Positions 1 through 64,000 of a DNA stretch of 64,000 nt are shown here, piece by piece. Where the stretch lies: the NCBI GenBank assembly GCA_030827135.1, contig JAURFE010000002.1, positions 1 through 64,000 of the forward strand. Reading direction: 5' to 3'. Every line of letters starts with the position of its first letter. The first letter of the stretch is position 1. The position numbers and the translations under genes were made by a program. Under the pieces are notes generated by a model. The model had not been told where the DNA came from. It saw nothing but the letters and a program-made list of their open reading frames with translations, and searched no databases. The stretch is from Vicinamibacterales bacterium. Lineage in GTDB: Bacteria > Acidobacteriota > Vicinamibacteria > Vicinamibacterales > SCN-69-37.

Positions 1-185
1 CCCTTTTCGATGTGGCCCGCCGCCCAGACGCGCAGCGCCTGTCCGAGGGCGGCAATGGCGGCGCCGGCGGCGAGCGTGGTCGGAGTCGGCGCGGCGAGTG
101 TTGCGGCCGCGGCGAAGGTCGCAAAACCCAGGGGCACACGCCAGCGGGCGACCCTGGTCCACATCGTCTTGGCCGGTGCGGTCAC
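1..185 (-). CDS. PEMT/ICMT-like isoprenylcysteine methyltransferase family protein (N-terminal part)
   Basis: Last gene of the LPS operon visible here; its 3' part lies beyond the left edge. The GTG start at 185 overlaps the waaC stop codon as GTGA, and an in-frame ATG lies at 164. The visible 61 residues include WRVPLGF, an Ala-rich hydrophobic segment and then LRVWAAGHIEKG. This resembles the start of small integral-membrane methyltransferases of the PEMT/ICMT superfamily, where a similar 'R.WA.GH..K' stretch precedes the SAM-binding region. The SAM-binding part is outside the window, so substrate and activity are unknown. A lipid or cell-envelope target fits the neighbours, but that is inference. 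Confidence 0.55.
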   Translation of the reverse strand, partial: MTAPAKTMWTRVARWRVPLGFATFAAAATLAAPTPTTLAAGAAIAALGQALRVWAAGHIEK

Positions 186-1306
186 TGTGCCCCGCCGGCG
201 TGCGCGAGGCGCCGCTCGATGGCGGCAGTCACTTCGGCGACGGAAATGGTGCCGAGGCACCACGTGTTGGTTGGGGTTGGGTGCGCGTTGTGCTGCGGGT
301 CGCGGCGGCAGACGCGCTGGTAGTGGCAGTCGCACTGGTGGTAACGCGAGATGGACACGTCCCGATCATCCCATGGACCGTTGCGTTGTTCGGTCGTGGG
401 ACCGAACAACGCGACGACGGGCGTGCCCATTGCACACGCAAGGTGCAATGGGCCGGTGTCGCCCGAGACGAAGATCTTCGCGGCGCCGGCGAGGGCGAGC
501 AGGTCGTTGAAGGTGGTCTGCGGGGCGCGGACGGCCACGCCGCCCGCGCCCGCAACGATGGCGTCGGCGATGGCCTCTTCCCCTGGACCCCAGAGGACGA
601 CGGGGGTCCAGCCGTAGGTGGCGTGGATCCACTGGGCGACCGCGGCGAATGCCGCGGGCGGCCAGCGCTTATTAACCCAGGCAGCGCCTGGGTTAATCAG
701 CGCGAAGTCCGGCGCGGCGCCCTTGGCGGCGCTCGCCGCGCGGAGCGCGGCGAGGGCCGGCGCGGGCTGCAGCGCCACCGGAAAAAGACGTCGGGTGTCT
801 TTTTCGTCGAAAAAGACACCCGACGTCTTTTTCGCGACAACCCAGGTTGTCAGTGCGAGGTTCTTGTCGATGACGTGACGCCCCTCGCCCACCTCCACCT
901 GGTCGGTGTACCACCACCGGGCGGCGGGTTCGCGCAGGGCCTTGGTGTCGAAGCCGATGACCTCGCGCGCGCCGGACAATCGGGCCAGCGCCGCGGACTT
1001 GATCAGTCCCTGCAAATCCAGCGCGAGGTCGTACTTATTCGCGCGCAATTCGCGCGTCGTCGCCAGCCACCCGCTCGCCGACTTCCCTTTCAACACGATC
1101 ACGTTCGAGATCACCGGCACCAGGCGGAGCAGATCCGCATGCGCGGGCTCGACGAGCCAGTCGATCCGCGCGTTCGGGAACGCCTCGCGGAGCCGGGCCA
1201 CCGCCGGGAGGGCATGGACGAGATCCCCCAGCGAGCCAAGACGCACCACGAGAACCCGCGGTGCATGGTTCGTGGTTACTGGTTCATGGTGTCGTTCGGG
1301 GTTCAT
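182..1306 (-). CDS. waaC: Heptosyltransferase I-type glycosyltransferase (GT9)
   Basis: Transfers L-glycero-D-manno-heptose to Kdo in the LPS inner core, at the inner face of the cytoplasmic membrane. The 374-residue protein has the GT9 opening VLVVRLGSLGDLVHALPAV, a GFDTKALREP segment, and the C-terminal donor-binding region FVSGDTGPLHLACAMGTPVVALFGPT. The first 16 residues (MNPERHHEPVTTNHAP) are encoded by GGTTCATGG-type repeats, so the ancestral start may have been nearer VLVVRL. A palindromic element (781-833) adds [17 protein letters not shown] in frame just after the 'DKNLALTTWVV' segment, in what should be the linker between the two Rossmann-like domains. It lies 3 bp after rfaE2 and overlaps the next gene, so it is translationally coupled. 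The exact acceptor specificity is not provable from sequence. Confidence 0.9.
   Translation of the reverse strand: MNPERHHEPVTTNHAPRVLVVRLGSLGDLVHALPAVARLREAFPNARIDWLVEPAHADLLRLVPVISNVIVLKGKSASGWLATTRELRANKYDLALDLQGLIKSAALARLSGAREVIGFDTKALREPAARWWYTDQVEVGEGRHVIDKNLALTTWVVAKKTSGVFFDEKDTRRLFPVALQPAPALAALRAASAAKGAAPDFALINPGAAWVNKRWPPAAFAAVAQWIHATYGWTPVVLWGPGEEAIADAIVAGAGGVAVRAPQTTFNDLLALAGAAKIFVSGDTGPLHLACAMGTPVVALFGPTTEQRNGPWDDRDVSISRYHQCDCHYQRVCRRDPQHNAHPTPTNTWCLGTISVAEVTAAIERRLAHAGGAQ
781..833. repeat. 53-bp nested palindrome, copy A1, in frame inside waaC
   Basis: Two perfect 26-nt arms around one central base (807). Each arm is itself a hairpin: GAAAAAGAC, a 7-nt loop (GTCGGGT or its complement ACCCGAC), GTCTTTTTC. 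The copy is read in frame by waaC as [17 protein letters not shown] and contains no stop codon in the used frame. Confidence 0.95.
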
Positions 1307-1309
1307 GGT

Positions 1310-1783
1310 TCAGGATGCTGGGTTCAATTTATCGACGAGGCTGGTCGTGGAGTGATCTTTAGGATCCCCCACGATGGCAATGCGGCCGCCGTAGGCGCGG
1401 ACGGTGTCGCGCTCGGGGACGGTGTCCAAGGTGTAGTCGGTGCCCTTGCAGTGCACATCCGGTCTCAGCGTCGTGAGCAACCGATCCACCGTGCGGTCGC
1501 TGAAGATGACTACGTAGTCCACACACCGCAGGGCAGCGACAATTTCAGCGCGGGCAGTCTCGGTGAGAATGGGCCGGCCCTCGCCCTTGGAGGCACGGAC
1601 GGACGCATCGCTGTTGACGGCCACCACCAGCCGATCGGCCTCGGCCTTCGCGGCTTCCAGATACCGGACGTGGCCCACGTGCAGCAGGTCGAACGCGCCA
1701 TTGGCAAAGGCCACCGTGCGCCCTGCGGCGCGGTCGGCTTTCACCCGTTCGGCGATTTCGTTGTCCAACAAAATGTGGGCCAT
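1310..1783 (-). CDS. rfaE2: D-glycero-beta-D-manno-heptose 1-phosphate adenylyltransferase
   Basis: Adenylates heptose 1-phosphate to ADP-heptose, the last nucleotide-activation step before heptosyl transfer. The 157-residue protein is the stand-alone equivalent of the C-terminal half of E. coli HldE. It carries the nucleotidyltransferase signature [17 protein letters not shown] (residues about 26-42), VVAVNSD and the HCKGTDYT segment. The kinase half is the separate upstream gene, and a palindromic element sits between the two. It starts at an ATG at 1783 and ends 3 bp before waaC. Confidence 0.95.
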
Positions 1784-1797
1784 GTGTCCGTTTTTGC

Positions 1798-1848
1798 GAA
1801 ATGACGTCGGGTGTCTTTTTCGACGAAAAAGACACCCGACGTCATTTC
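1798..1848. repeat. Nested palindrome, copy A2, with matched arm substitutions, between rfaE1 and rfaE2
   Basis: A perfect 51-bp palindrome centred on 1823. The inner part is identical to the other copies, but the outer stem reads GAAATGACGTC instead of GAAAAAGACGTC, and the opposite arm carries the matching change. This copy is intergenic and ends two bases before the rfaE1 stop codon (1850-1852). Confidence 0.95.
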
Positions 1849-1849
1849 C

Positions 1850-2899
1850 TCAGGGGAGCGAAGCGAGCAGTTCCCGCGAGGTGATGGTAGCGGTGCCGCG
1901 CTTCATGACGACCAGACCGCCGGCGTGGTTGGCGAGCCGCGCGGCCTCACCAAACGTCGCGCCGCAGGCGAGCGCCAGCGAAAACGTGGCGATGACGGTG
2001 TCGCCGGCGCCGGTGACATCCGCAATCTGATCCGACCCGACGATGGGAATGTGATCGGTCGGGCACCCAGGCTCGAACAGCGCCATCCCCTTGCTGCCGC
2101 GCGTGATCAACACAGCGCGTGCCTGCAACTTGCGCAGCAGCGAGCGGCCCGCCTTCTCCAGCACATCCAGGTCATCGCCGATCGTGACGCCGAGCATCGC
2201 CTCGACCTCGGACTCATTCGGGGTGCACGCCGTCACGCCCTTGAAGCCGGCCAGCCCGTACCGCGAGTCGACGAGAATCATCGGCACGCGACCGACATAC
2301 GTGGGTTCGATCCGGGATCGCAGATCCCGCTTCTTGCGCGACTTCCCCGCCGCCCGCGCCTCAGCGCGTTCGACCATCTCCGGCGAATACAGCCCACTGC
2401 CGTAGTCGGACACGATCACGGCATCCGCGTCGGCAATGGCCGAGGCCAGCGACATTTCGATCTTCTTCGACAACGCCTGCGTCTGGCGCACAGACAGACG
2501 CGGGCCCACCCGATCGATCCGCACCACCTGCTGCTTCGCCGAGTGGACGCCCCCCGCCAGCACCCGGGTCTTGACCGGCGTCACGTATCCAGCCGCGCGC
2601 ACCACACCACGCGTCTCCGCACGACGCGGCATGGCGGCCAGCAACCGGCGACCGGAGTCATCACGTCCGACGATGCCGACCACTTTCACCTTCGCGCCAA
2701 GCGACGCGACGTTACTCGCGGCATTGCCCGCGCCACCCGGCAACATCTCGGTCGTGTCGTACTTCAGGATGAGTACCGGGGCTTCGCGCGACACGCGCTC
2801 GACCTGTCCATAGATAAACTCGTCCGCGATCAAATCGCCGGCGACGACGATGTGGGCGGATGAGAAGCGGCTGACAATCTCCGCGTAACGTGCAGTCAT
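1850..2899 (-). CDS. rfaE1: D-glycero-beta-D-manno-heptose-7-phosphate kinase
   Basis: PfkB/ribokinase-family kinase that phosphorylates heptose 7-phosphate at C1 in ADP-heptose synthesis; the stand-alone equivalent of the N-terminal half of HldE. The 349 residues show the N-terminal GDLIADEFIYG segment, PGGAGNAASNVASLGA, ACTPNESE, and the C-terminal anion-hole/catalytic signature DVTGAGDTVIATF with its catalytic Asp. A Lys/Arg-rich stretch, KSRKKRDLRSR, sits in the middle. The ATG at 2899 overlaps the gmhB stop by 4 nt (ATGA). Gene order gmhB-rfaE1-rfaE2 contains the last three steps of the ADP-heptose pathway. Confidence 0.95.
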   Translation of the reverse strand: MTARYAEIVSRFSSAHIVVAGDLIADEFIYGQVERVSREAPVLILKYDTTEMLPGGAGNAASNVASLGAKVKVVGIVGRDDSGRRLLAAMPRRAETRGVVRAAGYVTPVKTRVLAGGVHSAKQQVVRIDRVGPRLSVRQTQALSKKIEMSLASAIADADAVIVSDYGSGLYSPEMVERAEARAAGKSRKKRDLRSRIEPTYVGRVPMILVDSRYGLAGFKGVTACTPNESEVEAMLGVTIGDDLDVLEKAGRSLLRKLQARAVLITRGSKGMALFEPGCPTDHIPIVGSDQIADVTGAGDTVIATFSLALACGATFGEAARLANHAGGLVVMKRGTATITSRELLASLP

Positions 2900-3459
2900 C
2901 GAATCAGTACCTCTGCCACGGCTTCCGACAGATCCGCCGCGACCAGCGTGCCCTCCGGAAGCGTCCGGCCCATCTTCGCGTAATCGCGCTCCCCGTGCCC
3001 CGTCTTCACGAGGATGCCGCGCGCGCCGACGGCCTGCGCCATCTGTATGTCCACATCGCGGTCACCAATCACCCACGACTGCGCGAGATCGATGTTCCGG
3101 CCGCGACAGGCGGCGTCGATCATCGCACGACCCGGCTTCCGACAGGCACAGGGCGTGCGCAGCGACTCGATCACGGCGTTGGGATAGTGCGGACAGAAGA
3201 ACCAGCCGTCGATCGCGCCGCCACTTTCGACAATCTCGGCCTCCATCGACGCGTGAACGGCGTCCACAAACGCCGCATCAAAATATCCCAGGCCAATGCC
3301 GCCCTGGTTGGTCACGACAAACACCAGATAGCCAGCGCGTTTGAGCAGGCGGATGGCGTCTTTGGTGCCGGGATACCACTTCACGTCTTCGAGACGGCTC
3401 AGATATCCCGTCTCGTGGATCATCGTGCCGTCGCGGTCCAGGAAGACCGCGCGATTCAT
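2896..3459 (-). CDS. gmhB: D-glycero-beta-D-manno-heptose-1,7-bisphosphate 7-phosphatase
   Basis: HAD-superfamily phosphatase that removes the 7-phosphate between the two nucleotide-activation steps of ADP-heptose synthesis. The 187-residue protein begins MNRAVFLDRDGTM, so the DxDGT nucleophile motif is at the N-terminus as usual. It has VVTNQGGIG (motif II), the zinc-binding CPHYPN...CACRKPG segment, and VIGDRDVDIQMAQ (motif IV). I chose the ATG at 3459 because it directly precedes the DxD motif and follows a GGTCCAGG array. Reading further upstream gives only repeat-encoded and out-of-frame waaF sequence. Confidence 0.93.
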   Translation of the reverse strand: MNRAVFLDRDGTMIHETGYLSRLEDVKWYPGTKDAIRLLKRAGYLVFVVTNQGGIGLGYFDAAFVDAVHASMEAEIVESGGAIDGWFFCPHYPNAVIESLRTPCACRKPGRAMIDAACRGRNIDLAQSWVIGDRDVDIQMAQAVGARGILVKTGHGERDYAKMGRTLPEGTLVAADLSEAVAEVLIR

Positions 3460-3500
3460 TGGTCCAGGGGTCCAGGGGTCCAAGGGTCCGGGGGTCCGCA
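3460..3500. repeat. GGTCCAGGG-type tandem repeat
   Basis: About four imperfect copies of an 8-9-bp unit GGTCCAGGG between the waaF stop and the gmhB start. The same unit recurs at many gene ends in the window. Confidence 0.85.
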
Positions 3501-3509
3501 AGTCGCTTG

Positions 3510-4604
3510 TCACAAAGACGCTCCCGAGATGCCGAATGCCAGATGCCTTGAGACGGCGGCGAAGACCTGGTCCACGGTAATCCTTTTCATGCAGCGGTGG
3601 TCGATGGGACAGTCGCGCAGGTGGCACGGGCGGCAGAAGACGTCGGCGGTGAGCACATCGCCCCGGCCGAGGGGACGCGTGACGCGTTCGTCGGTGGATC
3701 CGAAGATGGCGACGACGGGGCGGCCGGTGGCGGCGGCGACGTGCATGACGCCGGAGTCGTTCGAGACACAGACGCGGCTGAGTGTAGTCAACGCGACGAG
3801 TGTCGCAAGGTCCGTGCGGCCGATCACATTGACGACGCCGTCGAGGGCCGCCGGCGCATTGGCGCGCAGCCAGGTTTCGATCGCGCGGCCGGCCTCCTTG
3901 TCGTGTCCGGCCCCGACGAGCACACACCGCGCGCCGCGATCATGCACGAGTTTCGCGACGAGCTCCGCCACACGCGTGGGCGGCCATTGCTTGGCCTGGC
4001 CGTACGCGGCACCGGGAGCCAGGGTAATCACGCGGGCGTCTTTCGGTGCGTGGCCGCCGGGCGCGTCGGCCCATCCAAGCATTGCCAGCGCGGTGCTGCG
4101 GCCCACAGCTGACGCCACGATGCGCGGGGCGTCATCGTTCACGGGGATGCCGAAACCGCGCACGAGCTGGCGGTAATACTCGGAATGATGCTGGAGCTTG
4201 CCCGCCGAAGCCTCGGCGAAGGCGGGGGCGGCCGACCTGCGCGTCAAGAGCCAGCCGCGGGCCGATTTTGCATACCCCCAGCGTTGCGGGATGCCGGCGC
4301 GGCGGAGTTGCCAGGCCGATCGGAATGAATTCGGGAAGAGGATACCGAGATCGAAGTGGCCGTCACGCAGTGTTTTGATCACGTCGCGATGCGCAGTCGG
4401 CATCACCACCACCGCATCCGGATTGATACCGGTGTCTTCTCGGAAAAGCGACGCGACGGCGCCGGGTGCGGCGACCGTGAGATGCGCGCTCGCAAAGTGA
4501 CGACGGAGTGCGGCCATGGCGGGAAGCGCGAGCACCGCATCCCCGAGCCAGTTGGGCGGGCGGATGACCAGCCGCGAAACCACGGTGTGATCAGGCGGAA
4601 TCAT
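3510..4604 (-). CDS. waaF: Heptosyltransferase II-type glycosyltransferase (GT9)
   Basis: Adds the second heptose of the LPS inner core. The 364 residues start RLVIRPPNWLGDAVLALPAM, the classic WaaF opening, followed by HFDLGILFPNSFRSAWQLRRAG, the TLAPGAAYGQAKQWP phosphate-binding segment and the C-terminal VSNDSGVMHVAAATGRPVVAIFGST. Near the C-terminus is CRPCHLRDCPIDHRCM, a Cys-rich end common in this family. Residues PAFAEASAGK (encoded around 4199-4226) come from a GCCCGCCGAAGCC...GGCGAAGGCGGG repeat inserted between the GWLLTRR segment and the acceptor-side EYYRQLV segment. The ATG overlaps the lpxL stop codon (ATGA). Confidence 0.93.
   Translation of the reverse strand: MIPPDHTVVSRLVIRPPNWLGDAVLALPAMAALRRHFASAHLTVAAPGAVASLFREDTGINPDAVVVMPTAHRDVIKTLRDGHFDLGILFPNSFRSAWQLRRAGIPQRWGYAKSARGWLLTRRSAAPAFAEASAGKLQHHSEYYRQLVRGFGIPVNDDAPRIVASAVGRSTALAMLGWADAPGGHAPKDARVITLAPGAAYGQAKQWPPTRVAELVAKLVHDRGARCVLVGAGHDKEAGRAIETWLRANAPAALDGVVNVIGRTDLATLVALTTLSRVCVSNDSGVMHVAAATGRPVVAIFGSTDERVTRPLGRGDVLTADVFCRPCHLRDCPIDHRCMKRITVDQVFAAVSRHLAFGISGASL
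4199..4227. repeat. CCCGCCGAAGCC...GGCGAAGGCGGG element in frame in waaF
   Basis: A GC-rich imperfect palindrome with CCCGCC/GGCGGG ends and an inner GCCGA/TCGGC stem. It is read as PAFAEASAGK. A longer relative with the same flanks lies at 12934-12975. Confidence 0.75.
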
Positions 4605-5566
4605 TTCGCGTCCATCCCTTCCAGCCCGGAGCTCTCATCCGAACTAGTCGGGTACATGCCGCCCACCGCATCTGCGCCGGTGACGTCCTCGCGCCAGCGC
4701 CGGTGCATCCACAGCCACCATTCAGGATTGCGGCGTACGTACATTTCGAGCACGTCGGTGCACCGCTGCGTGAACTCCGTGACGGGATCGGGCGCGTCGG
4801 GCAGCGGCGGCTCCACGGGATGTTCGTAGACGAGGCGATACCGGCCATCCGGCATGGGCAGGCAGAAGAGCGGAATCACGGGCGCGCCGGTGCGAAGCGC
4901 GAGCGCGGCGGCGGCCGATGTGGTGGAGGCCGGTCGCCCAAAAAACGTCACGGTCACGGCATCAACGGGCTGGATGTGCTGATCGATGAGAATCGCCACC
5001 AATTCATTGTCCTGCAGCGCGCGCAGCACTTTGCGCACGGCTCCGCGCCGATAAATCACACGATTGCCGGTCGAGGTACGGACACGTTCGAGCAGGTCGT
5101 GCAGATACGGATTGTCGAGCCGGCGCGCTAGCACGGACATCGGCGGCAGCACCAGGGGATGCCCCATGCCCTGCACCTCCCAGAACCCGAAGTGGCCGGT
5201 GACCAGCAGCACACCTTTGCCTCCGGCAAGCGCCTGACGCACCCGATCGTCGCCATCGACGATGATGCGCGCGCGGATCTGATCGGGCGAGAGCGTGCTG
5301 AACTTCAGCAGGATCGTGAGCGACCGGCCGAAGTGCGCGAAGGTGCGACGCGCGATGCGCCTGCACTCCGCGTCCGGCCTGCCCGGGAACGCGGCGCGCA
5401 ACTGCGTATACGCAAGCCGCCGATGCCCCCCGTCAACGGCCCAGAACACCCACCCGATCGCGGTGCCAATCGCGCGGACGAGACTGTCGGGGCAGAGCCC
5501 GAGCATCGCGCGCAGGGTGGCGACGATCGCGTATTCCGCGCGGTGCTGGAGCGCGCGCACACTCAC
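4601..5566 (-). CDS. lpxL: Lipid A late acyltransferase (LpxL/HtrB family)
   Basis: Membrane-associated lysophospholipid acyltransferase family protein expected to add a secondary acyl chain to Kdo-lipid A. The 321 residues include the N-terminal AFPGRPDAECRRIARRTFAHFGRS segment, the HX4E catalytic motif as GHFGFWEVQG (about residue 120), RRLDNPYLHDLLERVR, and the C-terminal YVRRNPEWWLWMHRRW. The GTG start at 5566 overlaps the lpxK stop as GTGA. The acyl chain and position used cannot be read from the sequence, so LpxL rather than LpxM is an assumption. Confidence 0.88.
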   Translation of the reverse strand: MSVRALQHRAEYAIVATLRAMLGLCPDSLVRAIGTAIGWVFWAVDGGHRRLAYTQLRAAFPGRPDAECRRIARRTFAHFGRSLTILLKFSTLSPDQIRARIIVDGDDRVRQALAGGKGVLLVTGHFGFWEVQGMGHPLVLPPMSVLARRLDNPYLHDLLERVRTSTGNRVIYRRGAVRKVLRALQDNELVAILIDQHIQPVDAVTVTFFGRPASTTSAAAALALRTGAPVIPLFCLPMPDGRYRLVYEHPVEPPLPDAPDPVTEFTQRCTDVLEMYVRRNPEWWLWMHRRWREDVTGADAVGGMYPTSSDESSGLEGMDAK

Positions 5567-6579
5567 GTCGTGAGCCTCGCGCGGGTCGGGGTTCGCTCAC
5601 GCGCGTCTGCGACGCGCTGAGCCAGCCACGTCTCAAACTCCGGGCCGTCATCGTCGGGCTCGATCGTCACGGAGTGGCCGAGGACGTGGAGGTCGAACGG
5701 CAGCGGCCGGAACGGCCGCAGCCGTTCGGCGTCTTTGGCGGTCGTCAGGACGGCGATGGCCGGGGCGCCGGCCGCATCGGCCGCATCGGTGAGCGCGCGG
5801 ACGTCGCGCGCGAGGCGCGCGACGTCCGCGCGCGTGTAGCGATGGTGGTCGCCGGGGGCCCACTGGCCGGCGACGACGTAGCCGGCGTCTTCGGCCGCGC
5901 GCGCGACACGCGCGGGGCCGGCGATGCCGGCGAGGACGAATACCTGCGCGCCGGCCGCCAAGCCGGCGGGGGCGTGGGTGTGGCGATGGAGCCGAAAAAG
6001 ACGTCGGGTGTCTTTTTCATCGAAAAAGACACCCGACGTCTTTTTCGGGGCGTCACCGTCCACCACCACCGCGTCCGCCCGCGCGAGTGCCGACGGCGAC
6101 TCGCGCAGGCGGCCCAGTGGCACCCGGCGACCGGTCAGGTCGCCGGGTGCCACCAGCACCAGATCCACATCACGGTGCATCTCCCGATGCTGAAACCCAT
6201 CGTCCAGCACGACCGCCGTGGCGCCCAGGACGTGCTGCGCCAGCGCGGCCGCAACGGCGCGCTGATCACAAACAAGCACGGAAATTCCGGGCAATTCGCG
6301 GGCGAGCATGAGGGGTTCGTCGCCGGCATGGTCGAGGTCAGCGAGGATCTCCGACCCGTCGCTGACCACCGTGACCCCATCGGCGACCACACGCCGGCCA
6401 AACCCCCGGGAGAGGATGGCCACACGCTCGCCCATCGCCTGCAGGGTGCGGGAGACACAGGCAACAGTCGGGGTCTTCCCGCGCCCGCCAAAGGCGATGT
6501 TTCCGACACTGACAGAAAAGACGTCGGGTGTCTTTTTCGACGAAAAAGACACCCGACGTCTTTTTTCGGGCAGGGTCAT
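5563..6579 (-). CDS. lpxK: Tetraacyldisaccharide 4'-kinase with two palindromic insertions
   Basis: Phosphorylates the 4' position of the lipid A disaccharide. The core has SVGNIAFGGRGKTPTV (Walker A), VLSRGFGRR-type sequence, and LDDGFQHREMHRDVDLVLV, as expected. Two features are odd. First, only about 22 residues precede SVGN (about 50, including a membrane anchor, is usual), and these are largely repeat-derived ([17 protein letters not shown], element at 6515-6567). Second, a further copy at 5992-6048 inserts [17 protein letters not shown] after RADAVVVDGDA, in the loop before VFVLAGIAGPARV. The ATG at 6579 overlaps the waaA stop (ATGA) and is the natural start. The catalytic core is intact, so the gene is probably functional, but membrane anchoring may differ. 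Confidence 0.9.
   Translation of the reverse strand: MTLPEKRRRVSFSSKKTPDVFSVSVGNIAFGGRGKTPTVACVSRTLQAMGERVAILSRGFGRRVVADGVTVVSDGSEILADLDHAGDEPLMLARELPGISVLVCDQRAVAAALAQHVLGATAVVLDDGFQHREMHRDVDLVLVAPGDLTGRRVPLGRLRESPSALARADAVVVDGDAPKKTSGVFFDEKDTRRLFRLHRHTHAPAGLAAGAQVFVLAGIAGPARVARAAEDAGYVVAGQWAPGDHHRYTRADVARLARDVRALTDAADAAGAPAIAVLTTAKDAERLRPFRPLPFDLHVLGHSVTIEPDDDGPEFETWLAQRVADARERTPTRARLTT
5992..6048. repeat. Nested palindrome, copy A3, in frame inside lpxK
   Basis: A 57-bp inverted repeat centred on 6020 with one mismatch beside the centre. The 53-bp core is that of copy A1. It is read in lpxK in the same frame as in waaC ([17 protein letters not shown]). Confidence 0.95.
6515..6567. repeat. 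Nested palindrome, copy A4, in frame at the lpxK N-terminus
   Basis: The centre is 6540; 24-nt arms are perfect, with length variation only in the outer A/T tract. It is read in a different frame from A1 and A3, giving [16 protein letters not shown]. Confidence 0.95.
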
Positions 6580-7892
6580 CGCGCGATCACCAGCCGCGGG
6601 CCGGCGGGCGGCAGCAGCGACGCCACCGCGGCGAGCGTCTTCGGACGCGCGCCCCGGTTCGCCTCCACCAGCGTCCGGGCCGAGGCGCCCAGCCGGGCGC
6701 ACTCGGCCGGGTCGCTGACCAGGCGCACCCAGGCAGTCGCCAGCTCCGCCGGCGACCCGACCTGGACGGCGGCACCGGCATCGAGGAACGTCTTCGCAAT
6801 CTCCGCGAAGTTCGACATGTACGGCCCGAACACGATCGGCTTGCCGTGCACGGCGGGCTCGAGAATGTTGTGCCCGCCGTGATCGATCAGACTGCCCCCG
6901 ACAAACACGGCGGTCGCCACCTGAAACAGATGCGCGAGTTCGCCGATGGTGTCGAGAATCACAACGTCGGCCTGCGGCTCACTATCGACCACGAGCGACG
7001 ACCGCCGCACCACGCGATACCCTTCCGCGCGCGCGAGCGCCTCCGCCTCGTCAAAGCGTTCGGGCTTCCGCGGTGCCACAATCAGCATCGTCGTCGGATG
7101 CGTCCGGCGCACGGCCGCGAAGGCCGCCAGCACGGGGGGCTCCTCGCCTTTTAATGTGCTCGCGGCCAGCAAGACAGGCCGGCCTTCCGGCATACGGAAG
7201 AACCGCAACACACGACCCGCCCCACGCCCGGCCGCCGCAGACGGCGATTCCAGTGATTCGAACTTCAGGCTGCCCGTCACGGTGACCCGCGCGGGATCCG
7301 CGCCGATGTCGATGATGCGGCGCGCCGACCCCTCACTCTGCATGCAGAACTGATCGACGTTGGTGAGCACCCGGCGGAAGAATCCGCGCACCAGGCGATA
7401 CCGCGGGTACGACCGCGACGAAATCCGCCCGTTGACCATCAGCGTCCGCACGCCATCCCGCTTGCAGGCGCGCAGCAGGTTCGGCCAGATCTCGGTTTCC
7501 ATCATGATGAACAGCCGCGGCCGCACCAGCCGCAACGTCCGGTTCACGAAAATCGGCAGGTCGAACGGGAAATAAAACACCGCGTCCACCTCGGTCAGCC
7601 GTTCCCGCGCAATCTGCTGGCCGGTGATCGTGGTGGTGGACAGAAAAATCTTCAGATCGGGATATTGCCGCCGCAGGTCCGGCAGGAGCGCACGGACGGT
7701 CAGCGCCTCCCCGACCGACACCGCATGGATCCAGATGGACTCGTCGCCGTCCAGGTTGAACGACACCGGCAGCACACCCATCCGCTGGCCGACGCTGCTG
7801 ACGTACTTGCCATACCGCAGCGCCTGATAGAGGAACCAGGGGAACAGGGCCACCGCCAGGACAAAGATGGCGAGTGAGTAGAGAGAGTACAC
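6576..7892 (-). CDS. waaA: 3-deoxy-D-manno-octulosonic acid transferase
   Basis: Transfers Kdo to lipid A precursor at the inner membrane; first gene of the LPS operon. An N-terminal membrane anchor (SLAIFVLAVALFPWFLYQAL) is followed by the GT30 domain with IWIHAVSVGEA, FLSTTTITGQQIA, METEIWPNLL, and a GT-B donor half with VFVGGSLIDHGGHNILEPAVHGKPIVFGP (in short: GGSL, GGHN, EP). I place the start at GTG 7892, giving 438 residues that begin VYSLYSLAIF. This fits both the family N-terminus and a -10 box 9 nt upstream. A TTG at 7928 would add 12 residues encoded by promoter sequence. Confidence 0.92.
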   Translation of the reverse strand: MYSLYSLAIFVLAVALFPWFLYQALRYGKYVSSVGQRMGVLPVSFNLDGDESIWIHAVSVGEALTVRALLPDLRRQYPDLKIFLSTTTITGQQIARERLTEVDAVFYFPFDLPIFVNRTLRLVRPRLFIMMETEIWPNLLRACKRDGVRTLMVNGRISSRSYPRYRLVRGFFRRVLTNVDQFCMQSEGSARRIIDIGADPARVTVTGSLKFESLESPSAAAGRGAGRVLRFFRMPEGRPVLLAASTLKGEEPPVLAAFAAVRRTHPTTMLIVAPRKPERFDEAEALARAEGYRVVRRSSLVVDSEPQADVVILDTIGELAHLFQVATAVFVGGSLIDHGGHNILEPAVHGKPIVFGPYMSNFAEIAKTFLDAGAAVQVGSPAELATAWVRLVSDPAECARLGASARTLVEANRGARPKTLAAVASLLPPAGPRLVIAR

Positions 7893-7901
7893 AGACCAGA
7901 G

Positions 7902-8966
<1,065 letters not shown>

Positions 8967-8971
8967 GCCCC

Positions 8972-10162
8972 ATGCACACCCTGCGGGATCTCACTCTGGC
9001 AGGACGACGCGTGTTTATGCGCGTGGACTTCAACGTACCGATCAAAAACGGCGAGATCGGCGACGACACGCGCATCAGGTCCGCAGTGCCGACGATCAGG
9101 CTCGCGCTCGAAAAGGGCGCAACCGTGATTCTCGCGTCGCATCTGGGCCGGCCCAAGGGCAAGCCGAATCCCGAGTTCACGCTGCGGCCGGTCGCGGCCC
9201 ATCTGGCGGCGCTGCTCGGACGTCCCGTGGCGTTTGCCCCGGACTGCATCGGTGAGGCCGCCGCGTCGGTCATCGCAGCCAACCCGGGCGGCGTGATTCT
9301 TCTGGAGAACCTGCGCTTCTACAAGGAAGAGGAAGCCAACGACGCCGGGTTCGCGCGTGCACTGGCCGCGTTGGCCGACGTCTACGTGAACGATGCGTTC
9401 GGCGCCGCGCATCGCGCGCATGCCTCGACGGAAGGCATCACGCATCACGTCAAGGAAAAGGCCGCGGGACTGTTGATGGACGCCGAGGTCACGTATCTCG
9501 GCAAGGCCCTCAACAATCCGGATCGCCCCTTTGTGGCGATTCTCGGCGGCGCGAAGGTCTCCGACAAACTCGAGGTCATCGAAAACCTGCTCGGCAAGGT
9601 GGACGCGCTGCTCATCGGCGGCGCGATGGCGTACACGTTCCTCAAGGCGCGCGGCGTCGCGACGGGCACGTCGCTTGTCGAAGCCGACCTGCTCGACACG
9701 GCCACACGTCTGGACGCGCTGGCGCAGAAACGCGGTGTCCGGCTTGAACTGCCCATCGACCACGTGGTTGCGCCGGCGTTTGCCGCGGACGCCCCCACGC
9801 GCACGATTGACATCGACTCGCCGTCGCTGCCGACCAATGGCAGCATCGGCAACGACATGGGGCTCGACATCGGTCCCAAGACCGTGGCGCACTACCGCGA
9901 AATCATCGCCGCGGCGAAGACCGTCGTGTGGAACGGTCCGATGGGCGTGTTCGAGATGCCGGCGTTTGCGGCGGGCACGATGGGAGTGGCCCAGGCGGTG
10001 GCCAACGTCCACGGCACGACCATTATTGGGGGTGGCGACTCGGTGGCGGCGGTCGCGCAGGCCGGGGTCGCCGATCGCATGACACACATCTCGACCGGCG
10101 GCGGCGCGTCGCTGGAATTCCTCGGCGGCCAGGTGCTGCCGGGCGTCGCGGCACTCGCATAA
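8972..10162 (+). CDS. pgk: Phosphoglycerate kinase
   Basis: Transfers phosphate from 1,3-bisphosphoglycerate to ADP. The 396-residue protein is full length. It shows [12 protein letters not shown] at the start, [77 protein letters not shown] and the nucleotide-binding [12 protein letters not shown]. The start at ATG 8972 begins [11 protein letters not shown], typical of the family. It is cotranscribed with gapA (5-bp gap) and followed by tpiA after 14 bp. Confidence 0.98.
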
Positions 10163-10176
10163 CCCTGAGGATCCCC

Positions 10177-10941
10177 ATGCCACGAATCCCCGTCTTCGCG
10201 GCGAACTGGAAGATGCACAAGACGGTGCTTGAGACCGTCGCGTGGATTCGCGAGTTCGCGGCGCTGTCGAAGGCACTCAGCGCCGACGCCGCCGAGATCA
10301 TTGTGGCGCCGCCGTTCACGGCCATTGCCGCGGCCGCCGAGACCGCGCGCACGGCCACGGTCTGTGTCGCCGGGCAGAACCTCCATTTCGAACGTGAGGG
10401 CGCGTTTACGGGAGAAGTCAGCGGCGCGATGCTGAAGGACGCCGGGGCGGACTTCGTGATCATCGGACACTCCGAACGGCGCCGGCTGTTCGGCGACACC
10501 GACGCGTGGGTGAATCGCAAACTCATCGCGGCGCGACTCGCAGAACTCACACCGATCGTGTGCATCGGTGAAACGCTTGAGGAGCGCGAGCGCGGCGAGA
10601 CACTGGCCGTGCTCGACCGCCAGCTCAAGTCGGGGCTCGACGGATCGTCCGGCGACCAGATCGCGTCGCTCATCCTGGCCTACGAACCTGTCTGGGCCAT
10701 CGGGACCGGCAAAAACGCCACGGCGGCCGAGGCCGGCGAAGCCCACACCCATATCCGGAAGCGCCTGCGGGAGTGGTTCGGGGGCGCCCACGGCGACCGC
10801 TGCCGCATCCTCTACGGGGGGTCGGTCAAGCCCGAAAATATCCGCGAACTCATTGGCCTGGAAGACGTTGACGGCGCCCTTGTCGGCGGCGCGTCGCTGG
10901 AAGCCCGCTCATTTGCGGCAATCGTCCAAAACGCCCAGTAA
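10177..10941 (+). CDS. tpiA: Triosephosphate isomerase
   Basis: Interconverts dihydroxyacetone phosphate and glyceraldehyde 3-phosphate. The 254-residue TIM barrel has FAANWKMHK (catalytic Lys), IIGHSERRRLF (catalytic His), AYEPVWAIGTGKNAT (catalytic Glu, then the flexible loop 6) and ILYGGSVKPEN. A TGAGGA sequence 6 nt before the ATG is a plausible ribosome binding site. It is the third gene of the glycolytic operon. Confidence 0.98.
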   Translation: MPRIPVFAANWKMHKTVLETVAWIREFAALSKALSADAAEIIVAPPFTAIAAAAETARTATVCVAGQNLHFEREGAFTGEVSGAMLKDAGADFVIIGHSERRRLFGDTDAWVNRKLIAARLAELTPIVCIGETLEERERGETLAVLDRQLKSGLDGSSGDQIASLILAYEPVWAIGTGKNATAAEAGEAHTHIRKRLREWFGGAHGDRCRILYGGSVKPENIRELIGLEDVDGALVGGASLEARSFAAIVQNAQ

Positions 10942-10969
10942 GCCATCGGCCCAGGGCCCATCCGCCTAG

Positions 10970-10999
10970 TTGCCCAGCTACCCACCCGCCCAGTAAGAT
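10970..10999 (+). promoter_or_regulatory. Candidate secG promoter
   Basis: TTGCCC at 10970-10975 and TAAGAT at 10994-10999 are separated by 18 bp, and the secG ATG begins 9 nt after the -10. No Shine-Dalgarno sequence is visible, so a leaderless secG transcript in addition to operon read-through is likely. The surrounding gap also holds degenerate GCCCA-type repeats. Confidence 0.5.
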
Positions 11000-11008
11000 A
11001 GGCGTCTT

Positions 11009-11413
11009 ATGCTCTTCACGCTTTTCCTGACCGTTTACATCATCGTCTGCCTCCTCCTGCTGGTTGTTGTGTTGCTGCAGCAGGGCAAGGGTGGCGACAT
11101 TGCGGCGGCGTTCGGCGGCTCCAGCAGCCAGGCGGCCTTCGGGGCCCGGGCCGGTGCCACGGTGCTCACGCGCGCGACCACGATTCTGGGCGCGCTGTTC
11201 ATGCTCGGCTCGTTGGCGCTCGCCATCATGGGTTCGTCGGGCGGCTTCGGCAGTTCGGTCGTGAGCGGCGTTGACGCTCCTCCGGCCGCATCCACCCCCG
11301 CCACGGCACCGACAACTGACCCGTCGGCTCTGCCGCTGGCTCCCGCAACGACACCGGCTCCGGCGACACCGCCCGCGACGCCGCCGGCTGGTGGACGGGG
11401 CGGCGGACTCTAA
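11009..11413 (+). CDS. secG: Protein translocase subunit SecG
   Basis: Small accessory subunit of the SecYEG protein-conducting channel. The 134 residues contain two membrane segments (FTLFLTVYIIVCLLLLVVVLL and ATTILGALFMLGSLALAIM) with the conserved cytoplasmic loop QQGKGGDIAAAFGG between them. The C-terminal 45 residues are an Ala/Pro/Thr-rich tail ending GGRGGGL, longer than in E. coli. A tpiA-secG order is common in bacteria. A strong terminator follows. Confidence 0.95.
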   Translation: MLFTLFLTVYIIVCLLLLVVVLLQQGKGGDIAAAFGGSSSQAAFGARAGATVLTRATTILGALFMLGSLALAIMGSSGGFGSSVVSGVDAPPAASTPATAPTTDPSALPLAPATTPAPATPPATPPAGGRGGGL

Positions 11414-11458
11414 AAGGTCCAGGGTTCAAAGTCCGGGGTCCAGGGGCCTGAAGTTCGA

Positions 11459-11493
11459 GGGGCGCGCTGTTATGGCGCGCCCCTTCTTTTTTT
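11459..11493 (+). terminator. Rho-independent terminator after secG
   Basis: GGGGCGCGC and GCGCGCCCC form a 9-bp stem around TGTTATG, followed by TTCTTTTTTT. It ends the gapA-pgk-tpiA-secG operon in front of the convergent MFS gene. GGTCCAGG-type repeats lie just upstream (11416-11448). Confidence 0.9.
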
Positions 11494-11518
11494 GTACGGC
11501 GGGCCAAAACAACAGCCG

Positions 11519-12706
11519 TTATACAGCCGGTCGCGCGCTGGTTCCCGGGTCGTAGCTGAGGACACCCACACACGCCACAACGGCAAACGCCGCTCCGGCA
11601 AGGAAGGTCGCGGACGGCCCGACTCGACTCCACAAGACGCCCGCGATCACGCTCGCCAGAAGGAGTGCGCCTCCGGTGGCCAGATGGAAGACGCCGAAGG
11701 CGGTACCACGGAGCCGGGCGGTGGCCGCGTCGGCGACAAGTTTCGAGAAGAGCCCCTGGGTCAGCGCCATGTGCAGGCCCCAGCAGGCAGCGCCGACCAC
11801 CACCAACGTCGGCGTCGTCGCGATGGCCAGCACCAGGTCGGCCACGACCAACACGGCCAGACCGCACACCAGGAGCGCGCGGCCGCCAAGGCGGTCGGCA
11901 GCCAGACCTGCAGGATACGCGCCCACCGCGTAGGCCAGACTCATCACCGCCATCACGATTGGCACCTGCCCGATGGGCAGCCCGACATCTTGCGCGCGGA
12001 GGACAAGGAACGCTTCGCTGAATCGCGCGAGTGTGAAGACGACACCAACAAGAACCACCAGCCAGTAACGAGCCGGCAGCGTTCCGACATCGCGCAGTGA
12101 GACCGGGAGATGGGCCGAGGCCGACCGGGCGGCAGACTCGGGCTCGCGAACCCCGACGACAAGCACAGCGACGGCCAGGGCGGCCGGGATAACGGCGAAC
12201 CACAACACCGCACGAATGTCGTTGGCCAGCCACCACATGAGCAGCACGGCGAGGCCCGGACCCACAACGGCACCGATTGAATCGAGGGCCTGGCGAAGAC
12301 CGAACGCGGCGCCGCGCATCGACGCCGGAGTGATATCCGCAATCAACGCGTCGCGTGGAGCACCTCGAATACCTTTTCCAATCCGATCGAGGAACCGGGC
12401 GGCGAACACCCAACCCACGGCCGATGCCAGCGGGAATGCGGGCTTCGAGAGGGCGCCAAGCCCATATCCGAGCACCACAAGCGGCTTGCGGCGTCGCCAT
12501 CGATCACTGAGGGTGCCGGAAAATACCTTGGCGACTGACGCCGTGGCTTCGGCGAGGCCTTCCAGCAGGCCCAGGGTCACCATGCTGGCGCCAAGCACCG
12601 ACACCATCAGGACGGGCAGCAGGCTGTGGGCCAGTTCCGACGACGCATCCATGAGCAGGGACACGAAGCCGAGCGCCCAGATACCGGACGGAATCCGGAC
12701 TCGCAT
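11519..12706 (-). CDS. MFS transporter
   Basis: A 395-residue membrane protein with about 12 hydrophobic segments. The loop SGTLSDRWRRRKPLVVLGYG matches major facilitator motif A, and a Gly-rich repeat of the motif occurs in the second half (AADRLGGRALLV). RFLDRIGKGIRGAPRDALIADI is typical of a subgroup annotated as MFS efflux proteins. The substrate cannot be inferred. It is a single gene on the minus strand between two plus-strand units. Confidence 0.85.
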   Translation of the reverse strand: MRVRIPSGIWALGFVSLLMDASSELAHSLLPVLMVSVLGASMVTLGLLEGLAEATASVAKVFSGTLSDRWRRRKPLVVLGYGLGALSKPAFPLASAVGWVFAARFLDRIGKGIRGAPRDALIADITPASMRGAAFGLRQALDSIGAVVGPGLAVLLMWWLANDIRAVLWFAVIPAALAVAVLVVGVREPESAARSASAHLPVSLRDVGTLPARYWLVVLVGVVFTLARFSEAFLVLRAQDVGLPIGQVPIVMAVMSLAYAVGAYPAGLAADRLGGRALLVCGLAVLVVADLVLAIATTPTLVVVGAACWGLHMALTQGLFSKLVADAATARLRGTAFGVFHLATGGALLLASVIAGVLWSRVGPSATFLAGAAFAVVACVGVLSYDPGTSARPAV

Positions 12707-12774
12707 GGGTCCAACTTTGCCATATACTTAGTGGCTCAGCCAGCCGCGGGCAACGCGCCCGTGAGCACACCCAC

Positions 12775-12861
12775 GCGGAAGTGGCGGAATTGGCAGACGC
12801 ACCAGCTTGAGGGGCTGGCGCCCGCAAGGGCGTGGGGGTTCGAGTCCCCCCTTCCGCACCA
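12775..12861 (+). tRNA. tRNA-Leu (anticodon GAG)
   Basis: An 87-nt class II tRNA. The acceptor GCGGAAG pairs with CTTCCGC; CCA is encoded (12859-12861). The anticodon arm CCAGC-TTGAGGG-GCTGG places GAG at positions 34-36, reading CUC. A long variable arm (GCGCCCGCAAGGGCGT) and the T-arm GGGGGTTCGAGTCCCCC are clear. Confidence 0.97.
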
Positions 12862-13022
12862 ACCTTCGCCAGACGCTCGCTACGCTCGCAGCTTCGGCTG
12901 GGCGAGCCCTCGAGCGCACGCGAAGGTTGCCCCGCCGAAGCCGCTCGCGAAGCGAGCGCCTGGCGAAGGCGGGCAGCAGGCCTCCTGGACCTCTGGACAT
13001 CTGGACATCTGGACCCCTTTGA
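12862..13022. repeat. Palindrome-rich gap after tRNA-Leu
   Basis: No gene is visible. The gap holds GCTCGC/GCGAGC hairpins. One element (12934-12975) has the same CCCGCCGAAGCC and GGCGAAGGCGGG ends as the waaF insertion but with an extra hairpin between them. A run of GGACCTCTGGACATCTGGACATCTG-type units follows, up to the ABC-F start. Confidence 0.7.
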
Positions 13023-14885
13023 ATGCCCCTGCTGATTGCCGACCACCTGTCCCACGCCTTTGGCCACCTCCCCCTTCTGGTAGACGGGTCGCTGCAAATC
13101 GACGCCGGCGAACGCATCGCCATCGTCGGGCGCAACGGCACGGGGAAATCCACGCTGCTGAAGATCCTGGCAGGGAACATTTCGCCGGATGCGGGCACCG
13201 TGTGGACGGGCCCCGGCGTGAAGGTGGCGCGACTGACGCAGGACGTCATCGATGCGGGCGAGACCGCCACCACGGTGCGCGGCGTCGTCGCCGAAGGCCT
13301 GCACGAACTGGCCGTGGCGCATCACCTCGAGGACTGGGAACAGGAACAACTCGTGGACCAGGTGATGAAACGCCTGAACCTCGACCCGGACCGGCTCATC
13401 AGCACGCTGTCGGGCGGATGGCGGCGACGCGTAACACTCGCGCGCGCGCTGGTCGTCCAGCCTGATCTGCTGCTGCTTGACGAACCGACGAACCATCTCG
13501 ACATCGACACGATCACGTGGCTGGAATCGCTGCTGATCGGATTCGCCGGAGCCGTCGTGTTCGTCACACACGACCGTGCGTTTCTACAGAAGGTCGCCAC
13601 GCGACTGGTGGAACTCGATCGCGGTGTATTGACGTCGTACGGTCGCGGCGTATCCGTCAAAGGCGCGCCGGCCCTGCCGGTGTACGAAGAGTATCTGCGC
13701 CGCAAGGAGGAAGACCTCGCGATCGCGGAAACGGCACACGCAAAGTTCGACAAGAAGCTTGCGCAGGAAGAGGCGTGGCTGCGCCGCGGGATCAAGGCCC
13801 GCCGCACCCGCGACGAAGGCCGCGTCAAGGCCCTGCTGGCCATGCGCCAGGAACGTGCGGCGCGACGCGACGTGCCGGGACAGGTCAAACTGTCGATCGA
13901 GTCATCGGGGCGCACGGGACAGGCGGTGTTTGAGGCAAAAACCATTTCAAAGACATTTGTGGTCGAGGGTCCAGGGTCCAGGGGCCAGGGTCCGCTCATT
14001 GCAAACTTCTCCACGCGCATTATGCGGAAGGACCGGATCGGGTTCCTCGGGCCGAATGGGGCGGGGAAGACGACGCTGCTGAAGATGCTGATCGGGGAGT
14101 TGGCCCCTGACAGCGGCACGGTGGAGCGCGGGACGAACGTGCAGATCGCGTATTACGACCAGCAGCGCGAACAACTGGACCCGGATCGCACGGTCGTGGA
14201 CACGATTGCCGATGGCAACGACTGGGTCACCGTCAACGAACAGAAGCGCCATGTGTTCAGCTACCTCGAAGACTTCCTGTTCCCGCCCGAACGCGCGCGG
14301 TCGCCGGTGAAGTCGTTGTCAGGTGGTGAACGCAATCGCCTGCTGCTCGCGCGGTTGTTCACGCAGCCGTCGAACGTGCTGGTGCTCGACGAACCCACAA
14401 ACGACCTCGATCTCGAAACCCTCGAGCTGCTCGAAGCCCAGCTTGTGGACTTCCCCGGCACGGTGCTCCTTGTCAGCCACGATCGCGAATTCCTCAATCG
14501 CGTCGTGACATCCACGATCGCCTTCGAAGGCGACGGTGTCGTGCGCGAATACGTGGGGGGCTATGACGATTACCTGAGGCAGACACAAGTGGTCCGAGGG
14601 TCCAGGGTCCAAGGTCCCACCCAACCTCACCCAACCTCACCCAACCTGACCCAACCTGTCCGCCGGAGGCTGTCCTTCAAGGAACAAAAAGAACTCGACG
14701 GGATGGCGGCGAAGGTCGAGGCGACTGAGGCTCGGCAGCGCGAGTTGGAAGCGGCCATCGCGGCACCGGAGTTTTATCGCGGCGGCGCCAAGGCGATCCA
14801 GGACACGCTCGCGGATCTCGAGAAGGTCAAAATCGAGCTCGACACGCTGCTTCATCGGTGGACGGAACTCGAAGAAAGACGCTGA
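13023..14885 (+). CDS. ABC-F family ATPase (Uup type)
   Basis: A soluble twin-ATPase protein; ABC-F proteins act on the ribosome as translation factors or antibiotic-protection factors, and Uup members also bind DNA structures. Domain 1 has Walker A GRNGTGKST (residues 36-44), LSGGWRRR and LDEPTNHLD; domain 2 has GPNGAGKTT (about 343), LSGGERNR and LDEPTNDLD. The inter-domain linker is Arg/Lys-rich, and the C-terminal coiled coil typical of Uup is present (KEQKELDGMAAKVEATEARQ). Two repeat-derived insertions are in frame: VEGPGSRGQGP before domain 2 (GGTCCAGGG units) and RGSRVQGPTQPHPTSPNLTQP before the C-terminal coil (GGTCCAGG and CCCAACCTCA units). No membrane segments occur. Confidence 0.93.
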   Translation: MPLLIADHLSHAFGHLPLLVDGSLQIDAGERIAIVGRNGTGKSTLLKILAGNISPDAGTVWTGPGVKVARLTQDVIDAGETATTVRGVVAEGLHELAVAHHLEDWEQEQLVDQVMKRLNLDPDRLISTLSGGWRRRVTLARALVVQPDLLLLDEPTNHLDIDTITWLESLLIGFAGAVVFVTHDRAFLQKVATRLVELDRGVLTSYGRGVSVKGAPALPVYEEYLRRKEEDLAIAETAHAKFDKKLAQEEAWLRRGIKARRTRDEGRVKALLAMRQERAARRDVPGQVKLSIESSGRTGQAVFEAKTISKTFVVEGPGSRGQGPLIANFSTRIMRKDRIGFLGPNGAGKTTLLKMLIGELAPDSGTVERGTNVQIAYYDQQREQLDPDRTVVDTIADGNDWVTVNEQKRHVFSYLEDFLFPPERARSPVKSLSGGERNRLLLARLFTQPSNVLVLDEPTNDLDLETLELLEAQLVDFPGTVLLVSHDREFLNRVVTSTIAFEGDGVVREYVGGYDDYLRQTQVVRGSRVQGPTQPHPTSPNLTQPVRRRLSFKEQKELDGMAAKVEATEARQRELEAAIAAPEFYRGGAKAIQDTLADLEKVKIELDTLLHRWTELEERR

Positions 14886-15005
14886 CGGTCCAGGAGTCCA
14901 GGAGTCCAGGAGTCCAGGAGTCCAGGGGTCCAGGGGTCCAGGGGTCCAGGGGTCCAAGACCAACCGCCCACCCGCCCACCTACCCACCCGCCCAGCCACC
15001 GCCCG
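14886..15005. repeat. GTCCAGGAG tandem array followed by CCCACCCGCC repeat
   Basis: About nine copies of the 9-bp unit GTCCAGGAG/GTCCAGGGG between 14888 and 14957, then degenerate CCCACCCGCCCA units that run into the apbE 3' end. The gap lies between two convergent genes. Confidence 0.9.
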
Positions 15006-16020
15006 CCCGACAGAACGTCACCCCGACAGGCAATGTGACGTTCCACAACTCCTCGTCCGTCAGCACACTGAGCGCTGTGGCCCAGGCATCGGCCGTCGCG
15101 CCGTCGGGGGCGCGCACGTGGACGGTGCGGTGACTGGTCAGGCCCAGTCCCGTGCTCGGGTCCACCACGTGTGAATACCGCACGCCATCGATGACGACAA
15201 ATTGTGCGGTCGCGCCGGAGGTGGCCAGGGCGGCGTTGGCGAGGGAGACGGTCGTGGCGTTATTGGCGCGCTCAAGTTCAGCGCGCCCTCGTTTGGCCCG
15301 CTCAAGTTCAGCGGGCCCTCGTTTGGCCCGCTCAAGTTCAGCGGGCCCTACATGTTCAGCGAGCCCTACATCACATCCCACTTGCGCCACCCATCCGCGC
15401 GAGCTGCGGGGAGGGGTGCCGGCGACGATGTCGCCGCCGGCGTCGATGAGCGCGGCGGTGATGCCGTGGTCGCGCAGAGTGTCCATCGCACGCTGGAGGA
15501 TGTAGCCCTTGGCGATGCCGCCGAGGTCGAGGCGCATGCCGGCAACGGGCAGCCGCACGAAAAAACCTCCCGACGTTTTTTCCAGATGCAGGCGCGACCA
15601 GTCGACGAGCGCACGGGCGTCGGCGAGGCGATCGGGCGCCGGGAGGCGGCCGGACCGGCGCGCCTCGCGCCACAAGACGACGACGGGAGCGATGGTGGGA
15701 TCAAACGCGCCGTGGGTCGCGCGCGCCACGTCCACGGCCTGCGACAAGACAGCGAACACGTCGGGATGGACCTGCAGCGCATGTGGCGCGGCGCGCTCGA
15801 TGGCGCGCAGGTCGCTGTCGGGCCGGTAGTCGCTGAGCCGCGCGTCGAGCGCGGCGATGGCCGCAAACGCGGCCTCCCCCGCCCTCCGCGCGGCCGCCTC
15901 ATCGGGCGCCTCCATCGCGATCCGCACTTCCATCCCCATATGGACCTGCCGATAGACGTAAGATTCCCGAAATGAAGTCGGAAGAGTGGCGCACGACAAG
16001 GACAGGACCGCCACGCACAA
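14980..16020 (-). CDS. apbE: FAD:protein FMN transferase (ApbE family) with repeat insertions
   Basis: Attaches FMN to a Thr of extracytoplasmic flavoproteins such as Rnf/Nqr subunits. The core has MRLDLGGIAKGYILQRAMD, LIDAGGDIVAGTPP, ALATSG and YSHVVDPSTGLGLTSHRTV. The start is uncertain: a TTG at 16020 gives CVAVLSLSC, a lipobox; the ATG at 15939 would remove it. Three repeat insertions are in frame. EKTSGGFF comes from a half copy of the nested palindrome (15559-15582). AELERAKRGP-type 10-residue repeats come from 30-bp hairpin units (15265-15347) and lie just before the SLANAALATSG motif. The C-terminal GGGWAGG runs into a CCCGCC repeat. No Rnf or Nqr genes are in the window. Confidence 0.88.
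   Translation of the reverse strand: MCVAVLSLSCATLPTSFRESYVYRQVHMGMEVRIAMEAPDEAAARRAGEAAFAAIAALDARLSDYRPDSDLRAIERAAPHALQVHPDVFAVLSQAVDVARATHGAFDPTIAPVVVLWREARRSGRLPAPDRLADARALVDWSRLHLEKTSGGFFVRLPVAGMRLDLGGIAKGYILQRAMDTLRDHGITAALIDAGGDIVAGTPPRSSRGWVAQVGCDVGLAEHVGPAELERAKRGPAELERAKRGRAELERANNATTVSLANAALATSGATAQFVVIDGVRYSHVVDPSTGLGLTSHRTVHVRAPDGATADAWATALSVLTDEELWNVTLPVGVTFCRAGGGWAGG
15265..15377. repeat. Tandem 30-bp hairpin units (family B) in frame in apbE
   Basis: Three units of 23 nt (GGCGCGCT or GGCCCGCT, loop CAAGTTC, complementary arm) spaced by CTCGTTT, starting at 15265, 15295 and 15325, plus a degenerate fourth. The 30-bp period keeps the reading frame and encodes a 10-residue repeat of the AELERAKRGP type. 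The second and third copies have GC swaps matched on both arms (GCGC to CCCG). Confidence 0.93.
15559..15582. repeat. Half copy of the nested palindrome in frame in apbE
   Basis: A single hairpin GAAAAAAC, loop CTCCCGAC, GTTTTTTC. The loop shares CCCGAC with the full 53-bp elements. It is read as EKTSGGFF, close to the KKTSGVFF of waaC and lpxK. Confidence 0.8.
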
Positions 16021-16024
16021 GAAA

Positions 16025-16080
16025 ACGGTCCAGGGGTCCAGAGGTCCAGGGGTCCAGGAGTCCAGGAGTCCAGAGGTCCT
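16025..16080. repeat. GGTCCAGGG/GTCCAGGAG array between divergent genes
   Basis: About six copies of the 9-bp unit fill the gap between the apbE start and the FGE-like gene. If the latter starts at ATG 15972, the array encodes part of its N-terminal region (RGPEVQGSRSPGVQRS). Confidence 0.9.
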
Positions 16081-16085
16081 TCCTC

Positions 16086-16853
16086 GTGGCGGTCGCGATG
16101 ATCGTGGCCGCGACCAGTGTGCTTGCACAGTCACAACCCTCAACGTATCGCGAAACGATTGCCGGCACGCTGGTGAGCTTTGAAATGGTCCTGGTGCCGG
16201 GGAGCGCGACGCAGCCGTCCTTTTACATGGGCCGCACGGAAGTGACGTGGGACCTGTACGACGTGTACGCGCTGGGACTTGATGCAGACGCCCCGAAGCC
16301 GGCAGGCCTCGATGCGATCGGTCGTCCGTCGAATCCGTACGGCGCGCCTGACTACGGCTGGGGACACGCGGGGTACGCCGCGATCAGCGTGACCCGGCAC
16401 GCCGCCGAATCGTTCACGAAATGGCTTTCCCTCAAGACGGGACGGGAGTATCGTCTCCCCACCGACGCGGAGTGGCAGCACGCGGCGACGCTCGCCTGGC
16501 AGGGCAAGACCGCCGACGAAGTCGCCTGGCACGCCGGCAACGCGGGTATGGTGACGCATCCGGTGTCCAGGAAGGCACCCGACGCGTTGGGATTGTTCGA
16601 CCTGTTTGGCAACGCCGGGGAATGGGTGATGACCCCGGGCGACACACGCGTAATTCGCGGCGGCACGTATCGAAGCGGCCCGGATACCATCGGCCCGACC
16701 GCGCGCGCCGAACAGGACGAGACGTGGAACGAACGCGACCCGCAGCTGCCCAAGAGTCAGTGGTGGTTGTCGGACGGACCCTTTGTTGGATTTCGTGTGG
16801 TCCAGGGGTCCAGGGTCCAGGGTTCGGGTCCAGGGGTCCGAGGGAGAAAAGCG
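16086..16853 (+). CDS. Exported SUMF1/FGE-like domain protein, no stop codon of its own
   Basis: Formylglycine-generating-enzyme (SUMF1) fold: VLVPGSATQPSFYMGRTEVTW, then YRLPTDAEWQHAA, GLFDLFGNAGEWV, VIRGGTYRSGP and the terminal GFRVV. The N-terminus VAVAMIVAATSVLAQ is a signal-peptide core cleaved after Ala. I place the start at GTG 16086; an ATG at 16098 or 15972 is possible, the last adding a repeat-encoded basic region but running antisense to the apbE start. No cysteines are visible in the domain, so the two catalytic cysteines of true formylglycine-generating enzymes are missing. A sulfatase-activating role is therefore unlikely, and a structural or binding role more likely. The frame continues into the next gene. 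Confidence 0.75.
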
Positions 16854-18164
<1,311 letters not shown>

Positions 18165-18177
18165 GGTTGGCTACGTA

Positions 18178-18202
18178 GGGCGCGCTGAACTGTAGCGCGC
18201 TG
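18178..18202. repeat. Family B hairpin (imperfect)
   Basis: GGGCGCGCT, loop GAACTGT, AGCGCGCT, preceded by CTACGTA. It lies between the oxidoreductase and the next gene. Confidence 0.7.
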
Positions 18203-18227
18203 TGTTGGTTGAGTGGGGTTGGGTGAC

Positions 18228-19142
18228 ATGAGACGACGAGAATTCCTCCGAACGGCCGGCATCGCGGCGGCGGGACTGGCCGTATCGGGTCGCGAGGCGT
18301 GGGCGTGGCGGCAGCAGCCGGCGCGCACGTTCAAGCTGAAGTATGCGCCGCACTTCGGGATGTTCCGGGAGCACTCGGGGCCGGATCTGGTCGCGCAGCT
18401 CGAGTTCATGGCTGCCGAAGGGTTCGCCGCGCTCGAAGACAACGGGATGCGCGGACGCACGGTCGCCGACCAGGAACGGATCGGGGCCGCGCTGCAGCGG
18501 CTCAAGATGACGATGGGCGTGTTTGTGGCGCATACGATCAACTGGAACGAGCCGACACTGACGTCCATGAACGACGCGCCGCGTGACGTGTTCCTGAAGG
18601 AGATCCAGGAGTCGGTCGAGATCGCGAAGCGGGTCGGCGCAAAGTGGATGACGGTGGTGCCGGGGCACGTCGACCGGCGGCCACACATCGACTACCAGAC
18701 CGCGCGTGTGGTCGAGACGCTGAAGCGGGCCGCGGCCATCCTTGAGCCCCATGGGCTGGTGATGGTGCTCGAGCCACTGAACACGCTGAGGAACCATCCC
18801 GGCATGTTCCTGACGTCCACGCCGCAGGCCTATCTGGTGTGCAAGGCGGTCGCGAGCCCGGCCTGCAAGATCCTGTACGACATCTACCATCAGCAGATTA
18901 CCGAGGGGAACCTGCTGCCGAACATCGACCGGGCCTGGGACGAGATTGCCTACCTCCAGGTCGGCGACAACCCCGGCCGGAATGAGCCCGGCACCGGCGA
19001 AATCAACTACCGGAACGTCTTCCGCCACATCCACGGCAAGGGGTTTACCGGGGTGGTCGGGATGGAACATGGCAACGCCACCCGGGGCCGCGAGGGTGAG
19101 CGGGCGGTCATAGACGCGTACATCCGGGCGGACGAGTTTTGA
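18228..19142 (+). CDS. Tat-exported hydroxypyruvate isomerase-like TIM-barrel protein
   Basis: A 304-residue protein starting MRRREFLRTAGIAAAGLAVSG, a twin-arginine signal. It then has a xylose-isomerase-like TIM barrel: YAPHFGMFREHSGPDLVAQLEFMAAEGFAALEDNG, VVPGHVDRRPHIDYQ, LVMVLEPLN (metal-binding Glu), ILYDIYHQQITEGNLL, YLQVGDNPGRNEPGTGEINY and VVGMEHGNA. These match the hydroxypyruvate isomerase/sugar isomerase family. The ATG at 18228 is chosen because it immediately precedes the Tat motif. Substrate unknown. Confidence 0.87.
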   Translation: MRRREFLRTAGIAAAGLAVSGREAWAWRQQPARTFKLKYAPHFGMFREHSGPDLVAQLEFMAAEGFAALEDNGMRGRTVADQERIGAALQRLKMTMGVFVAHTINWNEPTLTSMNDAPRDVFLKEIQESVEIAKRVGAKWMTVVPGHVDRRPHIDYQTARVVETLKRAAAILEPHGLVMVLEPLNTLRNHPGMFLTSTPQAYLVCKAVASPACKILYDIYHQQITEGNLLPNIDRAWDEIAYLQVGDNPGRNEPGTGEINYRNVFRHIHGKGFTGVVGMEHGNATRGREGERAVIDAYIRADEF

Positions 19143-19157
19143 GGCCCCCGTACGCAG

Positions 19158-19208
19158 GGCCCGCGGAACTGCAGCGGGCCGCGCTGGCGCGCTGAAGTTC
19201 AGTGCGCC
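19158..19208. repeat. Two family B hairpins
   Basis: GGCCCGC...GCGGGCC (19158-19180) and GGCGCGCTGAAGTTCAGTGCGCC (19186-19208), just upstream of the TonB-receptor promoter. They could terminate the preceding transcript. Confidence 0.8.
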
Positions 19209-19224
19209 CTCCGGGTGCGGGGTC

Positions 19225-19300
19225 TTGACACCGCCGTTACGAAGGCATCTACTCTTTCCGATACTTAGTTAACTGACTTTAGGAAGTCAGATCGAGGAGG
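19225..19300 (+). promoter_or_regulatory. Promoter, leader hairpin and ribosome binding site of the TonB receptor gene
   Basis: TTGACA at 19225-19230 is a perfect -35; TCTACT at 19248-19253 is a -10 at 17-bp spacing. The leader contains a hairpin CTGACTT-TAGG-AAGTCAG (19273-19290), and GAGGAGG (19294-19300) lies 7 nt before the ATG. This is one of the strongest conventional expression signals in the window. Confidence 0.75.
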
Positions 19301-19307
19301 AAGAGTG

Positions 19308-22214
19308 ATGCAATTTCGGCGTCTCTGTGCGCTGGCGCTGGTCGCGTTTGGTGCCCTGACGGGCTCGGCGTTCGCCCAGTCCCAGGCTATCAACGGCACT
19401 ATTGAAGGTACGGTCAAGGATGCGTCCGGTGCGGTGCTGCCGGGCGTCACGGTGACCGTGACCAACACCGACACGGGCACGCAGCGCGTGGTCGTGACCA
19501 ACGAGACTGGAGTGTTCCGCGCGCCGCTGCTCCAGCTCGGCCAGCATACCGTCACCGCGGAGTTGTCGGGCTTCACCAAGTTTGAACAGCGCGGCATCGG
19601 CCTGGTGGCCGGCCAGACGGTCGTGCTCAACATCGCGTTGCGCGTGGGCGGCATGACCGAGTCGGTCACCGTGAGTGCAGACGCGCCGGTCGTGGACCTC
19701 GGCAAGACGGACGTCGGGCGCAACATCAACGCGCGCGAAATCGCGAACCTGCCGAACGTGTCGCGCAACCCCTATAACTTTGCGCTGCTCCAGCCGGGCG
19801 TCACCGGCACGGAGAACAGCGAATTCGGCGTGCCGCGTTTCAGCGTCAACGGTCAGGCGCTGCGCGTGAACTACCAGGTGGACGGCAACACCAACACGCA
19901 GCAGGACCGCGCCGGTCTGCGCATGATGCCGATGTCGGAAGTCATGGTGCGTGAAGTGCAGGTCGTCACCTCGGGCTTCGCGCCCGAGTTCGGCAACACG
20001 ACGGGCCTGGTCTACAACGCCGTCACCCCGTCGGGCACCAACACGTTCCGTGGCGATGTGGGCTACCGCTTCCGTCAGAAGTCGTGGTCGGCGTTCCCGT
20101 TCTTCTTCACTGGTCCCAAGACCGAAGCGACCCGTCCCGACAACTCGCTGGACATCTTCACGGCCACCGTTGGTGGTCCGATCGTCAAGAACTCGGTCCA
20201 CTTCTACACGGGGTACGAGCGGACCTACCGCGAGATGCCGCGCATCATGAACATTGATGCGGGGATCGCCGCGCAGGTCGGCGTCACGCCGCAGCCGGCG
20301 GCCGTGGATGCGTACCAGAAAGTGCAGTTCCTGATCGCCAAGGTGGACTGGCAGGCGACGCCGTCGCAGCGTCTGACGGCCCGCACCAACCTGTTCGAGA
20401 ACAGCAACCCGCTCAACCAGGGGGGCGGCGGCAACACCGCGCTCGAACGCTCGGTGGACTTCGCCGACAAGATGTATTCCCACGCGGTACAGCTGGTCTC
20501 GACGCTCGGCTCCGCCAACCTGAACGAACTGCGTCTGCAGGTGGCCCAGCGCCATCAGCAGCGGTTCGCGTCGGCCGGCGCGGGCACGGGCGTGTCCGTC
20601 AACATCAACGGCGGCACCGTCGGCGGGGTGAACAACAACATCCAGTTCGGCAAGCCCACCGGTGACGGCGAAGACTTCATCCAGCGCATCTACCAGGTCG
20701 TCAACAACTTCACCTGGCTGCGCGGCAACCACAACTTCAAGGCGGGCTTTGACTACCGCTTCATCGATGACTACCGCGCGGTGCCGCTGCCGGCGACCTA
20801 CACGTTCGCGAACGTGGCCGCCTATCTTGCGGCCAAGAGTGGCGCCAACCCCAAGGGGTACACGTCGTTTGCGCAGACGGTGGCCATCGAGCCGACGTTC
20901 GACATGACCAATGGCGGTTTCTCGGCCTTCGTCCAGGACGACTGGAAGGTCACGCCGAACTTCAAGCTGCTCTACGGCCTCCGGTATGACCTGAACCTCT
21001 ACAACGAGGGGATTCCCGGCTCGCCGTACTCGCAGACGTTCAACAAGGACGGCAACAACATCGCGCCGCGCGCCGGGTTCGCGTGGACGCTCGACGAGCA
21101 GGGCAGGTCGGTGCTGCGCGGCAGTTCGGTCGTCATGTACGACCAGGCGTTGCTCGCGATCATCGAGCAGGCGTACACCAACAGCGGCAACCCGCGCCGC
21201 GTGTCGGTGACGTTGTCGCCGACGGCCGCCAACGCGCCGAGTTTCCCGAGCGTGCTGACAACGGCGTCGGGCACCCAGAGCACGATCTTCGCCATGGCCC
21301 CGGACTTCGTGTCCGGTCGCACCTGGCAGAGCAACCTGACCTACGAACGGGCGGTCGGCTCCAACTACTCCGTCTCGATCGGCGGCATCTACGCCCGGGG
21401 CTGGGACATGCCCGTCATCAACGACGTGAACCACATCAACCCCATCCGGACGCTTGAGGACGGCCGCGGCGTCTACAGCACGTCGGTCAACGCGTCGACG
21501 CGTCTTGACCCCCGGTTCAACAAAGTGCGCATGGTCCAGTCGGTCGGCGAGTCCTGGTACAAGGCGATGACCGTGCAGTTCGGCAAGCGGTGGAACGGCA
21601 GCCTGCAGTTCGACCTCAACTACACGCTCGCCAAGGGCGTGGATACGGCGCCGCTCGGCGGCAACATCCTGTCGGTGCAGGGTGATGCGGTCCGCTCGGA
21701 TCCCGCGAACCTCGCGCGCGACAAGGGCCCGAACTCGCTCGACGTGCGGCACACGCTCAACGGCAGCGTCGTCGCGCTCTCGAACTTCAACATCGCGAAC
21801 CGGACCCTGCACCACATCCTGAACAACAACCAGGTGTCGCTGTTCCTCCAGCTGAACTCGGGGCTGCCCGTGCAGATTCAGGGCAACGTGGACCTGAACG
21901 GCGACGGCAATGGCGCGAACGACCGGCCGTTGAACGTCACGCGCAACTCGCTGTACCTCCCGGCGCGGTACAACGTGGACGCGCGATTCTCGCGGTTCTT
22001 CAACCTCGGCTACCGGAACACGCGTCTTGAAGTGCAGGCCGAGTTCAAGAACCTCCTGAACACAGAGCAGATCAGCGGCGTGCAGACCACTTATGCGGTC
22101 AACGCCACGACCGGCGCGGCGACCGTTCCCCTCCCGACGAACGGGAACGCGTTGGTCCCGACCAACGGCTACGAACAGCGCAAGTTCCAGCTCGGCTTCA
22201 AGCTGTTCTTCTAG
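19308..22214 (+). CDS. Oar-like TonB-dependent outer-membrane receptor
   Basis: A 968-residue outer-membrane protein. Residues 1-24 are a signal peptide ending SAFAQ. Residues about 28-110 form a carboxypeptidase-regulatory-like beta-sandwich (GTIEGTVKDASGAVLPGVTV ... AELSGF). The plug region starts near VTVSADAPVVDLGKTDVGRNIN, and the rest is an Asn/Tyr/aromatic-rich beta-barrel ending FQLGFKLFF with the terminal Phe of barrel proteins. This architecture is abundant in Acidobacteriota and is linked to uptake of oligosaccharides or peptides. It is followed by two secreted carbohydrate-active-type genes, which suggests a polysaccharide-related substrate (inference). Confidence 0.93.
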   Translation: MQFRRLCALALVAFGALTGSAFAQSQAINGTIEGTVKDASGAVLPGVTVTVTNTDTGTQRVVVTNETGVFRAPLLQLGQHTVTAELSGFTKFEQRGIGLVAGQTVVLNIALRVGGMTESVTVSADAPVVDLGKTDVGRNINAREIANLPNVSRNPYNFALLQPGVTGTENSEFGVPRFSVNGQALRVNYQVDGNTNTQQDRAGLRMMPMSEVMVREVQVVTSGFAPEFGNTTGLVYNAVTPSGTNTFRGDVGYRFRQKSWSAFPFFFTGPKTEATRPDNSLDIFTATVGGPIVKNSVHFYTGYERTYREMPRIMNIDAGIAAQVGVTPQPAAVDAYQKVQFLIAKVDWQATPSQRLTARTNLFENSNPLNQGGGGNTALERSVDFADKMYSHAVQLVSTLGSANLNELRLQVAQRHQQRFASAGAGTGVSVNINGGTVGGVNNNIQFGKPTGDGEDFIQRIYQVVNNFTWLRGNHNFKAGFDYRFIDDYRAVPLPATYTFANVAAYLAAKSGANPKGYTSFAQTVAIEPTFDMTNGGFSAFVQDDWKVTPNFKLLYGLRYDLNLYNEGIPGSPYSQTFNKDGNNIAPRAGFAWTLDEQGRSVLRGSSVVMYDQALLAIIEQAYTNSGNPRRVSVTLSPTAANAPSFPSVLTTASGTQSTIFAMAPDFVSGRTWQSNLTYERAVGSNYSVSIGGIYARGWDMPVINDVNHINPIRTLEDGRGVYSTSVNASTRLDPRFNKVRMVQSVGESWYKAMTVQFGKRWNGSLQFDLNYTLAKGVDTAPLGGNILSVQGDAVRSDPANLARDKGPNSLDVRHTLNGSVVALSNFNIANRTLHHILNNNQVSLFLQLNSGLPVQIQGNVDLNGDGNGANDRPLNVTRNSLYLPARYNVDARFSRFFNLGYRNTRLEVQAEFKNLLNTEQISGVQTTYAVNATTGAATVPLPTNGNALVPTNGYEQRKFQLGFKLFF

Positions 22215-22220
22215 TCAGAC

Positions 22221-22250
22221 CCGGGCCAGGGCGAAGGCGCTCTGGCCCGG
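22221..22250 (+). terminator. Hairpin after the TonB receptor gene
   Basis: CCGGGCCAGGGCG pairs with CGCTCTGGCCCGG (13-bp stem, one G-T pair, loop AAGG). It starts 6 bp after the stop codon and has no T-run, so it may stabilise the mRNA end rather than terminate by itself. Confidence 0.7.
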
Positions 22251-22267
22251 CAATTCACCTGTCGTTC

Positions 22268-22395
22268 GTTATTGAGGATTGAGGATTGAGGATCGGGATT
22301 GCTGGAATGTGGATTGCGCGATTGATTGACGGATTGCCTCAATCACACAATCCTCAATCCAAATCCTCAATCCTCAATCCTCAATCCTCAATAAC
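22268..22395. repeat. GGATTGAG inverted repeat (family D), partly coding
   Basis: A perfect 26-bp inverted repeat: 22268-22293 (GTTATTGAGG...) and 22370-22395 (...CCTCAATAAC), built from 8-bp GGATTGAG units. The right half is read as the N-terminal region SSILNPQSS of the next protein. Confidence 0.9.
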
Positions 22396-24898
22396 ACTCG
22401 CGCTCACCCTCCTCCTCCTTCTCGTCGCGCTCCCATCCGCCGCGCCGCAGCCTTCCACCGCCTCATCCATCCCCATCACCATTGCGCGCCACCAGCCGGG
22501 CGCCCCGATTACCCTCGGTGTCCCCTTTCCCAAGGGCGCCCTGGCCTCCCCTGACCATGTGCGAGTCCTTGACGCCGCCGGTCGGGAAGTCCCCGCACAA
22601 GTCACCGAAGTCACGACCTGGGAGCCTGTCGATCCCAGCGTGAAATGGGTCTGGGTCTTTTTTTTCGCCGGTGACGCCAATCGGTATCTGCTGGAATTCG
22701 GCGCCTCCGTGAGACGGACGCGGATCGCGGCGCCCATCGAAGCGCTCAACAACCCCCGCGCCGCCGGACTCGCGGAAATCACCACCGGCCCTCTGCGCGT
22801 CGTCGTCCGCCAGGGCGACACCGGGTTTCTGACCTCCGTGCAGCTCGACATCGACGGCAATGGCTTCACCGATGCCGATGAAATCGCGAGCGGTCCCGCC
22901 GCGCGTGGGTCCTTCGCGGACGTGCTGGACGATGCGGGGGTGGACAGTTCGAAGGCGACCGTACTGCGTACGACGCTGGAGCGCGGCACCGGGCCGCTGC
23001 ACACCGTGCTGCGTGTGGACGGCGAATACCGCTACGGGCGCGGCGACAACGACACGTCGCCGTTTGTGACCCGGATTCATGCGTATGCCGGGCGGACGTA
23101 CATCCGGGTGCTGCATACGTGGATCTACACCGGCACGCCCGATCACCATCGACCACAGGAGGGCGACTATCCTCACGTGGCCACGCAGGGTGAGCGGCTG
23201 ATCGTCACCGACCCCACGGATACCGGATGGACGCGGCCGAACGACCGGCTGCAGGGTCTCGGGCAGTCGCTGACGCTCCGGCTCAACCGGAACGGCTTGT
23301 CCCCGGTGTCGCGGACGCAGCTGGACGCCACACCAGGTGCGCCAGGATGGGTGCATGTCTCCGACGGGCAGCGTGGTGTCGCCGTCGGGCTTCGCCACTT
23401 CGTCGAGGAGTACCCGAAGGAGCTGGCGTTCGACCCCGCCACCGGCGCGATGACGGCGTACTTCTGGTCGCCCCGCGGCGGCCCCATGAGTTTTGCCCGG
23501 TCGTCGAATGCCCCCGCCAATGAAGGGGCGGTCGAAAACTGGGCGACCGGTCTCGCCAAGACGAGTGAAGCCGTGTGGTTCTTCCATGGCCCCGGCACCA
23601 CGACCGACGACGTGCGTCGCACGATGCAACTGGCGATCGCGCCGCCGGTCGCACATGTCGATCCGGCGTGGTACGGCGCGTCCGGGGTGTACGGCGACTT
23701 TGCGCCGCGGTCCGCGCGTGAGCCGGAGCTGCAACGCGCCCTCGACTACAAGTACGACTGGATGCGGTTCAATCAGGTGCGCGAGCCGTGGTTCGGCGCA
23801 TTCAACCACGGCGACATGATGAACACCTTCGACGGCACGCGGTGGAGCGTGTACGGCCATGGCGAACCGGCCCAGGATTTCATGTGGTGGCTGCAGTTCA
23901 TGCGCACCGGCGATCCGGATGTCTTCGACACCGCGCAGGCCTTCAGTCGTCATCTGATGGATGTCGACAACACCCACTGGCCCGCCGGTCCGGTGTTCCT
24001 CGGCGATACGAACTACCCGATGGATTGGTGGAACACGCTGACGGCGCCGAAGGCCACGAAATATCTCGGCGTCGGCCGCCGGCATGCCGAGCAGCACTGG
24101 ATGCACATCCTCAGCGCGCATGTGTGGGTGCAGGGCTGGATGGCGTCCTACTATCTCGCCGCCGACCACCGCGCGCTCGACGTGGCCCGGCTCACCGCCG
24201 ACATGCACCTGCGCCGCCTGTGGGGCGAGCACGAGCTCACCGGCCGCCGCCTCTATCTGTCGATCTGGAATCTGGCCGAGGTCTGGGACGCGACCAAGGA
24301 CGCGCGCTACGCACAGGAACTCGAGGTCCGTGTGTTGAAGATGCTGCAGTTGCAGCGCGACCAGGCCGACCAGCTAGCGCTCGAACGCTACGGCTACGCC
24401 AACGTCTATGCGACGCATGGCCTGTGGAAGTACTACACCATGACGGAGAGTGCGCCGGTGCGCGCGGCCCTGGTGCGGAACGCGCGCGCCGTGCGCGACA
24501 TTCCTCCGCTCAACCACATGATGGAGTCGTACCTCGCGACCATTCACGGGCTGAGCCTCGGCTACCGGCTGACCGGTGATCAATCGTTTGTGGAGGAGAT
24601 GCAGCGACGCCTTGAACCACTTCGCGTGGACGCGCTGCCCCGTCCGATCGGCGACTCGTGGACACGCGCCGATCTGTTCACCGCGCTTGAACGGGCCAGC
24701 CGGCTGCCGGCCGACCCCAATCGCCTGCGGCCCAACGCCGCCAACGAATACACGGCCGCACCGGCCCCGCGGCGCGCGATCTGGTCGTTCACCAACGGCC
24801 TGCGCGTGTTCGGATGGACGACGGCGTACGGCGTCCCCTGGGCGCTCTCCGTGCTGGATGAGGTCCAGGGGTCCAGGAGTCCAGAAGTCCGGAAATGA
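22307..24898 (+). CDS. Secreted exo-rhamnogalacturonan-lyase-like protein (PcRGLX/YetA-like)
   Basis: From ATG 22307 the protein has 863 residues. After a repeat-encoded N-region comes the signal core ITLALTLLLLLVALPSAA. The mature part starts with a beta-rich domain (GVPFPKGALASPDHVRVLDAAGREVPAQ), resembling the N-terminal RIFT-barrel of PcRGLX/YetA-like proteins. It continues with a long alpha-helical domain (FNHGDMMNTFDGTRWSVYGH, HWMHILSAHVWVQGWMASYY), like an (alpha/alpha)6 toroid. Related enzymes cleave rhamnogalacturonan; activity here is inferred. The tail VQGSRSPEVRK is encoded by GGTCCAGGGG repeats (24862-24892). TTG 22286 is an alternative start. Confidence 0.75.
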   Translation: MWIARLIDGLPQSHNPQSKSSILNPQSSITLALTLLLLLVALPSAAPQPSTASSIPITIARHQPGAPITLGVPFPKGALASPDHVRVLDAAGREVPAQVTEVTTWEPVDPSVKWVWVFFFAGDANRYLLEFGASVRRTRIAAPIEALNNPRAAGLAEITTGPLRVVVRQGDTGFLTSVQLDIDGNGFTDADEIASGPAARGSFADVLDDAGVDSSKATVLRTTLERGTGPLHTVLRVDGEYRYGRGDNDTSPFVTRIHAYAGRTYIRVLHTWIYTGTPDHHRPQEGDYPHVATQGERLIVTDPTDTGWTRPNDRLQGLGQSLTLRLNRNGLSPVSRTQLDATPGAPGWVHVSDGQRGVAVGLRHFVEEYPKELAFDPATGAMTAYFWSPRGGPMSFARSSNAPANEGAVENWATGLAKTSEAVWFFHGPGTTTDDVRRTMQLAIAPPVAHVDPAWYGASGVYGDFAPRSAREPELQRALDYKYDWMRFNQVREPWFGAFNHGDMMNTFDGTRWSVYGHGEPAQDFMWWLQFMRTGDPDVFDTAQAFSRHLMDVDNTHWPAGPVFLGDTNYPMDWWNTLTAPKATKYLGVGRRHAEQHWMHILSAHVWVQGWMASYYLAADHRALDVARLTADMHLRRLWGEHELTGRRLYLSIWNLAEVWDATKDARYAQELEVRVLKMLQLQRDQADQLALERYGYANVYATHGLWKYYTMTESAPVRAALVRNARAVRDIPPLNHMMESYLATIHGLSLGYRLTGDQSFVEEMQRRLEPLRVDALPRPIGDSWTRADLFTALERASRLPADPNRLRPNAANEYTAAPAPRRAIWSFTNGLRVFGWTTAYGVPWALSVLDEVQGSRSPEVRK

Positions 24899-24908
24899 GG
24901 AGAAGACG

Positions 24909-27671
24909 ATGACTCGACGGTTGATTCGATCTGCGCTCACGGCGGGCGTACTTGCCGCCACGATGTTCTGGTTCACGCCCACGGTGGCCACCCAGGTGAC
25001 GCCGCCGCCGCACGACAGCGGCCCGGTCGGTCTTGGGCTCGCGCTGCGGCAGCTCCCCAACGACGGGTCGGTCCTCTACGTCACGGCGCATCCCGACGAC
25101 GAGAACAACGGGGTGCTGGTGGCGCTCAACCGCGGGCGGGGCCTGAAGACCTCGCTGCTGACGGTGACGCGTGGCGACGGCGGGCAGAACGAGATCGGCC
25201 CCGAACTGTTTCAGGCGATCGGCATTCTGCGCACCGAGGAACTGGCGGCCGTGCATCGGTATGACGGCGCGGATCAGTACTTCACGCGCGCGTACGAGTT
25301 CGGGTATTCGTTCAGCGTTGAAGAGACGTTCGAAAAGTGGGGCAAGGAAGAGATTCTCCGGGACGTCGTGAAGGTGATCCGTCTGACGCGGCCCGACGTG
25401 ATCCTCACGATGAATCGTGATGGGCAGGCCGGCGGCCAGCATCACATGGGGTCCGCGCGTCTTGCGCAGGAAGCGTTCCGAGTGGCGGCCGATCCGACGC
25501 GGTTCCCCGAGCAGCTGCAGGCGGGGCTGCGCCCATGGCAGGCGCGCAAGGTGTATCAGGCCGGCGGCGGCAACCCGGGCGGCGGCGCCGCGCAGTCGTC
25601 GGCCGGGGGCGCGGCGCCGCCGCAAACCCCCGTGCGTGTGGCGACCGGCGACTTTGATCCGCTGCTCGGCATGTCGTGGGCGCAGTTCGGACAGCGCGCC
25701 CGGGCCAATCACCTCTGTCAGGGCATGGGCCAGATGGAAACGCGTCCGGGCGAGACAGGCGGATCGTTCTCGCTGTATGACGCGGCCCCGGCCGTGACCG
25801 GCACGGAGGGCGACATTCTCGACGGCATCGACACCACGGTGCGGCGCATGGCGCGATTTGCCGCGGGTCAGGAGTCCGCCGTCCCGACGCTGGGCCGCGA
25901 CCTCGACGCGATCTACGGCGCGTCGCGGGACGCCCTCGACGCGTTCGACCTCCGCGCGCCGCACCGCACACTGCCCCACCTGGCACGCGGCCTCGGCCTG
26001 GTCCGCGCACTCCGCACGACCGTGACCGGCAGCACGCTGTCGCCCGACGCCCGCGAGGAACTGCGCTGGCGCCTCGACCGCAAGGAGCGGGACTTCCTCA
26101 AGGCGCTGCAACTCGCGCAGGGGCTGGTCGTGCACGTGACCGTGCCGGACGGCAATGTGGTGCGGGGCCAGACGTTCGAAGTGACCGCCCAGATCTTCAA
26201 CACCGGCCCCGAGCCGATGACCGTGGATGAGGTTGCGCTGCAGGTGCCGCAGGGGTGGACGGCGACACTCGCGCAGGGGCAGCCCGGGCCGCTCGCGTAC
26301 AACGAGGCCGCCACGCTGATTTACCGCGTGACCGTCGGTCCGAACGCGCGCTACTCGCAGCCGTACTGGAAACGATCCGGCGCGAAGGGGCCGGGCAGCG
26401 ATCGCTACGACATCGAGATTCCCGAGCATCATCTGCTGCCGTGGAGTCCCTCCGACGTGACGGCCACCGTGCGGTACACCGCCGGCGGCGCGAAGGCGTC
26501 CCTCTCGTCCCCCGCGTACTACCGGTACGACGGCCCGTGGGTCGGCGGCGAAAAGCAGAAGGTCCTCAACGTGGTCCCGAACGTCTCGGTGCAACTGAGT
26601 CCGTCGATCGCCGTGGTGCCGCTGGCGGCGGGCGGCCAGAAGAAGGAATTCCGCGTGTCGGTGCTCAACAACGCCACCTCCGGATCGGCGGTGCGTGTCT
26701 CGCTTGAGACGCCGGCCGGGTGGACGGTGGAGCCCGCATCCACCACGTTGAACTTCTCCGTCGAGGAAGAAGAGATGTCGGCGCAGTTTTTTGTCACGCC
26801 GCCCGCGCGTGTCACGCCCGGCGAGGCCCAGATTCGCGCCGTCGCGGTGCGGGGCGACGAGACGTTCCGCGAGGGCTATCAGGTCATCGCCTACAACCAC
26901 ATCCAGACGCGGCACCTGTTTCATCCGGCGGTGTCGCAGGTGAAGATGATCGACGTCACCGTGCCGCGCAATCTGCAGGTCGGTTACGTGATGGGCTCTG
27001 GCGATGAAGTGGCGGACGCCATTCGCCAGCTCGGCGCCACGGTCACCATGCTGTCGCCGGAGGATGTGGCGTTTGGCGACCTGTCAAAGTACTCGACGAT
27101 CGTGCTCGGCATCCGCGTGTATGAAAAGCGTCCGGACGTACGCGCGTACAACCAGCGTCTCTTCGACTTCGCGCGTCGGGGCGGGCACCTCGTGGTGCAG
27201 TACAACAAGACCGCGATGAACCAGCTCGGCGGCGGCCAGGCGGGGCCGCCTCCCGGACAGTTCACGGGTGGCGGGGCACGCGGAGGCCGCGGATCGGCGC
27301 CTCCCGCGAGCCCGTACGTCCCGTACCCGGGCGGCATCACCAGCAATCGCGTCACCGTGGAAGAAGCGCCGGTCCGGGTGCTCGAAGACGGCACGACCGA
27401 AATGTCGCGGCCCAATCGCATCACTGCCGCCGACTTCGAGGGCTGGGTGCAGGAGCGCGGCCTCTATTTCTTCGGCGCCAACGATCCGCGCTACACCGAC
27501 ATCCTCGCCGCGTCCGACCCCTGGGCGTTCAACCCCGGTGAAAAGACCGGCATGTTGACGGTCGCCCAACTCGGACAAGGCACGTGGACTTACGTGGGTC
27601 TCGGCCTGTGGCGTCAGCTGCCGGCCGGCGTGCCGGGGGCATATCGGATTCTGGCGAATCTGATTCGGTAG
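24909..27671 (+). CDS. Secreted PIG-L family deacetylase with NEW3-like domains
   Basis: A 920-residue protein. Signal peptide MTRRLIRSALTAGVLAATMF; PIG-L/LmbE metal-dependent deacetylase domain with VTAHPDDENNG (zinc ligands, residues 60-65), TRGDGGQNEIG and GQAGGQHHMGSARLAQEAF. The middle holds beta-sandwich regions of the NEW3/COG1470 type (VPDGNVVRGQTFEVTAQIFN; FRVSVLNNATSGSAVRVSLE). The C-terminal third resembles a glutamine-amidotransferase-like/BPL-N fold (YVMGSGDEVADAIRQLGATVTML). It starts 10 bp after the lyase-like gene with GAGGAGA as ribosome binding site, so the two are one operon. A role in deacetylating a glycan is inferred. Confidence 0.85.
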   Translation: MTRRLIRSALTAGVLAATMFWFTPTVATQVTPPPHDSGPVGLGLALRQLPNDGSVLYVTAHPDDENNGVLVALNRGRGLKTSLLTVTRGDGGQNEIGPELFQAIGILRTEELAAVHRYDGADQYFTRAYEFGYSFSVEETFEKWGKEEILRDVVKVIRLTRPDVILTMNRDGQAGGQHHMGSARLAQEAFRVAADPTRFPEQLQAGLRPWQARKVYQAGGGNPGGGAAQSSAGGAAPPQTPVRVATGDFDPLLGMSWAQFGQRARANHLCQGMGQMETRPGETGGSFSLYDAAPAVTGTEGDILDGIDTTVRRMARFAAGQESAVPTLGRDLDAIYGASRDALDAFDLRAPHRTLPHLARGLGLVRALRTTVTGSTLSPDAREELRWRLDRKERDFLKALQLAQGLVVHVTVPDGNVVRGQTFEVTAQIFNTGPEPMTVDEVALQVPQGWTATLAQGQPGPLAYNEAATLIYRVTVGPNARYSQPYWKRSGAKGPGSDRYDIEIPEHHLLPWSPSDVTATVRYTAGGAKASLSSPAYYRYDGPWVGGEKQKVLNVVPNVSVQLSPSIAVVPLAAGGQKKEFRVSVLNNATSGSAVRVSLETPAGWTVEPASTTLNFSVEEEEMSAQFFVTPPARVTPGEAQIRAVAVRGDETFREGYQVIAYNHIQTRHLFHPAVSQVKMIDVTVPRNLQVGYVMGSGDEVADAIRQLGATVTMLSPEDVAFGDLSKYSTIVLGIRVYEKRPDVRAYNQRLFDFARRGGHLVVQYNKTAMNQLGGGQAGPPPGQFTGGGARGGRGSAPPASPYVPYPGGITSNRVTVEEAPVRVLEDGTTEMSRPNRITAADFEGWVQERGLYFFGANDPRYTDILAASDPWAFNPGEKTGMLTVAQLGQGTWTYVGLGLWRQLPAGVPGAYRILANLIR

Positions 27672-27675
27672 CATT

Positions 27676-27798
27676 GGCCCGCTCCAACCCAGCGGGCCCT
27701 GCGTGTTCCTCGGAGGGCGCGCGTGCTCCTCGGAGGGCGCGCTGCACTTGAGCGCGCCGGACATGGCCCGCTCCAACCCAGCGGGCCCTGCGTGACGG
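27676..27798. repeat. Cluster of family B hairpins
   Basis: GGCCCGCTCCAACCCAGCGGGCC at 27676-27698 and again at 27768-27790, with GGAGGGCGCGC-type units between. It fills the 149-bp gap between the PIG-L gene and the MFS gene. Confidence 0.85.
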
Positions 27799-27807
27799 AG
27801 AGCCGGG

Positions 27808-27813
27808 TAGACT
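27808..27813 (+). promoter_or_regulatory. Candidate -10 (TAGACT) for a leaderless MFS gene
   Basis: TANNNT box 7 nt before the ATG at 27821, with no Shine-Dalgarno sequence between and no convincing -35. Confidence 0.4.
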
Positions 27814-27820
27814 TAACGGG

Positions 27821-29038
27821 ATGTCTGTCTCGTCGCGGCGCGGCCTGGAACAACCGGGCGCACCGCCCCGCGCTCTGCGCTGGATCCTGCTGATTGTGTT
27901 TCTCGACATGGCCGGGCTGGGCCTTCTCAGTCCGGTCATTCCGACAATCATCGGAGAATTCCGGACCGACGCGCTGACGATCGGGCTCCTGCAGACGATG
28001 TATTCGTCGGCGCAGTTTTTTTCCAGCCCCCTGCTGGGCGCGTGGTCGGACCGGTTTGGCCGGCGCCCGATTCTGCTGACCGCGTTTCTCGGTTCCGCGA
28101 TCACCTATCTCCTGTTCGGCTGGGCACCGGCGTTATGGGTGTTGTTCGCCGGCCGCCTCGTGGATGGCCTGACGGGCGCCAACATCGGCACGTCGCAGGC
28201 GTATGTCGCCGATATCACGGCGCCAGCGCAGCGATCGCGCGCGATGGGCCTGGCCGGGGCGGCGCTGGGTGTCGGCTTTGTCGTCGGTCCACTCATCGGG
28301 TACGTGCTGGCGCGGCTCGGCTTCGCGCCGTCCACACAGGTCTTCCTGGCAGCGGGCCTGGCCTTGTTCAGCATGGCGCTCGCGTGGTGGCGCCTGCCGG
28401 AGTCACTGACGCCGGATCGACGGGTCACGACGCCGGTGCGCGCCGCAGACCTCAACCCGTTTGCGCCGCTCCGGCTGGCGCTGGCCCGCGGACCGCTGCG
28501 GGCGCTGCTGCTCGCGACGTTTCTCGCCAATCTCGCGATGGCCGGCCTGCGGTCGCATTTCGCGTATTTTGCGGGGGTGCAGCTCGGCTTTGAACTGAGC
28601 CGCATCTACGGGGTGATGGGATTTCTCGGCGTCATGATGGTGGTCGCGCAGGGTGGCCTCGTCCGTCGCGCGGTCGACCGCTGGGGCGACTTCGGCACCC
28701 TCATGCTCGGACTTGGGCTCTCTGCGGCAGGATTCTTCGGCCTGTCCCTCGCTGCCGGTGTCGGCCAGGTGTACGGCATGGTGGCCGTGCTGGCACTGGG
28801 CGTCGGCCTCAGCCTGCCGACCATGGCGTCGCTGGTGTCCCAGCGGGCGGCCGCCTGCGAACAGGGCGCGATGCTCGGCGCGGCGCAGGCCGCCGCCGCG
28901 CTCGGCCAGGTCATCGGTCCGCTGTGGGCGGGTCTCATGTTCGACCACGTCAGCCCGGGTGCTCCGTTCAGCAGTGCGGCCGCGTTCGTCGCCGCAGCGT
29001 GCCTCGTCGTGCTGATGAGCCGCCGTCGCGGGGCGTGA
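27821..29038 (+). CDS. MFS transporter, TetA-like drug:H+ antiporter group
   Basis: A 405-residue 12-helix membrane protein. It has the first-helix sequence VFLDMAGLGLLSPVIPTI, motif A GAWSDRFGRRPILL between helices 2 and 3, and LVDGLTGANIGTSQAYVADIT followed by GLAGAALGVGFVVGPLIGY (motif C, the antiporter signature). This is the layout of TetA(A/B/C)-type exporters, but the drug cannot be predicted. A histidine kinase follows 18 bp downstream. Confidence 0.88.
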   Translation: MSVSSRRGLEQPGAPPRALRWILLIVFLDMAGLGLLSPVIPTIIGEFRTDALTIGLLQTMYSSAQFFSSPLLGAWSDRFGRRPILLTAFLGSAITYLLFGWAPALWVLFAGRLVDGLTGANIGTSQAYVADITAPAQRSRAMGLAGAALGVGFVVGPLIGYVLARLGFAPSTQVFLAAGLALFSMALAWWRLPESLTPDRRVTTPVRAADLNPFAPLRLALARGPLRALLLATFLANLAMAGLRSHFAYFAGVQLGFELSRIYGVMGFLGVMMVVAQGGLVRRAVDRWGDFGTLMLGLGLSAAGFFGLSLAAGVGQVYGMVAVLALGVGLSLPTMASLVSQRAAACEQGAMLGAAQAAAALGQVIGPLWAGLMFDHVSPGAPFSSAAAFVAAACLVVLMSRRRGA

Positions 29039-29043
29039 CGCGT

Positions 29044-29049
29044 TATCCT
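29044..29049 (+). promoter_or_regulatory. Candidate -10 (TATCCT) for a leaderless histidine kinase gene
   Basis: TANNNT box in the 18-bp gap after the MFS gene, 7 nt before the ATG at 29057, with no ribosome binding site visible. Confidence 0.35.
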
Positions 29050-29056
29050 TGCCATC

Positions 29057-30826
29057 ATGTCACCCTGGCCGTTCGACGTCGTCCTGCTGGCGTTGACGGC
29101 TGTCTTCTGCCTGTGGCTCAGCATCGTCGCGTATTGGCGCCGGCGGGTGCCGGGCGCGGCCGCGTTTGTGTGGCTCATGCTGGCGCTCGTGGTGTGGACC
29201 GGCCTGAGCGCGATCCATCGACTGCCCCTGTCGCTGGAGGTGCGTGTCCTTGTGGCGCAACTGCAGGTGATCGGCATCGTCGCGGTCGCGCCGCTGTGGT
29301 TTCTGTTCAGTCGCATCTATTCACGCCACCGCACGTTCACGCCGAGCGTGGAAGTCGGCCTGTGGCTGCTGCCCGTGCTGGTGACGGCCGAAGTCCTCGT
29401 CAACGGCACCAACGGGTGGTACTGGACCGGCGTCAGACAGCACACCGACCACCCCGCAGACGGGGTCACGTATTTCTACGGCCCGCTGTTCTGGGCCTCC
29501 GTTGTCTATTCGTACAGCCTGGTTGTCACAGGGACGTGGCATCTGCTGCGGTCGCTGCAGGAGAGCCCGCCGCAGTATCGCGGCCAGGTGTTTGCGCTGG
29601 CGATTGCGTCCACCGTGCCGCTGATCGCGAATGCGCTGTACCTCGCACGCCTCACACCGGACTACACGCCGATGGGCTTCGCGCTGTCCGGCGGCATCTT
29701 CGGATGGAGTCTGTTCCGGCGGTATCTGCTCAATCTGATGCCGGTGGCCCGCGGCCTCCTGTTCGATCGGTTTGTGGATGCGGTGTTTGTGCTTGACGCC
29801 GACTATCGCGTGATCGACCTCAACACGGCCGCGCGCACACTCGTGGGCGAGGTGCCACCGGGCCAGCCGGCGGCGACGGTGCTGCCCTGGTGGCCGCGAC
29901 TGCTGGGCGGTCAGACGCGGCAGGCCGACGGCCCCTCCGTGATCCGCGAAGGCGACCGCACGTTCGATGCCGCCGTGACCCCCATCACCAACGAGGATGG
30001 ACAGCTGGCAGGCTGGCTCGTCGTCATCCGCGACATCACCGAGCAGTTGCGCATCGAAGAGGCACGGCTCGGCCTCGATCGCCGGCTCCAGGAACAGCAG
30101 CACGTCGAGAGCCTGACGTTGCTGGCCGGCGGTCTCGCCCACGATTTCAACAACCTGCTGGTCGGAATCATGGGCAACGCCGACATGCTGGCGATGAAGC
30201 TGCCTCCCGACGCGCGGGACCTGCGCGAAATGACCCAGGCGATCACTGTCGGCGCGGAGCGCGCTGCGGATCTGGTCGCGAAGATGCTGGCCTACGCCGG
30301 TGAAGGTGCCGGTCCCGCCGAACCGGTGCACCTGAACGAACTTGCCGCCGAGATGTCGGATCTGCTTCGCACCTCGGTCGCGCGTCACTGCCATCTGGTC
30401 TACGAACCCGGCAGTGATGGCGACGGTCCGCTTCCGCCGGTGCTGGGTGACGCCACACAGTTGCGGCAGATCATCCTGAACCTGGTCGTCAACGCCACCG
30501 AGGCGGTGGCCCCGGCATCGGACGGACGTGTCGCGCTGCGCACGGGGCTCGAACACCTGCCGCGGCCGGCGGGCCGGCGGCCCACTCCGGTCACGCCGCT
30601 GCCGTCGGGACGGTATGTGTTTGTCGAAGTGAGCGACACCGGATCGGGCATGTCGCCGGAGACGGCACTGCGCATGTTTGATCCCTTCTTCACGACCAAG
30701 ACGACGGGCCGTGGGCTGGGCCTGGCGTCCGTGCAAGGCATCGTCCGTCACCATCGCGGTGCGTTGGGGGTGGACAGCGCCGAGGGCCGCGGCACCACGA
30801 TTCGCGTCTGGTTGCCGGTGGCGTGA
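29057..30826 (+). CDS. Membrane sensor histidine kinase (7TM N-terminal, PAS, HisKA, HATPase)
   Basis: A 589-residue sensor kinase. About seven hydrophobic segments in residues 1-230 match the 7TM histidine-kinase N-terminal module. A PAS domain (DRFVDAVFVLDADYRVIDLN ... GWLVVIRDITEQ) follows. The phosphoacceptor His lies in LAGGLAHDFNNLLVGIMGNAD (about residue 361). The ATPase domain has the N box LNLVVNATEAV, G1 VEVSDTGSGM, the F box FDPFFTTK and G2 GRGLGLASVQGIV. The His-Asp-Phe-Asn-Asn form is typical of kinases with long HisKA variants. No response regulator is in the window, so the partner is elsewhere. The stop overlaps the next gene's possible GTG start. Confidence 0.92.
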   Translation: MSPWPFDVVLLALTAVFCLWLSIVAYWRRRVPGAAAFVWLMLALVVWTGLSAIHRLPLSLEVRVLVAQLQVIGIVAVAPLWFLFSRIYSRHRTFTPSVEVGLWLLPVLVTAEVLVNGTNGWYWTGVRQHTDHPADGVTYFYGPLFWASVVYSYSLVVTGTWHLLRSLQESPPQYRGQVFALAIASTVPLIANALYLARLTPDYTPMGFALSGGIFGWSLFRRYLLNLMPVARGLLFDRFVDAVFVLDADYRVIDLNTAARTLVGEVPPGQPAATVLPWWPRLLGGQTRQADGPSVIREGDRTFDAAVTPITNEDGQLAGWLVVIRDITEQLRIEEARLGLDRRLQEQQHVESLTLLAGGLAHDFNNLLVGIMGNADMLAMKLPPDARDLREMTQAITVGAERAADLVAKMLAYAGEGAGPAEPVHLNELAAEMSDLLRTSVARHCHLVYEPGSDGDGPLPPVLGDATQLRQIILNLVVNATEAVAPASDGRVALRTGLEHLPRPAGRRPTPVTPLPSGRYVFVEVSDTGSGMSPETALRMFDPFFTTKTTGRGLGLASVQGIVRHHRGALGVDSAEGRGTTIRVWLPVA

Positions 30827-30828
30827 TC

Positions 30829-32244
30829 ATGGCGCGGGAGACTCTGCCAGGATTCACGCTGCGCGGACTGGCCGACCAGACGTTCAGCCGGACGGCCGGC
30901 GCACCGCTGATTGCCGGCAACGCCGTCCGGGTGCTGCGGGACGCGCGCGAAAACTATCCGGTCTGGGAAGCCGCGATCCGCGACGCGCGCACATCCATCC
31001 ATCTGGAGATGTACATCATCCACGACGACCGGGTGGGCCGGCGGTTCATGGATCTGCTGGCGGCGAAGGCGCGCGAGGGCGTCGCCGTTCGCGTGATCTA
31101 CGACTGGTTTGGCGCCGGGGTCAGCCGGATGCGCGGCTTGTTTCGTCCCCTTGAACTGGCCGGCGGCGAGGCGCGCGTGTTCAATCCGCCGTCGATCAAA
31201 GCCACGTTCGGGTTCATTCGCCGGAACCACCGGAAGCTGCTCGTGGTTGACGGCGCCGTCGCCTACATCGGCGGCCTGTGCATCGGCGAAGCCTGGGAAG
31301 GGATCCCGGCCAGGGGCCGCGAACCGTGGCGCGACACTGCCGTGGAGATCCGCGGGCCCGCCGTCGCGCATGCCGAGGACGCGTTCATCGCGAGCTGGCT
31401 GTGGTGTGGCGGCGATCAGAGCAGGCTCGGCGCGCCGTCGCGGGTCACACCGGCCGCCGCCGGCACCGTCAGTCTCCGGATTGTGGCGACCGAACCGTTC
31501 TCCGCGGATATGCTGCGGATCGATCTGCTGATCGCGTCCGTTGCCCGCGAGCGCCTGTGGATCACCGATGCGTATTTCATGGGCCACGGTCCGTATGCCA
31601 GCGCGTTGACCCGCGCGGCGCAGGACGGCGTGGATGTGCGGCTCCTGCTCCCCCACGGCAGCGATGTCGGGTGGACGGTCCCGGTGTCGCGCTCGCTCTA
31701 CCGTTCGCTGATGGATGCCGGCGTGCGCATCTACGAGTGGACCGGGTCGATGATGCACGCGAAGTCGGCCGTCGCCGACGACCGCTGGGTGCGCGTCGGG
31801 TCCACCAATCTCAACATCAACAGCTGGCTCGGCAACTGGGAGCTCGATGTCCTGATCGAAGACGCCGGAATTGCGGCGACCCTGGAGGCCCATTTCCTCG
31901 AGGATCTCGCGTCCACCACGGCGATTTCGGTGGGGCCCAGCGGCCGCCTCATGGTGTCGCCTCCGCCACGCCGTGGCCGGGCGCGCCACTCCGCCCGCCG
32001 GGTGGTGCGCGAAGTCACCGGCGTTGCGCGCAGCCTCAGCGCCGCCGTGACCGGCAGTCGGCCCCTCGAGGATTTTGAGGCCGGACCGCTGCTGCTGCTC
32101 GGCACCACGTTTCTCGTGCTCGCCGGCATCGGACTCTGGGAACCGCGCGTGGTGGCCTGGCCGATCGGAGGGATCTTTGTGTGGGTCGCAGTCACCATGT
32201 TGATCGACGGCTGGAAAGCCCGGGTGCGGAGGCGCGCGCCATGA
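30829..32244 (+). CDS. Phospholipase D/cardiolipin synthase family protein
   Basis: A 471-residue protein with two HKD motifs: NHRKLLVVDGAVAYIGGLCIG (His about residue 134) and MMHAKSAVADDRWVRVGSTNLN (about 308), as in bacterial cardiolipin synthases. The membrane segments are unusual: two hydrophobic helices lie at the C-terminus (GPLLLLGTTFLVLAGIGLWE; WPIGGIFVWVAVTMLI) rather than at the N-terminus. Cardiolipin synthase or another phosphatidyltransferase is likely. GTG 30823, overlapping the kinase stop as GTGA, is an alternative start. The 3' end overlaps fdhD (ATGA). Confidence 0.85.
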   Translation: MARETLPGFTLRGLADQTFSRTAGAPLIAGNAVRVLRDARENYPVWEAAIRDARTSIHLEMYIIHDDRVGRRFMDLLAAKAREGVAVRVIYDWFGAGVSRMRGLFRPLELAGGEARVFNPPSIKATFGFIRRNHRKLLVVDGAVAYIGGLCIGEAWEGIPARGREPWRDTAVEIRGPAVAHAEDAFIASWLWCGGDQSRLGAPSRVTPAAAGTVSLRIVATEPFSADMLRIDLLIASVARERLWITDAYFMGHGPYASALTRAAQDGVDVRLLLPHGSDVGWTVPVSRSLYRSLMDAGVRIYEWTGSMMHAKSAVADDRWVRVGSTNLNINSWLGNWELDVLIEDAGIAATLEAHFLEDLASTTAISVGPSGRLMVSPPPRRGRARHSARRVVREVTGVARSLSAAVTGSRPLEDFEAGPLLLLGTTFLVLAGIGLWEPRVVAWPIGGIFVWVAVTMLIDGWKARVRRRAP

Positions 32245-33092
32245 CGCGCCCGGTCGTGATCCGCACGCTCGTCCGGTTCACCCGGAGTCACGGTCCGGGC
32301 CAGCCCGATCAGGATCTGGTCGCGGTCGAATCCCCCCTGACCTTGCGCGTCCAGCCGCCCGACGGCGCCTCCATGTCCCTCGGCGTCCTCATGCGCACGC
32401 CGGGCGACGACGAGGATCTGGTGCTGGGGGCACTGTTCACGGAGGGGGTCATTCACTCCATGGCTGATGTGCGCCGGGTGCACGTGACGATAGCCCCCGC
32501 CGCCACGCCGCTCGGCGACGAAGTGGTGGTGGACGTGGCGGCCTCGGCCCACGTCGCGGCCGCGGCCGGTCGCGGCAGTGCCTCCACCAGCGCGTGCGGT
32601 CTGTGCGGCCGGCTTGAAGTGCTCGCGACCGACACCTCACCGGCGCTGTCGGCCACGCGGGACACCCCGCTGGTCACCGCGGAGATGCTGTCGGCCATGC
32701 CGGACCTGTTGCGCGCCACCCAGGCCGCGTTTGACGACACGGGCGGCCTGCATGCGGCGGGCATCTTCGACGCAGACGGCACGCTGCAGGTCGTCCGTGA
32801 AGATGTCGGCCGGCACAACGCCGTGGACAAGGCCGCCGGGGCGCTGCTGCGGCGCCATGCGGTGCCGGCCACCTCGAGCGTCCTGGTGGTCAGCGGCCGG
32901 GTAGCGTACGAAATCGTCCAGAAGGCGGCGCGGTGCGGGATCCCCGTGATTCTGGCGGTGGGCGCCCCCACCGACCTGGCGGTGGACGCCGCGCGGTCCG
33001 CGGGCGTCACACTGGTCGGCTTCGCGCGTGATGGCCGGTTCAACGTATACACGTGGCCTGACCGGGTGGTGCGGAATAGTCCGCAGCCGTAG
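32241..33092 (+). CDS. fdhD: Formate dehydrogenase accessory sulfurtransferase FdhD
   Basis: FdhD carries sulfur from a cysteine desulfurase to the molybdenum cofactor of formate dehydrogenase. The 283-residue protein has SACGLCGR with the essential CxxC (Cys about 119 and 122), GGLHAAGIFDADG and VREDVGRHNAVDKAAGALL, all family signatures, plus SGRVAYEIVQKAARCGIP. No formate dehydrogenase subunit is encoded in the window; the client enzyme must lie elsewhere or be another molybdoenzyme. The ATG overlaps the preceding stop codon. A cytochrome operon follows after 106 bp. Confidence 0.93.
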   Translation: MTRPVVIRTLVRFTRSHGPGQPDQDLVAVESPLTLRVQPPDGASMSLGVLMRTPGDDEDLVLGALFTEGVIHSMADVRRVHVTIAPAATPLGDEVVVDVAASAHVAAAAGRGSASTSACGLCGRLEVLATDTSPALSATRDTPLVTAEMLSAMPDLLRATQAAFDDTGGLHAAGIFDADGTLQVVREDVGRHNAVDKAAGALLRRHAVPATSSVLVVSGRVAYEIVQKAARCGIPVILAVGAPTDLAVDAARSAGVTLVGFARDGRFNVYTWPDRVVRNSPQP

Positions 33093-33198
33093 GGGCTTGG
33101 CCGGCTGGGCGGATAGGCCGCTTTTTGGCCCGATTTGCGCTCAGTTCGGCGGCCTGCGACGGCATTGATCCTGCAGTGGCGACGGGTGCGACCGATCC

Positions 33199-34440
33199 AT
33201 GGCTCTTCGCTCGCTCCTCATCGCTGTCGTGTTGGCCTGGTGTACCAGCCTCGGACTGGTCCCGGCGCTGGCGTCCCGTGGCGCAACTCCTCCAAGTCCC
33301 CCGCCCGGACCGCCGCTCGTCGTCACGGCCACCAGCGATGACTGTCTGGCGTGCCACAGCGAATCCGTGGATGGGTCGCGTTTTGCTGAATCAATTCACG
33401 GCGCGCTCGGGATGGGCTGCACCACGTGCCACACCGACCTGGAGGGCAAGGAACTGCCCCACGAGACGCCGCTGGCCACGGTCAACTGCGCCACGTGCCA
33501 TGAGGACTCGGTGCGTGCCTTCGACAAGAGCATCCATGCCGCCGCCAGGCGCAAGGACAGTGACAGTCCGGCGGCGACCTGCGTGGACTGCCACTCGGCG
33601 CACGACATCCGGCCGTCAAGCGACACCAGTTCCCCCACCTACGCGCTGAATCTGCCGCAGACCTGCAGCACGTGTCACGGCAACGCGGCGACCATTGAGA
33701 AGGGGCACATCCAGGCCGGCAACATCGGGTCGATGTTCCAGGACAGCATTCACGGAAAGGCGATCTCGCGGAGCGGGCTGCTCGTCGCCGCCAACTGCTC
33801 CTCGTGTCACGGCTCCCATGACATTGTGGCCAAGGAAGATCCGGCGAGCCTGGTGTTCCGCGCCAACATTCCCGCCACGTGTGGTTCGTGCCATGAGGGC
33901 ATCCAGGCGCAGTTTGCGCGCGGGTCGCATGGCACCGCGCTGAACGCCGGCAGCACGGCCGGGCCGGTGTGCACGGATTGCCATTCGGCCCACCAGATCC
34001 AGCGCGCGGATGTGGGGTCGTGGAAGCTCGACACGATCAACGAATGCGGCACGTGCCACATCGACAAGATCCGAACCTATCGCGATACGTTCCATGGCCA
34101 GGTCACGTCGCTCGGCTTCCAGCGAGTCGCGAAGTGCGCCGACTGTCACGGGGCCCACGAAGTGCATCCGAAGAGTGATGCGCGATCGATGGTGTCGAAG
34201 GAGCAGCTGCTGACGACGTGCCGGTCGTGTCACACCGATGCCGGACCGGGATTTGCCGAGTATGACCCACACGCGGACAAGGACAACCGCGAGCGCAACC
34301 CCGAGTTGTACTACTCGTCACGGTTCATGCATTGGCTGCTCATCGGCGTGTTCGGATTCTTCGGCGTCCACGCGCTGGTCTGGTTCCCCCGCAGCGCGCT
34401 CGAACGGCGCCGGCGGCGCAAGGACAGTACGCATGAGTGA
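33199..34440 (+). CDS. Exported undecaheme c-type cytochrome with C-terminal membrane anchor
   Basis: A 413-residue protein with a signal peptide (MALRSLLIAVVLAWCTSLGLVPALA) and 11 CXXCH heme motifs: CLACH, CTTCH, CATCH, CVDCH, CSTCH, CSSCH, CGSCH, CTDCH, CGTCH, CADCH, CRSCH. Recurrent CxDCHSAH/CxSCHGSH patterns resemble cytochrome c3/octaheme-type chains. A membrane helix near the C-terminus (WLLIGVFGFFGVHALVWF) anchors it, so it is a periplasmic electron wire fixed to the inner membrane. The stop overlaps the cytochrome b gene by 8 nt, so the two are coupled. The redox partner and terminal acceptor are unknown. Confidence 0.92.
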   Translation: MALRSLLIAVVLAWCTSLGLVPALASRGATPPSPPPGPPLVVTATSDDCLACHSESVDGSRFAESIHGALGMGCTTCHTDLEGKELPHETPLATVNCATCHEDSVRAFDKSIHAAARRKDSDSPAATCVDCHSAHDIRPSSDTSSPTYALNLPQTCSTCHGNAATIEKGHIQAGNIGSMFQDSIHGKAISRSGLLVAANCSSCHGSHDIVAKEDPASLVFRANIPATCGSCHEGIQAQFARGSHGTALNAGSTAGPVCTDCHSAHQIQRADVGSWKLDTINECGTCHIDKIRTYRDTFHGQVTSLGFQRVAKCADCHGAHEVHPKSDARSMVSKEQLLTTCRSCHTDAGPGFAEYDPHADKDNRERNPELYYSSRFMHWLLIGVFGFFGVHALVWFPRSALERRRRRKDSTHE

Positions 34441-35248
34441 CATTTTCGTCCGCCGGTTCGACGCGACTGACCGCGTGCTGCACGGCTTCTTGATGCTGAG
34501 TTTTCTCGGGCTGGCCGCCACGGGTCTGCCGCTGGTCTTCAGTGACGAGACCTGGGCCCGGACGCTGGTGCGTCTGTTTGGCACGTTTGAAGTGGCCGGC
34601 TGGCTGCATCACGTGTGCGCGACGATCCTCATCGTGGTCTTCATCGTCCACCTCTACCGGCTGGGACGACGGGTGTTCGTCGGCAAGGAATACGGCGTGT
34701 TGTGGGGGCCGACGTCGATGGTCCCGCGTCCGCGTGACCTGACCGATTTGATCGGCCACATGAAGTGGTTTGTGGGCCGCGGCCCGCGCCCGGAGTTTGA
34801 TCGGTACACCTACTGGGAGAAGTTCGACTACTGGGCGGTGTTCTGGGGCATGGGCGTCATCGGCGCGTCGGGGTTGCTGCTCTGGTTTCCGATGGTGTTC
34901 TCGCAGTTCATGCCGGGCTGGGTCTTCAACGTGGCGCTGCTGATCCATGGCGAGGAGGCCCTGCTGGCTGTCGGCTTCATCTTCACGATGCACTTTTTCA
35001 ACGGCCACCTGCGGCCCGAGAAATTCCCGATGGACACGGTCATCTTCACCGGCCGCGTCTCCGAAGAGGAGCTCCGCCATGAACGCCCGGCGGAATACGC
35101 CCGCCTGAGGGCGCAGGGGGCGCTGGGCGCGCTCCGGACTGCGGCGGCGCCTGGGTGGCTGCTGCGCCTGGGCCGCGTCATTGGCACCACGGCCGTGACA
35201 ATCGGTCTCCTGCTCGTTGCCCTGATTCTGTATGCTGTACTGACCTGA
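34433..35248 (+). CDS. Membrane cytochrome b subunit (FdnI/HyaC-like)
   Basis: A 271-residue protein with about five hydrophobic segments. Paired His lie in RFDATDRVLHGFLMLSF and HHVCATILIVVFIVHLYRL, and further His in LLIHGEEALLAVGFIFTMHFFNGHLRPEKFP, as expected for di-heme cytochrome b of formate dehydrogenase gamma or hydrogenase type. An extra C-terminal helix (VIGTTAVTIGLLLVALILYAV) is present. It starts inside the end of the 11-heme gene and is followed by the NapC-like gene 2 bp later. It probably exchanges electrons between quinones and the adjacent c-type hemes. Confidence 0.87.
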   Translation: MSDIFVRRFDATDRVLHGFLMLSFLGLAATGLPLVFSDETWARTLVRLFGTFEVAGWLHHVCATILIVVFIVHLYRLGRRVFVGKEYGVLWGPTSMVPRPRDLTDLIGHMKWFVGRGPRPEFDRYTYWEKFDYWAVFWGMGVIGASGLLLWFPMVFSQFMPGWVFNVALLIHGEEALLAVGFIFTMHFFNGHLRPEKFPMDTVIFTGRVSEEELRHERPAEYARLRAQGALGALRTAAAPGWLLRLGRVIGTTAVTIGLLLVALILYAVLT

Positions 35249-35250
35249 CG

Positions 35251-36612
35251 ATGTCTCGATTCCCTTATCTCCGTCATCCTATTTCCTTCTCAGGCGCCGT
35301 GATTGCCGTGCTCAGCGCGGCGCTGTTCATCGTCTTCTTCGTCGCCGAGTCGATGGGCATGCACACCAATCCCTATATGGGCATGGTGTTCTTCATCCTG
35401 CTGCCGACGATGTTCATCGCGGGGCTGCTGCTCATCCCCCTCGGGGTGTGGCGCCAGCGGCGACGGGCGGCCGCCGGCAAGGGCGAGCTGCTGTGGCCAA
35501 CGATCAACCTCAACACGTCGCGGCACCGGCAGGTGGTGGGCACCGTGATGGTGTTGACCGTGATGAACGTCATCATCGTGTCGCTGGCGGCGTACTCCGG
35601 CCTGCACTACATGGACTCCACGGCGTTTTGCGGCACGGTCTGTCACGAGGTCATGGAACCGCAGCACACGGCGTTTCAGGCAAGCGCCCACGCGCGTGTC
35701 GGCTGCGTGCAGTGCCACATCGGCCCCGGCGCCTCGTGGTTCGTGCAGTCGAAGTTGTCGGGCACGCGGCAGATCTTTGCCGTCAACCTGAACACCTTCC
35801 CGCGACCGATTCCGTCGCCGGTGCACAACCTGCGCCCCGCGCGAGAGACGTGTGAACAGTGTCACTGGCCGGAAAAATTCCATGGCGACAAGGTCGTCAC
35901 GCGCCGCGAGTACGGGGATGACGAGGCGAACACCCCGACCGAAACGGTGTTACAGCTGCATGTGGGCGGCGGGGCGGATGAACTGCGCCGGGCGACCGGC
36001 ATCCACTGGCACACCAGTGCGGCGCACACGATCGAGTACATCGCCACGGATGCCAAACGCGAACACATTCCCTGGGTGCGCGTGACCGAGAAGGACGGCA
36101 CCGTGCGCGAATACGTCGCGGAGGGGACGCCGGAGGAAGAACTGGCCAAAGGTGAGCGCCGGCAGATGGATTGTGTGGACTGCCACAACCGGACGGGCCA
36201 TCCCTTTGCCACGACGCCCCAGCGCGCGGTGGATCGCGCACTGGCCGCCGGCGAGTTGCCGGGCGACCTGCCGTTTGCCCGCGCCCAGAGTGTCGCTGCG
36301 CTCGCCGGGACCTACGATTCGAAGGCGGCCGCGCTCGACGCGATCGCCGCGAGCCTGCGCAGCTACTACCGCACGGAACAGTCAGCCGCGTACATGGGTC
36401 GGCGCCCCGACGTGGAACGGGTGGTTGCGGCGACGCAGGAACTCTACCGCCGCAACGTCTTTACGACCATGAAGGTGGGTTTCGGCACCTACACCGACAA
36501 CCTCGGGCACATGGACTTCCCTGGGTGTTTCCGGTGCCACGACGACAATCACAAGACCAAGGACGGCAGGGTCATCAGCCAGTCCTGTGACCTCTGCCAC
36601 ACGATTCGCTAA
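35251..36612 (+). CDS. NapC/NirT-like membrane-anchored multiheme cytochrome c
   Basis: A 453-residue protein with two N-terminal membrane helices (VIAVLSAALFIVFFV; VFFILLPTMFIAGLLLIPLGV) and a third (VVGTVMVLTVMNVIIVSLAAY). Heme motifs then follow: CGTVCH (a CX3CH variant), CVQCH, CEQCH, CVDCH, CFRCH and CDLCH. The first three, with HEVMEPQHTAFQASAHARVGC and the following SWFVQSKLSG, match the NapC/NirT/NrfH quinol dehydrogenase domain. The C-terminal half with three more hemes is an extension. It is the last gene of the cytochrome operon, and a terminator follows. Confidence 0.9.
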   Translation: MSRFPYLRHPISFSGAVIAVLSAALFIVFFVAESMGMHTNPYMGMVFFILLPTMFIAGLLLIPLGVWRQRRRAAAGKGELLWPTINLNTSRHRQVVGTVMVLTVMNVIIVSLAAYSGLHYMDSTAFCGTVCHEVMEPQHTAFQASAHARVGCVQCHIGPGASWFVQSKLSGTRQIFAVNLNTFPRPIPSPVHNLRPARETCEQCHWPEKFHGDKVVTRREYGDDEANTPTETVLQLHVGGGADELRRATGIHWHTSAAHTIEYIATDAKREHIPWVRVTEKDGTVREYVAEGTPEEELAKGERRQMDCVDCHNRTGHPFATTPQRAVDRALAAGELPGDLPFARAQSVAALAGTYDSKAAALDAIAASLRSYYRTEQSAAYMGRRPDVERVVAATQELYRRNVFTTMKVGFGTYTDNLGHMDFPGCFRCHDDNHKTKDGRVISQSCDLCHTIR

Positions 36613-36629
36613 TTAGGCAATGGGGCAGT

Positions 36630-36663
36630 GAGGCAATGGAATTGCCTCATTGCCTCATTTTTT
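36630..36663. terminator. Terminator-like hairpin between convergent cytochrome genes (family D)
   Basis: GAGGCAAT-GGA-ATTGCCTC forms an 8-bp stem with a 3-nt loop, then ATTGCCTCATTTTTT gives a T-run for the plus-strand operon. It is built from the same GGCAATGA unit as the long inverted repeat at 56752-56907. Confidence 0.75.
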
Positions 36664-37023
36664 AATCGACGCGAGATAGGCGACCAGCGAATCCAGATCC
36701 GCGTCGGCCAGCTTGTAGGCCTTCATCTTGATCTTCGGCTTGGTGGCCAGCTTGGCTTCCATCTTCGCCGGCTCCAGAATCCACATCTTGATGTCAGCTG
36801 CGGACAGCTTGGCGCCCACGCCGTCGAGCGTTGACAGCTTGGCCCCCTTGCCGGCGATCATGTGGCAGGCGCTGCACTTCTGAGCGTCATACACCTTCTT
36901 GCCGGCCTCGATCTTGGCTGCATCCTGCGGGACGGGCGTCGGAACCGCCGAACGATCCGCCGCTGCGACTACCAGTCCGGACACTAAGAAAAGACCTGCT
37001 ACCGTAGCGATTCTTGCGTTCAT
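36655..37023 (-). CDS. Small exported monoheme cytochrome c
   Basis: A 122-residue protein with a signal peptide (MNARIATVAGLFLVSGLVVAAA) and one heme site KCSACHMIAGKGAKLSTLDGVG (Cys 50-His 54). Several Met near the C-terminus (KIKMKAYKL) can supply the axial ligand. The ATG at 37023 has AGAGAGG about 10 nt upstream. It is convergent with the multiheme operon and could be a soluble electron carrier for it, but that is inference. Confidence 0.88.
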   Translation of the reverse strand: MNARIATVAGLFLVSGLVVAAADRSAVPTPVPQDAAKIEAGKKVYDAQKCSACHMIAGKGAKLSTLDGVGAKLSAADIKMWILEPAKMEAKLATKPKIKMKAYKLADADLDSLVAYLASIKK

Positions 37024-37178
37024 GAACACACACCTCTCTGCTTCTGAATGTAGCAGAAGCCGTGCCAGCGGCGCGGCCTCCGGCCGGGCCGGGTTCATGG
37101 TTCATGGTTCATCGGTTCAGGGTTCTGCCTGGGGCAATCGGGTAAACTTTTGGGACAGATTGGGCAGTATTCCCCACT
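37024..37178. other. Gap with GGTTCATGG repeat upstream of blaI
   Basis: A 155-bp divergent gap. GGTTCATGGTTCATGG-type repeats occupy 37088-37121. No operator with convincing symmetry was found near the BlaI-like gene, and no clear promoter is visible. Confidence 0.6.
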
Positions 37179-37592
37179 ATGAGTCCCATGATGACTTCTT
37201 CGTCGGTTCTCGGCCCCCTCGAATGGCGTGTGCTTGATGCGCTGTGGCGACGGGAGGCGCCAGGCACCGTACGCGACCTGCAGCCGGATTTTCCGGAGAT
37301 CGCGTACACCACCCTCATGACCACCCTCGACCGGCTGTACCGGAAGGACATTCTGGCCCGCACCAAGGCCGGCCGGGCGTTTGTCTACGCGCCGCGGCAG
37401 AGCCGCGCCGCTTTTGACTCCCATCGCGCCACGCGGGCCCTGCTGACGGCCGTCGAGCGGGGCGGCGGCGCCCGTCCGGTGCTCTCATGTTTTGTCGACG
37501 CCATCGGCAACCACGACGAGGCGCTGTTGACGGAGCTCGAATCGCTGGTACGCGCACGCCGCGCCGAACGCGAGACAAAACCCCAGTCCTGA
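37179..37592 (+). CDS. BlaI/MecI family transcriptional repressor
   Basis: A 137-residue winged-helix protein: VLGPLEWRVLDALWRREAPGTVRDLQ, then AYTTLMTTLDRLYRKDILARTKAGRAFVYAP, the DNA-binding wing typical of BlaI/MecI. A C-terminal helical dimerisation region follows (FVDAIGNHDEALLTELESLVRARR). In the known system, signal-activated M56 peptidase leads to cleavage of the repressor. Its stop overlaps the M56 gene start (TGATG), so the pair is coupled. The targets are probably this operon and others. Confidence 0.93.
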   Translation: MSPMMTSSSVLGPLEWRVLDALWRREAPGTVRDLQPDFPEIAYTTLMTTLDRLYRKDILARTKAGRAFVYAPRQSRAAFDSHRATRALLTAVERGGGARPVLSCFVDAIGNHDEALLTELESLVRARRAERETKPQS

Positions 37593-38536
37593 TGAACGTG
37601 CTCCTCCGGTGCGTCGTGCTGGCCCTGGCCGCCTTCGGCATCACGTTTGTGGTGGCGTCGATGGTCACGGCTGCACGCTGGGCGTTCCGGCGTCCCACCG
37701 GACCTGCGGCCTGGCGGGCTGACAGCCTCCTGCGCCTCCGGCTTCAGCCGGCCCTCTGGGCGCTGGGGATACTGGTCTTTTCCGCCGTCGGGCTCTATCG
37801 GTTTGAATCACGGGACGGCGACGAACTGCTCGGGGGGATTTTCTGGCTCCTGGGAGCGTCCGGCGCGGCCCTGCTCCTCGTCGGTGTCGGCCGCGTGGCG
37901 CTCATGCAGTGGCGCACGGCGCGCCTGACCCGGGCGTGGATGGCCGACGCCACGCCCCTCGCCCTCTCCGGCCTTTCCATCCCGGCCTACGCCATCACCA
38001 CCGGCTATCCGGTGGTCGCCGTCACCGGCGTTCTGCGCCCGAGGCTGGTCATTGACCGTCTTGTGTTGCGTGTGTGCACGGCGCCGGAACTGGACGCGAT
38101 TCTGGCGCACGAACGGGGCCACGTCCGGCGCCGCGACAACCTGCGCCGCCTCGCGTTTGCCACCGTGCCCGGGTCGTGGGGCGCGCCAGGACTCGCGCGC
38201 GCCTGGCGGGACGCCACCGAAGAGGCCGCGGACGACCTCGCGGCGACCGGCGCGGACGATGCGCGTTTCCATCTGGCGACCGCGCTGCTCCGCGTCTCTC
38301 GCCTCGCGCCGCCACAGGATGGACGCGCCTGGCAGGCGCAGTTGCCTGCGAGCGCCCTCTATCGGGGTGACTCCATCGAACATCGGGTCCGTCGCCTCGT
38401 GGACGGCCCTGAGGCCGGGCATCACCGCGGCCGATCCTGGGCGGGCGCCCTCGGTCTGATGCTCCTGACCGCCGCATTCGTCCTGCAGCACGAGATTCAC
38501 GACGCCATGGAAGTGGTTGTCGCCGTCCTCCCATAG
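37592..38536 (+). CDS. M56-family (BlaR1-like) membrane metallopeptidase without sensor domain
   Basis: A 314-residue protein with N-terminal helices (VVLALAAFGITFVVASMV; LWALGILVFSAVGLY; IFWLLGASGAALLLVGVG) and the zinc motif AILAHERGHVRRRDN (HExxH, residues about 173-177). ATEEAADDLAATGA, 40 residues on, supplies the third ligand. One C-terminal helix (GALGLMLLTAAFVLQ) is present, and the penicillin-binding sensor domain of BlaR1 is absent. The signal sensed is unknown; the following TonB receptor may be functionally linked. Confidence 0.9.
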   Translation: MNVLLRCVVLALAAFGITFVVASMVTAARWAFRRPTGPAAWRADSLLRLRLQPALWALGILVFSAVGLYRFESRDGDELLGGIFWLLGASGAALLLVGVGRVALMQWRTARLTRAWMADATPLALSGLSIPAYAITTGYPVVAVTGVLRPRLVIDRLVLRVCTAPELDAILAHERGHVRRRDNLRRLAFATVPGSWGAPGLARAWRDATEEAADDLAATGADDARFHLATALLRVSRLAPPQDGRAWQAQLPASALYRGDSIEHRVRRLVDGPEAGHHRGRSWAGALGLMLLTAAFVLQHEIHDAMEVVVAVLP

Positions 38537-38543
38537 CCGCCAG

Positions 38544-40742
38544 ATGCGCGCCGTATTCACCCTGCTGCTGATCGCCCTCTGTGCGGCAACCCCCGCGTGG
38601 GCGTCCGCCGACTTCCGTGGACGACTCATCCACAAACAGGACGGACGGCCCATCGCCGGCGCCGAGGTCCTCATCGTCGGTCTCACCGGCTCCGTGAAGA
38701 CCGATGCCGACGGCCGGTTCTCGTGGAATCCGCCCCCGGCCACGCCCTTCGAAGTGCTCGTGGTGCTGCCGGGCGGACGCGTCACCCGGCCGACGAGAGT
38801 GGCCACACACGACTGGTCGGCGGTACTGACCATCGAAATCGAATCGGTCCTCAATGAGGAAGTCACCGTCACCGCCGGTGTGGCGCCGAGCATCGACGCG
38901 GCCGCTGGCGCGGGAATGACGATGCTGACCGCTCGGGACATTGCGTTGCGCCTGCCCAGCAATCTGAATCAGGCGCTGGAGAACGTGCCCGGTGTCAGTC
39001 AGGTGTCGGAAGGTCAGGCGGCGGTGCCGGCCGTGCGCGGCCTGGCGCGGGGACGCACCCTGATTCTGATCGACGGCGCGCGTGTGACGTCGGAGCGACG
39101 TGTGGGTCCGAGCGCGACGTTCCTCGATCCCTTCTCGGTGGACCACATCGACATTGCCCGGGGGCCGGGGTCGGTGGCGTACGGGTCGGACGCGTTTGGC
39201 GGGGTGATCTCGGTGCGGACGAGGCGGCCGGCCATGAACTCCGGATGGACCGGCCGCGCCACCGCATCCTTTGGCGCCGGCATGCCGGAGCGTCGTGGCG
39301 GCGTGGAACTGGGGAAGGGGTACGGCACCGGCGCCGTGCTACTGCAGGCGCACGCGCGGACGGCCGACGACTACACGGGCCCCGACGCGGTGGTCGGGAA
39401 CTCAGGGTGGTCCGATCGCGGCCTCCTGGCGCGTGTGGACCAGCAAGTCGGCGGCGGCGTGTTGTCGGCCTCGTGGCAGAGCGACTTTGGCCGCGACATC
39501 GAGCGGCCCCGCAACAACTCCGGCGCCACGCGGTTTTATTACCCCTTCGAGGACTCCCATCGCGCGACCGTGACGTTCGAACGCGGCCGCTGGGGCGCGT
39601 TTGATCAGGTCCGGCTGCAGGGATTTGTGGGACGTTTTGCGCAGCGTACTGATCAGGATCGAGTGCCGACTGCCACGGTCACGCGCCGCATCGACCGCAG
39701 CGAGGTGGCGGCCAACGACTTCTCGATGCGCGCCAGCGCCGAGAAATCGACGGCGCGGATGCGTCTGGAATTCGGCTCCGAGGTGAGCGGCCGGTTCGGC
39801 CTTGAGGCCGAAGACAGCACGATCACGTTCACGCCGACCGGCGTGCAGTCGTCGGTGACGACGACCATCTCCACGGCATCGGCCCGACGCGTCGATACCG
39901 GGCTGTTTGTGCAGGCGGAAACCCCCCTGGCCCCGCACGTCCTCGCCGCCGCCGGTGCGCGGCTTGATGCAGTGCGGACGACGAACCGTGCAGGCTACTT
40001 CGGGGATCGATCAATCGCGCAGCAGGCGATCGCGGGATTCGGATCTCTGGTGGTCGGACCGTTCCGCGGACTGACGGTGACGGGGATGGTGTCGCGCGGT
40101 TTCCGTGATCCGACCATTTCCGATCGGTTCTATCGGGGGCCCACGGGCCGCGGCTACATCACCGGCAACCCGGACCTGCGCCCTGAAACCAGTCTGCAAC
40201 TTGACCTGGGGGCCCGCTACGCCACCGGACGCGTGCGTCTCGCCGTCTACGGCTACCACTACCGCCTCACCGACCTCATCGAGCGCTACGCGGCGTCCAC
40301 GGACCTGTTCTTCTTCCGCAATCGCGGGCGCGCGGACATCACCGGCGTGGAACTGGAAGCCCAGGCGGAGATCGGGGGCGGGGTCTCACTCGACGTGTCC
40401 AGCCAGGTGGCGAGAGGCAAGGCGGTGCCGGAAGACACGTGGCTCGACGACCTGTCCCCCGACGTGGTGATGGCCACCCTGCGCAAGCGGATCCGTGACG
40501 ATGCCTCCGCCCACATCAGGGTCGCTGCGTATCGCGCCGATTCGCGTCCGGGTCCCAGTGAAATCGCGTCCCCTGGCTACCGTCTGGTGGACGCGGGTGC
40601 GAACTGGTGGCTCACGCCGCACCTTGAGCTTCGCGTCATCGGACGGAACCTGCTCAACGAAGCCTACTTCGCCAGCCCCGATCCGCGCTGGGTCTTCGCG
40701 CCCGGCCGTCGCGGCAGCATCACCGCTGTCGTTCAATTCTGA
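38544..40742 (+). CDS. TonB-dependent receptor
   Basis: A 732-residue outer-membrane receptor: signal peptide MRAVFTLLLIALCAATPAWA, a short carboxypeptidase-regulatory-like domain (FRGRLIHKQDGRPIAGAEVLIVG), a plug (ALENVPGVSQVSEGQAAVPAVRGLARGRTLILIDGARV ... IDIARGPGSVAYGSDAFGGVI; quoted in part), and a barrel ending GRRGSITAVVQF with a terminal Phe. The plug is of the FepA/BtuB type, unlike the Oar-like receptor at 19.3 kb, suggesting a metal-chelate or cofactor ligand. It starts 7 bp after the M56 gene. Confidence 0.93.
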   Translation: MRAVFTLLLIALCAATPAWASADFRGRLIHKQDGRPIAGAEVLIVGLTGSVKTDADGRFSWNPPPATPFEVLVVLPGGRVTRPTRVATHDWSAVLTIEIESVLNEEVTVTAGVAPSIDAAAGAGMTMLTARDIALRLPSNLNQALENVPGVSQVSEGQAAVPAVRGLARGRTLILIDGARVTSERRVGPSATFLDPFSVDHIDIARGPGSVAYGSDAFGGVISVRTRRPAMNSGWTGRATASFGAGMPERRGGVELGKGYGTGAVLLQAHARTADDYTGPDAVVGNSGWSDRGLLARVDQQVGGGVLSASWQSDFGRDIERPRNNSGATRFYYPFEDSHRATVTFERGRWGAFDQVRLQGFVGRFAQRTDQDRVPTATVTRRIDRSEVAANDFSMRASAEKSTARMRLEFGSEVSGRFGLEAEDSTITFTPTGVQSSVTTTISTASARRVDTGLFVQAETPLAPHVLAAAGARLDAVRTTNRAGYFGDRSIAQQAIAGFGSLVVGPFRGLTVTGMVSRGFRDPTISDRFYRGPTGRGYITGNPDLRPETSLQLDLGARYATGRVRLAVYGYHYRLTDLIERYAASTDLFFFRNRGRADITGVELEAQAEIGGGVSLDVSSQVARGKAVPEDTWLDDLSPDVVMATLRKRIRDDASAHIRVAAYRADSRPGPSEIASPGYRLVDAGANWWLTPHLELRVIGRNLLNEAYFASPDPRWVFAPGRRGSITAVVQF

Positions 40743-40882
40743 TTGGGCCTGTTCTGCCTCAAAGCGCTGGCGGCCTCGGCGCCCCTGCCCGTCCTGAACA
40801 CCCAACATCGCGTCATCGGCACCGACACCTGCCACTATCTGACGCCGGCCAGCCGCGCCGATCATGAACCAGTCGAGTCATA
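40743..40882. other. Gap without a recognised element
   Basis: 140 bp between the TonB receptor and the NamZ-like gene. I see no hairpin of the repeat families, no promoter and no coding sequence. Confidence 0.5.
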
Positions 40883-42058
40883 ATGACCGACGGCATGCCC
40901 GTCGTTCTCGGCTCCGACATCCTCGCTGACCGCGCCCTGCTCAGGGGCCGCACGATCGGCATTGTCTGCAACCCCGCTTCCATCGACGCACAGTTTCGGC
41001 ACGTGATCGACCGGTTGACCGACGCCGGCGTACACGTCGGCGCGATCTTCGGTCCGCAGCATGGATTCCGATCCGATCTGCAGGAAAACATGATCGAGTC
41101 GCCGCACGGCGAGGATGCGCTGCGCGGCGTGCGCGTGTATTCCCTCTACAGCGAAACGCGGACCCCCACGCCGGAGATGCTGCGTGGGCTCGACGCGCTG
41201 GTTATCGACCTGCAGGACGTCGGCACACGCATCTACACCTACATCTACACGATGGCGAACTGCCTGACGGCTGCTGCGGCGCAGCACCTGCCGGTGGTCG
41301 TCTGCGACCGGCCAAATCCAATCGGCGGGCATCTGGTTGAAGGGCCGATGTTGTTCGAGGGCTTTACGTCGTTTGTCGGCCAGTACCCCATCCCGATGCG
41401 TCATGGGATGACGATTGGCGAACTTGCGCGGATGTTCAACGAACACTTCGGCATCGGCGCGAAGCTGGAAGTGGTCGCGATGCAGGGGTGGACGCGCGCG
41501 CAGTGGTGGGACGAGACGGGCATCCCGTGGGTGCTGCCGTCGCCAAACATTCCGACGTTCGAGAGCGCCATCGTGTATCCGGGCGCGGTGTTGTTCGAGG
41601 GGACCAATGTCTCGGAGGGCCGCGGCACCACGAAGCCGTTTGAGCTGTGTGGCGCACCGTGGGTGACGTCACCCGAGCGCTTCGCCGCCGACCTCAACGC
41701 GCGCCAGCTGCCGGGTGTGGTGTTCCGGCCGCACGCGTTCGAGCCGGTCTTCCACAAACACGCGGGTACGCTGTGCGGTGGCTGCCAAATCCACGTCACC
41801 AATCGCGAAACCTTTCGCGCGGTCGAAACCGGTGTCGCACTCATCGAAGCATTCCGTGCAACCGCACCTGGTCAGTTCGCCTGGCGCGAACCGCCGTACG
41901 AATACGAATACACGATTCCGCCGATCGACATCCTCTACGGATCAGCCGCGCTGCGCGAAGGGCTCGAGGGGGGTGCACACACGGACACCCTCGCACGCAC
42001 GTGGCCCGGGGACTGTGCGGGCTTCCTGGCTTCGCGCGAGGGGTTTTTGCTGTACTGA
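40883..42058 (+). CDS. DUF1343/NamZ-like exo-beta-N-acetylmuramidase
   Basis: A 391-residue protein of the DUF1343 family, whose characterised member NamZ removes terminal MurNAc from peptidoglycan fragments. Family signatures are GIVCNPASID, AIFGPQHGFRSDLQENM, VYSLYSETRTPTPEML, LVIDLQDVGTRIYTYIYTM, VVCDRPNPIGG, MRHGMTIGELARMF, VLPSPNIPTFESAIVYPG and FEGTNVSEGRGTTKPFE. No signal peptide is seen from the ATG at 40883, so it may act in the cytoplasm on recycled muropeptides. Its place behind a BlaI-M56-TonB trio suggests a link to cell-wall sensing (inference). Confidence 0.9.
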   Translation: MTDGMPVVLGSDILADRALLRGRTIGIVCNPASIDAQFRHVIDRLTDAGVHVGAIFGPQHGFRSDLQENMIESPHGEDALRGVRVYSLYSETRTPTPEMLRGLDALVIDLQDVGTRIYTYIYTMANCLTAAAAQHLPVVVCDRPNPIGGHLVEGPMLFEGFTSFVGQYPIPMRHGMTIGELARMFNEHFGIGAKLEVVAMQGWTRAQWWDETGIPWVLPSPNIPTFESAIVYPGAVLFEGTNVSEGRGTTKPFELCGAPWVTSPERFAADLNARQLPGVVFRPHAFEPVFHKHAGTLCGGCQIHVTNRETFRAVETGVALIEAFRATAPGQFAWREPPYEYEYTIPPIDILYGSAALREGLEGGAHTDTLARTWPGDCAGFLASREGFLLY

Positions 42059-42072
42059 ACCCGCTGGCTCTC

Positions 42073-42142
42073 GCAGGGCGCGCTACAGCCCAGCGCGCCC
42101 TACGTACCCGCGGCGCGCTGCAGCCCAGCGCGCCCTACTGCG
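42073..42142. repeat. Two family B hairpins between convergent genes
   Basis: GGGCGCGCT-ACAGCCC-AGCGCGCCC and, 37 bp on, GGCGCGCTGCAGCCCAGCGCGCC, separated by CTACGTACCCGC. The second overlaps the end of the BNR gene. Confidence 0.85.
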
Positions 42143-44993
42143 GCAACGGACGCACAGAGAACGACTGCGCGGGGCCGACGGCCGTGAAGGTGCCGTTCAC
42201 GATCTTGCCGATGGATGCCGTGTAGCGTCCCGGCGCGACCGCCGCGCCACCACCGCCACCGCCACGACCACCGCCGCGGCCACCACGGCCTGCAGCCGGA
42301 GCGTCCGCGCCGGCCGCAGGCGCCGGCGGCGCAGCGGTCAGGTTCCACACGACGCGCTGCACACCGGCGCGGTTGTTCAGTTCGAGCCGGCGCACCACAT
42401 TGCCGCTGCCGTCGGCAATCTGAATCGCCCACTGGGTGCCTGCCGCCGCGGCATCACGCAGGTGGTAGGTCATGATCGCGCCCGAGGGCGGATTGGGCGC
42501 CGTCCAGTCGCTTTCGACCGCGCGAATCTGGTTCTTCATCGGGAACTGATACGCGTGACGGAGCGGGAAAATGCGGGCTTCCTCATTCATGGCCTGCGCG
42601 GTCACGCCGCGCAGCGCGCTGTAGTCGTCGAGCACGTAGAAGCTGCGGCCAAACGTGCCGAGCGCCAGATCGGATTCACGCCTCTGGATGTCCATGTCGC
42701 GAATCTGCGCGGTCGGAAGGCCGCCACGCAGCTGCGTCCAGTGCCGGCCGCCATCCACGGTGAAGTACAACGCGAACTCGGTGCCGGCAAAAATCAGATC
42801 CCCGTTGATGTGATCCTGGTTCACCGCCCACACCCCGCCACGCGCCGGCAGGTTGCCGGTGATGCTCGTGAACGTGCGACCACGGTCGGTGCTGCGCAGC
42901 AGGTACGGTTTGAAGTCGCCGCGCTGCCAGTTGTAGAGCGCCACAAACACCACGTTCGCGTCGCGCGGCGAGGCCGCCACGTCGCTCACATACGTGCCGG
43001 CCGGCACACCGGGAAACTGCTCGACCTTGCGCCAGTTCCGGCCGCCATCCTCGCTCACCTGCAGCAACCCGTCGTCGGTGCCTGCGTAGAGGAGGCCCTC
43101 AAGCAGCGGGGACTCGTCCATCGACACGATGTTGCTCAGCGCGGTCGTCGCGCGGTTCCAGGAGACGGTCGTGGCGGGATTCCACAGCTTGCCCATGATC
43201 GGAATTTCCGACGGGTCCAGATTGCGCGTCAGGTCGCCGCTCACACGCGTCCACGAATCGCCCCGATCGTCGGTGCGATACATGTAGTTGGTTGCCCAAT
43301 AGAGGCGCGTCGGATTGTGCGGGCTCACGAAATACGGCGTGTCCCAGTTCGCGCGCTCGTTCGGGAAACCGCCGCCGCCACGGCCACCCGTCGCTGCGGG
43401 AATTTCGCTGCCGTCCATGGCCCGCGTATTGGTCGGGTTCGGGCGGATGTTCACGGACTGCCCAGTGCGCAGATCAAGGCGCTGGACGTTGCCGTTCTGC
43501 GAGGTCGCATAGGTGAAGTACGGATCGTCCGGGTCGCTCCGTGTGGTGAAGCCGTCGCCGCCACCTGTGCGGTACGCGTCACTCGTGCGGATGCCCGCCT
43601 GATTCTGCGTCCGGTGCGGAATGCACATGGACCCGTTGTCCTGCGTGCCGCCGCAGACGTTGTAGAACGGCGTCATGCTGTCCACCGAGACGCGGTAGAA
43701 CTGCGAGATCGGCAGGTTGGTGAAGTGCCGCCACACCTTGCCCTCGTCGTACGTCTCGTAGAGGCCGCCGTCGTTGCCCAACACGATGTGGTTGCGGTCG
43801 TTCGGGTTGAACCAGATCGCGTGATGGTCCACGTGCACGTCCGGGGTCGGGAACGTGCGCCACGTGCGGCCCCCATCGGTGCTCCACTCCAGGTTCGTGC
43901 TCATCGCCCACACGGTGTCGGGGCGAATGGGATCCACAAAGAACTCGTTGTAATAGCCGGGGTCCGCGTTCATGTACCAGGTGCCGGTCTGAGCCGGGCC
44001 TTCCTGCGCCGCGTCCTCCGGCGCAGAGGCCACCTCATCGTCGCCCTCGCCACCGCCGCGGCCGCCGGCTTCCACCGCACGACGACCCACACGCGCCCAC
44101 GTCGTGCCCGCATCGTCCGACCGGTAGAACCCGCGGTAGTCGGCGAGCGCCTCGATCATCGCGTACACGCGCGTGGGTTTGACCTTGGCGTCCACCTGGA
44201 TGTTGATACGACCCATATCGCCGGGCGGCAGACCGGTCGTCAACTTGGTGAACGTGCGGCCCGCGTTCGTCGACTTGTAAATCCCGCTCTCAGGACCGCC
44301 GCCGACAAACTGGCCCGTGGCACGACGACGCTGCCACATGGCGACGTAGATGGTGTCGGGACTGGACGGGTCGATGATGACCTGATTGGCGCCGGTGTCC
44401 GGGCCGATGGTGAAGATCGCGTTCCACGTCTTGCCGCCGTCGGTCGTCTTGTAGAGGCCGCGGTCGCCGCCTGAGGACCACAGCGGCCCCTGCGACGCGA
44501 CGTACACGACGTTCGAATCACGCGGGTCGATCTGGATGTTGCCGAGGTGTTCGGAGTTTTCAAGCCCCATGCGGGTCCACGTCATGCCGGCATCGGTCGA
44601 CTTGTAGATCCCGTCGCCGTACATCGAACTGCGCGGGTTCGAGTCTTCGCCCGTGCCCAGCCAGACGACGTTGGAATTGCGCGGGTCCACTTTGATGCAA
44701 CACAGGTTGAAGGACCCTCCCCGGTCAAACGTGGGCGTCCAGGTAATGCCGCGGTTCACGCTCTTCCATACGCCGCCGGCGGCCGTGGCCACGTAGTAGA
44801 CGTTCGGGTTCTTCGGGTCGACGTCGAAGTCCGCCACGCGACCGGTGGTCAGCGACGGGCCGATGCCTCGCAGTTCGAGTCCCTCGAACACGGCGGCGTT
44901 CAGCCGGTCATTGGACGGCGCCTGTTCGGCGAACAGTCCGACAGCGACACAAAAGGCGACCGTCGACGCAACGACGGTAATGCGGGACTTCAT
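42135..44993 (-). CDS. Secreted sortilin/VPS10-like BNR-repeat propeller protein
   Basis: A 952-residue exported protein (signal [22 protein letters not shown]). Many Asp-box/BNR repeats of the form SxDxGxTW are visible, for example [57 protein letters not shown] and [11 protein letters not shown], forming one or two ten-bladed-type propellers. A C-terminal beta-sandwich ([21 protein letters not shown]) resembles FlgD-Ig. It is interrupted by a Gly/Ala-rich linker ([15 protein letters not shown]). The family is often annotated as glycosyl hydrolase, but no catalytic site is proven. GAGGAGG lies 8 nt upstream of the ATG. Confidence 0.88.
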
Positions 44994-45039
44994 GGCGATA
45001 CCTCCTCAGGCAGCTGGATTGTGGCATATTTCTCCCGTC

Positions 45040-45921
45040 ATGAAACTCCCCTCTCGCCTGGTCATCCCCGCGTTCCTGTTGGTGGTCTCGCTCATCCCGT
45101 CTGCCGTGCTCGCACAGGGTGGCCGCGGCGGCGGCAACGGCGGCGGCAGCGGCGCGCCCCCGATGCGTCAGAACACGCCGTTCGAGGATTTTGTGGAGTC
45201 GCTGCGGCTCGACCTCGACGCCCAGGTGCCGAAGGTGGAGGCGCTGATGGTGGCTGGTGCCAAGGAGACGGCACCGCTTGTCAACGAGCTGTTCCAGGTG
45301 CGGCAGCAGATTCTGAACGCGGACCTGACCAACAACACGGCCGAAAAGACGCCCGCGCTGCAGGCCTATGTGGCGGGCGCGACGCGCATGGCCGCGGCCG
45401 AGGCGGCCACCTTCGCCCAGGTCTACGCGCTCCTGAAGCAGAATCAGCAGTCCCGGGCGCCCGGTGCCTTCAACCAGATGGCCGGCTTCTTCTTCCCGCC
45501 GGCCAATCCCGGCGCGGCCGGGCGCGGTGCCAGCGGCGGGGCGCTCGGACGCCTCGACATCCTCACCAATCTCTTCACGCTGACGGGTGATCAGAAAAAG
45601 GAAATCCGCGGCTGGCTCGACGACACCCACAAGGCCGCCGCCCCGGCGCGCAAAGGCCTTGTCGACACCCGCGCCGCCCTGGCCAAGGTGATCCAATCCG
45701 GCGGCGATCAGGCCGCGATCGACGCTGCGGCCGCGGCCTACGCCGTCCATGTGGCGACGATGACGGATGCGGAGATGACGGTGCTGTCGGCCATCATCAA
45801 ACGCCTGACGCCGGAACAGCGCGGCAATCAGCGCGCCCTCTCGACGGCCTTCGCCCTGATGCGCGGCTTCTTCGTCAACGACCGCCGCTGGGACAGCGTG
45901 CCGGACGGACGCGCCTACTGA
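45040..45921 (+). CDS. Exported Spy/CpxP-like protein of unknown function
   Basis: A 293-residue protein with a signal peptide (MKLPSRLVIPAFLLVVSLIPSAVLAQ) and a Gly-rich linker (GGRGGGNGGGSG). It continues with an all-helical mature part containing TLTGDQKKEIRGWLDDTHKAAAPARKGL and AIIKRLTPEQRGNQRAL. These two LTxxQ-like motifs are the hallmark of Spy/CpxP periplasmic proteins, but the protein is about twice as long as Spy. It diverges from the BNR gene with a 46-bp gap. A CATATT box lies 9 nt before the ATG. A chaperone-like role is only a guess. Confidence 0.7.
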   Translation: MKLPSRLVIPAFLLVVSLIPSAVLAQGGRGGGNGGGSGAPPMRQNTPFEDFVESLRLDLDAQVPKVEALMVAGAKETAPLVNELFQVRQQILNADLTNNTAEKTPALQAYVAGATRMAAAEAATFAQVYALLKQNQQSRAPGAFNQMAGFFFPPANPGAAGRGASGGALGRLDILTNLFTLTGDQKKEIRGWLDDTHKAAAPARKGLVDTRAALAKVIQSGGDQAAIDAAAAAYAVHVATMTDAEMTVLSAIIKRLTPEQRGNQRALSTAFALMRGFFVNDRRWDSVPDGRAY

Positions 45922-45935
45922 TCGCCGGTGCACGC

Positions 45936-46060
45936 AGGGCGCGCTGGGATTGAGCGCGCCCTGGGCCCACGACGCGGTTCATGGTTCGCGGCGGGAGTGG
46001 CCCGCTCAAGCTCAGCGGGCCCTACATGCCCATGGCGCGCTACAACCCGGCGCGCGCCCT
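45936..46060. repeat. Cluster of family B hairpins with a GGTTCATGG unit
   Basis: Hairpins GGGCGCGCTGGGATTGAGCGCGCCC, GGCCCGCTCAAGCTCAGCGGGCC and GGCGCGCTACAACCCGGCGCGC, each followed by CCTACATG or similar, fill a 137-bp convergent gap. A GGTTCATGGTTC unit lies at 45978. Confidence 0.85.
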
Positions 46061-47003
46061 ACTTCCCGCCGGTGAGCGCCTTCCAGGACGCTTCGTACGC
46101 GTCCACGTTCGCCATCGTGACGACGTCGACGCCGGAGTTGACGATCGTGGTTGCCGGGGGCGTGCCGTTCTTGATGCCGTGGAGGATCCTGATCGGCTCT
46201 TCGCCCCAGCCAAAGTACTTCTGGCCGAGCAGGACCTGCACCTTGCCTTCGCGCAGCAGCGAGATGGCGGATGCGACGGTGTCGAAGGACACGAACTTTG
46301 TCGTCGGGGGCACGGGTGCGAGAGCGTTGGCGCTGAAGACCGGCCAGCCGCCGACGGAAATCCAGGCGCCGAGATCCGGGTAGCGGTTGGAGCCGGTGGC
46401 GATGATCTCGCCTGTGCGGACACTGTCTTCCTTGATGTCGTACGTCTCAATGACCGTGATGCCGGGGTACTTCGCGAGCACTTCGCGGGCGCCATCGAGG
46501 CGACGCTGCAGGTTGTTGGCGCCGACGCTGGTGATAAATGCCACGGTGCCTTTGCCGCCGAGGAGTTTGGCGGTCTCCTCACCCATGATCTGGCCCGACT
46601 CGAAGTCGTCCACGCCGTAAAAAGCGGCACGCTTGGAATCGGGCGCATCCGAGTCCCACGTCACGACGGGGATGCCGGCTTCGACGGCGCGGTCGATCGT
46701 CGGGGTGAGGAACGTGGCGCTCAACACCGAGATCGCGATGCCGTCCACCTTCTGCGTGATGAACGACTCCAGGATTTCCTTCTGCCGCAATTCGTCGGGG
46801 CGGTCGGGTCCGCGGTAGATGACCTCAACGCCGAGTGCCGCAGCCGCGCGCTCACCACCAATGCGCGCGTAGTCAAACACGGGGATGTCGAGCGACTTCG
46901 GAATCAGCGCAAAGCGCAACTTCTTCGGCGCATCATCGGTCCCACCGCCACACGCCACGACACCCAGCATCAGCAACACGCCCGCAAGCACGACTCTTTT
47001 CAT
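46059..47003 (-). CDS. Sugar ABC transporter substrate-binding lipoprotein
   Basis: A 314-residue periplasmic-binding protein of the RbsB/XylF type. The lipobox LGVVACGGG gives a lipoprotein. LRFALIPKSLDIPVFDYARIGGERAAAALGVEV (in part), DGIAISVLSATFLTPTIDRAVEAGIPVVTWDSDAP and GTVAFITSVGANNLQRRLDGAREVL are typical of the pentose/hexose-binding group. ATG 47003 is chosen because it starts the lipoprotein signal. It is third in the minus-strand operon ATPase-permease-binding protein. The sugar is not identified; xylose is a candidate from the kinase and dehydrogenase nearby. Confidence 0.88.
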   Translation of the reverse strand: MKRVVLAGVLLMLGVVACGGGTDDAPKKLRFALIPKSLDIPVFDYARIGGERAAAALGVEVIYRGPDRPDELRQKEILESFITQKVDGIAISVLSATFLTPTIDRAVEAGIPVVTWDSDAPDSKRAAFYGVDDFESGQIMGEETAKLLGGKGTVAFITSVGANNLQRRLDGAREVLAKYPGITVIETYDIKEDSVRTGEIIATGSNRYPDLGAWISVGGWPVFSANALAPVPPTTKFVSFDTVASAISLLREGKVQVLLGQKYFGWGEEPIRILHGIKNGTPPATTIVNSGVDVVTMANVDAYEASWKALTGGK

Positions 47004-47018
47004 CTCACTCTCCCAAAC

Positions 47019-47052
47019 ATCCGCCCAACTGCCCATCCGCCCATCCGCCCAA
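47019..47052. repeat. CCGCCCAACTGCCCAT repeat between transporter genes
   Basis: Degenerate 8-bp CCGCCCAT/CTGCCCAT units, the same family as at 10948-10992 and 14965-15005. Confidence 0.75.
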
Positions 47053-47053
47053 C

Positions 47054-48010
47054 TTACTTCGCCCGCCTGACCATCACCTGATCCATGACCACAATCACGA
47101 TAACCGCGAGGCCGACGATCACACGGTCGTAAAACGTGGCGCCGGGGATCTGCGGCAGCGCGTTACGAAGGACGCCGAAAATCAGCGCGCCGAGGACGGC
47201 CCCGGCCACCGAGCCCCGTCCGCCCGACAGGCTCGCACCGCCCACAACTGCTGACGCGATGATATCGAGTTCGTAGCCATTGGCGAGATCGGCCTTCCCC
47301 TGCCCCTGGACGATGGCCAGCACGACACCCGAGATCGCCGCCAGCAACCCGGCGCACACGTACGCGGTCGTCTTGACGAGGCCGACGCGGACGCCCGAAA
47401 ACAACGCGGCTGTTTCGTTGCCCCCGACGGCAAACACCGACCGGCCCCACTGAAACTGCTTCATGACGACCTGAAACGCGACGACGAGCACAACCATCAC
47501 GATCGGCGGCACCCAGTCGATCGCCATGCCGCCGACCGTCCAGTTACGCGGCAACTTCGCCGACAGATCGTAGAACCGGGCTTCGGTGATGATGTACCCC
47601 ACGCCACGCCAGATGCCCATCACCCCGAGCGTCGCGATGAACGGCGGCAACTTCATGCCGACAATCAGCCACGATGACACGAGCCCGGCCGAGAGGCCGA
47701 CGAGCAGCCCCATCATCGCGCTGGGAAACAGGCCCCACCCGGCTTCGACGAAGAAGTAGCCCGTGACCACGCTCGTCAGGCCGATCACCGCCCCCGACGC
47801 GAGATCGATGCCGCCGGTGATGATCACAATGGCCGCGCCGATGGCGGCGATGCCGTAGATCGACGAGTACTTCAGGATCAACATCGCGTTCCCGACGTTC
47901 AGGAACGGATGACCACCGGACTCCGGCCAGAGATACCACGTGAAGAAGAACACCTCCAGCACGAGGATCACCAGCGTGCTGAATTCGCGCGCGCGCCAGA
48001 TCGCCGTCAT
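47054..48010 (-). CDS. Sugar ABC transporter permease (RbsC family)
   Basis: A 318-residue membrane protein with about eight to ten hydrophobic segments. Conserved segments are AIGAAIVIITGGIDLASGAVIGL, PPFIATLGVMGIWRGVGYIIT, GRSVFAVGGNETAALFSGVRV and GYELDIIASAVVGGASLSGGRGSVAGAVLGAL, of which the last is the ATPase-coupling EAA-like region of the BPD_transp_2 family (each quoted in part). It overlaps the ATPase stop by 4 nt, so the two are coupled. Confidence 0.92.
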   Translation of the reverse strand: MTAIWRAREFSTLVILVLEVFFFTWYLWPESGGHPFLNVGNAMLILKYSSIYGIAAIGAAIVIITGGIDLASGAVIGLTSVVTGYFFVEAGWGLFPSAMMGLLVGLSAGLVSSWLIVGMKLPPFIATLGVMGIWRGVGYIITEARFYDLSAKLPRNWTVGGMAIDWVPPIVMVVLVVAFQVVMKQFQWGRSVFAVGGNETAALFSGVRVGLVKTTAYVCAGLLAAISGVVLAIVQGQGKADLANGYELDIIASAVVGGASLSGGRGSVAGAVLGALIFGVLRNALPQIPGATFYDRVIVGLAVIVIVVMDQVMVRRAK

Positions 48011-49506
48011 GACGCGGCGACCTCGTGTGTGGCCAGTTGCATGACGGATTCCTCGGTCGCATCGCCGCCGGACACTTCCCCGCGCACCCGCCCCTCGCGC
48101 ATCACCAGAATCCGGTCCGACAGTGCCAGCACTTCGGGCAGATCACTCGACACCATCACACACGCCATGCCGCGATCGGCCTCCCGCCGGATCAGATTGT
48201 GAATCTCAAACTTGGCGCCGACGTCCACGCCTTTGGTGGGTTCATCGAGCAGCAGCACAGACGGTCCGGTCGCGAGCCACTTGCCGATCACCACCTTCTG
48301 CTGATTGCCGCCGGACAGGGCATCAGGCGTGACCTCGAGATCCGGCGTACGAATCGCCAAGGCCTCTGCCTGCGCCTGTGCCGCGATCTGTTCCGTCCTT
48401 CGGCGAATGACCTGCGTCCCCGACGTCGCCGCCAAGGGCAGCACCAGATTGTCGCGAAGCGGCAGGTTGAAGCACAACCCCTGCCGCTGCCGCTCTTCCG
48501 GTACGAGCGCGAGACCTGCTCTGGCGGCGTCAGCCGCGGACCGGGCCGTCATCGCCACGCCATTCGCGGACACGGTGCCGGACGACGCTGACTCGAGACC
48601 AAAAAGCGATTCGAGCAGTTCCGTGCGTCCGGACCCGACGAGTCCGAAGATGCCCAGGATCTCGCCCTTTGCGACCTCGAACGAGACATCGGTGAACGCG
48701 TCGGTCCGCGACAGTCCCCGCACCGCCAGCGCCGGCGTGCCGGCGGCCGGGGGCACCGCGCGTGCCGCCCGAGCCGGGGGCTCGCGGCCGACCATGGCGC
48801 GCACGATGTCGTCGGCTGAGGTCGCCGCCCGCTCAAAGGTGTCGACGTACCTGCCATCCCGCAACACCGTGATCCGGTCACACAGGCGGTACACCTCGGG
48901 CAACCGGTGCGAGACAAACAACACGGTGACACCAGTGCGCCGGAGTGCGGTGACGACGGCGAACAGGTGGTCCACCTCCGCGTCGGTGAGTGACGTCGTG
49001 GGTTCATCGAGCACCAGCACGCGGCACTCGAACGCCAGGGCCCGAGCCACCTGAATCAACTGCGCATGGGCCGTGGACAGGCGTTCCATCGGCGTGTCAG
49101 GCGTCGCGGGCACGTGCAACCGGTCGAGCAACTCGCGTGTGCGGGTGCGCATCGCGGGTTCGTCGAGCCGGCCGAACGCCCGCGTCACCTCCCGGCCGGC
49201 AAAGATGTTGCCGCTGACGGTCAGGTTCGGAAACGCGAGCATCTCCTGATAGACCATGCCGATGCCGTGTTCCAGCGCTTCGCGGGGCGATGCGCTGTCG
49301 AGCGCCGCGCCATCCAGCCGAATCGCGCCCTGGTCGGGGCGGACAATGCCTGCGAGGATTTTCAGCAGGGTGGACTTCCCCGCGCCGTTTTCGCCCACGA
49401 CGGCGTGGGCGTCGCCCGACGCCACGGAAAAACTGACGCCCGACAGGGCGCGCACCGCGCCGAAGGACCTCGAGACGTCCTGAAATTCGAGCCCGATCCC
49501 GGTCAT
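48007..49506 (-). CDS. Sugar ABC transporter ATPase with two nucleotide-binding domains (RbsA/XylG family)
   Basis: A 499-residue twin ATPase. Domain 1 has Walker A VVGENGAGKSTLLKIL, the signature-like LSTAHAQLIQVARAL and Walker B VLVLDEPTTSL. Domain 2 has the degenerate Walker A GLVGSGRTELLE typical of RbsA-type second domains, then LSGGNQQKVVIGKWL and LLLDEPTKGVDVG. It is the first gene of the importer operon. The ATG at 49506 lies only 29 bp from the divergent aldose epimerase start, sharing a palindromic promoter region. Confidence 0.93.
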   Translation of the reverse strand: MTGIGLEFQDVSRSFGAVRALSGVSFSVASGDAHAVVGENGAGKSTLLKILAGIVRPDQGAIRLDGAALDSASPREALEHGIGMVYQEMLAFPNLTVSGNIFAGREVTRAFGRLDEPAMRTRTRELLDRLHVPATPDTPMERLSTAHAQLIQVARALAFECRVLVLDEPTTSLTDAEVDHLFAVVTALRRTGVTVLFVSHRLPEVYRLCDRITVLRDGRYVDTFERAATSADDIVRAMVGREPPARAARAVPPAAGTPALAVRGLSRTDAFTDVSFEVAKGEILGIFGLVGSGRTELLESLFGLESASSGTVSANGVAMTARSAADAARAGLALVPEERQRQGLCFNLPLRDNLVLPLAATSGTQVIRRRTEQIAAQAQAEALAIRTPDLEVTPDALSGGNQQKVVIGKWLATGPSVLLLDEPTKGVDVGAKFEIHNLIRREADRGMACVMVSSDLPEVLALSDRILVMREGRVRGEVSGGDATEESVMQLATHEVAAS

Positions 49507-49517
49507 TGTCAGGCGGC

Positions 49518-49529
49518 ATCGTATACGAT
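49518..49529. promoter_or_regulatory. Palindromic divergent promoter between the sugar importer and aldose epimerase
   Basis: A perfect 12-bp palindrome ATCGTATACGAT in a 29-bp divergent gap. Read either way it contains TACGAT, a TANNNT box 6 nt (epimerase) or 11 nt (ATPase) before the start codon. It may be shared -10 sequence, an operator, or both. Confidence 0.45.
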
Positions 49530-49535
49530 TCCGAC

Positions 49536-50690
49536 ATGCGACACCTCCTCTCAACGCTCGTCACCGCGACCGCCGTACTTGCCATCGGCTGTGCAGGCGG
49601 GGAATCATCCGACCCTATGACCCTGACCCCTCCGCGCGTCACCAAGGACAATTTCGGCACGACGGCTGACGGCAAATTCGTCGAGGCCTATACCCTGCGC
49701 AACAACAAGGGGATGGAGGCGGTGGTCCTGACCTATGGCGGGATCATCCAGTCGCTCAAGGCGCCCGACCGCACCGGCGCGTTTGATGACATCGTGATGG
49801 GGTTCGACACCGTCGCCGAATACGAAGCGGGCTCGCCGTATTTCGGCTCGCTCATCGGTCGTGTCGGCAACCGGATTGCCAACGGCACCTTCACCCTTGA
49901 CGGCAAGGCGTACACGCTCGCAAAGAACAACGGCCCCAACCACCTCCACGGTGGCGTAAAGGGCTGGGACAAACTCATCTGGGCCGCTGATCCGTTTCAG
50001 GACGAAACCGGCGCCGGCGTGTTGCTGACGCTCACGAGCCCGGATGGCGACGAAGGGTACCCTGGGAAAGTCACCGCCCACGTGAAGTACACACTCACAC
50101 CCGACAACCGGCTCATCGTCGACTACCACGCCACCACCGATGCGCCGACGGTCATCAACCTGACCCAGCACAGCTACTTCAACCTGGGCGGCGCACAGAC
50201 GACCGACATCCTTGGCCACGAACTGATGATCAACGCCGACCGCTTCACGCCGGTGGACGCGACGCTGATTCCCACCGGCGACCTCGCGTCGGTCGAGGGA
50301 ACGCCGTTCGACTTCCGCACATCCACAGCCATCGGGGCGCGTATTGATGCGGATCATGTGCAGATCAAGCACGGCCCCGGGTACGACCACAACTGGGTGC
50401 TGAACCGCTCAGGCGAGGGCCTGCAGCTCGCCGCCACCGTGCATGAACCCGTGACGGGCCGCACCCTCGAGATTCGGACCACCGAGCCCGGCCTGCAGTT
50501 CTACGCCGGCAACTTCCTCGACGGTACCCTCAAGGGCAAGGGCGGCCGCGTGTATCCGCGTCGCTCCGGCTTCTGCCTCGAGACCCAGCACTTCCCCGAC
50601 TCGCCCAACCAGCCGTCGTTTCCGTCGATCGAACTCCGGCCAGGGGGAGAGTACAAGTCGCAGACCGTGTTTGCGTTTGGAGCACGGTAG
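49536..50690 (+). CDS. Aldose 1-epimerase, predicted lipoprotein
   Basis: Interconverts alpha and beta anomers of sugars. The 384 residues begin with a lipoprotein signal (MRHLLSTLVTATAVLAIGCAGG), so it is anchored in the cell envelope. The GalM fold has VVLTYGGIIQSLKAPD, YFGSLIGRVGNRIANGTF, GPNHLHGGVKGWDKLIW (catalytic His), INLTQHSYFNLGG (second His), YDHNWVL, and the C-terminal RSGFCLETQHFPDSPNQPSFPS (in part) with the catalytic Glu. It is divergent from the importer, suggesting anomer conversion before uptake. Confidence 0.92.
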   Translation: MRHLLSTLVTATAVLAIGCAGGESSDPMTLTPPRVTKDNFGTTADGKFVEAYTLRNNKGMEAVVLTYGGIIQSLKAPDRTGAFDDIVMGFDTVAEYEAGSPYFGSLIGRVGNRIANGTFTLDGKAYTLAKNNGPNHLHGGVKGWDKLIWAADPFQDETGAGVLLTLTSPDGDEGYPGKVTAHVKYTLTPDNRLIVDYHATTDAPTVINLTQHSYFNLGGAQTTDILGHELMINADRFTPVDATLIPTGDLASVEGTPFDFRTSTAIGARIDADHVQIKHGPGYDHNWVLNRSGEGLQLAATVHEPVTGRTLEIRTTEPGLQFYAGNFLDGTLKGKGGRVYPRRSGFCLETQHFPDSPNQPSFPSIELRPGGEYKSQTVFAFGAR

Positions 50691-50698
50691 GGGGAGCT

Positions 50699-50862
50699 GT
50701 TGTTATTGAGGATTGAGGAATGAGGATTGAGGATTGGCAATTGATCAATTGTCGATTGGGGGATTGAATTCCCTCAATCCCTCAATCCCTCAATCAATCC
50801 CGCAATCCTCAATTGATCAATTGCCAATCCTCAATCCTCATTCCTCAATCCTCAATAACAAC
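50699..50862. repeat. Perfect 53-bp inverted repeat filling a convergent gap (family D)
   Basis: Left arm 50699-50751 and right arm 50810-50862 are exact reverse complements. They are built from GGATTGAG units followed by GGCAATTGATCAATTG. The 58-bp spacer itself contains a smaller imperfect inverted repeat. The structure occupies nearly the whole gap between the epimerase stop and the stop of the next, convergent gene. Confidence 0.97.
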
Positions 50863-50867
50863 GCTCT

Positions 50868-53516
50868 TCAACGCCTTCCTTCCCGCCCGTGGTACACGTC
50901 CGCGGGAATGTGGTGGCCGGCATAGACGCGGCTGAGCAGGTCAAAGAGCGCCGGGTCGTAGGCGCGCAGGGAGTCGGGCGTCCACAGGCGTTCTCCGGTG
51001 GGCGCGTTCCATGCGTAGTTGGACCAGAACCACCACTGTGAACCTTCGGCCCAATACTCGGCGACCGTGTTTTCTGCGTAGTGGCCTTTGAAACGACCAG
51101 CGGCCTTCGCGGCCTCGTACGCCTTCTGGATGTCGGCGTGGAGCGCGGGATCGGCGGTGCGGAGCGCGCTCATGACGCCGTGTGAAAACTCGTGCACGAG
51201 GATGTGTTCGCCGTAGTAGCGCGTGCCGGGGATGCCGAGGATGTTCTCCTCACCGGCCGTGGTGTACCGCCCGCCGAGTCCGCGCGCCCGCCGGTTCCAG
51301 TACTCCGCGTCGGTCATCGACGCAATGCCGCCCGGCAGGTTGTACCGTTCACGCTCCGAGGGCGTGAGGCGCCGGTCGTCGATCGCCGGCTTCCTGTAGT
51401 CGCGATACTCGGGCAGGTCCGCCTGCCCCTGGAAGCGGCCGATGATCCCCACGCGATACCCCTGGCGCACCATCTCCGTGCGGACGTCCGGCCGCTTCAG
51501 CAGCATGTAGTTCACGATGTCTCGGGCCATGAGAAGCGCGGTGTCATCCACCACGCCGGACGCGACAATCGGAATGCCGAACGCGTCCGCGTGTTTTTCG
51601 TAGAACGGGTCCAACGTCAGGGTTGCCGGCGGCGGGCCGACCGTCCATGCGGCAAACGATGCCGCGAGAGGTTCCGTCACGCCGGGCTCCCCACACGGCG
51701 GAATGCGGAACGCCCCGATGCGTGACGCATAGTTGGCCGCGCCCCTGGGATAGTAGTCGCCGACATACCAGATCGTGCAGTCGTCGAGCGGATCGATCGC
51801 GGTCTGCGTGTAATCCTCCCATCGCAGGCCATACGTCTGCGCGGCTTCACCTTCCGCCAGCACGGCTTCGCGCAACCCCAGCACGCCCGGAGGATCGGAC
51901 GCACGCCGCGCGGCGAACCGCTGCCCGGCAAAGTGCGGCGTTCCGCCGAACGAATACCCGACGCCGATGTTGCCGAAACGGTCCATCGCAGGACTCGCCA
52001 TCCAGCGATAGAACCCGTCGGGCGCGTACGTCCCCTGCTGATGCAACCGCGCCGACCGATCCTGATTGAGGCGGAACTCGTACCACCGCACGCCGCCGGC
52101 GGCGGCTTCGGTATTCACGGAGTGCACCGCCACAAGTGATTCGTGTGTGGCGCCGCCGCTCGACACATGCCGATACACCACGCGCGCCATCAACTTGTCG
52201 CCCTGCGCGTCGAGCCGCCGATCCGTACCCGGCTGCGGTACACACGTCGTCAACTGCCCACCGCAGAGGTACTGATAGGGCGCGACTGGAATCTTTGTGA
52301 CGGGCGTCAGCCGTGTCTTCGACGGATCCGACCAGTCGACATGAAAGTTCCACAGATACACACCATCGTCATCCGTATCCCCATTGAGCTGCGATCCGCC
52401 GGTGGCGAGCATGGGATTCGGCGCACCGGCCGGCGGCAACCGCGTGCCGTCAAGGTCCGCGTTGTTGAGGAAGTTGACGTCGGCGATGACGAGGCACTGT
52501 TCGGTCGCCGGCTCTCCACGCAACATCCGCTGCCGATCGACGACACACGCATGTTTCTCGATCACGTCATCACCCGTGCTCGTCGGTACGTAGTACCCAT
52601 CAGGCCACACGGCCGGGCGCGGGTAATCCGGAAACAGTGGCCGCAGGAATTCGTACCGGTAGTACTCGCCGAGCGGGTCGTCGGTCACGCTGATGGCGTA
52701 ACACATCGAGTACGGGCCAGTTGCCGTGGCAGGTTGGGTCGGGTTGGGGGCAGGTTGGGTCGGGTTGGGGGCAGGTTGGGTGGGGGTTGGTGGGGTTGGT
52801 GGCATCCGGGCGGCGGAGCCGGGCTGACCGGCGACGCCGGGAATGCTCACAACGGCGCGGTCAGAGGCGGAGGGCACCGGGGGCTGATCGGGACGGGCAG
52901 CGCTGCGTCGAAAGATCGGCATCACGATCAGCCAGCGATTGGCCAGCTGGTCGTAACGCACGACGGTGTCGCCGTTGTTGCGCGCGTCACACGTGCCCGT
53001 GAATCCTGCAAACACGGTGTTGTTCGGCGCCGATCCCCAGAGGACCTTGCCTTGTTTGTCCCACACCGCCATCCGGGTGTTCACTGAGGCCATCACGTGG
53101 CGAGGCCCGACGGCCAGACTGTTGTCGGACGGATTACGAAGGGCTCCCGGTCCCTGTTCTCCTTCAAAGCTGACACCGAGGCCTTCGAACTGCCGCACCA
53201 GGGCAGGCGCCGGCCCGGTGCCCATGCCGGTCTGCTCCACTGCGGCGCCTGACGCGCTCCGTGGTGCTTCGGCAGGTCGGCCTGTCGGCGTCGCAGGTGC
53301 CTGAGACTCATCGGTGCCGGTCGCCCGCAGACCAACCGTCGCGTCGCTCGCGATCGCAAGGGCATCAAGGCGCGGCGACCGGTCGTGTGCCAGCGCGGGT
53401 CGCACCGTGGCGCCCAGGACTTCAGGTGGCAGGTCAGCGGTCAGCGTGCGGACCGAAGGCGCGGTGCCGACCAGAATCAGAGCGATGCCCGACAGCAACT
53501 TCCAGGAACATTTCAT
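50868..53516 (-). CDS. Exported HEFSH metalloprotease-like protein with a central repeat insertion
   Basis: An 882-residue protein with a signal peptide (MKCSWKLLSGIALILVGTAPSVRTLTA). The N-terminal two thirds look like a propeller or beta-rich region (NSLAVGPRHVMASVNTRMAVWDKQG; RYDQLANRWLIVMPIF). The C-terminal part has ILVHEFSHGVMSAL (zinc HExxH, about residues 775-779), and AENTVAEYWAEGSQWWF about 35 residues later. This pattern resembles anthrax lethal-factor-like gluzincins. Residues about 239-262 are a Pro-rich insertion (PTQPAPNPTQPAPN) encoded by GGTTGGG repeats. The substrate is unknown. The start is ATG 53516; homologues should decide whether one or two ancestral genes are fused. 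Confidence 0.7.
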   Translation of the reverse strand: MKCSWKLLSGIALILVGTAPSVRTLTADLPPEVLGATVRPALAHDRSPRLDALAIASDATVGLRATGTDESQAPATPTGRPAEAPRSASGAAVEQTGMGTGPAPALVRQFEGLGVSFEGEQGPGALRNPSDNSLAVGPRHVMASVNTRMAVWDKQGKVLWGSAPNNTVFAGFTGTCDARNNGDTVVRYDQLANRWLIVMPIFRRSAARPDQPPVPSASDRAVVSIPGVAGQPGSAARMPPTPPTPTQPAPNPTQPAPNPTQPATATGPYSMCYAISVTDDPLGEYYRYEFLRPLFPDYPRPAVWPDGYYVPTSTGDDVIEKHACVVDRQRMLRGEPATEQCLVIADVNFLNNADLDGTRLPPAGAPNPMLATGGSQLNGDTDDDGVYLWNFHVDWSDPSKTRLTPVTKIPVAPYQYLCGGQLTTCVPQPGTDRRLDAQGDKLMARVVYRHVSSGGATHESLVAVHSVNTEAAAGGVRWYEFRLNQDRSARLHQQGTYAPDGFYRWMASPAMDRFGNIGVGYSFGGTPHFAGQRFAARRASDPPGVLGLREAVLAEGEAAQTYGLRWEDYTQTAIDPLDDCTIWYVGDYYPRGAANYASRIGAFRIPPCGEPGVTEPLAASFAAWTVGPPPATLTLDPFYEKHADAFGIPIVASGVVDDTALLMARDIVNYMLLKRPDVRTEMVRQGYRVGIIGRFQGQADLPEYRDYRKPAIDDRRLTPSERERYNLPGGIASMTDAEYWNRRARGLGGRYTTAGEENILGIPGTRYYGEHILVHEFSHGVMSALRTADPALHADIQKAYEAAKAAGRFKGHYAENTVAEYWAEGSQWWFWSNYAWNAPTGERLWTPDSLRAYDPALFDLLSRVYAGHHIPADVYHGREGRR
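52731..52800. repeat. GGTTGGGGGCAGGTTGGGTC tandem repeat, in frame
   Basis: About three copies of an 18-21-bp unit read as NPTQPAP in the metalloprotease-like gene. The same CCCAACCT motif is repeated in the ABC-F gene at 14623-14661. Confidence 0.9.
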
Positions 53517-53575
53517 GCGGGGGAGTGTCGCACAATCCGGCCGATCCATCACAGCCGCGCCCGCCGGCACCTGTC

Positions 53576-53700
53576 GGCGCGCTCAAGTTCAGCGCGCCCT
53601 ACGTACATCGGCGCGCTCAAGTTCAGCGCGCCCTACGTACATCGGCGCGCTCAAGTTCAGCGCGCCCTACGTACGTCGGCGCGGTCGAGTTCAGCGCGCC
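53576..53700. repeat. Four tandem 34-bp family B hairpin units
   Basis: Units begin at 53576, 53610, 53644 and 53678. Each has GGCGCGCT-CAAGTTC-AGCGCGCC followed by CTACGTACATC. The fourth has GGTCGAG variants and contains the xylB stop codon. The first three are almost identical, indicating recent tandem duplication. Confidence 0.95.
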
Positions 53701-55205
53701 TGACGCACGACCTGCTCGAACGCCGCGTACTGTGCTCGCAGGTCGCGGTACACCGAGACCGCGTCAGGTCGCGGCGCAAAGACCTGCCCTGTCGGCTGCG
53801 CGAGGTCGCACGTCACGTCGTGCCACGAGAGCGGGTGGCTGGACGATGCGGCGTCGGCGTGCCAGGCACGGAGCGCACCGCCAAGGCAGGCCGAGTTGCC
53901 GACGTGGAAGCGCCTGACAGTGGCGTTGAACACATCGGCCATGATCTGCAGGATGTCGTTGTTCACTGCGGCGCCGCCGGTCGCGTGGATATCGCGCACG
54001 TCCACGCCCATCCACGCGGAGTGATTGGCCATCGCCATCATCTGCGCCTCGAGCACGGCACGCACATTCGCCGCGGCGTCAGCAGGGTCCAGGTCGCGCC
54101 GATGGACGCCGGGCGTGGGCATGTCCGGAGTAATTTCGGGCTCGAACCACGGCAGCATCAGCCGGCCGTGATTGCCGGGCGGCGTCGCCCGCAACGCGGC
54201 GGACACACCCGGCCAGTCGAGGCCATACGTATCCCGGACGGTCTCGCGCGCCAGGGATCCGTTCTTGAAGACCGTAATCCCCATGTAGTCGCCCGTGGGA
54301 GCGCCAAAGACATGTCCCGTGCCGCCGGCGTCAACCCGCGGCTCGCGCATCAGGCCGAAAATGGTGTCGCTGGTGCCCAGTGACACCCCTACGCGCCCTT
54401 CCTCGATGAGGCCCGTGCCAATCAGGCTCGACGGATTGTCACCGGTCCAGACGACGACGCGCGCGGCGGGCAGGCGGAAGCGCGCCTGCCATCGCGGCGC
54501 GAGTGTGCCGATGATCGTCCCGGCCGGCACAATCATCGGCAACCGCGTCGCCAGGCCAGGCGCCGTCGCCTCGACCGCGTCCGGCCACCAACTGCCGGTC
54601 GACAGGTCCATGAGGTTCATGCCGCTGGCGTCACCGGGATCGAGAGGAGCCTCGGCATCGATCAGCTCCGACGCCAGGAACGAACTGACCAGATGCACCC
54701 GCGCGGTCTCCGCGTAGCCGTGCGGATCTGTCTCGAAGAACTTCCGGATCTGCGGCCCCGTGAACCGCTCGAAGGCGCGCGACCCCGTGCGCGCGGCCAG
54801 GGCGGCCGCCCCGCCGAGTGCCTGAGTGATTTCCAGACACTCGTCGCGCGTACTCGTGTCCATCCAGATCGGCGCGACGGACCGCGAGAAGCTGCCGTCA
54901 GCGGCGAGATACACGCTGCCGTGCTGCTGCGCCGCCCCAGAGATGGCGCGCAGGGTCGACAGGTCGTGCCCGCTCGACGCCAGCGCCGCGAACATGAGCT
55001 CGAGCGCCTCCGCCCACATCGCCGGAGGAGACACGGCCACCGACGGGTCCTCCGTCGGCAACACGCCGTGGCGCGTCCCGTACTGCGGCAGCGAGTCATC
55101 AAACGGCATCGCGTGCTCCCAGACGACCGACGCACGCCCATCGGTCACACGAATCAGGACGGCAGATACGCTCTGTGTTGAGCTATCGAGGCCCAAATAG
55201 GTCAC
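53691..55205 (-). CDS. xylB: Xylulokinase-like FGGY carbohydrate kinase
   Basis: Phosphorylates a ketose, most likely D-xylulose, to feed the pentose phosphate pathway. The 504 residues have the N-terminal ATP-fold motif VTYLGLDSSTQSVSAVLI, ISGAAQQHGSVYL, PIWMDTSTRDECLEIT, VWTGDNPSSLIGTGLIEEGRVGVSLGTSDTIFG and the C-terminal DIHATGGAAVNNDILQIMADVFN (in part), all FGGY features. I choose the GTG at 55205, which overlaps the upstream stop as GTGA and has GGGAA 6 nt upstream. A GTG at 55217 would add four residues. The 3' end lies in a hairpin repeat. Confidence 0.88.
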   Translation of the reverse strand: MTYLGLDSSTQSVSAVLIRVTDGRASVVWEHAMPFDDSLPQYGTRHGVLPTEDPSVAVSPPAMWAEALELMFAALASSGHDLSTLRAISGAAQQHGSVYLAADGSFSRSVAPIWMDTSTRDECLEITQALGGAAALAARTGSRAFERFTGPQIRKFFETDPHGYAETARVHLVSSFLASELIDAEAPLDPGDASGMNLMDLSTGSWWPDAVEATAPGLATRLPMIVPAGTIIGTLAPRWQARFRLPAARVVVWTGDNPSSLIGTGLIEEGRVGVSLGTSDTIFGLMREPRVDAGGTGHVFGAPTGDYMGITVFKNGSLARETVRDTYGLDWPGVSAALRATPPGNHGRLMLPWFEPEITPDMPTPGVHRRDLDPADAAANVRAVLEAQMMAMANHSAWMGVDVRDIHATGGAAVNNDILQIMADVFNATVRRFHVGNSACLGGALRAWHADAASSSHPLSWHDVTCDLAQPTGQVFAPRPDAVSVYRDLRAQYAAFEQVVRQAR

Positions 55206-56209
55206 ACGGGTTCCCACTGGCCTGAGGCCGCGGATCGAACCACTGCGTCGATGATCGCCATGTTGCGAACGGACATCTCGAGCGGGTAGGGCGGTGGCGT
55301 CTTCGTCAGGATGGCTTTGGACAAGGCGTCGCCCTGGATCCGGTACTGATCGCAGGTGTCAAACGACAACGTCTCCATGTGGCCACCCGACAAATCCCCG
55401 CCATCGTCCATCCACACACGGCAGGGGCGATCGTTCGGGGCGTTGAACGGAATCTCGACCTCGAGACGTTTGGCGGTGCCGAGGATCTGTACGCGCTGGT
55501 AGGGCACGACGCGCGTACTGCACAGGCCAACGGCCTGCCCCTGCGGGTAGTCGAGGATTATCGACGTGAGGATATCGACGCCTGACACCGGGTCCTGCTC
55601 CATCGTTCCCATGACACGCCGCGGCTCGTCACCAAATGCCATGCGCGACGTGATGATGAGATAACATCCGATGTCCATCAGTCCGCCACCGCCCCACTCG
55701 GCCACATTTCTGATGTTCGACGCATCGTTGTTGTAATAGCTGAACACGCCGGAGTAGCCGCGCACCTCGCCGATCATGCCGGACCGGCAGAGGTCCACCA
55801 CGCCTCGCCATTGCGGATGCGTCCAGACCATGAAGGCTTCCTGGATCGTGACACCGGTGCGATCACGAATCGCGATCAATTCGCGGGCCTCGGCGGCGTT
55901 CAGGCCAATCGGCTTTTCGCACAGCACATGTTTGCCGGCCTCTGCGGCGGCTTTGGTCCATGGCAGGTGCAGATGATTCGGCAGCGGGTTGTAGATCGCA
56001 TCCACATCCGGATCGGCAATGAGCGCTTCATACGAGCCATGGGCCTTCGGGATGCCGAGGCGCGTCGCGGTCTCGCGGGCCTTCTGCCCGTCGCGCGACG
56101 CAATCGCGACCACCTCGGTATGGGCCCCGCCCTGCATCGCCGGAATCACCTTCTCGACCGCGATCTTCGCGGCCCCCAGACACCCCCACCGTAATTTTGA
56201 ATCTGCCAT
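55202..56209 (-). CDS. Gfo/Idh/MocA family sugar dehydrogenase
   Basis: A 335-residue NAD(P)-dependent oxidoreductase without signal peptide. It has Rossmann motif RWGCLGAAKIAVEKVIPAM, VDAIYNPLPNHLHLPWTKAAAEAGKHVLCEKPIGLNAAEA with the EKP catalytic Lys, and QEAFMVWTHPQWRGVVDL, the sequence style of D-xylose/glucose-fructose dehydrogenases (each in part). It is coupled to the xylulokinase gene (GTGA overlap), supporting a pentose or related sugar as substrate, though kinase and dehydrogenase need not act on the same molecule. Confidence 0.88.
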   Translation of the reverse strand: MADSKLRWGCLGAAKIAVEKVIPAMQGGAHTEVVAIASRDGQKARETATRLGIPKAHGSYEALIADPDVDAIYNPLPNHLHLPWTKAAAEAGKHVLCEKPIGLNAAEARELIAIRDRTGVTIQEAFMVWTHPQWRGVVDLCRSGMIGEVRGYSGVFSYYNNDASNIRNVAEWGGGGLMDIGCYLIITSRMAFGDEPRRVMGTMEQDPVSGVDILTSIILDYPQGQAVGLCSTRVVPYQRVQILGTAKRLEVEIPFNAPNDRPCRVWMDDGGDLSGGHMETLSFDTCDQYRIQGDALSKAILTKTPPPYPLEMSVRNMAIIDAVVRSAASGQWEPV

Positions 56210-56278
56210 CGGCGCCTATCTTGCCCCATTTTTGGCAGCCGGACGGAGTCTGTTAGGCTTCGCGCGGAGGAGTGCACC

Positions 56279-56752
56279 GTGCGACGACTGGTCATGACAA
56301 CCGGAGTGCTGCTGATGGCAATGAGTGGGAGCGGAATGGCGCAGGGGCAGTGGCCCACCAAACGGGTGCTGACGCTGGAAGCGGCTAACAGGGCGGCGGA
56401 TGCGGCCGAAGCCGAGGCGCGCAGGAACAACTGGGCGGTGTCCATTGCCGTCCTCGATGACAGCGGACACCTGATCGTGTTCCGGCGCATGGACGGCGCG
56501 AAGCTGGTCGCGACCGACATCGCGATTCGCAAAGCCAGGACGGCGGCCTACTTCCAGGGCGAGACCAAGGCCCTGGAGGCGGAAGTCGCCGGCGGCCGGA
56601 CGGCGTTGCTGCCCATCGACGGGTTCATGCCGCTCGAAGGCGGCGTGCCCATCACGTCAGGTGGTCAACTCGTCGGCGCGATCGGCGTCAGCGGCGTCAC
56701 CGGTGCCCAGGACGCGCAGTGCGCGATCGCCGGAGCAGCGGCCATTAAGTGA
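56279..56752 (+). CDS. Exported GlcG/HbpS (DUF336) family protein
   Basis: A 157-residue protein with a signal peptide (VRRLVMTTGVLLMAMSGSGMAQ) and the GlcG/HbpS fold: LTLEAANRAADAAEAEARRNNWAVSIAVLDDSGHLIVFRRMDGA, IAIRKARTAAYF, and the terminal GGQLVGAIGVSGVTGAQDAQCA (in part). Family members bind heme or are linked to glycolate use; neither is proven here. The GTG start at 56279 has GGAGGAG at optimal distance; an ATG at 56294 is possible. Confidence 0.87.
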   Translation: MRRLVMTTGVLLMAMSGSGMAQGQWPTKRVLTLEAANRAADAAEAEARRNNWAVSIAVLDDSGHLIVFRRMDGAKLVATDIAIRKARTAAYFQGETKALEAEVAGGRTALLPIDGFMPLEGGVPITSGGQLVGAIGVSGVTGAQDAQCAIAGAAAIK

Positions 56753-56907
56753 ATGGGGCAATTGGGCAATGAGGCAATGGGGCAATGGAATTGCCGCAAT
56801 TGGAAAATGGGTTAATGCAATGGCCGTAATTCTGGGAATTCCATTGACGCATTGTGGAATTGCGGGAATTCCATTGCCTCATTGCCCCATTGCCTCATTG
56901 CCCCATT
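56752..56907. repeat. 50-bp-arm inverted repeat of GGCAATGA units between convergent genes (family D)
   Basis: Arms 56752-56801 and 56858-56907 are complementary at about 44 of 50 positions. Both touch the stop codons of the flanking convergent genes. The interior holds more GGAATTCCATTG palindromes. Confidence 0.93.
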
Positions 56908-58207
56908 AAATCGGCGCGAACCCTGCGAGCGCCAGCAAGGTCGCGAGCGCGATCTCGATGCCGCGCAGGCTCGGCACCTTGTCCACCGAGATCCATTCGT
57001 CGAGCGCGTGGGCACGGCCACCGCGGCCACCTGAATCCACCGTGATCGCCGGGATGCCGAGGCTGATCGGAATGTTCGAGTCGGTGCTGCTCCAGCTGTA
57101 GGTCGGCCGGCCGCCGGCCGCGCGAATGGAGGCCGCCGCGACTTCCACAATCGCCGAGTTGATCGGGGTCTGCCCGGACGGACGGTCGCCGATGAGCGTG
57201 ATGTCGGCGGTGATGGCCCCCTGCGCGGTGGACCGGGCCTTGTTCTCCTCCTGGACGGCCTCATTGATGAGCGACATCAGGCTCTCGTCGAGCTTTTTCA
57301 GTTCAGCCGGCGACTCGGACCGCATGTCGAGTTCCATCCAGGTCTCAAACGGGATCGAGTTCACCGACGTGCCGCCGCCCACCACGCCGACGCTATAGGT
57401 CGTCTTGGGCTTGTCGGGCACGGTCAGCTTGCCGAACTTCTGCATCGCCCCCGACATCGCAAACGCCGGGCTCACAAGTCCAAACGCACCGTAGCTGTGC
57501 CCACCCGGCCCCTTGAACGTGATCCGATACCGCCGGCTGCCCACCCCTCCATGCGTGATGTCGGCGCCGCCCCCCGCGCCATCGACGGAAATGAACATGG
57601 CGATGCGGTCCTTGTACTTGCCTTTCCCGAACAGGTATTTCACGCCACGCAGGTCGCCCTGCCCCTCTTCCCCGACATTGCCGATGAAGAGGATGTCGCT
57701 CTGCGTGCGCACGTTCGCCTCGTTCATCGCCCGAATCATCGCGAGGAGCACCGCCAGCGACCGTGTGTCATCGCCGATGCCGGGCGCAGACAGGCGCATG
57801 TCCTCGCGCTTTACCTTCACGTCGGTGCCCTCGGGAAACACGGTGTCGAGGTGCGCCGCCACCGCGATGAGCGGTCCGCCTCCCGTGCCCCGCCGCAGGC
57901 CCATCACGTTGCCCTCGTCGTCCTGCTCCACGTCGGTCAGGCCCGAGGCACGCAACATCTCCAGGTACTGCTTCGCGCGCTGATCTTCCTTGAACGGCGG
58001 TGCCGGAATTTCGGTGAGCGTGATGATTTCCTCGATCAGCCGATCGTGGTCGCGGTCCAGAATGGCGAGCGCCTTCTGAAACCCCTCACTGGCCCGCACC
58101 TTTGCAATCGTGGCGTCATACGTGTTCGTCGCCTGCGCACCCAACGCCGCGCCCAGCCCCAGAGCCACAGCCAACGCCGCCACAGTGGAAATCAATCGAG
58201 TTTGCAT
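56906..58207 (-). CDS. Exported M20 family metallopeptidase
   Basis: A 433-residue zinc peptidase with a signal peptide (MQTRLISTVAALAVALGLGAALGAQA). Metal ligands and catalytic residues are AVAAHLDTVFPEG (His, Asp), APGIGDDTRSLAVLLAMI (bridging Asp), GNVGEEGQGDLRGVKYL (catalytic Glu pair) and the C-terminal RGGRAHALDEW (His). It resembles the peptidase T-like/tripeptidase branch of M20. Its export is unusual for cytoplasmic relatives and suggests breakdown of external peptides. TATCAT lies 7 nt before the ATG. Confidence 0.92.
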   Translation of the reverse strand: MQTRLISTVAALAVALGLGAALGAQATNTYDATIAKVRASEGFQKALAILDRDHDRLIEEIITLTEIPAPPFKEDQRAKQYLEMLRASGLTDVEQDDEGNVMGLRRGTGGGPLIAVAAHLDTVFPEGTDVKVKREDMRLSAPGIGDDTRSLAVLLAMIRAMNEANVRTQSDILFIGNVGEEGQGDLRGVKYLFGKGKYKDRIAMFISVDGAGGGADITHGGVGSRRYRITFKGPGGHSYGAFGLVSPAFAMSGAMQKFGKLTVPDKPKTTYSVGVVGGGTSVNSIPFETWMELDMRSESPAELKKLDESLMSLINEAVQEENKARSTAQGAITADITLIGDRPSGQTPINSAIVEVAAASIRAAGGRPTYSWSSTDSNIPISLGIPAITVDSGGRGGRAHALDEWISVDKVPSLRGIEIALATLLALAGFAPI

Positions 58208-58214
58208 GCTTGGG

Positions 58215-58220
58215 ATGATA
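58215..58220 (-). promoter_or_regulatory. Candidate -10 (TATCAT) for the M20 peptidase gene
   Basis: TANNNT box on the minus strand, 7 nt upstream of the ATG, with no Shine-Dalgarno sequence between; suggests a leaderless transcript. Confidence 0.4.
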
Positions 58221-58252
58221 GCCAGAAAAGCGGCCGGAGACTCGGTGTCCTT

Positions 58253-58276
58253 CATGAGGCTTCATGGAGCCTCATG
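58253..58276. terminator. Hairpin downstream of the DUF1501 gene
   Basis: CATGAGGCT-TCATGG-AGCCTCATG, a perfect 9-bp stem with a 6-nt loop, in the gap between the DUF1501 stop and the M20 promoter; there is no T-run. Confidence 0.5.
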
Positions 58277-58310
58277 GTGAACATCCTGTGTGCCTCCCTG
58301 TAAGACGCTC

Positions 58311-59735
58311 TTACGCCAGAATTTCGCGGATGACCCGGCCGTGCACGTCGGTCAGCCTCATGTCGCGGCCGTTGAAGCGATAGGTGGATTTTTCGAAGTC
58401 GATGCCCATCAGATGCTGGATGGTCGCGTGCAGTTCGTAGATCGACTTCGGGTTCTCCGCCGCCGCGTACCCGTAGTGGTCGGTGGCGCCGACGACGGTG
58501 CCGCCCTTGACGCCGCCGCCGGCGAGCCACACGCTGAAGCCCTTGTTGTTGTGATCCCGGCCGTCCATGCGCTCAGAAATCGGCAACCGGCCGAACTCGC
58601 CGTGCCACACGATCAACGTTTCGTCGAACATGCCGCGGCTCTTCAGGTCCTTGATGAGGCCCGCCAGCGGCTTGTCCGTCTCGGCGCAGTGCAGCCCGTG
58701 GTTGCCCTTCAGATCCCAGTGCGCATCCCAGCTCGGTTCGAAGTTGCCGCCGCCCGAGAAGATCTGCACGTAGCGCACACCCCGCTCCACGAGTCGGCGC
58801 GCCATGAGGGCCTGGCGGCCGAAGTAATCCGTCGGCTCCACGCCCACGCCATACAGACGCTTCGTCGCGTCGGATTCGCTGCTGATGTCGATGGCCTCGG
58901 GCGCATGCGTCTGCATCCGGAACGCCAGTTCGTAGGAGTAAACACGCGCGGACAACTCCGTGTCGAGCGGATGATTGTCGCCGTATTTTTCGTTCATCTC
59001 ATGGAGCATGCGGAGCCAGCGCCGCTGCTCGTCCTCCGTGCGATCCGCGGGCGGCTTGAGATCGACGATGGGGGATCCCGTGTCGCGGATCTGGGTGCCC
59101 TGATACGCCGCCGGCAGGTACCCGTTCGACCAGTTGGGCGGCCCGTTGATCGGACCGCCGCGATGATCGGTGAACACGATGAATCCCGGAAGATTCTGAT
59201 TCTCGCTGCCGAGCCCGTACGTGACCCAGCTCCCCACACTCGGGCTGCCCGCAAGAATGGTCCCGGTGTTCATCTGGAACAAGGCGGGGCCGTGCGCGGG
59301 ACTCACGCCGTACATCGATCGAATCAGCGCGATGTCGTCCACATGTTGGGCCATGTGTGGAAACAGCTCCGACACTTCCATGCCTGACTGACCGTGTTTG
59401 CTGAATTTCCAGGGCGACGGCATCAACCCGCCGGGGTTGCCCATGACCGTGCGCACCTCGCCCACCCCCTGCATCGTCTCCCCCTGCCACTTGACGAGGT
59501 CGGGCTTGGGGTCCCATGTGTCGATGTGGCTGACCCCTCCGTAGCAGAAGATCGAGATGACCGCTTTGGCCTTCGCGGGAAGCGCCGCCGCTTTCGGCGC
59601 CAGCGGATTGCGGGGCTGTTGCCCCAGCAGGTCCGCAAAGGCCAGACCGGCGACACCGCCACCCAGCCGGCCCAGCAGCTCACGCCGGGACCAGAGCATC
59701 TTCTCGTTGTGGCCGCAGCCGTGATGGTGACTCAT
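58311..59735 (-). CDS. DUF1501 protein (Tat-exported, alkaline-phosphatase-like fold)
   Basis: A 474-residue protein with an N-terminal His-rich start (MSHHHGCGH) and a twin-arginine motif SRRELLGRLGGGVAGLAFADLLG. DUF1501 signatures are CYGGVSHIDTWDPKPDL, HGPALFQMNTG, QIFSGGGNFEPSWDAH, IVWHGEFGRLP and GRDHNNKGFSVWLAGGGVKGG. The metal-binding layout resembles sulfatases/alkaline phosphatases, but the substrate is unknown. It overlaps the DUF1553 gene by 4 nt; the two families almost always pair. Confidence 0.93.
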   Translation of the reverse strand: MSHHHGCGHNEKMLWSRRELLGRLGGGVAGLAFADLLGQQPRNPLAPKAAALPAKAKAVISIFCYGGVSHIDTWDPKPDLVKWQGETMQGVGEVRTVMGNPGGLMPSPWKFSKHGQSGMEVSELFPHMAQHVDDIALIRSMYGVSPAHGPALFQMNTGTILAGSPSVGSWVTYGLGSENQNLPGFIVFTDHRGGPINGPPNWSNGYLPAAYQGTQIRDTGSPIVDLKPPADRTEDEQRRWLRMLHEMNEKYGDNHPLDTELSARVYSYELAFRMQTHAPEAIDISSESDATKRLYGVGVEPTDYFGRQALMARRLVERGVRYVQIFSGGGNFEPSWDAHWDLKGNHGLHCAETDKPLAGLIKDLKSRGMFDETLIVWHGEFGRLPISERMDGRDHNNKGFSVWLAGGGVKGGTVVGATDHYGYAAAENPKSIYELHATIQHLMGIDFEKSTYRFNGRDMRLTDVHGRVIREILA

Positions 59736-62305
59736 GGTCGGTACAGGAACTCGTTGAGGTTGAAGAGGATGTGGCAGAACTCTTTCAGTCCTTCAGGGCT
59801 GCCGGCAATGAACTCGGCGCCCTTCTGGAGTTCGAGCGTATCGGCCGGACGACCGAGCGCCAGGTACACCGCGAGGCGTACCTGCTGCGCCGGATCGGCA
59901 CCGGCTTCCGCCCGCACGCGCTCGGCGAACTTGCCGGCCTGGAACAACACCATCTGGTTGTTCATCAGGATCAGGGCCTGCGGCGCAATCGTCGTCCGAT
60001 TCCGACGGTCAATCGAATTGATCAGGTTCGGCTGATCAAATGTCTCGAACATCGGATACCGGATGCTCCGCTTCGAGAACACGTACAGACTCCGGCGCCA
60101 GGTGGCCGGATCGGAATCCGCGAGGCCGTTCCAGTTGCGGTTCGAACTCTTCTCAAACAGGTCGGGATCGATATACGGGAAGATCGCGGGGCCGCCGACC
60201 GTCAGATCGAGGGCGCCTGACGTCGCCATGATGTGGTCGCGAATGACCTCGGCCTCCAGGCGCACGCGCGGCATCCGCCAGAACAGCCGGTTCTCCGGAT
60301 CGATCGCGTAATTCGCCGACGTGTCCGTGCTGGCCATCTGATACGCCTGCGACGTCAGCATCAGCCGGTGCATCGCTTTCATGCTCCAGCCGCGATCAAC
60401 AAACTCCACGGCCAGCCAGTCGAGCAGTTCAGGATGCGACGGCGCCTCCCCCATCTTCCCGAAACTGCTGGGCGTGCGGACAATGCCCTCGCCGAAGTGG
60501 TGCTGCCAGAGCCGGTTGACCATCACGCGCGCGGTCAGCGGGTTGTCCTTTGTCACCAGCCACTCGGCGAACCCGCGCCGGCGCCAGCTCGAGGCGGCGT
60601 CGGCCGGCGGCGTCGGGAACGTCCACTCGCCCCGATGCGCCACCGACAACACGCCGGGCGTCACCGCGGATCCCGGCGCATCCGGACTGCCGCGATGGAG
60701 GAAGTGCACGGGGCGCGGCTCCGGGCCGCGCTCACCAATGGCGCGCGCGGTGGGAAGGCGGCGCGGTTTCCGTTTGTCGAGCGCGGCGATCTGCGCCTTC
60801 ACGGCGTCGTGCTCCGCCCTGACGTCGGCAGGCATCAAGTCGACCAGATGTTCTTCACGCACCAGTTTCCGCAGCGACGACAGGCCGAGCGTGTCCTCGA
60901 TCTGGATGACATTCAGCTTCTGTCCCTCGGTCCGCTGGTCGGCCGGGGTCTTCCACGCGATCTGCAGATAGTCGGGCAACTTCGCGATCTCGCGGTCGAC
61001 GATGACCTGGTGGTAGGGTTTTTCGATCTCGCTCTTTTTCTGGCGGAGGGGTTTCTGCTGCTCCTCGATCTGCCGGGTGGTCTCGCGATGCGCGGCGACC
61101 TCATGAGCGGGCACGAGCGGGTGCTCCACCGCCGTGGTCGGGTAGAACACCGCCTGCATGCGGTAGTAGTCCATCTGGGGGATGGGATCGAACTTGTGAT
61201 TGTGGCAGCGTGCGCATCCGACCGTCATCCCCATGAAGGTCAGGGTCGTGGTCGTCACCAGATCGTCGACGGCGTCGAGGCGGTTACCCCCGCCCTCCGG
61301 CCCGAGCCGCAGGAATCCGGTCGCGATCATCGCCTCGTCGGACTCGGGCGCGATCTCGTCGCCGGCCAGCTGCTCCATCACAAAGCGGTCGTACGGCTTG
61401 TCGGCGTTGAACGCGTTGATGAGGTAATCGCGATAGCGATACATCTCGGGCCGGTCGACGTCGAACTCGTAGCCGCCCGAGTCCGCGTAGCGGACAAGAT
61501 CCATCCAGTGCCGCGCCCAGCGTTCCCCGTAGTGCGGTGACGCCAGCAGCCGGTCGACCAGTTTTGGCCAGGCGTCGACGGACCGATCCGCGACAAACGC
61601 CTCGACCTGCGCCGGCGTCGGCGGCAGTCCCAGCACATCGAGATAGGCGCGACGAATCAGTGTCCGCCGGTCGGCAGGCCCCACCGGTGTGAGGCCCTTC
61701 TTCGTCATCGCATCAAGCAGGAATCCGTCGATGGGATTGGCGGACCATCCCGCGCGCGACACCGCCGGCACCTGGTGCCGGACCGGCGCCCTGTACGCCC
61801 AGTAATTCCGCTCTTCCTCCGTGATGGGCCGCAGTTCGCGCTTCCTGAGTTCTTCAAGGTCGACCGCACCGGAGCCCATCGCCTCGGGCACTGTGGCCAG
61901 CGACGCGCCGGCCTCGATCCACAGCCGGATGGTGCGCAGACTCGCCTCGGGCAACTTGTCGGCATCTTCCGGCATCCACAAGTCGCCGTCGTGCATGACC
62001 GCCTTGTAAATCAGGCTCTCCATCGGTTTGTGGGCGACCACCGCTTTCCCGTTGCGGCCGCCCTGCTGGAGCCCTTCTTCGGTGCGCAGGTCAAGGCCGC
62101 CCTCTTTCGCGGGGCCGTGACACTCGAGGCAGCTCTTCTTGAAGATGTCGTAGACGTCTCTGGCGAGCTGGTCGGCGCTTCGGGGATCCTGCCCGAGGGC
62201 CAGGTCCTGGGGCGCGCCCGCCCGCACGGCGATCGCTGCGCTCCACACCAGCGCCACTGCGACACCGCTGACGACACTCCTCCGGCCGAACATCCGTGGA
62301 CCCAT
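59732..62305 (-). CDS. PSCyt1-DUF1549-DUF1553 cytochrome-like exported protein
   Basis: An 857-residue protein. Signal region GRRSVVSGVAVALVWSAAIAV, then a planctomycete-type cytochrome domain with heme site CLECHGPAKEGGLDLRT (Cys 59-His 63). DUF1549 follows (RRAYLDVLGLPPTPAQVEAF ... GCARCHNHKFDPIPQMDYY, a second CXXCH), then DUF1553 (NPLTARVMVNRLWQHHFGEGIV ... PSHPELLDWLAVEFVDRGWSMKAMH, in part). The ATG at 62305 has AGAGGAG 5 nt upstream. The pair with DUF1501 is abundant in Planctomycetes, Verrucomicrobia and Acidobacteria and is linked by genomics to polysaccharide use. Confidence 0.93.
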   Translation of the reverse strand: MGPRMFGRRSVVSGVAVALVWSAAIAVRAGAPQDLALGQDPRSADQLARDVYDIFKKSCLECHGPAKEGGLDLRTEEGLQQGGRNGKAVVAHKPMESLIYKAVMHDGDLWMPEDADKLPEASLRTIRLWIEAGASLATVPEAMGSGAVDLEELRKRELRPITEEERNYWAYRAPVRHQVPAVSRAGWSANPIDGFLLDAMTKKGLTPVGPADRRTLIRRAYLDVLGLPPTPAQVEAFVADRSVDAWPKLVDRLLASPHYGERWARHWMDLVRYADSGGYEFDVDRPEMYRYRDYLINAFNADKPYDRFVMEQLAGDEIAPESDEAMIATGFLRLGPEGGGNRLDAVDDLVTTTTLTFMGMTVGCARCHNHKFDPIPQMDYYRMQAVFYPTTAVEHPLVPAHEVAAHRETTRQIEEQQKPLRQKKSEIEKPYHQVIVDREIAKLPDYLQIAWKTPADQRTEGQKLNVIQIEDTLGLSSLRKLVREEHLVDLMPADVRAEHDAVKAQIAALDKRKPRRLPTARAIGERGPEPRPVHFLHRGSPDAPGSAVTPGVLSVAHRGEWTFPTPPADAASSWRRRGFAEWLVTKDNPLTARVMVNRLWQHHFGEGIVRTPSSFGKMGEAPSHPELLDWLAVEFVDRGWSMKAMHRLMLTSQAYQMASTDTSANYAIDPENRLFWRMPRVRLEAEVIRDHIMATSGALDLTVGGPAIFPYIDPDLFEKSSNRNWNGLADSDPATWRRSLYVFSKRSIRYPMFETFDQPNLINSIDRRNRTTIAPQALILMNNQMVLFQAGKFAERVRAEAGADPAQQVRLAVYLALGRPADTLELQKGAEFIAGSPEGLKEFCHILFNLNEFLYRP

Positions 62306-62389
62306 CAAACTCCTCTGTACGAATTGCGGGGATTTTACCCGGTCCAAGGGGCCAGGGTCCAGGGTCTCGAGTGCGATATCTTCTTGGGC
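62306..62389. promoter_or_regulatory. Divergent gap with GGTCCAGG repeat and candidate -10 for the cytochrome c gene
   Basis: GGTCCAAGGGGCCAGGGTCCAGGG-type units at 62340-62366, then TATCTT at 62377-62382, 7 nt before the ATG at 62390, and no ribosome binding site. Confidence 0.45.
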
Positions 62390-62833
62390 ATGCGAATGAC
62401 TGCACACCTCCTGGTATTCGGCAGCGCGTTGGTCTGCGCGGCCACCCTCACCACCCGCGCCACCGGCGCCACCGACGCGCCCATGCGCCAGACGGCGCCG
62501 CGCTGGACGATTCCCGCGACGGCGGCGGAGGAAAAGAACCCGCTGCCCGTGAATGCCGCGACCCTCGCCGGGGGCAAACGGTTGTATGACCAGAAGTGCC
62601 AGAACTGTCACGGCGCGGCCGGCAAGGGCGACGGCCCGGACGCCGACACCAAATACGCCGACACGATGGACCTGACGCAGGCCGCGCGCGCGGCCCGCAA
62701 CTCGGACGGCCAGGTCTTCTACAAGATCTGGAACGGCCGGCTGAATCCGAAGATGCCGGCCCAGTCGGCCGACATGACACGCGATCAGGTGTGGGCGGTC
62801 GTGGCCTACGTCCAGAGTCTCCGACAAAAATAG
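62390..62833 (+). CDS. Exported monoheme cytochrome c
   Basis: A 147-residue protein with a signal peptide (MRMTAHLLVFGSALVCAATL) and the heme site CQNCHGAAGKGDG (Cys 70-His 74). A Met ligand lies in LNPKMPAQSADMTRDQVWAVVAYVQSL, the standard class I end. It is divergent from the DUF1553 cytochrome-like protein and could carry its electrons. The stop codon overlaps the next start by one base. Confidence 0.9.
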   Translation: MRMTAHLLVFGSALVCAATLTTRATGATDAPMRQTAPRWTIPATAAEEKNPLPVNAATLAGGKRLYDQKCQNCHGAAGKGDGPDADTKYADTMDLTQAARAARNSDGQVFYKIWNGRLNPKMPAQSADMTRDQVWAVVAYVQSLRQK

Positions 62834-63369
62834 TGGCGACGCCACCACACGATCCCGCAGGGCGGTTCGAGCAAAGCCTGTTCATCAACGCCAGACCGGC
62901 GGCGGTGTTTGCGTGTTTCTTCGATCACGCCGCGCTGAAGGTGTGGTGGCAGGCGCTGCACGCGGTGGTCACGCCAGTGCCGTTCGGCGTGTTCGCCGTG
63001 CAGTGGACGCAGACACCGTATCGCGACGAACTGCTCGGCCCGCTGGGCGGTGTGTTTCACGGCACCGTCGTCGACGTGCGGCCCGGGCAGCAGCTTCTGG
63101 TCGCCGATTGCTGGTGGATTCCGCCTGAAGGTGATGCGCTCGGCCCGATGGCGCTGCACGTCAGTTGCCAGCCGGAAGGTGAGGGCTGCCGGTTGACCGT
63201 CCGGCAGGACGGGTATGAGCCGTCACCGCGCTGGCGCCGCTACTACGCGGTCGTCTCGCGCGGCTGGCAGCTCTCACTCACAGCACTGCGTCGCCACTGT
63301 GAGTCCGGCGAGGCATCACCCCCAGCAGCCGCGCCGCCAGGATCGCCAGCGGTGCCGCCAGGAAGCTGA
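62833..63369 (+). CDS. SRPBCC/AHSA1-like START-domain protein
   Basis: A 178-residue soluble protein. RFEQSLFINARPAAVFACFFDHAALKVWWQA, then a beta-rich region (GVFAVQWTQTPYRDELLGPLGGVFHGTVVDVRPGQQL) and a long final helix, match the AHSA1 branch of the SRPBCC fold, which binds hydrophobic ligands (each in part). The GTG at 62833 overlaps the cytochrome stop (TAGTG). The last 92 bp overlap the convergent nhaA gene and encode a Pro/Ala-rich tail (PPAAAPPGSPAVPPGS), probably a by-product of that overlap. Confidence 0.75.
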   Translation: MATPPHDPAGRFEQSLFINARPAAVFACFFDHAALKVWWQALHAVVTPVPFGVFAVQWTQTPYRDELLGPLGGVFHGTVVDVRPGQQLLVADCWWIPPEGDALGPMALHVSCQPEGEGCRLTVRQDGYEPSPRWRRYYAVVSRGWQLSLTALRRHCESGEASPPAAAPPGSPAVPPGS

Positions 63370-64000
63370 GCAGCGCGCCCATCTTCGCCTCCTCAAGGTG
63401 GATGTTGCCCACCGGGAAGGCCGCCGTTGTGAAGAACAACGCGACGGTGAAGCCGATGCCCGCAGCGAGTCCCACCACCAGCATCACCGACAGCGTGAGT
63501 TCCTTCGCGCGCGTAAATCCGATCAGTCCGGCGAGCACGGCAAAGCCCACGATGCCGACAGGCTTGCCGATGACGAGGCTGCCCAGCACGAGCCACGTCA
63601 CCTCACCCAGCGACGACAACATCACGCCGGCGTTGACGAGACCAAAGGCGAACAGGACGACCTGCACCGGAAACTTCCACCAGTGCTCGAACTCGTTCAT
63701 GGTGTCGTGACGTTTGGATTCGTCATCCGCGAACACGCCGAGATCATCCTTGGCGTGCGGCATGAACGGGACCACCGCGACAAGCGCCAGCGCCGGATGC
63801 AGGCCGCCGACGTACAGGCCAATCCACGACATGACGCCGGGCCCGAGCAGGTAGAACCAGAAGTTGGACACGCGCTGTTTCCGCATGAACCACCCCAGCG
63901 CGATCGCGCCGGCCATCCACATCGCCAGCTCGCCAAATGCGAGCGGTCCGCTCGGATAGAACACCGCCAGAATCACCAGTCCCATGGCGTCGTCGGCAAT
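63278..64000 (-). CDS. nhaA: Na+/H+ antiporter NhaA (C-terminal part)
   Basis: Exchanges external protons for cytoplasmic sodium. About 240 C-terminal residues are visible, and the N-terminal part lies beyond the right edge. The edge cuts just before IADDAMGLVILAVFY, which contains the Asp-Asp pair of the ion-binding site (Asp163-Asp164 in E. coli). Later segments are VGGLHPALALVAVVPFMPH, FPVQVVLFAFGLVNAGV, LGSLVIGKPVGIVGFAVLA and the final helices, all as expected for NhaA. Its 3' end overlaps the convergent SRPBCC gene by 92 bp. Confidence 0.95.
   Translation of the reverse strand: MADDAMGLVILAVFYPSGPLAFGELAMWMAGAIALGWFMRKQRVSNFWFYLLGPGVMSWIGLYVGGLHPALALVAVVPFMPHAKDDLGVFADDESKRHDTMNEFEHWWKFPVQVVLFAFGLVNAGVMLSSLGEVTWLVLGSLVIGKPVGIVGFAVLAGLIGFTRAKELTLSVMLVVGLAAGIGFTVALFFTTAAFPVGNIHLEEAKMGALLSFLAAPLAILAARLLGVMPRRTHSGDAVL

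Follow-up and report, generated by a model that had tools for sequence, protein, structure and literature searches.

REPIN palindromes translated in the single lpxK gene of a lake Acidobacteriota bacterium, and a different REPIN class at the same sites in a sister genome

REPINs are dispersed elements in which two inverted REP arms form one hairpin. The cognate element flanks a gene for a single-domain Y1/HUH transposase, the RAYT, and single-arm relics occur (Bertels and Rainey 2011, PMC3116915; Nunvar 2010, PMC2817692). Excision of REPIN doublets has been seen in Pseudomonas (PMC3116915), and in Pseudomonas and Stenotrophomonas syntenic RAYTs can be flanked by different REP classes, the REP "orthoswitch" (Nunvar 2013, PMC3686654). 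The field has yet to explain the spread of REPs and the joint change of a RAYT with its REP class, and the authors who described the orthoswitch regarded its mechanism as open only to speculation (PMC3686654). Intragenic REPs and Rickettsia palindromic elements (RPEs) form in-frame coding palindromes, at times two per gene, with dnaE2 among the genes hit; that work (Di Nocera 2013, PMC3733652) also reports different REPs at about the same recB site in two Xanthomonas species.

Here we describe a lake bacterium (Vicinamibacterales) whose sole lpxK carries two translated palindromes of a mobile type. The same sites hold different classes in two sister genomes, and empty, nested, and relic states are on view, so the mechanism is directly testable. 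REPINs can be fixed within many conserved proteins, which means that a DNA element can rewrite protein linkers.

Anatomy of the element and its RAYT

The window, which is the whole 64,000-nucleotide stretch that we analyzed, contains a minus-strand run of LPS core and lipid A genes at 185-7928 (heptosyltransferase, heptose kinase and nucleotidyltransferase, further transferases, lpxK, and waaA; Table 1). This run carries four REPINs, three of them in frame in genes. The upstream neighbor of lpxK is presumably waaA, a name given from position and sequence rather than from a family-library scan.

Table 1. Coordinates of genes and palindromes in the LPS gene run of the window
Feature	Position	Strand	Details
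LPS heptosyltransferase (GT9; TIGR02193)	185..1309	minus	in-frame REPIN
REPIN A1 inside heptosyltransferase	779..836		A' at the same position in G004
Heptose-1-P cytidylyl/adenylyltransferase-like domain (PF01467), open frame	1313..1849	minus	
REPIN A1 at junction of heptose-7-P kinase stop and cytidylyltransferase start	1795..1852		A' at the same position in G004
Heptose-7-phosphate kinase (rfaE domain I), open frame	1853..3061	minus	
lpxK (tetraacyldisaccharide 4'-kinase)	5563..6579	minus	sole genome copy; ATG overlaps waaA stop
REPIN A1, central lpxK copy	5992..6048		arms 5992-6018 and 6022-6048; 27-bp perfect arms, ATC spacer
REPIN A1, N-terminal lpxK copy	6514..6567		arms 6516-6539 and 6541-6564; 24-bp perfect arms, 1-nt spacer
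waaA (presumed Kdo transferase), upstream neighbor	6576..7928	minus	stop overlaps lpxK start
Related palindrome, family D (GACCTCTGAGGTC)	7904..7948		5' end of waaA

The two lpxK palindromes are near-perfect, and the other two copies of the gene run were also located as palindromes, at 781-833 and 1798-1848. No palindrome comparable in size to those in lpxK was found in a shuffled window. The element consists of two inverted REP arms (AAAAGACGTCGGGTGTCTTTTTC) of 24-27 bp with a spacer of mostly 1-20 nt, and it forms a single hairpin of -32.8 kcal/mol (as DNA). Each arm is also a small hairpin, with a 10-bp stem and -7.9 kcal/mol in subfamily A1 and a weaker fold in subfamily A2 (-2.5) and in A' (-2.3), the class of the sister genome G004. 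Family A has 53 matches over both strands of the host genome (G000), at about 30 places, and some of these are single-arm. A GTAG-type tetranucleotide beside the palindrome was not found (the consensus reads GAAA[AT]GACGTCGGG...); some RAYT-associated repeats are likewise described as having none (PMC3733652).

The host genome encodes a RAYT (G000:C11:1080581-1080919) with REPIN A on each side of the gene. The protein is a Y1_Tnp member (PF01797, over cut-off) with an HUH motif (MPNHFHLVV ... YVERNALRAGLV), and its C-terminus is encoded by the REPIN (...KKTSGVFFEEKDTRRLF). The RAYTs of G002 and G006 are also flanked by REPIN A, and in four congeners the RAYT is flanked by A or a close relative. 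In G000 and G004 the RAYT lies between the same transporter-like gene and rho, names that we take from sequence rather than from a family-library check. At this syntenic locus the G004 RAYT has a different palindrome, A' (AAATGAGCTCGGAGGCGATTTC), on both sides. The initial annotation of this DNA did not identify the element; we are highly confident that it is a RAYT-linked REPIN, and it would thus be a non-autonomous mobile DNA of two inverted REP hairpins moved by the RAYT, a Y1/HUH single-strand transposase.

G000 and G004 each encode a second, distant RAYT with a two-arm copy of another palindrome family beside it. A third RAYT group (G001, G003, G005, and G006) has a half-arm resembling family B near by in three of the four genomes; palindrome scans near the RAYT-B genes gave one half-arm in each of three genomes and nothing with two arms.

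Other repeats were observed in the window. A second palindrome family (GGCGCGCTCAAGTTCAGCGCGCCCTAC), the one with a two-arm copy beside the second RAYT, is dispersed at 15264-15370, 27675-27791, 42076-42138, 45998-46060, and 53574-53708, and also occurs at G000:C51:143589. Long hairpins with 69-70-bp arms (96% and 84% complementary) are present at 50699-50862 and 56752-56907; short repeats (AATCCTC or GGCAATGG) make up both. Arrays of an 8-nt unit (GGTCCAGG) are dispersed at 14885-14963, 16025-16087, and 3443-3513.

Reading frames and the structure of LpxK

Minus-strand translation confirms that the two lpxK palindromes are read in two different frames, as had been noted from the sequence alone; KTPDVFSVSVGN is one of the peptides predicted from the REPIN-encoded parts. 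The element had been described as open in at least two frames, and the stop count goes further. The consensus has zero stops in all six frames, which is true of 1.5% of shuffled palindromes matched for arm composition. Subfamily A2 and family B are also open in six frames (3.8% and 5.9% of shuffles), the A' element has one TGA in one frame, and the central lpxK copy has a TGA in one frame only, a frame that is not used. The stop-free frames are suggestive of selection against stops.

Beyond lpxK, at least 12 REPIN copies are in frame in conserved genes, so the elements are not confined to extragenic locations. Genes with in-frame copies include those for the heptosyltransferase, mutS2, metH, homoserine dehydrogenase, a GcvT/YgfZ-like protein, a MrfA-like helicase, and a BatA-like gene, as well as hpnE (two copies, in two frames) and dnaE2 (one two-arm and one single-arm copy). 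Most of these genes were confirmed by family models, and the gene counts are minimum counts.

In-frame copies in many conserved genes and frames free of stops are also features of RPEs (PMC3733652), and would be expected of a palindromic element of the Rickettsia type, meaning a selfish coding repeat that needs no dedicated transposase to spread. However, four congeners have a RAYT with this element or a close relative on its flanks, and the arm lacks the fold of a CGTC-tagged REP. Such an origin is therefore very improbable. We rejected membership in the CGTC-tagged REP/RPE group (CGTC, then an 8-9-bp stem and a 4-5-nt loop); from the CGTC inward, the fold has only -0.3 kcal/mol.

LpxK, with both palindromes included, passes the TIGR00682 lpxK equivalog cut-off in a profile search, and its open frame is full length. 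The catalytic and Walker residues of the protein are intact: an alignment with 25 relatives shows no variation at K35, T36, D87, E88, D126, D127, and H131 and almost none at H245/H246. The invariant residues align with K51, T52, D99, E100, D138, D139, and H143 of Aquifex LpxK, the roles of which have been described (PMC6286764). By analogy with other Gram-negative bacteria, lpxK is presumably essential in this host.

A second intact lpxK, with this copy decaying, had been proposed as an observation to look for; the genome holds one intact lpxK, and we rejected a decaying duplicate. Decay of the gene, or an assembly artefact, would fit the two foreign segments in a single gene and the absence of the canonical N-terminal helix. 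Against this stand the single copy, the full open frame, the score over cut-off, and the invariant catalytic residues, and independently assembled congeners (all genomes compared are metagenome assemblies) show palindromes at the same sites. The probability that we assign to decay or artefact is negligible. The claim that lpxK tolerates the element twice holds up for a gene that is single-copy, intact, and presumably essential, with both palindromes away from the catalytic residues.

An AlphaFold2 model of LpxK (mean pLDDT 86) has Aquifex LpxK, 4EHX, as its best PDB match. The N-terminal REPIN peptide is predicted to be a low-confidence tail (residues 1-15 with pLDDT under 50, no helix). The central REPIN peptide (about residues 178-197) is predicted to form a short helix of moderate confidence and the start of a strand (193-202). 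This strand aligns with about residues 188-207 of the Aquifex protein, in the inter-domain connection or hinge region, which adjoins the adenine-contacting Y187 and R206 (PMC6286764). Both sites had been expected to be surface loops. The model agrees with this at the N-terminus, where the copy falls in a disordered tail, but not at the center, where the right half of the copy falls in a predicted strand. As modeled, the central REPIN spares the catalytic core and yet is more than an added loop.

The word "insertions", used in the initial annotation, is an overstatement. The REPIN at the central site stands in for a variable segment of roughly 21 residues, and it is not simply an added loop because relatives free of the palindrome carry a segment of about the same length; on these grounds we rejected pure added surface loops for the center. 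At the first hpnE site (L162:16958-18493), the REPIN was also observed in place of a variable stretch that has a similar length in relatives, not added to it.

Aquifex LpxK needs an N-terminal amphipathic membrane helix for activity (PMC6286764). The helix is missing from LpxK in this genus, including that of G003, and the N-terminal REPIN occupies the spot where the genus had already lost it. A role of the palindrome in causing the loss is not supported, because G003 lacks both helix and palindrome. Most likely the REPIN does nothing for LpxK and LpxK tolerates the REPIN. Copies in coding sequence would survive only where the host tolerates the peptide (an N-terminal tail, a linker, or a variable hairpin), and their survival may be helped by arms that are stop-free in almost any frame.

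Shared sites and class change in the genus

G004 is a sister genome in which LpxK is 81% identical and the surrounding DNA about 84-87% identical. It holds a related but different REPIN, A' (GAGCTCGGAGGCGATTT), at each of the two lpxK sites and at ten or more further loci; that sister species carry different palindrome families at both lpxK sites is the most informative finding and could not be seen from the window alone. A' occurs at about 40 places in G004, and none was found in G000. At about 13 loci, including both lpxK sites and both other REPIN A1 sites of the window, A in G000 and A' in G004 are at the same position, and the flanks adjoining the element are about 75-93% identical.

We took the census on the four fully covered G000 contigs, as the largest contig was only sampled. 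Of 17 testable A' sites, 12 carry A in G000 (11 intact and 1 relic); of the other five, four are empty and one is ambiguous. The chance of such an overlap under uniform placement is about 1e-40, a value that rejects independence only and does not separate inheritance from a shared target preference. Two single-arm REPs of G004 keep the old A sequence, compared with 1 of about 36 two-arm elements (Fisher p=0.012, from approximate counts). Because these single-arm REPs are at places where G000 also has A, it is probable that A was already present in the common ancestor of the two genomes and that single-arm copies escaped rewriting.

The arms of A2 and A' align at most positions and differ by a few changes each, which allows for descent of A' from A. 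The RAYTs of G000 and G004 are 55% identical, whereas their flanking DNA is 84-90% identical. The RAYT tree has no clear branching order inside the A clade and fits the G004 RAYT either as a fast-evolving orthologue or as a replacement; with the order not separated, we gave up RAYT phylogeny as a means to date the switch.

Congeners further removed show other states of the same sites: unrelated palindromes, nested ones, or none. Family B occupies the lpxK N-terminus in both G001 and G006, and in G006 a REPIN A is nested exactly between the arms of this family B palindrome, at the lpxK start (G006:C43 10687-10817, L110). The central lpxK site of G001 again holds family B, and that of G006 holds family D with what seem to be remnants of B on either side. 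G003 lpxK has a palindrome at neither site. The metH linker holds A in G000, A' in G004, a D-like palindrome in G006, and B in G001, and no palindrome was found there in G003, G007, and G010. One of the hpnE sites is filled in G000, G004, and G002 and empty in G003 and G006, and in G001 and G005 it seems degenerate; metH and hpnE thus show the same cross-species pattern as lpxK. The nesting and the states of these sites across species show that new REPINs are at least occasionally inserted into old ones and that some linkers are used repeatedly.

Shared sites might also arise by independent insertion, if the RAYTs of A and A' recognize the same rare targets and each lineage fills the same empty sites. 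The four A' sites that are clean and empty in G000 indicate that new insertions do occur, and different families at the metH and lpxK sites of several species are what permissive hot spots would give. However, we found no target motif outside the arms, with base frequencies close to background 7-22 nt upstream. Some shared sites are intergenic and free of protein constraint, and the single-arm A relics of G004, where G000 still has A, point to an A-bearing ancestor. We consider independent insertion unlikely overall. Repeated insertion into a few permissive linkers could mimic replacement at intragenic sites; it is a live rival at coding sites and less so at intergenic ones.

Slow concerted evolution by ordinary RecA gene conversion among REPIN copies, with no part played by the RAYT, is somewhat more plausible and a live rival, though still doubtful. 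Gene conversion was proposed for REPs long ago (Higgins 1988, cited in PMC8266576), and only a few changes per arm lead from A2 to A'. This route does not fit the spacers, which were swapped along with the arms, or the single-arm copies, which were not converted. In addition, the two genomes with different REPIN classes also have strongly different RAYTs at the RAYT locus.

Considering the observed anatomy, RAYT association, positions, and nesting, it is likely that the REPINs were moved by the RAYT, that the old sites were kept, and that the class was replaced in one lineage. The entry of REPINs into lpxK and many other loci would predate the split of G000 and G004. The RAYT and the REPIN class would then have changed in a lineage, with the new class replacing the old at the old sites. 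This could have happened through conversion of one REPIN by another with the help of the RAYT, or through excision and a new insertion at the same, regenerated target. Replacement in place, taken as such, is our favored reading with somewhat less assurance. From sequence comparison we infer that the RAYT moves the element, that the host tolerates the peptide, and that replacement took place at the old sites. There is perhaps an even chance that REPIN sites are lasting docking sites and that a change of RAYT specificity rewrites the whole two-arm population in place. If so, a transposase would re-edit short stretches of many host proteins in concert, among them essential ones such as LpxK, while the elements stay where they are.

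Comparison with described REP systems

The elements share with REPINs and RAYTs (PMC3116915, PMC2817692) the two inverted arms in one dispersed hairpin, the flanked transposase gene, and the single-arm relics. They differ in having no GTAG tag, in numbering only tens of copies, and in being, in many cases, in frame in conserved genes and not intergenic. As in the orthoswitch (PMC3686654), one locus, beside rho, has one class in G000 (A) and another in G004 (A'). In the orthoswitch model the new class spreads while old copies stay and decay, whereas here most old two-arm copies seem to have been replaced in place: A persists in G004 in no more than one two-arm copy and two single-arm relics.

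The remaining comparisons are with systems described in Di Nocera 2013 (PMC3733652), the only work on in-frame REP insertions in Acidobacteria that our literature search returned. The CGTC-tagged REPs (RPE-4, RPE-6) are said there to have no transposase, whereas the RAYT described here is flanked, and partly encoded, by the element. The TIRYT/TIRtrons of Acidobacteria are likewise RAYT relatives flanked by inverted repeats that have no GTAG. Only one of three Koribacter TIRs was a repeated family, and the portion available describes neither in-frame copies nor a class change that preserves sites. In-frame REPs and class switching are already known; genome-wide replacement that preserves sites inside essential coding genes appears to be new.

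Follow-up and report, generated by a model that had tools for sequence, protein, structure and literature searches.

In-frame copies of a RAYT-linked GTAG REP element in a loop of an ApbE-family protein of a Vicinamibacterales bacterium

The apbE gene and its hairpin array

The window analysed here, a stretch of 64,000 nucleotides from a Vicinamibacterales bacterium, carries on its minus strand (14980-16143) a gene for a probable lipoprotein of the FAD:protein FMN transferase family, ApbE (PF02424, E 3.5e-61, 207.5 bits against a cut-off of 25.6). The TTG start listed for the gene is uncertain; the lipobox reads LSLSC, its Cys codon being located at 15991-15993, and the N-terminal region is odd in being built of 8-bp repeats. 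ApbE/Ftp relatives in the PDB match the protein at E 5e-31. An AlphaFold2 model based on 19 sequences displays a mean pLDDT of 88 and a confident core, and its best Foldseek match is the Treponema pallidum Ftp (PDB ID 4xdt, E 2e-23).

An ABC-F type ATPase is encoded at 13023-14885, and octamer-like tandem repeats, CACCCAACCT and GTCCAGGA, are found at 14618-14657 and 14888-14956, within its linker or just past it. The same ATPase of the sister species (G004) has a comparable repeat-derived linker, and hence simple repeats too enter proteins here. A GGTCCAGG repeat at 16799-16835 links an FGE-sulfatase-like and a GFO/IDH-like frame in a 730-aa ORF (15972-18164). As the GFO/IDH-like gene of G004 has a separate frame with a Tat-type start, this joined ORF is probably an open-frame artefact.

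Three 23-nt hairpins start within apbE at 15265, 15295 and 15325, exactly 30 bp apart. A sequence-only reading of the window had proposed that they extend ApbE in frame by a 10-residue repeat. This is borne out by Tandem Repeats Finder, run on the window (15263-15349, period 30, 2.9 copies, 96% match), and by the translation, GPAELERAKR GPAELERAKR GRAELERANN, which leads directly into VSLANAALATSG and so lies, as also proposed, just ahead of the ATSG motif. The core GCTCAAGTTCAGC has six exact matches in the window, three in this array and three in another at 53576; with at most one mismatch, nine matches are found against 0.03 expected from shuffles, which excludes chance for the hairpins.

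All units of the array are read on the minus strand. In gene order, copy 1 (15325-15351) is composed of GTAG-GGCCCGCT-GAACTTG-AGCGGGCC and codes for VGPAELERA. The hairpin of copy 2 (15295-15317), GGCCCGCT-GAACTTG-AGCGGGCC, is preceded by CGAG in place of GTAG. Copy 3 (15265-15287), GGCGCGCT-GAACTTG-AGCGCGCC, codes for GRAELERA and is the one hairpin of the three that is altered at both stem arms (GGCGCGCT/AGCGCGCC vs GGCCCGCT/AGCGGGCC), so that pairing is kept. CGAG replaces GTAG in two of the three copies; having no tag left, copies 2 and 3 probably stem from duplication and not from insertion. A fourth, partial unit, GTAGGGCTCGCTGAAC, with a period of 18, lies upstream of copy 1 (15354-15369). 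Elsewhere in the gene, a 24-nt palindrome, GAAAAAACGTCGGGAGGTTTTTTC (15559-15582, minus strand), resembles a second transposase-linked repeat. It encodes EKTSGGFF, which sits in a beta-turn and adds a net two residues relative to related proteins, and its G004 counterpart, GAAAAAGCGTCGGGTGCCTTTTTC, is closer to the consensus of that second repeat. Judging from this resemblance, it is likely a third insertion into apbE, of the second repeat type.

The ApbE loop was compared between species, each relative being represented by one assembly, in many cases a draft. This homologue alignment, which had been put forward as a check, yields a region between GW and ATSG of 61 residues here, 43 in G004, 40 in G003, 35 in G001 and 29 in both G005 and G094, which carry no insert. 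In G004, a single REP copy occupies this loop and is read in the same frame (GPAELERA), with a GTAGGTGGT-type tandem ahead of it; G001 harbors the second repeat, in frame, in this loop (DAEKDTRRLFRRGS; GAAAAAGACACCCGACGTCTTTTT, EKDTRRLF); GAAAAAGACACCCGACGTCTTTTT was also located independently at C69:26277. No recognisable repeat was found in the longer loop of G003. With one REP copy in the G004 loop and the second repeat in that of G001, the sequences indicate at least two separate entries into the loop, by palindrome families that are unrelated. The net insert lengths are all multiples of three across the four species with longer loops, and no frame break in apbE was found in any relative examined in detail. 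To note, a GTAGGTGGT-type tandem (GVGGVG) precedes both the in-frame G004 copy in apbE (L064) and that at L235 (around G004 C7:76108), which suggests that the tandem is either generated from the REP end or carried along with it.

The insert stands out in the model by its weak prediction (pLDDT 45-69): it loops out between strands 191-196 and 236-241 and would form a flexible, helical segment. Outside the loop, the comparison with G004 over 255 codons gives a dN of 0.098, a dS of 0.449 and a dN/dS of 0.22, and the invariant columns of the alignment (GAFDPT, SG, H, D) are all retained. Together with the confident predicted core fold and the inserts in multiples of three, these observations suggest that ApbE function is probably retained, and the insert is probably neutral for catalysis. 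The earlier proposal that ApbE is still under selection is supported, on the strength of the homologues and not of the contrast between 30- and 34-bp spacings alone.

The REP family and its linked transposases

The window holds further copies of the same element. An intergenic array at 53576-53700 (minus strand) is made of three intact copies and one degenerate copy spaced by 34 bp (53574-53700 in Tandem Repeats Finder, period 34, 3.7 copies in the window). It begins where the ORF 53691-55217 (minus strand) stops, the end of this ORF falling in the last degenerate copy, and ends ahead of the start of the ORF 50868-53570 (minus strand). No coding-like frame spans this array, which was rejected as coding; the same hairpin does occur outside genes at 34-bp spacing, as had been noted. 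Two more copies, 35 bp apart, lie outside any coding-like frame at 42077-42138 (minus strand), and a pattern match reveals an inverted pair at 45938-46025.

The unit is 27 nt long and consists of GTAG followed by a hairpin whose 8-bp stem encloses a 7-nt loop, its commonest form being GTAG-GGCSCGCT-N7-AGCGSGCC. The pattern GTAGGGCSCGCTGN{3,8}AGCGSGCC has at least 140 copies in the genome that harbors the window and 158 in the sister species; none was found in five other genomes of the same genus, and a reversed-pattern control gave no match. The census below covers loci around the pattern matches listed, that is, the first 100 of 140 of the own genome and those listed for the sister. At these sampled loci, an exact GTAG is present on 229 of 272 hairpins. 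Among the 231 GTAG-tagged units read, 218 have stems with all eight pairs, and the two main stems co-vary (GGCG 116, GGCC 88). Outside genes, inverted pairs outnumber every other type of pair in the sampled loci of both genomes (60, of which 47 at 23-30 bp and 13 other), and no inverted doublet was found there inside genes, where copies are single or direct. Some 152 of the 164 sampled clusters have no coding-like frame across them. A GTAG tag, paired stems and inverted pairs are features of GTAG REPs (PMC3733652, PMC8266576). A palindrome of 20-40 bp with GTAG at one end, a high and mainly extragenic copy number and frequent inverted doublets (BIME/REPIN) are all observed here: the hairpins are a GTAG-tagged REP element.

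Two Y1_Tnp genes are encoded by the same genome (PF01797 above cut-off). The RAYT at C51:143181 is bordered by GTAG hairpins on its upstream and downstream sides, the first downstream hairpin overlapping the gene end. Its G004 relative is 77% identical and likewise hairpin-flanked. The nearest other homologue in the genus (46%) belongs to G005, whose genome is devoid of this REP. The arrangement of a REPtron, a Y1_Tnp gene with hairpins of the same REP family on both sides, is observed at L002 and L128. The other Y1 transposase is flanked by 24-25-bp inverted repeats of the second unit, AAAAAGAC-ACCCGAC-GTCTTTTT, which is dispersed in four of seven genus members (G000, G001, G002, G006) and barely detectable in G004. 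Four paired copies of this second palindrome (GAAAAAGACACCCGACGTC, inverted pairs) are located in the window at 787-827, 1803-1843, 6000-6040 and 6520-6560. Another Y1 transposase of G004 (L120, C11:90678) has a different long inverted repeat downstream, GAAAATGAGCTCGGAGGCGATTTC, possibly a third family. The apbE unit thus belongs to a RAYT-linked REP with at least 140 genomic copies, which accounts for the hairpin in ApbE, for its being mobile and for its occurrence in further genes. RAYT-driven spread of REPs is itself still debated.

REP copies in other genes and the reading frame

A codon-usage scan of the two genomes shows coding-like frames across 12 of the 164 hairpin clusters, one of which (L238) is doubtful. 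Beyond ApbE, coding calls rely on codon usage, family models and ortholog alignment. In the own genome, a gamma-glutamyltransferase carries an in-frame copy with a reading identical to that of ApbE (GRAELERA). In-frame copies are also found in PbpC, PntA and an RDD-like membrane protein named by eye, and there are two in DnaX (48 bp) and two in a SucB-type E2 (63 bp). The in-frame copies of G004 are located in apbE, the same RDD-like membrane protein, a HEAT-repeat/cyclophilin-like protein (named by eye) and the CcoN-CcoO junction (60 bp). Orthologues were compared for SucB, DnaX and the gamma-glutamyltransferase. SucB has two copies here, one in G004 and none in the other relatives; the DnaX copies occur here only, among the orthologues compared; and the gamma-glutamyltransferase copy is present in both carriers and absent from G001 and G006. 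These differences among orthologues imply gain or loss of copies.

At the CcoN-CcoO junction, the own genome harbors a five-unit array of about 30 bp per unit. Here (L278, C33:302176-303102) and in G004 (L277, C7:153021-153893), ccoN and ccoO form a single ORF via the in-frame REP array; the two genes are separate in G002, G003 and G005, where they overlap or abut at the stop/start. Internal re-initiation at an ATG just past the array is possible.

In the GTAG-first orientation, one of the three frames of the unit is stop-free, and every GTAG-first coding case reads that frame; all three are stop-free in the opposite orientation. Part of the frame filter is this very restriction of GTAG-first copies. 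The sequence-only reading had suggested that the coding array is filtered for multiples of three. The contrast between one 30-bp and one 34-bp array, on which it drew, is weak and is rejected as evidence: it amounts to a one-in-three coincidence, given that the three copies inherit a single spacing through duplication. What stands of the proposal comes from the independent coding arrays, spaced by 30 bp in apbE, 48 in dnaX, 63 in sucB and 30 in ccoNO (60 in G004): the spacing is divisible by three in all four, compared with 10 of 30 other direct arrays (Fisher one-sided p = 0.022, post hoc, an array having to be open to count as coding). The census is suggestive of a filter for triplet spacing in coding arrays.

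Origin of the inserts and comparison with known systems

We consider it very probable that a RAYT-linked GTAG REP entered the apbE loop and was duplicated in tandem, the frame being kept by purifying selection. The element is linked to the RAYT (Y1/HUH) transposase, whose gene lies elsewhere in the genome, and may be spread by it. Before this species and its sister diverged, a single copy would have entered the loop between two beta strands in their common ancestor, ahead of ATSG, in the one stop-free frame of its orientation (VGPAELERA). In this lineage, the 30-bp unit, hairpin plus 7-nt spacer, would then have been duplicated in tandem, presumably by slippage, and one copy would have changed at both arms of its stem, by conversion or co-variation. 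Events that break the frame or the core would be cleared by purifying selection on ApbE, so that only in-frame loop expansions survive. The relatives display the corresponding empty and single-copy sites.

The inserts could instead be adaptive, REP peptides being kept in linkers and loops because they tune host proteins or, as stable hairpins in the message, mRNA. Entry of two families into the same ApbE loop, recurrence of REPs in DnaX, SucB, PbpC and PntA linkers and at the CcoN-CcoO junction, and strong predicted mRNA folding would fit this reading. We judge it unlikely, however: the inserts sit in flexible loops or linkers, as expected under neutrality, copy number is unequal between the sisters, and genes are avoided, given that only about 12 of the 164 sampled clusters cross coding-like frames. 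Far less probable still is an ordinary protein repeat, a coiled or helical AELERAKRGP grown by slippage under protein-level selection, the hairpins being coincidental. The tandem 30-bp unit was itself probably copied by slippage, and the segment is helical by prediction, but the 27-nt GTAG palindrome is found in at least 140 places, mainly outside genes, in both orientations and with co-varying stems. In other genes, it is also read in other frames (18 residues, not shown), so that it is the DNA that is conserved and not the peptide; the pure protein-repeat reading is rejected on these grounds. A decaying apbE pseudogene whose frame survived by chance, which two different mobile palindromes and the odd 8-bp-repeat N-terminal region might evoke, is just as improbable and is rejected in view of the dN/dS, the lack of stops, the intact motifs and the triplet insert lengths in four species.

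Beyond RAYT-linked insertion into apbE, we tentatively propose that two unrelated transposase-linked palindrome families may be a source of in-frame protein segments in this lineage, repeatedly entering the same tolerant loops and linkers with triplet-compatible growth, and that one REP array may have replaced an overlapping stop/start, fusing ccoN and ccoO; we lean slightly against so broad a reading. The natural series of a loop with no insert, one copy, three copies or another family is a clean one in which to ask by what route mobile palindromes turn into protein sequence and what selection on the reading frame permits. Since the element also lies in dnaX and sucB, which are presumed to be essential, and at a possible gene fusion, what such inserts cost or contribute can be put to the test.

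The kind of event is already known. In-frame GTAG REPs were described in 2013 (PMC3733652, BMC Genomics 2013), and Rickettsia palindromic elements earlier. In the available text of that study, GTAG REPs lie in frame within conserved proteins of several species, often grouped, adding about 20-30 residues, and are thought tolerable in linkers and loops. The present palindromes, in frame in conserved proteins, are alike; the host lineage is new and the comparative series unusually clear, and that text has no mention of ApbE, of two families in one loop, of a frame-spacing test or of a gene-joining REP array. Least expected are two features, the convergence of two families on one ApbE loop and the presence of a REP array between ccoN and ccoO; searches of the open-licence literature revealed no earlier description of either.

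As in REPtrons (RAYT-TnpA_REP, PMC8266576), a Y1 gene is flanked by GTAG REPs of a genome-dispersed family, a likeness drawn here from sequence; unlike E. coli REPs, the unit is free of a bulge, its 8-bp stem enclosing a 7-nt loop. Rickettsia palindromic elements (PMC3733652, PMC10969869) are likewise mobile palindromes translated inside conserved proteins. The likeness is one of kind only. These elements are longer (~150 bp, PMC10969869) than the 27-nt unit with its linked RAYT. Finally, TIRYT repeats, in which long inverted repeats border a RAYT gene (PMC3733652), resemble the second repeat, AAAAAGACACCCGACGTCTTTTT, which flanks the other Y1 transposase on both sides (24-25 bp) and is dispersed. 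Unlike TIRYT, this second repeat also lies in frame within the apbE of the relative G001.
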